This document shows, one piece after another, positions 1 to 26,285 of a stretch of DNA of 26,285 bases. This DNA comes from a virus, in IMG/VR virus record IMGVR_UViG_3300049811_000158, positions 1-26,285 of that record; one strand, 5' to 3'. The notes beneath the pieces were generated by a model. The model saw only the letters and a program-made list of their open reading frames with translations, was not told where the DNA came from and ran no database searches. The stretch's first letter is position 1; each line of letters begins with the position of its first letter. A program made the position numbers and the translations under genes.

Positions 1-541
1 CATCTCGCTTATTGTACTTCTTCATCAGTGCCCACGCACGCATATCTCCAGCCATACAGAGTTCCCATGTTTTAAATCCACCAGGGTCACCCTTCTGGTG
101 CACGCCAAAGTATTTTGCTAAGTCCTTTAGACTATTACTGTTGAACTTAAAATACTTCTTTGCCACCTTCTTCGTATCAATAGATACGTATGGTGACGGT
201 GGTGCTATCCTATTTACAATGAACCTTGCGTTCGCTTTCTTTATGTCGAACTCGTCTGAGTTCTGCCCGATGATTACATCTGCCTCATCAAACAAGTCTC
301 GCAGTGCAACGCATACATCATAATCATCAAACTTATCCTTAGCATATCTCTTCTTGAAATCAGGCAGAGCAATGACGTGTGTCTGCTTATCTCCTAACCA
401 CTTATATGCAAAGGACAGTATGACCCAATCCCTCTTGACCTTAATAACATTGGTCTCCCATATATCCCAAGTGTATCCATCAATAGGGGCAGTCTCAATG
501 TCAAAGATTAGAGTCTTAAGTCCTTCTTCCTTATTACTCAT
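1..541 (-). CDS. DEDDy-type 3'-5' exonuclease domain protein, partial (runs off left edge)
   Basis: Reading leftward from ATG at 541, about 180 residues are present and no stop is reached. Near the N-terminus is the ExoI motif (FDIET), followed by an ExoII-like segment (IIGQNSDEFDIKKANAR) about 100 residues in, and at the window edge YNKRD, matching the ExoIII Y-x3-D pattern. This order is typical of DnaQ/RNase H-fold proofreading-type exonucleases, which use two metal ions to remove nucleotides from DNA 3' ends. It could be a stand-alone exonuclease or the N-terminus of a family A or B DNA polymerase; the window cannot decide. Its start overlaps the RusA stop (ATGA), so the two are probably translationally coupled in a replication/recombination operon. 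Confidence 0.8.
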   Translation of the reverse strand, partial: MSNKEEGLKTLIFDIETAPIDGYTWDIWETNVIKVKRDWVILSFAYKWLGDKQTHVIALPDFKKRYAKDKFDDYDVCVALRDLFDEADVIIGQNSDEFDIKKANARFIVNRIAPPSPYVSIDTKKVAKKYFKFNSNSLKDLAKYFGVHQKGDPGGFKTWELCMAGDMRAWALMKKYNKRD

Positions 542-888
542 TTATATTTATTAATTTCTATTTCTATTCTTGGGTTCTCCTTGCAATAGTGCTTCTCAAC
601 TACTGCTCTCTGTACTTGAACATCATCAACCCACACAATACCAGTCATAGCATCCATTGAAATCTTGTGGAAGTTATCCCAATCATGTGTGCGAAGGTTT
701 CCAAAGTATAGATGTATCTCGATGGACAAGTCGCCCTCCATCGGCTTCTTGTTGTACTGCTCTTGTATCTGTTTGATATAAGAGACCTTCAACTCCTTTC
801 CCTTCTTGGACATATACGATATCCCACGAGCGTGTCTGTACAAAGAGTTAGTTGAATACGGATTACCAAGTAATACTATCTTCGCCAT
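538..888 (-). CDS. rusA: RusA-family Holliday junction resolvase
   Basis: A 116-residue protein of typical RusA length. The signature is clear: HDWDNFHKISMDAMTG around residues 68-83 and VDDVQVQ around 87-93. Asp69, Asp71 and the Asp88/89 pair fit the conserved metal-binding aspartates of E. coli RusA. The family resolves four-way DNA junctions as a homodimer; in phages this serves recombination and debranching before packaging. The ATG at 888 lies just downstream of the lysozyme gene and overlaps a possible 25-residue membrane peptide. Its stop overlaps the exonuclease start by 4 nt. Confidence 0.92.
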   Translation of the reverse strand: MAKIVLLGNPYSTNSLYRHARGISYMSKKGKELKVSYIKQIQEQYNKKPMEGDLSIEIHLYFGNLRTHDWDNFHKISMDAMTGIVWVDDVQVQRAVVEKHYCKENPRIEIEINKYK

Positions 889-953
889 GCAATGTTTGAG
901 TAGTAGTATACTCCTGTCACATACATAACAAGAAAAAGAACTACTACTGCCAT
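876..953 (-). CDS. possible 25-residue single-span membrane peptide
   Basis: A short ATG-to-TAG frame begins 17 nt after the lysozyme gene stop and overlaps the RusA start by 13 nt. It would encode a short hydrophobic stretch (MAVVVLFLVMYVTGV) followed by YYYSNIAWRR, so one membrane span with a positively charged C-terminus. There is no clear Shine-Dalgarno site. Its place after the holin-like and lysozyme genes would suit a small lysis accessory, but the frame is short enough to be chance. Confidence 0.3.
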   Translation of the reverse strand: MAVVVLFLVMYVTGVYYYSNIAWRR

Positions 954-969
954 GTGAATATGTACATTA

Positions 970-1407
970 TTAAATAGGGCCACACGCTTTATTCACCCAA
1001 GAGTACCACCAACCACTGTGTTTGCTCCAGTTACTTGCAATGAAATCAATCGCATACTCTGGGTCAGTTGCCATATCATATGTAACTGATGGATGGTCTG
1101 GTAAATGTATCTGTGCCAATCCATACGAGCGTTCTCTGTCACCATAAACAATACCCCTTCTTGCGTCGTTGAAGTTATACTTCACATCGCTTTGTATTGT
1201 CGGGTCATATGTACCACCAGTTTCACAACCGATAGTATACCATACTTCACTGAAAGAAACACCGTACTTACTGGTCGCCGCTCTCACCATCTCTTCGATA
1301 GTGAGAGCAGGAGCCACTTCATTAATTATAATTTGTTCGCTTCCACTTACCTCTTGTGAATCAACACTCGTAGGCCAGTAAGCGATAACCGATAACGGCA
1401 ACAACAA
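970..1407 (-). CDS. exported lysozyme / SLT-type transglycosylase (probable endolysin)
   Basis: The mature part resembles lysozyme-fold transglycosylase domains: a likely catalytic Glu in GCETGGTYDP (about residue 62 from the TTG), then RSYGLAQIHLPDHP and a C-terminal DFIASNWSKHSGWWYSW. Such enzymes cut the glycan strands of peptidoglycan. The N-terminus is a hydrophobic stretch, suggesting export by a signal or signal-anchor sequence. The start is a problem: no ATG or GTG exists in frame before a stop at 1471-1473. The TTG at 1407 truncates a hydrophobic segment that continues upstream, where an ATA at 1443 would give a signal-peptide-like start (KYTQRFIATILLLLPLSV). The gene follows the holin-like gene, as in a lysis cassette. 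Confidence 0.7.
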   Translation of the reverse strand: MLLPLSVIAYWPTSVDSQEVSGSEQIIINEVAPALTIEEMVRAATSKYGVSFSEVWYTIGCETGGTYDPTIQSDVKYNFNDARRGIVYGDRERSYGLAQIHLPDHPSVTYDMATDPEYAIDFIASNWSKHSGWWYSWVNKACGPI

Positions 1408-1509
1408 AAGTATTGTTGCAATGAATCGTTGTGTGTATTTTATAAGCTGGTTCCAAAGGAATCCGTAGCGTCAGTATCTCTTTCGACTAACAAGCCGTAC
1501 AGTAATACA

Positions 1510-1728
1510 CTATTCCTTTGTGCGGGTTCGCACGTTTTCCACTTCAGGCATGTTGCGCCTGATTCCCATTGCAGTCAATGAGCCAGTGATTAACACAGAC
1601 GCAGTATCAATATCGATGTACCCCATAGCAACACCGAAGATAGCCCACGCCAATGTAATCAAGGAAATAGCATATGTAAATCTCCCCTTTAGAAAAGTCC
1701 CTCCTTGCTTCATTATATCAGAAAGCAT
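1510..1728 (-). CDS. holin-like small membrane protein
   Basis: About 72 residues from ATG 1728, with two hydrophobic segments (YAISLITLAWAIFGVAMGY and TASVLITGSLTAMGI) joined by an acidic turn, and a charged C-terminus. Size, predicted topology and position directly before the lysozyme gene suggest a class II-like holin, which would form membrane lesions that release or activate the endolysin; there is no sequence-family proof. A TTG at 1740 is an alternative start but coincides with the -35 box of a consensus promoter, and ATG 1713 overlaps the -10 box. The C-terminal coding DNA (VENVRTRT) is almost identical to a stretch at 14965-14989. Confidence 0.6.
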   Translation of the reverse strand: MLSDIMKQGGTFLKGRFTYAISLITLAWAIFGVAMGYIDIDTASVLITGSLTAMGIRRNMPEVENVRTRTKE

Positions 1729-1740
1729 ATTGTTTGTCAA
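1712..1740 (-). promoter_or_regulatory. sigma-70 promoter, extended -10, for lysis genes
   Basis: On the minus strand the -35 TTGACA (1740-1735), a 17-bp spacer ending in TGA and the -10 TATAAT (1717-1712) are a perfect consensus with an extended -10. Transcription should start near 1705, inside the start of the holin-like frame, so it would chiefly serve the lysozyme gene and genes beyond it. Confidence 0.85.
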
Positions 1741-1747
1741 TAGGTAA

Positions 1748-2044
1748 TTACTTCTTATTCTTAGCCGTATTCTTGGCTTTTTGTACTTCCATCTTCTTGA
1801 GTTCCTTAAGAACTTCCTCGACGTAAGCAGTAAGTTTCTTGCCGTCCTTCTCCATAAGTTTTACCAAGTCCTTAGTCTTAACCTTTGCGAGGAGTGCAGT
1901 TGCAAAGATGTAGTTGTACGTCTCCATGTGGAAGGATTCAAACCTATCATCGGTAACAAACGACGTAGACAGCATTGCCTTAACTCCACTAAAGTGACGA
2001 CGAAAACCTTCCGCCCATTTCTTGTTGAAAAAATTGTCAAACAT
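1748..2044 (-). CDS. hypothetical protein, lysine-rich C-terminus
   Basis: About 98 residues from ATG 2044, which follows directly after the upstream TAA (TAATATG). A GTG at 2071 would add nine residues but overlaps the nuclease gene. The body is mixed helical (KKWAEGFRRHFSGVKAML) and ends in a strongly basic tail (KKMEVQKAKNTAKNKK), which may bind nucleic acid. I recognise no family. It sits between a Cas4-like nuclease gene and the lysis pair. Confidence 0.7.
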   Translation of the reverse strand: MFDNFFNKKWAEGFRRHFSGVKAMLSTSFVTDDRFESFHMETYNYIFATALLAKVKTKDLVKLMEKDGKKLTAYVEEVLKELKKMEVQKAKNTAKNKK

Positions 2045-2045
2045 A

Positions 2046-2882
2046 TTATTTTGTCCAAGTGGAATATCCACTGGTTAATTCATTAATCTTAATAAGTTCC
2101 TCTGCCGTGTACCCAATGGTCTGTCCTTGTTTCTTAATCCACAAGTCCTTCCATGGTGAGTAGGTAATCTGGAAGTCACCTATCACAGCGTGGTTATTTC
2201 GTGCCTTGGATATCTTATCCTTCGACATCTTAGACCAATCAATCTTCTCGATTGGTATCTTATAAATATACTCGAACGGGTCTGGTTCTATATCCTTAAG
2301 GACATGATTGTCCATGAGATTTCTCCAGCGTTCAATCTCCTTTCCTAGGTCAAACTCAACCTTACCACACACAAACTTATCACCGACACGTGTGCACTTG
2401 AACCAAAAGGTATTGAGTCCATCAACGGTAGCAACGAACAAGTATCCAGTATCAACTCCAAGGGCATCCATGTAGACAGACAGTTGACCAACGTAGTTCT
2501 CTCTCGGGTACCCATCAGCGTACGCCTTAATGTCCCATGCGTTCTTATTGTTTACTGACTTTATCTCAATAGGGAATCCATCCTTTGTCATAGCATCAAT
2601 GCGACCATGAATTTCAAACCCATACTTGTTGTGGTTTATCTTGCCGTGTACGTGCTGGTCGTAGTCTTCATTAACAATTCCACTGTCCTTAAGAACCTTG
2701 AGCATTGATGCTTCAACTCCATTGCCAGCACCCCACTTCAATGTCTCATACCATTGAGGAAGATTAGTCTTAGGTGTACCCTTCCATGCGTGGTAGAGTT
2801 CCCACCCAGACTTAAGCACGTCACTTGCATAGAACCCAGTCTTTTCCTTTTGTTCTTCTTTATAAATTAGATTCTCTATCAT
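2046..2882 (-). CDS. PD-(D/E)XK nuclease, Cas4/RecB-like
   Basis: About 278 residues from ATG 2882, which follows the SSB-like stop directly (TAGTATG); a TTG at 2894 is a less likely start. The core of a PD-(D/E)XK nuclease is visible: GRIDAMTKDGFPIEIKSV at about 93-110 supplies Asp96, Glu106 and Lys108, and QLSVYMDAL at about 133-141 is the Q-x3-Y motif of RecB/Cas4/lambda-exonuclease-like enzymes. I do not see the four-cysteine iron-sulfur cluster of true Cas4. Phage members process DNA ends for recombination or replication. The neighbouring SSB-like gene and RusA support that role. Confidence 0.82.
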   Translation of the reverse strand: MIENLIYKEEQKEKTGFYASDVLKSGWELYHAWKGTPKTNLPQWYETLKWGAGNGVEASMLKVLKDSGIVNEDYDQHVHGKINHNKYGFEIHGRIDAMTKDGFPIEIKSVNNKNAWDIKAYADGYPRENYVGQLSVYMDALGVDTGYLFVATVDGLNTFWFKCTRVGDKFVCGKVEFDLGKEIERWRNLMDNHVLKDIEPDPFEYIYKIPIEKIDWSKMSKDKISKARNNHAVIGDFQITYSPWKDLWIKKQGQTIGYTAEELIKINELTSGYSTWTK

Positions 2883-2883
2883 A

Positions 2884-3615
2884 CTAGAATCCAAATTCTT
2901 CTTCTTCTGTCACTTGAGGTGTGGATTCAACTGCAGTACTGATAAAATCCCGCTTACTCCGTGCTGAGTTCTCAATGATGTCAAGGTAGCCCTCTGTTTT
3001 ATGGAACACATCAACATCGGTAATCTCAGCCCCACGCTTGAAGTGCATACGGAAGTAAGACACTGCTCGGTTCTTCACAATCTTTGAGGTTGTGATATCC
3101 GTCATGAACTGGAAGGCGTGCTTCCCATCATTGAATGATTCGAGGTACGAATACAACCCATCATCACCAGTCGTTGACGCACCCTTAACATTGAGTTTGG
3201 TAAGTTCCCCATTGAGCACACAGTACACAACGGAAGCCACCTTCACCTCAAACATCTCACGAAGCTTAGCAGGGGTAGACTTAGCCACAACCTCAGGGTC
3301 TCCCCATTTGTTTGTAGTACTGTTGAAGTTCTGTTTCTGCAATCGAACAACATCATGAGTGCTGCTGTCATATTCATCAGAGAAGAACTTCATTGTGTCA
3401 TTACTCGCCAGCAACTTCTTTCGCACACGAATAATCTGAATGGAAAGATTACTTCCAAGAGACTTAAACTTCTCACCATCGAAGGTTACGAACTCCCCTG
3501 CTGTGTCTCCATTAACTGAACCATCTAATTTGACCGAAGGAATCTTCGGACCAACACTACCTGAACGACCACCAAGACCAGACTTGGCGACCAAGCTGTC
3601 AAGAATATCTGACAT
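2884..3615 (-). CDS. putative single-stranded DNA-binding protein
   Basis: 243 residues. No enzyme motif is visible. The protein ends in an acidic run followed by aromatic residues (VTEEEEFGF), the kind of tip that bacterial SSB and T7 gp2.5-like proteins use to contact replication partners. The N-terminus is Gly/Ser-rich and flexible, and the middle is basic and beta-rich. It lies next to recombination and replication genes and has its own strong promoter (3650-3678), which would fit a protein needed in quantity. The assignment is an inference from tail and context. Confidence 0.5.
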   Translation of the reverse strand: MSDILDSLVAKSGLGGRSGSVGPKIPSVKLDGSVNGDTAGEFVTFDGEKFKSLGSNLSIQIIRVRKKLLASNDTMKFFSDEYDSSTHDVVRLQKQNFNSTTNKWGDPEVVAKSTPAKLREMFEVKVASVVYCVLNGELTKLNVKGASTTGDDGLYSYLESFNDGKHAFQFMTDITTSKIVKNRAVSYFRMHFKRGAEITDVDVFHKTEGYLDIIENSARSKRDFISTAVESTPQVTEEEEFGF

Positions 3616-3649
3616 ATTATATTATATAAATTATTAATTAAACACTGCC

Positions 3650-3678
3650 ATTATATCAAATTCTATTTAAAAAGTCAA
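3650..3678 (-). promoter_or_regulatory. sigma-70 promoter, extended -10, before the SSB-like gene
   Basis: Minus-strand TTGACT (3678-3673), 17-bp spacer ending in TGA, and TATAAT (3655-3650) followed by G. It lies 35 nt upstream of the SSB-like start; the short leader is very AT-rich with no clear ribosome site. Confidence 0.85.
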
Positions 3679-3700
3679 GTCATTTTATAGTTGCAATACA

Positions 3701-4024
3701 TTATTTGTAATGTGTCAAGAGCCCTCTCGACTCAAGGTACTCCATAGACTCACCGTAAGAATTGCCCAAGACTCTTATTAAAAAATCCAGAGCACTGCGA
3801 CCATGCACAGCACAACCAAAGCAATAGAAACCACCGTCAGGATATATAGTAAACGATGGAGTAGTGTCTCTATGGCTTCCAGTTGGGCATCTGATTTGGT
3901 ATCTTCTTCCATCTGCAAAGTTAAGCAATTGCTGTGTTGTTGGATAACTCCTTTGTGTTTGCTCTGTGCCAGTGTGCAATCTCAGCCTTGGTCGGTTTGT
4001 GTTTTGTTGGGTATCCATATTCAT
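3701..4024 (-). CDS. stand-alone CHC2-type primase zinc-finger protein
   Basis: The conserved part is a DnaG/gp4-type zinc finger: RCPTGSHRDTTPSFTIY then GGFYCFGCAVHG, giving the Cys/His...Cys-x2-Cys ligand set and the D-x2-PSF signature. This domain reads the template trinucleotide and helps position the primase active site. It is normally fused to TOPRIM primase and helicase domains; here it is separate, and the primase-helicase at 4941-6476 lacks it. The start is uncertain: ATG 4024 is used here, but the frame overlaps another convincing short gene (3921-4097), so a TTG at 3928, giving about 75 residues, is possible. Confidence 0.78.
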   Translation of the reverse strand: MNMDTQQNTNRPRLRLHTGTEQTQRSYPTTQQLLNFADGRRYQIRCPTGSHRDTTPSFTIYPDGGFYCFGCAVHGRSALDFLIRVLGNSYGESMEYLESRGLLTHYK

Positions 4025-4097
4025 CGAGCACAATAAACGTAGGTGCAAGGTTAGCGACACTTACTAATGTTAACTCTCTGTTCTTTTTTTGTTTCAT
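3921..4097 (-). CDS. hypothetical 58-residue protein
   Basis: ATG 4097 to TAA 3921. The product starts MKQKKNRELTLVSVANLAP and continues with a balanced composition (FIVLDEYGYPTKHKP, then KAEIAHWHRANTKEL), which looks like real protein. No family is recognised. It overlaps the upstream part of the primase zinc-finger frame in another phase by up to 104 nt, so at least one of the two starts needs revision. Confidence 0.55.
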   Translation of the reverse strand: MKQKKNRELTLVSVANLAPTFIVLDEYGYPTKHKPTKAEIAHWHRANTKELSNNTAIA

Positions 4098-4189
4098 ATT
4101 TTTTTATATGGTTTCTTTTTTCTTCGACTTAGTTCTTCTTGTAGTTTCGACACATTATAATTTCGTTCACCAAAAAACCTTACACAATC

Positions 4190-4522
4190 TCATACATCTT
4201 TTTCTTTACTTTTAAGGGAGTCGAGGTAAAAGAGGATGGTGGAGCGACAGTCTTTGTAACCGTTTACCCATCCTTTACTGTACTCATGATAGGGTGGAAT
4301 ATTAGTTCCATAGATTTTTCCTACATCCTCTTTCGACACCCAAACCCTCACTTCCTCCAACGTCTGTTCTCGTATGGCTTCGAGAGAGGTGCGGAGGAAG
4401 GACATTACTTCGTGTATATTTACAACTGTATCTTCTGGGTACTTATACACAAAATTACCTTCACTTCTAAACTGCATCTCAAACGCCTTGCACACTTCAT
4501 CTATTGGGTTGGTCATAGTCAT
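4190..4522 (-). CDS. hypothetical protein
   Basis: 110 residues from ATG 4522, or 108 from ATG 4516. Soluble and mixed charge, with a helical region (VMSFLRTSLEAIREQTLEEV) and an aromatic stretch (YSKGWVNGYKDC). No motif is recognised. Its start overlaps the upstream stop (ATGA). After its TGA the same frame stays open for about 30 more codons and encodes a basic tail (SKLQEELSRRKKKPYKKI), which may be a missed small ORF or a readthrough extension. Confidence 0.65.
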   Translation of the reverse strand: MTMTNPIDEVCKAFEMQFRSEGNFVYKYPEDTVVNIHEVMSFLRTSLEAIREQTLEEVRVWVSKEDVGKIYGTNIPPYHEYSKGWVNGYKDCRSTILFYLDSLKSKEKDV

Positions 4523-4914
4523 TTAAGGTTTTGGATTACTCCAGTTTCAGCGAACTGAATAATTGCATTCTCCCAATCCTCAAACTGCTTGTACGCATTC
4601 TCTGCCCTCTCTGAGAATTCCTTTGGTGTGTTTTGGGTATGATTTAATGTTACTTCCTTTAGACTTACGAAACGCTGCTCGGAGAAGTCACCTTCCCAAC
4701 AAGAACATCCTGATGCATAAGCCCATGCAATCTTTCCACTGGGGGTAACTCCAATCCACTCTTCATCCACATCGTAGCCATCAGCAGTGTCAGATTTTCC
4801 ACACCACACTGCAACCATCTGTGGTCTCGAGGAATACCCAAGGTTTTCTTTTTCTTTGTCTTTCAACTCCTCCCAGTTTTTTACTATTTTTGCTATTGCT
4901 TGTTCAAAGTTCAT
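4519..4914 (-). CDS. hypothetical protein with KEFSERAENAYKQF segment
   Basis: 131 residues; start ATG 4914, 26 nt after the primase-helicase. The N-terminus is helical and charged (IVKNWEELKDKEKE); the middle has Cys and Trp (VAVWCGKSD, GCSCWEGDF). No family is recognised. Residues near the C-terminus read KEFSERAENAYKQF, the same 14 residues that end the unrelated late protein at 21616-21981, and the underlying 42 nt are identical. Confidence 0.7.
   Translation of the reverse strand: MNFEQAIAKIVKNWEELKDKEKENLGYSSRPQMVAVWCGKSDTADGYDVDEEWIGVTPSGKIAWAYASGCSCWEGDFSEQRFVSLKEVTLNHTQNTPKEFSERAENAYKQFEDWENAIIQFAETGVIQNLK
4582..4623. repeat. 42-bp exact inverted copy of 21928-21969
   Basis: The reverse complement of this stretch is identical over 42 nt to 21928-21969 in the late arm; the flanking bases differ on both sides. 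Both copies are read in the same frame and encode KEFSERAENAYKQF. Confidence 0.95.
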
Positions 4915-4940
4915 ACATATTTCATTATCTACTCATTACA

Positions 4941-6476
4941 TCATCCGAATAATAGTTCCTCAGCAACTGCAGTTCTCTGCTCATGCGTTGCGTTAGTGAT
5001 ATCGGTCTTCAGTGGTGAAGACCTTGCTTCTAATAATATTCTACCAGTCTCTACGTTAAACTCATAATCTTTCTTCATCATCTTCCCCTTGTTCTTTTGG
5101 ATATCAACAGTAAGTATGCCATCCTTTGTTGAGTACAACATAATGACACACTCAGGGTCTTGGTACAGGTTAGAACTTCCCTTCAAGTCCTCCTTCGTTG
5201 GCGTTCTCTTTTTGAATGGGTCATCCTTGTCATCGTTGTTTATCTTTTTAATGTGGTGTACGACAATCATAATAACTCCAATCTCAATAGCCAGCTCCTT
5301 TAGGTCTTGTAGTATCTTACCTTGCGCTTCTATTCTATTAGGTGCATTACGTGCAAGAATATCAAGGTGGTCAATTATAATCACGTCTGTACCAAAGAGT
5401 CTCTTTGACCTACGTATCGTCTCAAATACATTTGACAATGACGGCTTCGAGAAGTACACTGGTAATGACGAGCAATCTATCTTCATCTCTTTCCAGTCTT
5501 GTTCTGGTACTGCAACGAAGTCACCCTCCGCCATGTTGTATCTTACCTGCAAGAACCTCTTGCCAACGGCTTCGTTGCCACGCTCAAATGGAAGTACTAA
5601 TACTGGAACCTTCTTGTCTGCGAACTCGGAGGCAAGGTTCAGTGCATAACTTGTCTTGCCTACGTTGCTATCACCAGACAACACCATTAACCAATCCTTC
5701 CCTATCTTAACACCAGGAATAAACTCCGAACTTATTGTGTTTGTTTCTCCATTACGAAGTGAATCCAAGATAGAAGATACATTAACAAAGTCATAGTTAT
5801 AGAACGGCTGTGCAGTCTTGATAAGTTCCCTGAACTCATCAATCGTGTGCTTCAAGAAGAACTCATTGGTATCTTTTACATCATCTGGGTACTTAACTTC
5901 TAAGCATTTATCCGCACCTATTTTTTCTGATAACTTCTTAGCCCCCTTCTTTCCAGCGTCATCATTATCATATGCTATGTAGACCTGCGGAACTGTGTCA
6001 AACAACTCTATCCATAGTCCAGTACTGCCTGCTCCACTACTTGAACTAACAACATTGCGTATACCACGTTGCCATGCGCTCATGCAATCAAACTCACCTT
6101 CAACGACGAGTATCTTTCCCTTCTGTTTTCCTAAAGAGAAAGCCTTCTCATTATATATCCACGTCTCAGCACCTCTCAGTGAACCATACTTAACACCGTC
6201 ATGTTCATCCGCATTAAGATGCCTGAACTTAACATTAATCAGTTCGTCATACTTAAAAATTGGTATTGCTATTGCGTTACGCTTTGCATTGTATCCTAAT
6301 TTAAACTCCTTAATCGTTTCATCTGTTAGCCCACGTTCATTGCGTAAGTAGTTGAGCGCGACTTCGTTATCTTGTAATTCTTTTTGGAATGTTTCAACGA
6401 GTGAAGGGTCGGGCTTCTGGTAAGAGCCACCGATTGCTGACCTGATAGATACAATCTGCTCATTGATGTTGCTCAT
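4941..6476 (-). CDS. TOPRIM primase / DnaB-type helicase (T7 gp4-like, lacking zinc finger)
   Basis: 511 residues. The N-terminal half has TOPRIM motifs: VVEGEFD at 124-130 and AYDNDDAG at 168-175, which bind the metals for RNA primer synthesis. The C-terminal half is a RecA-fold helicase with Walker A GDSNVGKTS (268-276), Walker B VIIIDH (365-370), and a following VHHIKK segment typical of DnaB/gp4 helicases. Together these fit a replicative primase-helicase working as a ring on the lagging strand. Unlike T7 gp4, no zinc finger precedes the TOPRIM domain; a separate zinc-finger protein lies three genes downstream (3701-4024). The start overlaps the upstream gene by 17 nt. Confidence 0.93.
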   Translation of the reverse strand: MSNINEQIVSIRSAIGGSYQKPDPSLVETFQKELQDNEVALNYLRNERGLTDETIKEFKLGYNAKRNAIAIPIFKYDELINVKFRHLNADEHDGVKYGSLRGAETWIYNEKAFSLGKQKGKILVVEGEFDCMSAWQRGIRNVVSSSSGAGSTGLWIELFDTVPQVYIAYDNDDAGKKGAKKLSEKIGADKCLEVKYPDDVKDTNEFFLKHTIDEFRELIKTAQPFYNYDFVNVSSILDSLRNGETNTISSEFIPGVKIGKDWLMVLSGDSNVGKTSYALNLASEFADKKVPVLVLPFERGNEAVGKRFLQVRYNMAEGDFVAVPEQDWKEMKIDCSSLPVYFSKPSLSNVFETIRRSKRLFGTDVIIIDHLDILARNAPNRIEAQGKILQDLKELAIEIGVIMIVVHHIKKINNDDKDDPFKKRTPTKEDLKGSSNLYQDPECVIMLYSTKDGILTVDIQKNKGKMMKKDYEFNVETGRILLEARSSPLKTDITNATHEQRTAVAEELLFG

Positions 6477-6708
6477 TATATTTAGTTGTTAATTCCTCTA
6501 CGATAAAATCAATCCTGCCGTTCAGCTCTTCATCCTTTCCAATGTATGCTGGTATACCATAGTACATACAAATTGGTACATGTTTATAAAGAAAGTCCTG
6601 TGTTACGTCTTCATAATTAATTTCTCCAACACACTCAACCATTTCATCATCACTTGTGTCTGACAAAATGAAATGCTTTCCCTTATAATCTAACTTAAAT
6701 AATTTCAT
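6460..6708 (-). CDS. hypothetical protein, 82 residues
   Basis: ATG 6708 to a stop inside the primase-helicase start. An acidic small protein (MKLFKLDYKGKHFILSDTSD, later GKDEELNGRIDFIVEEL). No family is recognised. Tight packing with both neighbours suggests translation as part of the replication operon. Confidence 0.65.
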   Translation of the reverse strand: MKLFKLDYKGKHFILSDTSDDEMVECVGEINYEDVTQDFLYKHVPICMYYGIPAYIGKDEELNGRIDFIVEELTTKYNEQHQ

Positions 6709-6711
6709 ATC

Positions 6712-6849
6712 TTAATAATGATGTCGGTCATCGTACGGATTAAATAGTATATCGTACCTAATCCAGTCAAGGATTGGTATAAATATGTCGGGTGCCTTAT
6801 CTCTCACAGTAGATAATCGAGCAAACAAATAGTATCTAAAATCATCCAT
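6712..6849 (-). CDS. hypothetical 45-residue protein
   Basis: ATG 6849 to TAA 6712. The product is aromatic-rich (MDDFRYYLFARLSTV, then DIFIPILDWIRYDILF) and ends NPYDDRHHY. Its start overlaps the upstream gene's stop by 8 nt and its stop lies 3 nt before the next start, so it fills a gap otherwise empty. Family unknown. Confidence 0.55.
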   Translation of the reverse strand: MDDFRYYLFARLSTVRDKAPDIFIPILDWIRYDILFNPYDDRHHY

Positions 6850-7012
6850 AGATTGCGTGCTGTTTTTCTTTTACTAATTCGAGAGCGTAACCAACCCCAA
6901 TCTTCTCTCCTTCACTATCGCAGGTGACGAGCATTACCTCAAGGTCTTCGATAATATCTGCATAAACATCGTCTGCACTCTCATTATAATTTGTTTGTTT
7001 AAGTCCTGTCAT
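6842..7012 (-). CDS. hypothetical 56-residue acidic protein
   Basis: ATG 7012 to TGA 6842, encoding MTGLKQTNYNESADDVYADI and continuing with EDLEVMLVTCDSEGEKIG. Acidic, no motif recognised. It starts 8 nt after the previous gene's stop and overlaps the next one, as expected for packed phage genes. Confidence 0.55.
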   Translation of the reverse strand: MTGLKQTNYNESADDVYADIIEDLEVMLVTCDSEGEKIGVGYALELVKEKQHAIYG

Positions 7013-7020
7013 GTTATTGT

Positions 7021-7170
7021 TTAGTATTTCTTTTTATTATTCTCTTTCTTGAGTCGCTCTACTCTATTTCTTTTCTTCATATTCATGGTGTTCTCCTTTC
7101 GGTTAAGAATATGGCTGTGCGTTATTGCCCACACCCTCATCTTCCTTCCATGTCGATTTAACTCTGGCAT
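7021..7170 (-). CDS. small very basic protein
   Basis: Two starts are plausible. ATG 7170, preceded closely by AAAGGAG, gives 49 residues; ATG 7086, preceded by a better-spaced AAAGGAG, gives only 21 (MNMKKRNRVERLKKENNKKK...). The C-terminus is almost entirely Lys/Arg/Asn/Glu, so RNA or DNA binding is possible. The longer frame open to 7206 overlaps the ATP-grasp gene. Function unknown. Confidence 0.45.
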   Translation of the reverse strand: MPELNRHGRKMRVWAITHSHILNRKENTMNMKKRNRVERLKKENNKKKY

Positions 7171-7186
7171 TAACTCCTTTAGTTTT

Positions 7187-7954
7187 TCATTCAAAACTTT
7201 CCACATATTTATATATCGCTTCCTTATAACTATTAAAAGTACGACTACCTGCTTCTAACCCAGGGCTTGTGTTTACTTCAAGCACATGGGGTCTGTTCTT
7301 GTTGTTAGGATTGATAATAATATCTACTGCACCAAAGTCAAGACCAAGCGCATTGACTGCTTTGATTGCTTCCTCCTGTACTGAAGGGCGTGTTTCTACG
7401 TTTCTAGCGAAAGTCCATCCCCTACTATGGCTTTTGATTTTACTCTCTGCTATGGTCAAATTTGAGCTTTCTAGGGGTATCTTCTTTGTGTAATCTATGG
7501 CAACACCACGAAAAACATGGACTCGATACTCGATGTCTGATACAATCCCCTTGCTATACAATGGTGCGTTAGGTAGTTCATCATCACCAGACACAATAAC
7601 AATTCCCCTTCCTGAATTAGCACGAGTAAGTGTGCGTGCATACACTGTGTGCCCTTCATCTACCCACCTTTGTGCTTCTTCTTTATCAAGAGTGAACTCA
7701 ACAGTACGCACACCAGCTTCTCTCATTGTCGTAAGTGCTTCAACCTTATTGCAAGCACGTGCTACTGCTTCATATTTATTGAGGTCAGATTCACCGAATG
7801 ATGGTGCATTAGTGTTGCCCCAGTTTATAATCAAATCGTTGATACGTCTGCGATACCTACCAATATCACGAACACGCACTGCTGGTAACCAATCCCTCAT
7901 AACCTTGCCACCCTTACTACCGAACTTGTAAGGGTAAATTACTAATCGTTTCAT
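7187..7954 (-). CDS. ATP-grasp carboxylate-amine ligase (phiEco32-like)
   Basis: 255 residues. The C-terminal half has ATP-grasp features: a strand with acidic residues (GLDFGAVDIIINPNN) followed by HVLEVNTSPGLEAGS, the E-x-N-x-SPGL metal/ATP site of RimK and D-Ala ligase-like enzymes. The mid region (YARTLTRANSGRGIVIV) fits the glycine-rich nucleotide loop. These enzymes activate a carboxylate as acylphosphate and join it to an amine. Nearby genes for two glutamine-synthetase-fold ligases and a class II amidotransferase mark it as part of the cassette described in phiEco32-like phages. AAAAGGTG lies just before ATG 7954. Substrate unknown. Confidence 0.85.
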   Translation of the reverse strand: MKRLVIYPYKFGSKGGKVMRDWLPAVRVRDIGRYRRRINDLIINWGNTNAPSFGESDLNKYEAVARACNKVEALTTMREAGVRTVEFTLDKEEAQRWVDEGHTVYARTLTRANSGRGIVIVSGDDELPNAPLYSKGIVSDIEYRVHVFRGVAIDYTKKIPLESSNLTIAESKIKSHSRGWTFARNVETRPSVQEEAIKAVNALGLDFGAVDIIINPNNKNRPHVLEVNTSPGLEAGSRTFNSYKEAIYKYVESFE

Positions 7955-7974
7955 AAGTATACACCTTTTAATTG

Positions 7975-8403
7975 TTAAGTCAAGCGTTCTATGTAGTTGT
8001 ACACTACATCTTGCAGTGTGTCAACATTGTCGAACTCTATCTTCCTGTCGTATATCAAGTAACTGATTAGTACATTATAATTACTTCTAAACATTTCAAT
8101 AGGATACATTCTCTTTGGTATATTTTCTACTAACCATTTATCAAACGGATAAAGTGTCGGCTTGTAGGTCATATAAGCAAGGAGTAGAGACGCTACTTGC
8201 AGTTCACTGTGCACCTTGCATAGTGTTTTGAATATCATATTTGTTTTAGCATATGATATTACAGGTTCAGCATGGAGTCGTTGCTTCAACATCTTACGGT
8301 ACAGTGTTGTCAATCTTGACGCTGGTGTTGAGCCGTATTCCTTAGGTAGAGTAGGACTCCTGCTTGTTGCTTGCTCTTGACAAGTCTTTGTTTTCTGTGT
8401 CAT
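7975..8403 (-). CDS. hypothetical protein between amidoligase genes
   Basis: 142 residues. The N-terminus is polar and probably disordered (MTQKTKTCQEQATSRSPTLP); the rest is helical and aromatic (LLLAYMTYKPTLYPFDKWL, YNVLISYLIYD). No motif is recognised. It starts downstream of a 214-nt gap and ends 20 nt before the ATP-grasp gene, so it is probably co-transcribed and may be a cassette partner. Confidence 0.6.
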   Translation of the reverse strand: MTQKTKTCQEQATSRSPTLPKEYGSTPASRLTTLYRKMLKQRLHAEPVISYAKTNMIFKTLCKVHSELQVASLLLAYMTYKPTLYPFDKWLVENIPKRMYPIEMFRSNYNVLISYLIYDRKIEFDNVDTLQDVVYNYIERLT

Positions 8404-8617
8404 AACAATATAACTACTTGACTTTTAATACTGACTATGATATACTTGTATTACATTTGAATAGTTCTCACCCAAGCGTACTCCGCACGAATGGTTCCCT
8501 CAATGGAATACCGTTTTAGTTATGTTCTTTTCTGGGGGGGGGACTTTTCTTCTTTCCTTTCTTAATTCTTCTAACGACTTCTTATGGTGTCTGTTCCTTT
8601 CGTTCTTTAATCATTAC
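8404..8617. other. intergenic gap within the leftward cassette, with G9 tract
   Basis: No confident gene in 214 nt. It contains a rightward promoter (8418-8446), an imperfect hairpin (GGTTCC...GGAATACC, about 8492-8511) followed by GTTTTAG, and a run of nine G at 8534-8542. On the minus strand two charged Lys/Arg/Glu-rich frames cross the C9 tract but neither has a convincing start. Confidence 0.6.
8418..8446 (+). promoter_or_regulatory. orphan rightward sigma-70 promoter
   Basis: TTGACT (8418-8423), 17-bp spacer ending in TGA, TATACT (8441-8446). It matches the phage promoter pattern with one change in the -10 box, but points against all neighbouring genes. Transcription from about 8453 would cross the hairpin near 8492-8511; no rightward gene follows. 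Confidence 0.65.
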
Positions 8618-9439
8618 TTAAAAACCAGATACATCATGTTCAGAACGTATAAATTCATTCACCATAGCAATAAATGCCATACTGCTTTCAATACTGCTTT
8701 CATTTCCACTAAGCCTACTGAGCGGTTGTCTTACTTGAGAAAGACTACCTTGTTGCACGTAATCCTTCGCAATCTTTTTACTTATCCTTTTGAGCAAGCC
8801 CTTATCACTGAACGCCCTCACTGCACAATCCATAAGGAGTGTTCGGTTTATATTTTTCTTTCCTGATATTGCTTCTACCTCATGTCGTATTTGTTTTTCA
8901 ATATCTGGTGTGAGTGATACAAGCCTTTTGAATGATACCCCGCGAATGACATCATTCGTAATTCTCGCTTCGTAGCTGTTCCAGTCAGTCATTCTTTGAC
9001 GCAGCTCACTGAACAAACCAAGTAATTCTTTCGCGAGCAGTACTCGATTTCTCACAGTAAAGTACCAACTTTTAGCACTGTTACTGTGGGCAAGGTCAAT
9101 CTTGACTGAACCCTTAACGTCTACTGTTGTACCCTTAACAGTTATAGTCTTGTTGACCACTACTGGAACACGCATTTTTTTCCTGTCGATAGAAAAAGTA
9201 AATGACACACAACCAAAATTATTAGTCACTCCAGTGCACTCAGGTTGTTCAAAGCCATCCCAGTAATCAGCACTCGCTAGTGACACGATGATTGAGTTCA
9301 TCTTCTCAATTATGTCAGACTTTTCATGTAGTGCTCCATTGTGGAACTGTCGTGGAAGTGTCTGCTGTACGATGTAGTCTGAAATAATTGACAAATCACA
9401 CTTCAGTATCTTTCCAACGAACAATGATGTTTCACTCAT
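8618..9439 (-). CDS. hypothetical protein in amidoligase cassette
   Basis: 273 residues from ATG 9439, three bases after the amidotransferase stop, so almost surely co-translated with it. The N-terminal half looks beta-rich (GCVSFTFSIDRKKMRVPVVV, KTITVKGTTVDVKGSVKIDL); the C-terminal half is helical and charged. No catalytic motif or membrane segment is visible, and I do not recognise the family. Its position between the glutamine amidotransferase and the ATP-grasp genes makes it a candidate partner or substrate carrier of the pathway. Confidence 0.72.
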   Translation of the reverse strand: MSETSLFVGKILKCDLSIISDYIVQQTLPRQFHNGALHEKSDIIEKMNSIIVSLASADYWDGFEQPECTGVTNNFGCVSFTFSIDRKKMRVPVVVNKTITVKGTTVDVKGSVKIDLAHSNSAKSWYFTVRNRVLLAKELLGLFSELRQRMTDWNSYEARITNDVIRGVSFKRLVSLTPDIEKQIRHEVEAISGKKNINRTLLMDCAVRAFSDKGLLKRISKKIAKDYVQQGSLSQVRQPLSRLSGNESSIESSMAFIAMVNEFIRSEHDVSGF

Positions 9440-9442
9440 AGA

Positions 9443-10783
9443 TTAAAAGATAAGACCACTAATAGTTTTCTCTACTTCGCCAAGCTTCTCGACTAAAGCT
9501 TCACGTTCCTCTTCAAGTTTATCTAGCTGTTGTGTTTTCTTGAACCACTCCTCAACCATCTGTGGTGAGTTATCATCTTCCATAAGCCCAACCATCTGTT
9601 CTGTTTCCTCAATCTTTCCGTTGAGTTCATCAAGCTGTGCTTCGAGTGCGTCACGTTCGGCAATCATCAGCTCATCGTACGTCTCCTTGCTACAACTCAT
9701 CTTTGATTGGCACTTGACGTGTATGTATTCCTGTAGTGTATTGTCCCACACTTTTGTTTGGAATTGGTTGATGTACTCATCGCACATACAACACTTCTTA
9801 TCGTGGTATGGACTCGGTGTTGGAAGGGATAGTTGTTTCTCTTTGCCATATGACATGACCTTCTCTTCAGCACACTTTGGGCAAGTAATACTGGAAGCAT
9901 TACCATGTGGACACTTAGGTATTTCAATTACACGAGAAGTATCATACCCAACACTGTGAGTATTGTGCCCACTGTAAGCACTTCCATTGTAATGTTTTTG
10001 TTCGTGCGTATACGCTGAACTAGCAAGACTAATATGCGCTGACGACACTGACTTATCCTTACCACGACCAATGCGGTACAACTTGAAAGGTTCAACTATT
10101 TTACTGTCTTTTATCTTTGATTGAGACCACAGTGTGAACATTCCATGAGCATTGAACGAATGAAGCGGGTTTATGTTTCGAGCAAAGAGCACATTTTCTA
10201 CTTGCTTTGTGCGCTTGTTCACTTGCAGAGCGATGAACGCCATGCTTCCGTAAGCGTCAATCTCTTCCTTCTTTCCCTCAGCGTACAGTGCAATCTCTAT
10301 TGCGAGTGTCTCACTATCGTTGAACTCTCTCTTCGTCACCTCGATACGCTCTTTCTTTTTTCCGTTGCGAACCTTCCTGTACCCTGTTATGACTTCAACT
10401 TCTGTGTTGTATTCGAAACCAAGTGCTTCGTGCTTTGCTTTGAGTGACGTTGGGTTTACAATCACACCGTTGTGCACAACATAATAATCGTACTTCAACA
10501 TCTTGTTTGATACAAGTATTGGGTGCGCCGTCTCTTCATAGTTCCCAGTTGAAGTTGGAAACCTGTGATGAAAGAGTATCTCATCGGCTCCATGATAATC
10601 CTCTAGTTTCTTTTTGATTTCCTCTTCTGTTTCAGCCCTACAATACCCAATAACAAAGCCATTTTTTACTGCTACAAACCCAAAGCCTTGTTGACCACGA
10701 GACTTTTGTTCTTCATAACTTTTAAGTAGTGGTCTAATTGGTGAGTACCCATCATTTCTTTTTATGTATCCAATCCCACACAT
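9443..10783 (-). CDS. class II glutamine amidotransferase with Cys-rich and coiled-coil tail
   Basis: 446 residues starting MCGIGYI, where Cys2 is the N-terminal nucleophile of Ntn-type amidotransferases. Other family features follow: RGQQGFGFVAV, HHRFPTSTGNYEETAHP (the conserved Arg), VVHNGVIVNP (the Asn-Gly oxyanion pair) and NDSETLAIEIAL. The domain releases ammonia from glutamine, or acts in reverse as an amidase. After about residue 290 comes an unusual extension: Cys pairs (CPHGNASSITCPKC, then KCCMCDE and HVKCQSKMSC) likely to bind zinc, and a C-terminal coiled coil of about 75 residues (ERDALEAQLDELNGKIEETE). The companion ligases suggest it supplies ammonia or remodels amide bonds. 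Confidence 0.88.
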   Translation of the reverse strand: MCGIGYIKRNDGYSPIRPLLKSYEEQKSRGQQGFGFVAVKNGFVIGYCRAETEEEIKKKLEDYHGADEILFHHRFPTSTGNYEETAHPILVSNKMLKYDYYVVHNGVIVNPTSLKAKHEALGFEYNTEVEVITGYRKVRNGKKKERIEVTKREFNDSETLAIEIALYAEGKKEEIDAYGSMAFIALQVNKRTKQVENVLFARNINPLHSFNAHGMFTLWSQSKIKDSKIVEPFKLYRIGRGKDKSVSSAHISLASSAYTHEQKHYNGSAYSGHNTHSVGYDTSRVIEIPKCPHGNASSITCPKCAEEKVMSYGKEKQLSLPTPSPYHDKKCCMCDEYINQFQTKVWDNTLQEYIHVKCQSKMSCSKETYDELMIAERDALEAQLDELNGKIEETEQMVGLMEDDNSPQMVEEWFKKTQQLDKLEEEREALVEKLGEVEKTISGLIF

Positions 10784-10804
10784 AATATATTTATTATTTA
10801 ATAA

Positions 10805-11737
10805 TTATTTCTTTCGGTGCTTATCAATCAACGTGCAACCAAAGTCAAGTAGATACTTTGGCATACCCGTTTTGACAGCGAACGCACGCAACCTTGTCTT
10901 GGGTCCTTTGATGTTGTATAATTCAAGAGAGTCTACCTCTCTCAATTTGCTTGATGAGTCAATGATGTGTTGATGTAATGCTATCCAGTGAAGGATTAAA
11001 TCTGAGTCAAGGGTACCTTGCAGGTACCGCACTTCAATAGTACCTATTGAACCATATAGGTTGTGGAAGTTTATCCCATGATATCTTGCTTCGTTGTAGT
11101 GACTAGAGATTTCTCTCGGAATGTTTTCATATTCAGTTTTATACATCATCTCAAGAAAGTCTTTCTTAGTAGGTCTAGCTGCCACGATATCATCTAACTT
11201 AAAACCTTTTTCATAACCAGTCCCTGAATGACGCAATAACATTTTTGCTTTTCTGTTTTCAAGAGGTGCACAGTACTGATTGTTCCGTCTGTCTTCTGGT
11301 AGCATTGCTAGGATTGAGTAGTCCATCACAAAGTACGCAAGGAATACACGCTTCACTAACTTTGGTGACTCAATAATATCCTTTGCGTTGTGGTGTACAT
11401 GAACACCACAACTTTTATTCACAGTCCACCCAGCACTCTTTGCGTGTGTACAGAAGTTTATTATGTCCACTTCTCCTTTCGATTGTCTCATGGGTGGTGT
11501 TTGTATCTCAACCCCACCACCAACAGGTGATAGTATAGACCCGTCATGAGCAATACCCCAAGCAGTTGGAGGTACAGTCCTTTGATGTATTTCTCTAGCT
11601 CTATCCGACGAAGTTGCGTCTGGTACCATTTCAAACTCAACACCGAACAATCGAGGTGATTTAATTATCTTGCCTGAGACAGTCTCACTTCCGTATATAT
11701 TTTTTCCCTCAGTGTAGTCTATCTTTCTTAATTGCAT
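10805..11737 (-). CDS. glutamine-synthetase-fold amidoligase (COOH-NH2 ligase)
   Basis: 310 residues. Motifs match the putative amidoligase family with a glutamine-synthetase-like fold: FGVEFEM near residue 32, HDGSILS then GGVEIQTPPM, and CGVHVHHNA, followed by RNNQYCAPL. The acidic and His residues in these strands are the expected metal/ATP ligands. The family is predicted to form amide bonds between a carboxylate and an amine using ATP. It ends 22 nt before the amidotransferase gene and starts 12 nt after the second ligase, so the three genes form one block. Substrate not known. Confidence 0.85.
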   Translation of the reverse strand: MQLRKIDYTEGKNIYGSETVSGKIIKSPRLFGVEFEMVPDATSSDRAREIHQRTVPPTAWGIAHDGSILSPVGGGVEIQTPPMRQSKGEVDIINFCTHAKSAGWTVNKSCGVHVHHNAKDIIESPKLVKRVFLAYFVMDYSILAMLPEDRRNNQYCAPLENRKAKMLLRHSGTGYEKGFKLDDIVAARPTKKDFLEMMYKTEYENIPREISSHYNEARYHGINFHNLYGSIGTIEVRYLQGTLDSDLILHWIALHQHIIDSSSKLREVDSLELYNIKGPKTRLRAFAVKTGMPKYLLDFGCTLIDKHRKK

Positions 11738-11748
11738 TGTATTGCATA

Positions 11749-12897
11749 TTATTTAATAAGTTTCTTTTTCTTCATCTCTGTTGTTACTTTTCCTGAAAGG
11801 AACCGTTCAATCCCTACCCTACCGTTGGCATATTTCTGCAACCACTCCTTCTCAATGTCATGCAAGTCCCAATGTTTGATTGACTTTGATAAGAAATATT
11901 CAAACTGTGGAAGCAGGTGTTCAGTTAGCGGAGTGTAGTCACTCTCGAAATTATCAACAACATACTTCTTTATCTTGTCAAAGTTTTTCTTTGCAAGTTC
12001 AGCGTCATTGTTATTTATTGCGTTGCGAATGTCCTCTTCGTTGACAAGGTTTAGGATTTCTTGTGCATAATTCTTTTCATCTGCATAATTCTTTTCATCT
12101 GATGACACTGCAACGATAGTCACTGCTTGACGTGCTAGACCCATGACCATTGACATGAGTGTGTAACTACGCAACCAAAAGTTAGATGGTGTTCTGTACT
12201 CTAACCCATGTGAAGGTTTGCGATATTCTCCAGCCCTACCGTAGTGCTTTCTCCGTTCAGCGTTGCCTTCGTCTCTGTCAATCATCACGCAAGTGTTTCC
12301 ACAGATAACATCAAGGAGTTTCACTGTTAGTTCCCTCTTGTTTCCACGCAGTGCTCTTTCATATCCATAATAAGGTGCGTGAACATTGTTTACGCCACTG
12401 TACCCAAGATGAATATGTCCACCAGCACTACGATAATAGAACTTACTTGCGTCTGTTATCTTTGGTCTACCTGCTTCATCTGGGTACACATTGAATGAAG
12501 GTGAACACCCAAACTGTTTCGACTCTGGCGAAAGAGAGCTCATTTCTTTTTTTGTGATTGGGACAGTCACCCTCATGTCAATCTTTAATCCATCTTTCTT
12601 AATCAGCGCAAGTGCTGAGCTCAAACTATCCTTAATATAACTTGCATGGATTTCTCTACAGAATGAAGCTGCAGGGTTTAGCTCAACTTGGATACCATCC
12701 CTGATAACTGACTTGTAAAATGTCAATTCGTTATATTTTATGATAGCACTTCGCTGGTCATCTGTTGGACTGTCATATCCAACAGGTACAGCAGGGATAA
12801 CTTTCTCTGAACCTACAACCCTACCACGCTTGCTGATAAAAAACTCTGGGTCACAACCAATGTCTATTTGACCTTTCCCTATTAGTATTTTAGTCAT
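11749..12897 (-). CDS. phiEco32-like COOH-NH2 ligase, type 2
   Basis: 382 residues. Recognisable stretches are IGCDPEFFISKRG (near 13), IRDGIQVELNPAAS, SAGGHIHLGYSG, and MIDRDEGNAERRKHYGRAGE followed by HGLEYRTPSNFWL. These correspond to the acidic/His ligand strands and the Arg-rich loop of the glutamine-synthetase-fold ligases described in phiEco32-like phages. It should ligate a carboxyl group to an amine with ATP. The protein contains a tandem hexapeptide (DEKNYA twice) from an exact 18-bp DNA duplication in a linker after the catalytic core. It is the first large gene of the cassette in transcription order. Confidence 0.87.
   Translation of the reverse strand: MTKILIGKGQIDIGCDPEFFISKRGRVVGSEKVIPAVPVGYDSPTDDQRSAIIKYNELTFYKSVIRDGIQVELNPAASFCREIHASYIKDSLSSALALIKKDGLKIDMRVTVPITKKEMSSLSPESKQFGCSPSFNVYPDEAGRPKITDASKFYYRSAGGHIHLGYSGVNNVHAPYYGYERALRGNKRELTVKLLDVICGNTCVMIDRDEGNAERRKHYGRAGEYRKPSHGLEYRTPSNFWLRSYTLMSMVMGLARQAVTIVAVSSDEKNYADEKNYAQEILNLVNEEDIRNAINNNDAELAKKNFDKIKKYVVDNFESDYTPLTEHLLPQFEYFLSKSIKHWDLHDIEKEWLQKYANGRVGIERFLSGKVTTEMKKKKLIK
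12065..12100. repeat. 18-bp exact tandem duplication inside the ligase gene
   Basis: The unit GCATAATTCTTTTCATCT occurs twice in a row (12065-12082, 12083-12100). It adds one in-frame DEKNYA hexapeptide, so the reading frame is kept. Confidence 0.95.
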
Positions 12898-12907
12898 GTT
12901 GTTTTAA

Positions 12908-13192
12908 TTACACACCAAGTTCATCTGATAATTTTTCTTCACGTAAGATTTCCATAGTGTCAAGCTCCTGCTCAAGACTAGGTTCAATTTGCTCTGTTGG
13001 GTCATCATCATTCGTGTCACTCATTCGTGCGAGCACATCAACCTCTGACTCATCGAGTTCGTTTGTCTCATAAACAAACACATTGCCGTCACCAAGCACT
13101 TGTTCCAACTGTTCCTCTACAACGTGTTGCACTGTGTCTTTGTCCTCACCTCGGGCAACAACTTCAACGTAAACCGAAAATACTTTTGTCAT
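12908..13192 (-). CDS. acidic hypothetical protein at the head of the amidoligase cassette
   Basis: 94 residues. The N-terminal third (MTKVFSVYVEVVARGEDKD) looks like a small alpha/beta domain; the rest is very rich in Asp and Glu (MSDTNDDDPTEQIEPSLEQE, then LDTMEILREEKLSDEL). No family is recognised. It is 11 nt upstream of the type 2 ligase. A Glu/Asp-rich protein beside carboxylate-amine ligases could be a substrate, but this is only a guess. Confidence 0.65.
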   Translation of the reverse strand: MTKVFSVYVEVVARGEDKDTVQHVVEEQLEQVLGDGNVFVYETNELDESEVDVLARMSDTNDDDPTEQIEPSLEQELDTMEILREEKLSDELGV

Positions 13193-13194
13193 AG

Positions 13195-13278
13195 TTATAA
13201 TATTTTTTGTATCACTCCTTCATGGAGTACACCGTTGCATGATATTGCAAAAGGTTTATCTTGTTCGTTCGCTATCAT
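13195..13278 (-). CDS. possible 27-residue peptide
   Basis: ATG 13278 to TAA 13195, ending two bases before the next ATG (TAACTATG). The product reads MIANEQDKPFAISCNGV then LHEGVIQKIL and has ordinary composition. The left arm of a 22-bp inverted repeat lies inside it. Too short to be sure; it may be a leader peptide coupled to the cassette. Confidence 0.35.
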   Translation of the reverse strand: MIANEQDKPFAISCNGVLHEGVIQKIL

Positions 13279-13424
13279 TATCGGTGTATACTTTCAGCGT
13301 TGGCAAGGACACCAACACCTTTTCACATGAACAGAAGGCGAGTGTTCACAAGCAGTTCGCAAGACACCTTTGACGACCTCCAGTGTATGCTACACACATG
13401 ATGTACTCCATGAAGGAGTGATAC
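13209..13424. repeat. 216-bp block bounded by 22-bp perfect inverted repeats
   Basis: Left arm 13209-13230 and right arm 13403-13424 are exact reverse complements over 22 nt. Each arm is itself a hairpin (ACTCC-5 nt-GGAGT), and T runs flank both outer ends (T6 at 13203-13208, T5 at 13425-13429). Smaller hairpins lie inside, such as GTGTA-TGC-TACAC. It could be a large structured RNA, paired terminators or a MITE-like insertion. Confidence 0.85.
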
Positions 13425-13436
13425 TTTTTATAATTC

Positions 13437-13773
13437 TCTACCCCTCAAAGGGGGGTAGTAGCACGCTGTTTGTGTATCGCTACAAACAGTGAACAAGACA
13501 CCACGCTACACATAACACTTTCCACAAACAGGGCGTCACCTTCAAACCTTGCAAGGGCTTTTGTTTGTTTCCGTTGTTATGCTTTACGTTGTCCCTACGA
13601 TACCGACTCACAGACGGACAGATACCACAGACGGATGGGTGCCTACTACACAACACTCGAGAACGAGTGTTGCTTTTTGGGAAACCGTTACGTAACAGGG
13701 TGTGTCCACTTGTTATGCCGTTCTTGTTTTTTGTATGTTTCCTTTTTCGTACCACCACCCTTTGAGGGGTAGA
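13437..13773. repeat. 337-bp block bounded by 16-bp perfect inverted repeats
   Basis: Left arm 13437-13452 and right arm 13758-13773 are exact reverse complements. Inside are CTGTTTGT-8 nt-ACAAACAG (13466-13489) and a 9-bp stem at 13651-13672. The right arm is followed by T6. The architecture repeats that of the preceding block, 12 bp away. Confidence 0.85.
13651..13677 (+). terminator. plus-strand rho-independent terminator-like hairpin
   Basis: A perfect 9-bp stem (CAACACTCG, loop AGAA, CGAGTGTTG) followed by CTTTTT on the plus strand. All flanking genes are leftward, so it would stop antisense transcription or end a rightward non-coding RNA. Confidence 0.55.
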
Positions 13774-13780
13774 ATGTTTT

Positions 13781-14065
13781 TTAACTCATGAACTCCATCG
13801 GGGTTTCGTAACTCATGACCCCGACGGCTTCCTGCTCAAGTTTTTGAGCGATTTCACTTGCAACATCAAGCACAAACTGTCGTTGTTCATCTGCTACGTT
13901 AGCGATAAGAACTTCACAAGATTGTTCTTGTTTGCCGTTCCAGTATCCGACAACATCACGCACCGTAAATCCAGGGAACTTGGTGGAAAGAATTGCACAA
14001 AGTTTTTCCTTTTCAAGTTCACCCGTTGCGTTGTTTGCTCCAACGTGTAGTGTATAGGTTTTCAT
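13781..14065 (-). CDS. hypothetical protein, small alpha/beta
   Basis: 94 residues. The pattern MKTYTLHVGANNATGELE, KFPGFTVRDVVGYWNGKQE, CEVLIANV and a C-terminal helix (DVASEIAQKLEQEAVG) predicts a ferredoxin-like alpha/beta fold. I recall similar small proteins in mobile elements but cannot name a family or function. It is the last of a run of three short genes before the hairpin-rich spacer. Confidence 0.68.
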   Translation of the reverse strand: MKTYTLHVGANNATGELEKEKLCAILSTKFPGFTVRDVVGYWNGKQEQSCEVLIANVADEQRQFVLDVASEIAQKLEQEAVGVMSYETPMEFMS

Positions 14066-14076
14066 GTTGCGAGCTG

Positions 14077-14289
14077 TTAGGCGTGAGCAAGGCGCATTCT
14101 GATAATTTCCGCACGTTGGACAAGCTTTCCTTGTTGCATACGTTCAATCATTTGTTGTGTAACAGGCTTGTCTATCGTCAGAACTTCCTCATACTTTTCT
14201 ATCGTGTCGATTGCGCTAAAGTAACGCAACATCTGTTCTTTTGTTCCGCTAAAAGAAAGGCGTGCTTTCTTTGTTTGTTTTGTGTCCAT
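14077..14289 (-). CDS. hypothetical helical protein, 70 residues
   Basis: ATG 14289. Basic and helical (MDTKQTKKARLSFSGTKEQM, VTQQMIERMQQGKLVQRAEI). No motif recognised. Spaced 11 nt from the following gene in the same direction. Confidence 0.6.
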   Translation of the reverse strand: MDTKQTKKARLSFSGTKEQMLRYFSAIDTIEKYEEVLTIDKPVTQQMIERMQQGKLVQRAEIIRMRLAHA

Positions 14290-14314
14290 AGTCCTTGATA
14301 TGGTATTTATAATT

Positions 14315-14563
14315 CTACCCGAGCAAGTTGCTCTTTGAACGGCGTTTCCGTGTGATTTTCTTTTTGTCGATACTCAAGAACTTCACGATAACCGCTTGGC
14401 CGTCGATAACCTTCAGGGAAGGCATAACGACAAAGCGCAAGCCGTTTTTCTTGAGCAAGTTTTCGCCGATGAGCACAAGTAGTGCCTTAGCGTTTGCGTC
14501 GATGTTTCCGTCTTTATCCGTTGGCAATTCGATACCGCCAACCGATACTTCCAACTCATCCAT
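14315..14563 (-). CDS. hypothetical protein, 82 residues
   Basis: ATG 14563. An acidic N-terminus (MDELEVSVGGIELPTDKDGN), a hydrophobic helix (AKALLVLIGENLLKKNGL), a beta-rich middle and a basic end (DKKKITRKRRSKSNLLG). No family recognised. First of three short co-directional genes. Confidence 0.6.
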   Translation of the reverse strand: MDELEVSVGGIELPTDKDGNIDANAKALLVLIGENLLKKNGLRFVVMPSLKVIDGQAVIVKFLSIDKKKITRKRRSKSNLLG

Positions 14564-14913
14564 ATATTTTTAAATTAAACCTTGATAATTCGCACATTCG
14601 CACGCTTCAAACATCGTTACTTTTGTCCGCTTGCCGAGCTTGTCGCATGATACACTTCACGCTAGGCGTGTCGCATGGTGTCCATGCTATCCCATAAGGG
14701 AAACAAAGCAAGGGATATTTCACGTGGTACAGTGTACCTCATGGGAAAACTATTGCTAATGCGATAGCGTTCCCATTCGGGAGACCGTTCCGTTTTTTGT
14801 TGTCATTATCAAGTGGTGTTTCCACGCTCCTTGATAATTCAAGCCTATCATGTAGGCGTTCCATGTGTCAAATGTGGATAGCACTACAACACATGGAACG
14901 CTCACACGTCAAA
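14564..14913. other. 350-nt hairpin-rich spacer with chained mini-ORFs
   Basis: Several perfect hairpins are present: CACGC-TAG-GCGTG (14658-14670), GCATGG-TGT-CCATGC (14673-14687), GGTAC-AGT-GTACC (14726-14738), ATTATCAAG...CTTGATAAT (14805-14838) with an inner GTGG/CCAC, and a 13-bp stem (14856-14901). On the minus strand short frames of 31 (14756-14851) and 26 (14662-14742) codons and two shorter ones tile the gap in sequence. None is certain to be expressed. Confidence 0.5.
14856..14901. repeat. 13-bp perfect inverted repeat (stem-loop)
   Basis: GCGTTCCATGTGT (14856-14868) and its exact reverse complement (14889-14901) with a 20-nt loop, 12 nt beyond the stop of the 14914-15261 gene. No T run follows on the minus strand, so a simple terminator is unlikely. 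Confidence 0.85.
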
Positions 14914-15261
14914 CTACGCAGTCAGTAGCACGTCCCTACTTCCTAAGTGTGACACTGTCACCCATGTGCGGGTACGCACGTTTTCCACTATGCGGGGATT
15001 GTCACGTACCCATTGCAGTAGATAGGCAAGCTCTACGCTGGACAGGTCTTTAATCTTTTTTTGATGAAGGTATCGCCCAATGCTATACGGCGTGCGCTTG
15101 GAAAAGTGACACGCTAGGCGGTACGTAAGATAATCGTCAAGAACTTCCCTTGTGCGCTTTGAAGGCTTCCCGCTATCACTATAGCGTGCAAGGTGCGAGC
15201 GTGTCGCTATCCGTGTTCTCTCTCTCATGTGAGAGAGAGTATCTTTATATGGCGTGCTCAT
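14914..15261 (-). CDS. hypothetical basic protein with VENVRTRT segment
   Basis: 115 residues, strongly basic (MSTPYKDTLSHMRERTRIAT, DSGKPSKRTREVLDDYLTYR), possibly DNA-binding. No family recognised. Near the C-terminus it reads VENVRTRT, encoded by 25 nt that match the end of the holin-like gene (1519-1543) with one difference. The start overlaps the upstream stop (ATGA). Confidence 0.6.
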   Translation of the reverse strand: MSTPYKDTLSHMRERTRIATRSHLARYSDSGKPSKRTREVLDDYLTYRLACHFSKRTPYSIGRYLHQKKIKDLSSVELAYLLQWVRDNPRIVENVRTRTWVTVSHLGSRDVLLTA

Positions 15262-15407
15262 TTTGTGTTGCGCATAGCTTGTATAATACGGCGATAGCGT
15301 TTTTCTATGAGAACTTGTCGCATTCGCCGTTCTCTAGCTTCCGTTCTGGTGGAGCCGTACGCTCCTGCGCAAACGTAGAACTCATTATCAAGTTTTTTTG
15401 TCCTCAT
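15258..15407 (-). CDS. hypothetical 49-residue basic protein
   Basis: ATG 15407 to TGA 15258. The product starts MRTKKLDNEFYVCAGAYGST and continues Arg-rich (REARERR-like, IEKRYRRIIQAMRNTK). It starts one base after the upstream stop and overlaps the next start (ATGA), exactly as expected in an operon. Function unknown. Confidence 0.58.
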   Translation of the reverse strand: MRTKKLDNEFYVCAGAYGSTRTEARERRMRQVLIEKRYRRIIQAMRNTK

Positions 15408-15408
15408 A

Positions 15409-15597
15409 TTATATTGTGCCAAGTGTGACGTCTACTATATTTTGAGCTTGTATCCTTGCCTTATTTTTAGAGGATACACTCATGTTGTCAAAGTCAAACG
15501 CTTCACACAACATCGCAATAATGGAATGGTACGCGCTCTTACTCATGATACCATCGCTAGCATAATATTGCGCTAGTTCTCTATGCGCTAAAAACAT
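15409..15597 (-). CDS. hypothetical protein, about 62 residues
   Basis: From ATG 15597 the product is MFLAHRELAQYYASDGIMS then SAYHSIIAMLCEAFDFDN. The frame is open to an ATG at 15687, but that extension is coded by an AT-repeat stretch giving YMYTYIYTRALT, so the shorter start is preferred. No motif recognised. First gene of a three-gene block (15409, 15258, 14914). Confidence 0.5.
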   Translation of the reverse strand: MFLAHRELAQYYASDGIMSKSAYHSIIAMLCEAFDFDNMSVSSKNKARIQAQNIVDVTLGTI

Positions 15598-15851
15598 TGT
15601 GAGCGCACGAGTATATATATATGTGTACATATATTTTTTTGTTAAACGGGGGAGGTGTAATTCACGCTTCCTTGCCCGTGTCCACATGGTATCATGTGCG
15701 CATTATCGACGCAATGTGCATATATGGATAATATGGGGATAAGTCAAAAAAAGCTATATATATCAACGTATATTCGGATACAAAAATGGGAAAATGTAAA
15801 GTTTATAGAGGGTTTCTGGTATCATGCAGTAACACGACAGAAACGTCAGGG

Positions 15852-15880
15852 TTGACAAGGGTATGTAAGTGTGGTATTGT
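15852..15880 (+). promoter_or_regulatory. possible weak rightward promoter
   Basis: TTGACA (15852-15857), 17-bp spacer ending in TGG, TATTGT (15875-15880; two mismatches to TATAAT). The spacing and extended -10 TG fit the phage promoter pattern, but no rightward gene follows for over 1 kb. Confidence 0.35.
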
Positions 15881-15936
15881 TATGTAACATATTTTTTACA
15901 CTGTCAAGTTGACAAAAGAGTGAATGAATGGTGGAT

Positions 15937-16067
15937 AAGGACATGAAAGGAGTGTTCTGTCAAGTCCCACCACCACCCCTATAGCAAGGACATACATACC
16001 CAAAGTTGTCAAGGACACATATACCCACGCTTGTCAAGGACACATAAAAGGTATGTTGTCAAGGACA
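15937..16067. repeat. 25-bp iteron-like tandem array
   Basis: Three exact copies of TTGTCAAGGACA start at 16006, 16031 and 16056, precisely 25 bp apart. A degenerate copy (ATAGCAAGGACA) is in phase at 15981, and weaker matches (CTGTCAAGTCC near 15957; AAGGACA at 15937) continue the period within one base. Such arrays usually bind an initiator or repressor. Confidence 0.85.
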
Positions 16068-16146
16068 TGATGATACATATTTGATAACTTGTCAAACGTG
16101 TGGTGCGAGGGGGGAGTGACCACCCCAGGTAGTAGATAAGAGATAA

Positions 16147-16251
16147 CTACCCCTACCAAAAATTTTATATTATTTTTTTCTACCCCTACCAAAAATTTTG
16201 TGAAGGAGTCTTCGAGTGGAACACGACTCTGGGAGTATATTATTTTTTTCT
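16147..16251. repeat. two interleaved direct repeats
   Basis: CTACCCCTACCAAAAATTTT occurs at 16147-16166 and 16180-16199. TATATTATTTTTTTCT occurs at 16166-16181 and 16236-16251. The order is A-B-A-spacer-B, with an inverted GAGTC/GACTC pair in the spacer. Confidence 0.9.
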
Positions 16252-16257
16252 GCCCCA

Positions 16258-16287
16258 CGCAAAACAAAACCCCCAAATGAATGGGGG
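16258..16287 (-). terminator. rho-independent terminator of the leftward zinc-ribbon gene
   Basis: Read leftward, a 6-bp GC-rich stem (CCCCCA, loop TTCATT, TGGGGG) is followed by TTTTGTTTTG. It lies 25 nt after the 16312-16590 gene and should end the transcript from promoter 17030-17058. Confidence 0.85.
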
Positions 16288-16311
16288 CTTATGGGGATAT
16301 AAGTCGTATTA

Positions 16312-16590
16312 TCAGGAAAAGAGTAGTGATACTTTCTTGCCAGGCATTGGACCAGTTAGTCCATCGAACTCCTCACTATGGGGTGTTTTGATAGACGCAA
16401 CAACTTCCCTTAGACGTTTAGTTGTGATTGAGAACTCGCACTTACCAAAGCAGTGATAGGAGTCTTTGTGAGTCATGAATACTTCCCTGGAGCCGCTACG
16501 GACAGCTTGGACACTGCTACCTTTTAATCGGTAGAGTAGTTTATGGTTGCACTTCGGACACCGATATTGTTTGAGATTAGACCAATTCAT
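16312..16590 (-). CDS. zinc-ribbon protein, first leftward gene
   Basis: 92 residues. Cys pairs YRCPKCNHKLLY near the N-terminus and SYHCFGKCEFSI around residue 47 are spaced as in a zinc ribbon; the rest is basic and ends KKVSLLFS. No enzymatic motif. It is the first gene of the left arm and is alone between promoter 17030-17058 and terminator 16258-16287, which suits a small early nucleic-acid-binding or host-takeover protein, by inference only. Confidence 0.7.
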   Translation of the reverse strand: MNWSNLKQYRCPKCNHKLLYRLKGSSVQAVRSGSREVFMTHKDSYHCFGKCEFSITTKRLREVVASIKTPHSEEFDGLTGPMPGKKVSLLFS

Positions 16591-17023
16591 TGTTATTGCT
16601 TACATTGCTCTTTATTCTTGTTTCCTTGTTTGTTGCTGTATTCTTGTGAGAATTTTTTACATTTTTTTGCCTGAGTACGGTTTCGTAAAAGCCCTATTTA
16701 AAAAAGGAGCCTGTTAGTAATGGTAATCCTGATTTCTCTCAGACCATCACTTCACTGATTGTAGAGCAGACGCCTTCAGGTATCTACGAGATACTCAACG
16801 CACTTGTTATGGTCATCCGCAACCCTTTATTATTTAGCCATAGTTAGTATCTCCCTATGACGTGGGGAGTGTCTATCAGTGATTAGCCACAAGACATACC
16901 CTCACCTTACATTTCTCTGCCTGGGGAATGCTGTCCCCAACATCAGGTACGTAGTAAGTCCCAACAATTTAACAATTAAGCATGATTAGGCTTGTTGAGT
17001 TCGCCCTACCTAATCACTCATTA
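16591..17023 (-). ncRNA. long non-coding leader or structured RNA
   Basis: About 430 nt between the leftward promoter and its first gene have no open frame longer than some 15 codons on the minus strand. Inverted repeats are frequent: TGATTAGG...CCTAATCA (16983-17016), GGGG-8 nt-CCCC (about 16923-16938), GTATCT-ACG-AGATAC (about 16780-16794) and nested ATGGT/ACCAT plus CTGA/TCAG (about 16719-16746). I do not recognise a known RNA family. It may be a regulated 5' leader or a separate RNA. Confidence 0.45.
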
Positions 17024-17029
17024 CAATCC

Positions 17030-17058
17030 ATTATATCATACTCGGTTCTTTTTGTCAA
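17030..17058 (-). promoter_or_regulatory. leftward sigma-70 promoter, extended -10 (left arm)
   Basis: Minus-strand TTGACA (17058-17053), 17-bp spacer ending in TGA, TATAAT (17035-17030) followed by G. A perfect consensus site, back to back with the rightward promoter only 12 bp away. Confidence 0.9.
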
Positions 17059-17070
17059 GTACTTTTAGTC

Positions 17071-17099
17071 TTGACTTTTGTCCTGTTTTGTGATATAAT
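17071..17099 (+). promoter_or_regulatory. rightward sigma-70 promoter, extended -10 (right arm)
   Basis: TTGACT (17071-17076), 17-bp spacer ending in TGA, TATAAT (17094-17099) followed by G. It lies 36 nt before the first rightward gene, which has a full Shine-Dalgarno site. Confidence 0.9.
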
Positions 17100-17135
17100 G
17101 CATGAGGATGATACATTGAAAAGGAGGTGAGTTAA

Positions 17136-17333
17136 ATGTCCCAAGTTAAGGTCTGTTGTAAGTGCCATCGCAGAGTAACCGAGAACTACCGTATCAAGAT
17201 GGGTAGTCCCATCCAGTACTTCCACGAGGAGTGCTATCTTTCTCATCTGGAGCAGAATCATGAAGACGAGCCACATAAATATCCCGCTCGTCCTGAGCTG
17301 GTTGGCGGAGGCGGGTATCGTGCTGAGTTCTGA
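17136..17333 (+). CDS. small zinc-finger protein, first rightward gene
   Basis: 65 residues. CCKCHRRVTENYRI then YFHEECYLSHLEQNH gives a Cys-x2-Cys and His/Cys pair typical of small treble-clef or zinc-ribbon folds. It has the best ribosome site in the window (AAAAGGAGGTGA, five bases before ATG). With a consensus promoter just upstream it should be strongly expressed early after infection. Function unknown; small zinc proteins in this position often modify host transcription, but nothing here proves it. Confidence 0.8.
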   Translation: MSQVKVCCKCHRRVTENYRIKMGSPIQYFHEECYLSHLEQNHEDEPHKYPARPELVGGGGYRAEF

Positions 17334-17610
17334 GGAACTCTTTCGCACTTCTTATTACGAGGAATATGGTAAGATTGAACCACGCTGTGAATGGTGCTGT
17401 GCTCTGTTCAAGGAAGATGGTACTGTTCCGTTGTTTGTTAGGAAGTTCATTGTAAGACACTTCCTTATCTCGGGAGAGAGAAATGAAAGCGAACCAAGCA
17501 GGACACGGGAATGTCGAGAAGCCGAAACCCGAAGAGTACAGGATTCCTCCAGTTCCGTGCATAGTCTGTGGGAAGATTACGCAAGGTTATGGTTGGGTCG
17601 ATGGTGGTAA
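17320..17610 (+). CDS. small Cys-containing protein, ends uncertain
   Basis: GTG 17320, preceded by GGAGG eight bases upstream, gives VLSSEELFRTSYYEEYGKI then EPRCEWCCALFKEDGTVP and VRKFIVRHFLISGE. The CEWCC cluster hints at metal binding. After about 17480 the frame overlaps the next gene and its product becomes atypical (ECREAETRRVQDSSSSVH), so the true gene may end or shift frame near there. An ATG at 17260 would extend it into the previous gene. Confidence 0.5.
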   Translation: MLSSEELFRTSYYEEYGKIEPRCEWCCALFKEDGTVPLFVRKFIVRHFLISGERNESEPSRTRECREAETRRVQDSSSSVHSLWEDYARLWLGRWW

Positions 17611-17683
17611 GGGTAAGGTCTGCTCCCGTAAGTGCGACAATGAGTACAAGGAGAAGTACTATGCACGCAAACCAGGTGAGTGA
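17483..17683 (+). CDS. small zinc-finger protein
   Basis: 66 residues from ATG 17483, preceded by GGGAGAG. IPPVPCIVCGKITQGYGW and GKVCSRKCDNEYKEKYYARK form a Cys-x2-Cys...Cys-x3-Cys finger with a basic end. No family named. It overlaps the previous frame by 128 nt and the next by 23 nt. Confidence 0.65.
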   Translation: MKANQAGHGNVEKPKPEEYRIPPVPCIVCGKITQGYGWVDGGKGKVCSRKCDNEYKEKYYARKPGE

Positions 17684-17909
17684 ATGGTGCTGGGAGAGGA
17701 ACATCCCAGAAGTTGTCCTGTTTGAATCTGCATACGTGTGGAGGTTCGGGAACCTTGTTCCTGTCCATGGAGACGTTCGTCGTTTCAGAAATGAACTGAT
17801 TGTTCCGCCGTATGTTGTTGCTTATATGGAGCACTGCAATGGGAATCGAAATGGAAGTCTGGCAAGAGGATGTAGTAGAGTTCAACGAAATAATGGAGAC
17901 TCTTGGTAA
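17661..17909 (+). CDS. hypothetical protein, about 82 residues
   Basis: ATG 17661 preceded by AAGGAG. The product reads MHANQVSEWCWERNIPEVVL then YVWRFGNLVPVHGDVRRFRN. The last 20 residues overlap the next gene and look atypical (RNGSLARGCSRVQRNNGDSW). No motif known. Confidence 0.5.
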   Translation: MHANQVSEWCWERNIPEVVLFESAYVWRFGNLVPVHGDVRRFRNELIVPPYVVAYMEHCNGNRNGSLARGCSRVQRNNGDSW

Positions 17910-18021
17910 TGCCTATTGGTCATTCTATGAGAAGGAAGCAGCAGCTTCACAACTGTTCTGGGACGCAACTAATTACCAACTTTACGGGTTCGTTCCTTGT
18001 TACGCAGAAGGTGTTCTTTGA
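17839..18021 (+). CDS. hypothetical acidic protein, about 60 residues
   Basis: ATG 17839, about 60 residues: MGIEMEVWQEDVVEFNEIME then YWSFYEKEAAASQLFW. Acidic and aromatic, helical, no motif. It ends seven bases before a terminator and closes the first rightward transcription unit. An in-frame ATG at 17800 would lie deeper inside the previous gene. Confidence 0.55.
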   Translation: MGIEMEVWQEDVVEFNEIMETLGNAYWSFYEKEAAASQLFWDATNYQLYGFVPCYAEGVL

Positions 18022-18027
18022 TACCTG

Positions 18028-18056
18028 AGCCGCTCTTTCATGGGCGGCTTCTTCTT
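18028..18056 (+). terminator. rho-independent terminator of the first rightward unit
   Basis: AGCCGC (18028-18033), a 10-nt loop and GCGGCT (18044-18049), followed by TCTTCTT. It separates the small zinc-finger ORFs from the tRNA/structural unit, whose promoter begins six bases later. Confidence 0.8.
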
Positions 18057-18061
18057 AACAC

Positions 18062-18090
18062 TTGACAAATTTACAGTCCTGTGTTATAAT
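18062..18090 (+). promoter_or_regulatory. sigma-70 promoter, extended -10, for tRNAs and packaging genes
   Basis: TTGACA (18062-18067), 17-bp spacer ending in TGT, TATAAT (18085-18090) followed by G: a perfect consensus. Transcription would start about 18097, at the base of an 11-bp hairpin (18097-18127) that ends two bases before tRNA-Thr. Confidence 0.92.
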
Positions 18091-18096
18091 GTTCTA

Positions 18097-18127
18097 ATCA
18101 CGGTAGGTCCCTTCTGCCTGCCGTGAT
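18097..18127 (+). other. 5' leader hairpin before tRNA-Thr
   Basis: ATCACGGTAGG pairs with CCTGCCGTGAT (one G-T pair) around a 9-nt loop. It fills the interval between the predicted transcription start and the tRNA and may protect or present the primary transcript for processing. Confidence 0.7.
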
Positions 18128-18129
18128 AT

Positions 18130-18202
18130 GCCTTGATAGCTCAGTTAGTAGAGCAGTTGCTTTGTAAGCATCAGGTCCTGGGTGCAAATCCTAGTCGAGG
18201 CT
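18130..18202 (+). tRNA. tRNA-Thr (anticodon TGT)
   Basis: A full cloverleaf is visible: acceptor GCCTTGA/TCGAGGC (one G-T pair), D arm GCTC...GAGC, anticodon loop TTTGTAA giving anticodon TGT, and T arm CTGGG/CCTAG with loop TGCAAAT. The anticodon stem has one mismatch. The discriminator is T, and CCA is not encoded. It would read ACA codons. Confidence 0.85.
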
Positions 18203-18209
18203 CCCGTGG

Positions 18210-18226
18210 GCTGGTTGAAATCCAGC
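18210..18226 (+). other. T-arm-like tRNA remnant
   Basis: GCTGG-TTGAAAT-CCAGC has a 5-bp stem and 7-nt loop like a tRNA T arm, but no other arms surround it. It lies between the two tRNA genes and may be what is left of a third. Confidence 0.4.
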
Positions 18227-18232
18227 AAACGT

Positions 18233-18302
18233 GGTGGTGTAGTTCAATGGAAAAACAATGGCTGTGGCGCCATCATCCCTGGTTCGATTCCAGGCATCAC
18301 CA
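18233..18302 (+). tRNA. tRNA-like gene, possible tRNA-His (GTG), atypical
   Basis: Acceptor GGTGGTG/CATCACC and T arm CCTGG-TTCGATT-CCAGG are sound. The D arm is weak, GTTC facing AAAC. The anticodon region is irregular: ATGG/CCAT with an 8-nt loop holding TGTGG (anticodon GTG), or a 5-bp stem with a 6-nt loop. The G(-1):C73 pair expected of bacterial tRNA-His is absent; T18232 and A18302 could pair instead. It ends three bases before the next gene's ATG and may be degenerate or specialised. Confidence 0.5.
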
Positions 18303-18304
18303 AT

Positions 18305-19366
18305 ATGATATTCAAACCTAAACGCAATCTATCTGGAGCGAATCTTGATATTCGCCCCCAGAGAGAAAAGAATCTCGACTACCAGTTTAACGAACTGGTT
18401 GCTTCTGCTTCTCCTGTAATGTGGAGAGAGAAGCCCGAGTCAGAGTGGAGGAAGTTCCTCATCTCTGACCAAGGAACATCTGGTTCTTGTGTTGCCCATA
18501 CTCTTGCTAAGCAACTACAGATTCTTTATTGGCTCAAGACAAGCTCCAAGGTTAAGTTCTCTGCAACACACATCTATCAACGTCGAGCCAATAAACCATA
18601 TCAGGGCATGGCTGTTACTGATGTATTTAAGATTGGACAAGGCGGGGTAACACTTGAAGTACTTGCTCCGCATGAAGGACTGTCTGATTCACAGATGGAT
18701 TCATTTAAGATTGAAGAGTTCAACAAGGATGTTGGGAAGGTATTCGCTATTGGCAATTGGTTATACACTCCAGTTGATATTGACACAATCGCATCAGTTA
18801 TTCAAACAACAGGCAAGGGAGTAATGGTGTGGTTCTATTGGCAGTATGATGAATGGACCTCAACACCAAAGGTGAAGTATCCGTCCTTAACTGCAGACAA
18901 AGCAGAGGGGAGGCACTCTGTAACCGCAGTAGACTTCACATTGCACAATGGAAAGAAAGCTCTTATTATTGAAGACAGTTGGGGACCGAAGACTGCAATT
19001 GATGGGCGTAGAATTATCGATGAAGACTTCGTTAAGGCACGTTGTTATATGGCTGCGTATCCTATGAATTTCAAATTCGATGAGGTTGTTTTAACGAAAC
19101 CAAAGTATAAGTTCACGAAGAATCTACAGTTTGTACCAGTTAAAACATTTGATAAGGATGTTGTGGCACTTCAAGATATCCTTAAGTATGAAGGAGTCTT
19201 CCCTGCAAACGTAGACTCAACTGGGTGGTACGGAGCAGTCACTGCCGAGTCTGTAAAGAAATGGCAGAAGAAACACTTCATTGACACAGAAGCAACACTT
19301 GATTTGCTTGGTGGAAAGTTTGCTGGTCCCAAGACAATTGCGAAGCTTAATGAACTCTACTCATGA
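18305..19366 (+). CDS. papain-like (C1) cysteine peptidase with peptidoglycan-binding domain
   Basis: 353 residues from ATG 18305, three bases after the tRNA-like gene; an upstream in-frame ATG would run through both tRNAs and is rejected. SDQGTSGSCVAHTLAKQ holds the oxyanion Gln56 and nucleophile Cys62; His204 lies in GRHSVTAVD; IIEDSWG puts Asp224 where papain has Asn. Residues about 280-330 (DKDVVALQDILKYEGVFP, then WYGAVTAESVKKWQKKHF) match the PG_binding_1 fold. It probably cuts the peptide part of the cell wall or a surface protein. It may be a second lysin or a virion component; there is no signal peptide. The stop overlaps the next start (ATGA). Confidence 0.82.
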   Translation: MIFKPKRNLSGANLDIRPQREKNLDYQFNELVASASPVMWREKPESEWRKFLISDQGTSGSCVAHTLAKQLQILYWLKTSSKVKFSATHIYQRRANKPYQGMAVTDVFKIGQGGVTLEVLAPHEGLSDSQMDSFKIEEFNKDVGKVFAIGNWLYTPVDIDTIASVIQTTGKGVMVWFYWQYDEWTSTPKVKYPSLTADKAEGRHSVTAVDFTLHNGKKALIIEDSWGPKTAIDGRRIIDEDFVKARCYMAAYPMNFKFDEVVLTKPKYKFTKNLQFVPVKTFDKDVVALQDILKYEGVFPANVDSTGWYGAVTAESVKKWQKKHFIDTEATLDLLGGKFAGPKTIAKLNELYS

Positions 19367-19953
19367 CAGCACTAGCACCAGAGAAGAAGGCATTGCTATT
19401 TAAGCAACTTGCAACGAAGACAGCATATGAAGTTGGTATAGAGTTTGGCTTTGATAAGACTAGAAAGACAGCAGGTTCAGTCGCGTCCGCAGTACATAAA
19501 ATATATAATGAAGTCAAGAATAATCCAGAGAAGTTCGCTCTTAGTCAAGATGCTGTTGATGTTGTTACTATTGCTGTTAGCAGCAGAAGCGCAATAGGAC
19601 GTTCAGGCAAGGCACACACAACTCTTCGTGAGAAGATTGATGCTAACAAAAGTAAGACGATAGAGGAACTTGCATTAGATAATCGGTCAAAGGCATGGCA
19701 GTTACTTTCGCTTAGATTGGATGATGCCCTATCTTCCAGAAGGAAGCGTGAGAAGATTTCCCTAGGAGAGATTGCGAAGGTTGCAGGAATTACGTTTGAT
19801 AAGGGACAACTTATTGAAGGCAAGGCTACTGAACATGTTGCAACGATGGCGAAGATTGAAGGAGACATTAACCCTGGCCAAGCAATTGATTTGATTCTCA
19901 AGATGAGAGAGTACAATAACGCTGTCCAGGAGAAGGATAAAAAGAATGGATGA
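19363..19953 (+). CDS. putative terminase small subunit
   Basis: 196 residues, starting in the peptidase stop and overlapping the large terminase start by 8 nt. Helical, basic protein (YEVGIEFGFDKTRKTAGSVA; SRRKREKISLGEIAKVAGI) with stretches that could form helix-turn-helix motifs. Small terminases bind the packaging site and regulate the large subunit. The call rests mostly on position directly before the large subunit. Confidence 0.65.
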   Translation: MTALAPEKKALLFKQLATKTAYEVGIEFGFDKTRKTAGSVASAVHKIYNEVKNNPEKFALSQDAVDVVTIAVSSRSAIGRSGKAHTTLREKIDANKSKTIEELALDNRSKAWQLLSLRLDDALSSRRKREKISLGEIAKVAGITFDKGQLIEGKATEHVATMAKIEGDINPGQAIDLILKMREYNNAVQEKDKKNG

Positions 19954-21616
19954 AGACCAGGGCATAATTGAAGAGGTACGTCTTGAGGTCTCTGCAGACC
20001 AGAACGAAACAGAACGACGCAAGAAATTATTTGCTGAGTATGTTTCATCTCCTGAGTACCAAGAGAAACTGATAAAGCGCATCAAGATAAATGATGCGTG
20101 TTATCGTTATCCAGATGCGAGAAAGAAGATATATCAATCACTTCAGACATTCAATACTGTAGATGAGATGGTAGATTCCTGCATTAACTTCATTGAATTA
20201 TTTGGCTTTACGTTTGACCCACGCCCGCAAGCAAATCCGCATGACTTGCCATTTATAATGTATGAGTTCCAGAAGGAAACAGTTAAGTGGTTGATTGAGC
20301 ATATCGAAAATGGACAGGATGGAATCATTGAGAAGTCAAGAGACATGGGTATCTCTTGGACAGTTTTTGTTTATGTTCCTGTATGGTATTGGTTGTTTAA
20401 AGATGGAACTAACATTCTTCTTGGTTCATATAAGGAAGACCTTGTTGACAACAAAACAAAGGACTCCTTGTTTGGAATGATTGATTATGCAATCATGTCC
20501 TTACCTGCGTGGCTTCTGCCCCGTGGATACGACAAGAAGAAGCATCGAACTCATCTTAAGATAATCAATCCACATACGTACAGCCAGATTACTGGTGATA
20601 CAATGAATGCAGACTTTGGTCGTGGGGCACGAAAGACAGTAGTGTTGTTTGATGAACTTGGTTCCTGGGATTACGCTAAGGATGCATGGGAAGCCGCAGG
20701 TGCCTCCACTGCTTGCCGCATCGGCAACAGTACCCCAAAGGGATACAACTACTTTGCAATGCTTAGGGACAGTGGAATAGATGTGCTTACTCTACACTGG
20801 ACAAAGCATCCACTTAAAGACCAACAGTGGTACGAGTATGAGAAATCTCGTAACTCCGCAGAGACAGTAGCACAGGAGCTTGACATTAGTTATAACAAAT
20901 CGCAAACAGGTAGAGTCTACCCTGAGTGGAATGAGAACAATGTTGAGATTGGTCTGTTCCCCTATAATCCTGAGTGGAACTTGTATGTCTTTTGGGACTT
21001 TGGAAACACAGATGACACTGCAATCATCTGGGCACAGAAGAATCCAGATAACGGCAAACTACGCATTATCGATTCATATTCTGCATCAGGTAAGGTTATT
21101 GGATTCTATGTTCCATTCATAACTGGAATGATAACTGAGAATGGTTACGCTTACTCAAGAGAAGAATTGCTGCTTATAACTGAGCATAAGAAGTATAGAC
21201 GGGCCACTCATTTCGGAGACCCTGCTGGAAGATTCAAGAACTCAGTTGTGGACCAGACAGTCTTCTCTGTACTGAGAGACAACAATATAATTGTTAACTT
21301 TAGAGATGAGTGGAAGGAGTTCAATCACCGAAAGAACGCAGCTCGTACTCTGATTAACAGGGGTATTGAACTGAACGACAATCCTAGGACAAAGTATTTG
21401 AACTTATGTATGTTGAATGCTTCTTATCCGAAGATAAAGAATTCTGGAATGGAACAGGTTAATTCACTGAAGCCAAAGCATGACCACACATCACATGCAC
21501 GTAGTGCTTTCGAGTATGGTGCACTAGGACTTAAGGATACAGCGAATACATACCGTAGAGTTTATGACAAGTTTGATGGTCGCACATTTAATAAGCGTAA
21601 AGCAATAGGATACTAA
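19946..21616 (+). CDS. terL: terminase large subunit
   Basis: 556 residues. The ATPase half has a terminase-type Walker A (EKSRDMGIS, about 129-137) and Walker B VVLFDELG (232-239), with the coupling segment GNSTPKGYN. The nuclease half has acidic residues in VFWDFGNTDD (Asp351), HFGDPAG (Asp425) and KPKHDHTSHARS (Asp513), an RNase H-like site. The enzyme pumps DNA into the prohead and cuts the concatemer. Gene order with small subunit and portal is standard. Confidence 0.95.
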   Translation: MDEDQGIIEEVRLEVSADQNETERRKKLFAEYVSSPEYQEKLIKRIKINDACYRYPDARKKIYQSLQTFNTVDEMVDSCINFIELFGFTFDPRPQANPHDLPFIMYEFQKETVKWLIEHIENGQDGIIEKSRDMGISWTVFVYVPVWYWLFKDGTNILLGSYKEDLVDNKTKDSLFGMIDYAIMSLPAWLLPRGYDKKKHRTHLKIINPHTYSQITGDTMNADFGRGARKTVVLFDELGSWDYAKDAWEAAGASTACRIGNSTPKGYNYFAMLRDSGIDVLTLHWTKHPLKDQQWYEYEKSRNSAETVAQELDISYNKSQTGRVYPEWNENNVEIGLFPYNPEWNLYVFWDFGNTDDTAIIWAQKNPDNGKLRIIDSYSASGKVIGFYVPFITGMITENGYAYSREELLLITEHKKYRRATHFGDPAGRFKNSVVDQTVFSVLRDNNIIVNFRDEWKEFNHRKNAARTLINRGIELNDNPRTKYLNLCMLNASYPKIKNSGMEQVNSLKPKHDHTSHARSAFEYGALGLKDTANTYRRVYDKFDGRTFNKRKAIGY

Positions 21617-21981
21617 TGGCACAATCAACATGGTTTATGCGGGCCAAAGAAGAGTGCGAGAAGATGAGTCCGCATATCAGATTCAAAAGAATTAAGATGG
21701 GGTTCTGGAGAATATTCTATCGCAACTCTTACCTTCACGAGTGTACAGAAAACATGACTGCTAATGGGTATGACATTACAGAGGTTAACCCAAGAGTTGA
21801 ATCACGTTCCTTCTATGAAGAGTTTGAGGATAATGTAGATGCAATCATGAATACTAAGAATTACCGCGAGGGATATTATGATTTCATGGACCATATCAAG
21901 ACAAGATTATGGATGCACAAGCATGACAAGGAATTCTCAGAGAGGGCAGAGAATGCGTACAAGCAGTTTACTGTTAAATAA
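21616..21981 (+). CDS. hypothetical protein between terminase and portal
   Basis: 121 residues; its ATG shares a base with the terminase stop (TAATG). Basic and aromatic N-terminus (MAQSTWFMRAKEECEKMSPH; FRIFYRN-like), acidic centre. No family known. It ends DKEFSERAENAYKQFTVK, whose coding DNA is 42 nt identical to part of the early gene at 4519-4914, as if the tail had been copied from there. Confidence 0.7.
   Translation: MAQSTWFMRAKEECEKMSPHIRFKRIKMGFWRIFYRNSYLHECTENMTANGYDITEVNPRVESRSFYEEFEDNVDAIMNTKNYREGYYDFMDHIKTRLWMHKHDKEFSERAENAYKQFTVK
21928..21969. repeat. 42-bp exact inverted copy of 4582-4623
   Basis: Identical over 42 nt to the reverse complement of 4582-4623, in the same reading frame, about 17.3 kb away on the other transcription arm. 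Flanks are unrelated. Confidence 0.95.
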
Positions 21982-21986
21982 TTATT

Positions 21987-23990
21987 ATGGCAAAAGCATT
22001 AAAGAAAGAAGACCACCCTCTCTCTGTCGAGAATATCGTCAAGAATAAAGAGGAAGCAATTGTAATTGAGGTTGAACGAGAGAAGGATGTTGTTGCGGAA
22101 ATCTTTACTAAGTTTACAACAACTAAAGATAATCGAGACAGAGCGTTTAAGTACTTTGATGGGCGTACTCTAGTTGAGATGATTGATGATTCCGTCGGGA
22201 GATTCATCACCAATATTGACGAGCGTGACGGTATAGAAGATTGGCAAGCACGAGTGCATGTTCCGATGTCTGCACAAAAGGTTGAGGCAGTTCTCGGCAA
22301 GGTTGTATCTCAGCTACCCATTGCACAAGTAGTACAGCGATTTGATGACGACTCAAAGAAAGCGTCTATCATCGATATGCTATACCAATATTCAGAAGAT
22401 GTAGATGATTACGATGAACTTATCCTCTGCGCTGTACTTGAGGGGATTGTAAAAGGAACAGTAATTGGTTACGAGGGGTATGAATATCGTCGAAGAGTAA
22501 GTAGAGACATTACTGGAGAGAATGAAGATGGGACTCCAATAATGAAGAATGTTGATGTTGCTGAGAGTAAACTCTATGGTTCTATCATTCCGCTAGAAGA
22601 TTTCTACCCAGCATCAGTTTCAATTCGACGTATTGAAGATATGCCATTTGCGTTTGTGAGGAAGGTAATGCCATACTCTGAATTTATCCAGGACTACTCA
22701 GTCTTCCCAAGGTTTCATTTAGTATCTGAGAAACGTTCAGCGTCACAGTCTGTTGCAAATGAACCTTTCTATAAGGACCACATCTCTGCTGATGTTGGTG
22801 ATGGTAGCGTAGAAGTTATCTCATATTATAACCGAGATACAGATGAGTACGTAGTGCTTGCGAATGGGACGTGGTTGAATCCGCTTAAGGACTTCACTGT
22901 TGCACCTATCCCATTTAATCACAAGCGATTGCCGTTCTGGTCTGCACGGTTCAGCACACTCGGCTCAGACTTCTTTTATGGTAAGTCACTGGTTGACCGT
23001 ATCAGCTCTCTTCAGGATGTTCTCAATGTTCTTACGAACATGTCGATGGACCAATCATTCCTTACAATCTTTCCTCCTGTTCTTACGGCAGGGATTGACC
23101 CAATCGAGGATGATTATCTTCGCCCTGGACGCAGGGTACCAGTAGATACGCAAGGCCTTCCACTGAATCAAGCATTCATGAAGCTTGACCTTGGGACACC
23201 ATCAGGATGGCATCAGTGGATTCTCCAGTATACAAAAAGTATTCTTGAGGAAGCATCTGTTGACCAGACTTCAAGTGGACAGGCAGGTGTTGGTGGACGT
23301 ACTACTGCAGAAGAGATTAGGACTGCAGCAGCAGGGGTAGCAGCAATTCTCGGAGTCTTTGGCAAGTTGCTTAATATTGGAATCAAGAATAAAGCACGCC
23401 TTCGTGTTGCAAACATTCTCCAGTTCTGGACACGCAAGGATAGCCCTATCACAACAGAGATTCTTGGAGAAAAGGCTGGGATGTTCGCAGAAGCATTCAA
23501 CGTTATTACAGAAGAAGATACTTCACTGTCTGGTAATAAGACTGGACGCAAGGTTGTTGCAATGTACGAAGAAGGCAATCTTCCTTCTAAGTCTCAAGTA
23601 AGCACTACTGCAAAGATTTCAGAGATGAAGTCTGGGAAGAAGGTGGAGATTATTGCAATCACTGGAGACTACATTCGCAAGGTTCTTACAGATATTAAAC
23701 TTGTTCCTAATCCGAAGAGTAACGAGACTCGTGACATGGAGAAGGCGTTGGAGCTTGAGTGGGCACGAACTGTAATGGAAATTGCACCGAACCAAGTTAA
23801 TATGGAAGAGCTTCTCGCAAGCATCGCACGTGTGTACGGCAAGGACCCGTCGAAGGTGTTTAAGGCAGAACAAGAACAGCAACCACAGGCAGAAGGTGAT
23901 GTGCAGGCTGGAGGTGACGTTGCAAACAACATGGTGCGGAAGATGATGGGAGGTCAGACAGGCGATATGCAGATTAGAGACTTAGCATAA
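21987..23990 (+). CDS. portal protein
   Basis: 667 residues, directly after the terminase region. Features typical of portals: an acidic N-terminal region (DDSVGRFITNIDERDGIEDW), a central segment with SARFSTLGSDFFYGKSLVD and SSLQDVLNVLTNMSMDQSF, the TSSGQAGVGGRTTAEEIRTA stretch before long helices, and a Gln/Gly-rich C-terminus (EQEQQPQAEGDVQAGGDV). Twelve copies form the DNA gateway at one vertex and dock the terminase. The length is at the upper end for portals, as in some podoviruses, but the morphology cannot be decided here. Confidence 0.85.
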   Translation: MAKALKKEDHPLSVENIVKNKEEAIVIEVEREKDVVAEIFTKFTTTKDNRDRAFKYFDGRTLVEMIDDSVGRFITNIDERDGIEDWQARVHVPMSAQKVEAVLGKVVSQLPIAQVVQRFDDDSKKASIIDMLYQYSEDVDDYDELILCAVLEGIVKGTVIGYEGYEYRRRVSRDITGENEDGTPIMKNVDVAESKLYGSIIPLEDFYPASVSIRRIEDMPFAFVRKVMPYSEFIQDYSVFPRFHLVSEKRSASQSVANEPFYKDHISADVGDGSVEVISYYNRDTDEYVVLANGTWLNPLKDFTVAPIPFNHKRLPFWSARFSTLGSDFFYGKSLVDRISSLQDVLNVLTNMSMDQSFLTIFPPVLTAGIDPIEDDYLRPGRRVPVDTQGLPLNQAFMKLDLGTPSGWHQWILQYTKSILEEASVDQTSSGQAGVGGRTTAEEIRTAAAGVAAILGVFGKLLNIGIKNKARLRVANILQFWTRKDSPITTEILGEKAGMFAEAFNVITEEDTSLSGNKTGRKVVAMYEEGNLPSKSQVSTTAKISEMKSGKKVEIIAITGDYIRKVLTDIKLVPNPKSNETRDMEKALELEWARTVMEIAPNQVNMEELLASIARVYGKDPSKVFKAEQEQQPQAEGDVQAGGDVANNMVRKMMGGQTGDMQIRDLA

Positions 23991-23994
23991 TATT

Positions 23995-24366
23995 ATGGAT
24001 AGATTGCTTTCACTGTTTGGGTTGGTTCGTATGAAGGATGTTCGGGACCTAAAGAAGGAACCGTTAACAGCAGATGAGCTGGACATACTTTATGTTGATG
24101 TAGCAGAGAATCGTGCTGAAGGATTTAATAATGAGAAACATGCAGAGATGATTGACCTGCTTCGGAAGAACCAAGTCTTCGCAGAGTTCCTTGATTGGAC
24201 TATTACAAATGATGTCAAGCGTGCGTTCAATGCCACTGAAGATGAACGACAAGTAGTACGTGGCGCAGTATCGAGAACAAGATATCTTCGTTCTCTGTGC
24301 TTACCAGAAGATGCTCTCAAGGACGAGTATCGAAAGAAGATTCCACGTTTTACGAATAGGGCTTGA
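23995..24366 (+). CDS. hypothetical head-region protein
   Basis: 123 residues starting four bases after the portal stop. Acidic, helical (PLTADELDILYVDVAENRAE; RKNQVFAEFLDWTITNDVKR). No family named; small proteins here are often head or packaging accessories. Its TGA stop lies inside the -35 box of the capsid promoter. Confidence 0.65.
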   Translation: MDRLLSLFGLVRMKDVRDLKKEPLTADELDILYVDVAENRAEGFNNEKHAEMIDLLRKNQVFAEFLDWTITNDVKRAFNATEDERQVVRGAVSRTRYLRSLCLPEDALKDEYRKKIPRFTNRA

Positions 24367-24391
24367 CAAAAAATTAATAGTGTGTTATAAT
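24363..24391 (+). promoter_or_regulatory. sigma-70 promoter, extended -10, for capsid genes
   Basis: TTGACA (24363-24368), 17-bp spacer ending in TGT, TATAAT (24386-24391) followed by G: a perfect consensus, fitting high expression of scaffold and capsid. Confidence 0.92.
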
Positions 24392-24475
24392 GTGGCGTAG
24401 CTAAAGTGCTTTACTGGACCCACCCAGTCTCGGGCAGAACCGAGTTAACAAGTGTTAAACATTAAAGGGAAACAC
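24392..24475 (+). promoter_or_regulatory. capsid-operon 5' leader with three inverted repeats
   Basis: Within 84 nt are ACTGG-6 nt-CCAGT (24413-24428), CTCGG-GCAGAA-CCGAG (24429-24444) and TTAACA-AG-TGTTAA (24445-24458), all perfect and head to tail, followed by AAAGGGA five bases before ATG 24476. Such a leader may stabilise the capsid mRNA or control ribosome access. Confidence 0.65.
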
Positions 24476-25138
24476 ATGGCAGAAAATGAGAATAAGGTTG
24501 AAGACCTCACACCTGAGCAGATTCAACAGATTATCCGTGAGCGTGACGAGGCTAAGGCTGCCGTCAATAATACGGTAGAAGAGATTAAGGAGATGCGTAA
24601 GCGTAAGCAGGAACTTGAGGCTGAGAAATTGGCTCTTGAGGCGAAGCTTAAGCCAGCAGAAACTACTCCTACTACCAGCACTCCTGATATCGATAAGTTG
24701 CTCGAAGAGAAGCTTAATGAGAAACTTACTCTGAAGGATAGAGAAGCAGTCAAACTTGAAGAAGAACTTGCAATGAAGGAATTTATTGCACGCAATCCTG
24801 AGTTTGCTCCAGAGACAGATACGTCTGGTCTCCGTCTCGAAACTTTCAAGAAAGAACTCAATAGGTTTAATACTGCAGGTGCTCGCACTAAGGAAGACTT
24901 CCTTTCTGTGATGCAAGATGCAATCTCACTGATGTACCGAAAGGAAAATCGTGAATATCGCAATCCGTATGAATCTTCACCTTCTCGCAGTGGTGGTTCT
25001 AACCATGTTGCCGACACGGCTTCGCTTACCCCCAGGGAAACAGAAACAATGAAACGAATGGGATGGGATGCTAAGAAGATGTTGGAGATGAAAATGAAAC
25101 ACCCTGAGTTATATGATTCAGTGTTTAATGAAAAATAA
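24476..25138 (+). CDS. putative head scaffolding protein
   Basis: 220 residues from ATG 24476 with an AAAGGGA ribosome site; an ATG at 24452 is less likely. The N-terminal 100 residues are a highly charged coiled coil (LTPEQIQQIIRERDEAKAAV; EIKEMRKRKQELEAEKLALE), then a helical region and a basic C-terminus (MGWDAKKMLEMKMKHPEL) as used by scaffolds to contact capsid protein. Position between portal and capsid genes supports scaffold, which guides prohead assembly and then leaves. Confidence 0.75.
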   Translation: MAENENKVEDLTPEQIQQIIRERDEAKAAVNNTVEEIKEMRKRKQELEAEKLALEAKLKPAETTPTTSTPDIDKLLEEKLNEKLTLKDREAVKLEEELAMKEFIARNPEFAPETDTSGLRLETFKKELNRFNTAGARTKEDFLSVMQDAISLMYRKENREYRNPYESSPSRSGGSNHVADTASLTPRETETMKRMGWDAKKMLEMKMKHPELYDSVFNEK

Positions 25139-25140
25139 TA

Positions 25141-25668
25141 ATGGCTTTTAAACAAGTTGGAAGTCTTGACCCTCAGGGCGCACCGATTCTTCGTAAGGTT
25201 ATTCTTGCGAATAGTGTTGCTTCTGTCGCGATGGACTCCGTTAAGGCTTCGTCTGGGTTCTGTGCTCTCGGTACAGCAGGTGCGCTTGTCCTCGGTCATG
25301 TGGTTTCACATGTCTCGAAGGAAGGTGTTGGTCTCTTGACCACAGGTGTTGCTGGTGCTTCGATTGGTTCGTATGCAGGTGCGTTTACTGCAGCGTCTGA
25401 TAATCAGACAGTTGCGATGGTTGCTGCTCTTGTGGATATGTCTAAGAATACATTGTATTCGGAGTCCACTGATGGTACATTTGGTACAACTTCTGGTTCT
25501 AATCTTTTCGGTAACTATACTGATATTGCCGACGAAGATAGCATCGATGAGAACAACGCTACTAATGCGTTCACCACACCCGCACAGTATCTTATCTGGG
25601 GTGTCAATCCCGCTAAGGCTACTGAGGGTATCTACTCGATTTACGAGAGTCAGATTTTCGGGGTTTAA
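25141..25668 (+). CDS. putative head decoration or minor capsid protein
   Basis: 175 residues, two bases after the scaffold stop. Low charge, rich in Ala, Gly, Ser, Thr and Val (SSGFCALGTAGALVLGHVVS; TTGVAGASIGSYAGAFTAAS), composition common in beta-structured structural proteins. Not a membrane protein by spacing of hydrophobic parts, though the Gly/Ala stretch is notable. A decoration protein is inferred from its place between scaffold and major capsid genes. Confidence 0.5.
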   Translation: MAFKQVGSLDPQGAPILRKVILANSVASVAMDSVKASSGFCALGTAGALVLGHVVSHVSKEGVGLLTTGVAGASIGSYAGAFTAASDNQTVAMVAALVDMSKNTLYSESTDGTFGTTSGSNLFGNYTDIADEDSIDENNATNAFTTPAQYLIWGVNPAKATEGIYSIYESQIFGV

Positions 25669-25689
25669 TAATTAATCCAATACAATAAT

Positions 25690-26285
25690 ATGGATACACG
25701 TGGAAATTGGAGTAATCAAATCCCTGATGTCGGACTTAAGCTCGCTGAGTTTTTCGACCAGGGTCAGATGCTCTACACTCCTGGCATTCACATGGTTCTC
25801 ACAAAGACCTCTGGTGCTGGAGCTCAAAAGAATTATGAAGGAACAACCACTGCAGGTGAGTTGAAGAAAACTGCCGAAGGTGATAATGTTTCAAAGAATG
25901 CTCGCTACCTTTCTTACCTCACACAGGTCTCGTATACAAAGTATACTGGCTCGCTTGAGGTGACGGAAGAGATGATGGAGGACCGTGACTTCGAGAATGT
26001 CTTCAATGAAGCTACTCGTCTTGGTCAGGTTGCCAACTTCTCTATCGATAAGTCTGGTATGCAGTTGTTTAATGGTGGATTTGCTACTGCGACCACGGTC
26101 AATGGATATGACATGACCTGGTACGGAGACGGCAAACCGACCTTCTCGACAATTCATCCGTCCAAGGTTCCTGGTGCTTCGACTCAGTCGAATGCGTCCT
26201 CGACAGGTATGAAGTTCTCCCATGACAATCTCGAGACAGCACACATTGCTCTCGTTGAGCAGCAAGATGACGCTGGCCTCCCGAT
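25690..26285 (+). CDS. major capsid protein, N-terminal part (runs off right edge)
   Basis: From ATG 25690 about 198 residues are present with no stop. They begin MDTRGNWSNQIPDVGLKLAE and include SYTKYTGSLEVTEEMMEDRD, an early E-loop-like segment, and later WYGDGKPTFSTIHPSK and DNLETAHIALVEQQDDAGLP. Such motifs, with the scaffold just upstream, fit HK97-fold major capsid proteins, which form the icosahedral shell. The start is AT-rich (AATAATATG) without a clear Shine-Dalgarno site. Confidence 0.82.
   Translation, partial: MDTRGNWSNQIPDVGLKLAEFFDQGQMLYTPGIHMVLTKTSGAGAQKNYEGTTTAGELKKTAEGDNVSKNARYLSYLTQVSYTKYTGSLEVTEEMMEDRDFENVFNEATRLGQVANFSIDKSGMQLFNGGFATATTVNGYDMTWYGDGKPTFSTIHPSKVPGASTQSNASSTGMKFSHDNLETAHIALVEQQDDAGLP

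Follow-up and report, generated by a model that had tools for sequence, protein, structure and literature searches.

The window analysed here, a stretch of viral DNA of 26,285 nucleotides, contains a block of genes that a first-pass annotation had described as a phiEco32-type amidoligase cassette. We found the six open reading frames of this block at the annotated positions, all on the minus strand, and in each of them the in-frame codon bias exceeds that of the other frames and of the antisense strand. The genes are separated by gaps of 11, 21, 3, 214 and 20 nt along the block, the 214-nt gap lying between the gene of a 142-residue protein and that of a 273-residue protein. The features of the locus, in the direction of reading, are:

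12908..13192, minus strand: acidic 94-residue orphan (pI 4.1) just upstream, membership in the cassette unsupported
11749..12897, minus strand: COOH-NH2 ligase (PF14395, E=6.6e-11; phrog_3815, E=6e-36), glutamine-synthetase fold
11752..12012, minus strand: C-terminal helical extension of this ligase (about residues 296-382), a mark of its clade, from lengths and model helices
10805..11737, minus strand: Amidoligase_2 (PF12224, E=2.8e-22), glutamine-synthetase fold
9443..10783, minus strand: class II (Ntn) glutamine amidotransferase with an extra C-terminal tail (NCBIfam GlmS-like, 1.1e-7; PurF, 2e-6)
9446..10078, minus strand: this tail (about residues 236-446), two Cys clusters followed by a probable coiled coil, from the sequence
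8618..9439, minus strand: 273-residue orphan (pI 9.3), coding supported by codon bias
7975..8403, minus strand: 142-residue protein, matching the C-terminal half of a 264-residue protein of a related locus (L110)
7187..7954, minus strand: RimK-like ATP-grasp ligase (phrog_2599, E=8.5e-68)
4941..6476, minus strand: primase-helicase (phrog_239, 1e-60), given as context, the usual neighbour of the cassette

The four amide-bond enzymes have their active-site residues intact in the window, and their assignment to families is not due to chance. Firstly, the COOH-NH2 ligase matches PF14395 above the cutoff and its AlphaFold2 model (pLDDT 88) adopts a glutamine-synthetase (GS) fold, with VIA Z scores of 15.3 for Dop, 15.0 for GshF, 14.8 for YbdK, 14.7 for PafA and 13.8 for GS; D16, E18, E72, H161, H163, R226, E233 and R235 are invariant in 110 homologues. 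Secondly, the Amidoligase_2 protein scores 80 bits against a PF12224 cutoff of 22, its AlphaFold2 model (pLDDT 87) has the same fold (VIA Z of 13.1 for a YbdK-like protein and 12.9 for GS), and E34, E36, H113, H115, E235 and R237 are invariant in 110 homologues. Both ligases carry GS-like ExE, HxH and ExR motifs, and profile and predicted structure together confirm the GS-fold families to which they had been assigned. Thirdly, the ATP-grasp ligase, about 40% identical to its PA11 counterpart, matches MptN (1.6e-9) and RimK (4e-9) in NCBIfam; its profile matches alpha-L-glutamate ligases at about 1e-9, and K70, E142, R144, H146, D211 and E226 are invariant in 110 homologues. Fourthly, the amidotransferase alone is weak in Pfam (GATase_6, E=0.0018, below cutoff), and its family profile matches GlmS/PurF structures at about 1e-16; profile comparisons make an EgtC/Dug3-type enzyme less likely than a GlmS/PurF type. 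Its relatives, at 35-43% identity over the catalytic half, lie beside the same ligases in other phages. C2, R74, N105, G106 and D156 are shared by all of the 11 clade members aligned, so that relatives keep Cys2 together with the rest of the catalytic residues; around D156 the FNDSE motif is intact in the clade alignment, and an insertion displaces the residue in the wide alignment. Scans of IMG/VR with the amidotransferase or the amidoligase as single query found no relatives; those in IMG/VR were reached by alignment queries only. The annotation had presented the Cys-rich and coiled-coil tail of the amidotransferase as new. The tail is indeed present, but its Cys-rich part has precedents, a C-terminal Cys ribbon occurring in 8 of the 11 reference amidotransferases aligned (a four-Cys CxxC...CxxC ribbon in PaP3, PA11, T2S2, Klyazma, T4S1, T5S1, T2S1 and Phriendly). 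Within the clade the tail is poorly conserved, with Cys clusters in the window only.

The core genes share one orientation and cluster by replication genes. The window's order (ligase, amidoligase, amidotransferase, ATP-grasp) recurs in 13 loci, and a primase-helicase also adjoins the cassette in PaP3, PA11, phiEco32 and Zobellviridae. In phiEco32 (gp80, gp83, gp84, gp86) the same four families are closely linked in one orientation, likewise upstream of the primase-helicase; in contrast, the window lacks the partner of about 190 residues (gp85, phrog_4877), the gamma-glutamyl cyclotransferase (gp77) and gp87/88-like genes, and its ligase, extended at the C-terminus, falls in a separate clade. 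LUZ24/PaP3-like phages and Zobellviridae (PaP3 orf43-48; PA11 gp001-gp008) also have the core enzymes followed by the primase-helicase, and an amidotransferase with extra C-terminal sequence that includes the Cys ribbon, whereas Zobellviridae place the amidotransferase before the ligase and have an additional Peptidase_C26 gene. The window's set is not new in kind, since it is part of the widespread phiEco32/LUZ24/Zobellviridae cassette; judged from its sequence, it is a divergent, apparently functional version lying with early and replication genes, and the four families, the orientation and the setting bear out the first-pass annotation on this point. The window's ligase belongs to a clade of 19 ligases, not previously described and with support of 100/100, whose members carry the C-terminal extension: ligase length is 319-444 residues (median 358) in 20 clade loci, against a median of 275 in 99 others, and the model places helices at 299-316, 329-336, 348-358 and 363-377. 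The phrog_4877 partner, found in 52 of the 99 other loci, is missing in the window and in each of the other 19 loci of this group. Neither this partner nor the gamma-glutamyl-cleaving genes described below, although common, were taken as defining for a phiEco32-type cassette.

The annotation fared less well for the remaining genes. The 142-residue protein, listed there as a partner of unknown nature, has homologues in four related phages, lying between the amidotransferase and the ATP-grasp gene in two of these loci (L072 and L110). Because its longer L110 homologue has an N-terminal half resembling a DnaD-like helicase loader/replication initiator (HTH_36, 3e-9; phrog_186, 6e-15), it is probably the C-terminal domain of such a loader, a replication protein, and probably stands outside the amide chemistry. 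The 273-residue protein had no homologue in Pfam, PHROGs, NCBIfam, the IMG/VR scan or a tblastn search of phages, and no relative in 20 clade records or by profile comparison; conservation as a partner is thus unsupported, and a lineage-specific insert is the probable reading. The acidic protein proposed as an acceptor does lie just upstream of the cassette, but the acceptor role is without support because the protein is an orphan: no homologue stands beside any related cassette compared, and profile comparisons remain at noise. Pup-like tags end in Glu/Gln; this protein ends in ELGV. In three clade members a gamma-glutamyl cyclotransferase gene occupies its place upstream of the ligase, and comparisons gave no signal for a degenerate cyclotransferase or a Pup-like tag.

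We then considered how the genes are coupled across related loci. Of all adjacent gene pairs, the most frequent consists of an amidoligase and then an amidotransferase, seen 88 times in 153 loci with a median gap of 1 nt; where enough flank was available around an ATP-grasp gene, 43 of 45 loci contained both genes. In Pseudomonas phage FJK, two evolved isolates carry missense mutations in the amidoligase and amidotransferase genes, at different positions (PMC11450229). What is new here is the recurrence of a gamma-glutamyl cyclotransferase (PF06094, GGACT) or a PuuD-like hydrolase (PF07722, Peptidase_C26) in related loci: of 129 loci that have the three-gene core, 74 also hold one or the other, and neither occurs in the other 55, many of which are fragments. 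The core gene nearest to them is always on the same strand, and their motifs are conserved (GxCRG, HHQ and HPE in C26; YGxL and a Glu in GGACT). Nine loci of the window's group carry such an accessory gene, GGACT in seven (L021, L022, L060, L103, L106, L109, L115) and C26 in two (L072, L098); neither is present in the window itself. Among loci with the partner of about 190 residues, exactly one of the two occurs in 46 of 57 (p=3e-6, lineage-confounded). This alternation is confined to partner-positive loci, and over all 129 the two are not strict alternatives (odds ratio 0.95); the counts represent non-independent events, both genes partly tracking lineages. Matches in bacterial genomes, several on contigs too short to judge, resemble where judgeable phage or mobile-element contigs binned with the genomes, with clamp-loader, SSB, helicase or RNA-polymerase-like genes nearby or full phage-like cassettes, which disfavours chromosomal operons as their source.

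Because a GGACT or PuuD-like hydrolase with conserved catalytic residues accompanies the core in 74 of the 129 loci, we tentatively favour a gamma-glutamyl-amide pathway whose amidoligase receives ammonia from the neighbouring amidotransferase, with a cleaving enzyme in relatives. The COOH-NH2 ligase would spend ATP on converting a carboxylate (most likely the gamma-carboxylate of glutamate) into an acyl-phosphate and join it to an amine, acting like PuuA, GmaS, glutamate-cysteine ligase (GCL) or PafA. The amidoligase, itself without a glutaminase, would be paired with the Cys2 amidotransferase, taking the ammonia that this enzyme frees from glutamine to amidate an ATP-activated carboxylate; the RimK-like ligase would add a further amino acid, probably glutamate. 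In relatives, the cyclotransferase or hydrolase would then cut the gamma-glutamyl bond, releasing or trimming the product. The folds, conserved active sites, gene coupling and co-occurrence of cleaving enzymes are observed; from these we infer the gamma-glutamyl chemistry, which is moderately supported, as well as the ammonia channelling and the order of steps. Counting against the pathway, GS-fold ligases act on many carboxylates, the Dop, GCL and GS structural matches are close in Z, and neither cleaving enzyme is present in the window or in 55 of the 129 loci. PuuA, a GS-fold enzyme, and PuuD form a known gamma-glutamylation/deglutamylation pair (PMC9397018). Many related cassettes resemble this E. 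coli pair in combining a putative ATP-dependent gamma-glutamyl ligase of GS fold with a Peptidase_C26 hydrolase, whereas they lack the PuuB/PuuC oxidation genes and have an ATP-grasp ligase and a class II amidotransferase besides; a PuuD-like gene, present in the relatives L072 and L098, is absent from the window. A broader version, which we consider possible but doubtful, is that a complete gamma-glutamyl shuttle, yielding a phage-specific metabolite, exists in phages from several unrelated lineages, the window being a distinct branch: the ligases would place gamma-glutamate on an amine as a carrier or protecting group, the ammonia-fed amidoligase and the ATP-grasp ligase would elaborate it, and the hydrolase or cyclotransferase would remove the gamma-glutamyl group.

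The same enzymes could instead tag a protein of the host or the phage with a small peptide or a glutamate chain, in the way known from PafA/Pup and RimK/S6. The COOH-NH2 ligase has Dop and PafA, whose GS fold it shares, among its best structural matches (Z of 15.3 and 14.7), and the ATP-grasp protein comes nearest to the alpha-L-glutamate ligases RimK and MptN. However, the Dop/PafA matches differ little in Z from those to GCL enzymes, with which they are tied, and to GS; solved structures gave no sequence-level match to the ligase in this comparison, and no Pup-like partner was found, the sole small acidic candidate being the non-conserved orphan. Moreover, small molecules are the best-known substrates of the gamma-glutamyl hydrolases and cyclotransferases that recur beside related cassettes, and we regard protein tagging as unlikely. 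A low probability also attaches to modification of the cell surface or cell wall, for example of peptidoglycan peptides, blocking superinfection. Iyer et al. in 2009 reportedly discussed the phiEco32 cassette and proposed surface modification against superinfection, and in other systems cell-wall peptides are indeed substrates of ATP-grasp and amide ligases. The proposal is cited for phiEco32 (PMC10580990, PMC11318856), but the literature found holds no experimental demonstration, and the recognised neighbours of the window's cassette are replication genes, with no cell-wall, export or glycan gene among them. Finally, a small-molecule counter-defence or nucleotide/DNA-modification pathway merely using amide chemistry would fit the early/replication position by the primase-helicase in many phages, and a window terminase that differs from the type of the reference cassette phages, as a mobile takeover or defence-evasion module predicts, but is very unlikely, with no nucleobase-modifying enzyme seen in or beside the window's cassette and nothing in the sequence suggesting a nucleotide substrate.

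The cassette occurs in hundreds of phages, many of Pseudomonas and E. coli; its product has been an open question since at least 2009, and the open literature searched yielded no biochemical data on any member. Some versions of the core can do without the partner of about 190 residues, as the window's clade indicates, and the recurring gamma-glutamyl-cleaving neighbours narrow the chemistry of the cassette to something that ordinary metabolite assays can test.

The amidoligase cassette of the window is real, well supported and of a known kind. The IMG/VR virus record that carries it (26,285 bases) is probably a fragment of a genome, with early and replication genes read leftward on its left side and terminase, portal-like and lysis genes read rightward on its right. 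Six open reading frames lie exactly where the first-pass annotation placed them, and codon bias is coding-like in all six.

Cassette and neighbouring primase-helicase of the window
4941-6476, leftward, primase-helicase, among the early and replication genes
7187-7954, leftward, ATP-grasp ligase
7975-8403, leftward, 142-residue protein
8618-9439, leftward, 273-residue protein
9443-10783, leftward, amidotransferase
10805-11737, leftward, amidoligase
11749-12897, leftward, COOH-NH2 ligase

By family, the COOH-NH2 ligase falls in PF14395 and the amidoligase in PF12224; the amidotransferase resembles GlmS and PurF, and the final cassette gene encodes a RimK-like ATP-grasp ligase. No solved structure was related by sequence; AlphaFold2 models of both ligases were built on alignments of viral relatives (pLDDT 88 and 87). 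The COOH-NH2 ligase model has a glutamine-synthetase fold, with Dop, GshF, YbdK and PafA as top matches (Z 15.3 to 14.7) ranking before glutamine synthetases (Z 13.8), and the amidoligase model has the same fold (YbdK-like protein, Z 13.1; glutamine synthetase, Z 12.9), in agreement with the families first assigned. Catalytic residues are likewise retained in homologues: the ExE, HxH and ExR motifs of the ligases (110 homologues each) and the ATP-grasp residues (110 homologues) are essentially invariant, and C2, R74, N105, G106 and D156 are kept in 11/11 clade amidotransferases.

The phiEco32-type identification also holds, the four families being clustered in PaP3, PA11, phiEco32, Salmonella phage 7-11, Zobellviridae and others, where a primase-helicase usually follows. 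The COOH-NH2 ligase matches 304 phage records and the ATP-grasp ligase 310, with nearly identical host breakdowns, and both amidoligase and amidotransferase are present at 43 of the 45 IMG/VR loci that were anchored on the ATP-grasp gene and extend far enough upstream. As relayed in PMC10580990 and PMC11318856, Iyer et al. 2009 proposed surface modification and superinfection exclusion; no experimental assignment of function was found in the open literature searched. A related phage (L098:14127-17956) has one amidoligase flanked by two amidotransferase genes. In many phages the cassette genes have PuuD-like Peptidase_C26 proteins as neighbours (L072:3561-4280, L196:6084-6833, L002:432-1052); these carry the generic annotation 'glutamine amidotransferase' and conserve the catalytic motifs GxCRG, HHQ and HPE. 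On L196, a MAG contig, the COOH-NH2 ligase adjoins Peptidase_C26 and an RNA-polymerase-like protein, which suggests that the phage is large and has just some of the cassette genes close by.

Backbones differ among cassette-bearing phages, the window terminase best matching phages other than the reference carriers. In the lysis region, 18182-19366 encodes a protein that has both a peptidoglycan-binding domain and a match to papain-family (C1) peptidases; its true start is probably downstream, since the listed GTG overlaps tRNA genes. These two tRNA genes lie side by side (18130-18303), and the second, with a four-base anticodon GTGG by ARAGORN and a good Rfam tRNA match (51 bits), may be an ordinary tRNA misread. 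The 94-residue product of 13781-14065 weakly resembles both phrog_16022 (3.5e-9) and the S-adenosylmethionine lyases of PF23780 (E=3.4e-4, below cutoff). Shine-Dalgarno-like motifs precede only 3 of 22 genes checked and are absent from the A+T-rich cassette leaders, perhaps a sign that the host seldom uses them.

The proposed partners fared less well. The related locus L110 encodes a 264-residue protein, and most of the 142-residue protein aligns with its C-terminal half; the N-terminal half of the L110 protein is a winged-helix domain that matches helicase loaders of DnaD type and replication initiators. Judged by this alignment, the 142-residue protein most likely serves replication rather than the cassette, consistent with the primase-helicase nearby. 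For the 273-residue protein, the other supposed partner, no relative was detectable. Nor was any detectable for the acidic 94-residue protein (12908-13192) suggested as acceptor, and a gamma-glutamyl cyclotransferase gene takes its place upstream of the ligase in the related loci L021/L110, L109 and L115; the acceptor proposal is thus unsupported. The amidotransferase tail had been called new; a Cys-rich tail is common among reference phages and its coiled-coil-like character loosely common to the clade, and within that clade only these exact Cys clusters are peculiar to the window.

The window's branch of COOH-NH2 ligases is distinct, and we found no published description of it. In a tree of 64, it forms one group of 19 (support 100/100) separate from all reference phages, with a C-terminal helical extension (lengths 319-444 versus a median of 275 in others). 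The ~190-residue partner (phrog_4877) occurs in 0/20 loci of this group versus 52/99 others (p=3e-6, which does not count independent losses because absence is a lineage trait).

Glutamine synthetase, glutamate-cysteine ligase, GmaS and PafA, which share the ligases' fold, activate glutamate carboxylates, and this fold therefore points to gamma-glutamyl chemistry. So does the amidoligase-amidotransferase pairing, which is the commonest adjacency among cassette genes (found 88 times, with a median gap of 1 nt); given this adjacency and the missense mutations that arose in each of the two genes when one Pseudomonas phage was evolved (two isolates; PMC11450229), passage of ammonia between the two proteins would be the simplest reading. 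A third argument is that 74 of 129 core-bearing loci, a count that partly reflects shared ancestry, also have a gene for a PF06094 cyclotransferase or PF07722 hydrolase; the catalytic residues of these enzymes are conserved, and their genes always lie on the strand of the nearest core gene. The models that come closest to the L072 hydrolase are those for gamma-glutamyl-GABA hydrolase and gamma-glutamyl-CDP-amidate hydrolase, and a pair of enzymes that make and cut a gamma-glutamyl bond is already known in PuuA and PuuD (PMC9397018); a PuuD-like hydrolase stands beside many related cassettes, whereas the window fragment has neither this gene nor the cyclotransferase. Because of that absence and that shared ancestry, and because no biochemical test of the chemistry was found in the open literature searched, we advance the gamma-glutamyl model tentatively, at somewhat under an even chance. 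As a lead, it is the useful addition of this analysis.
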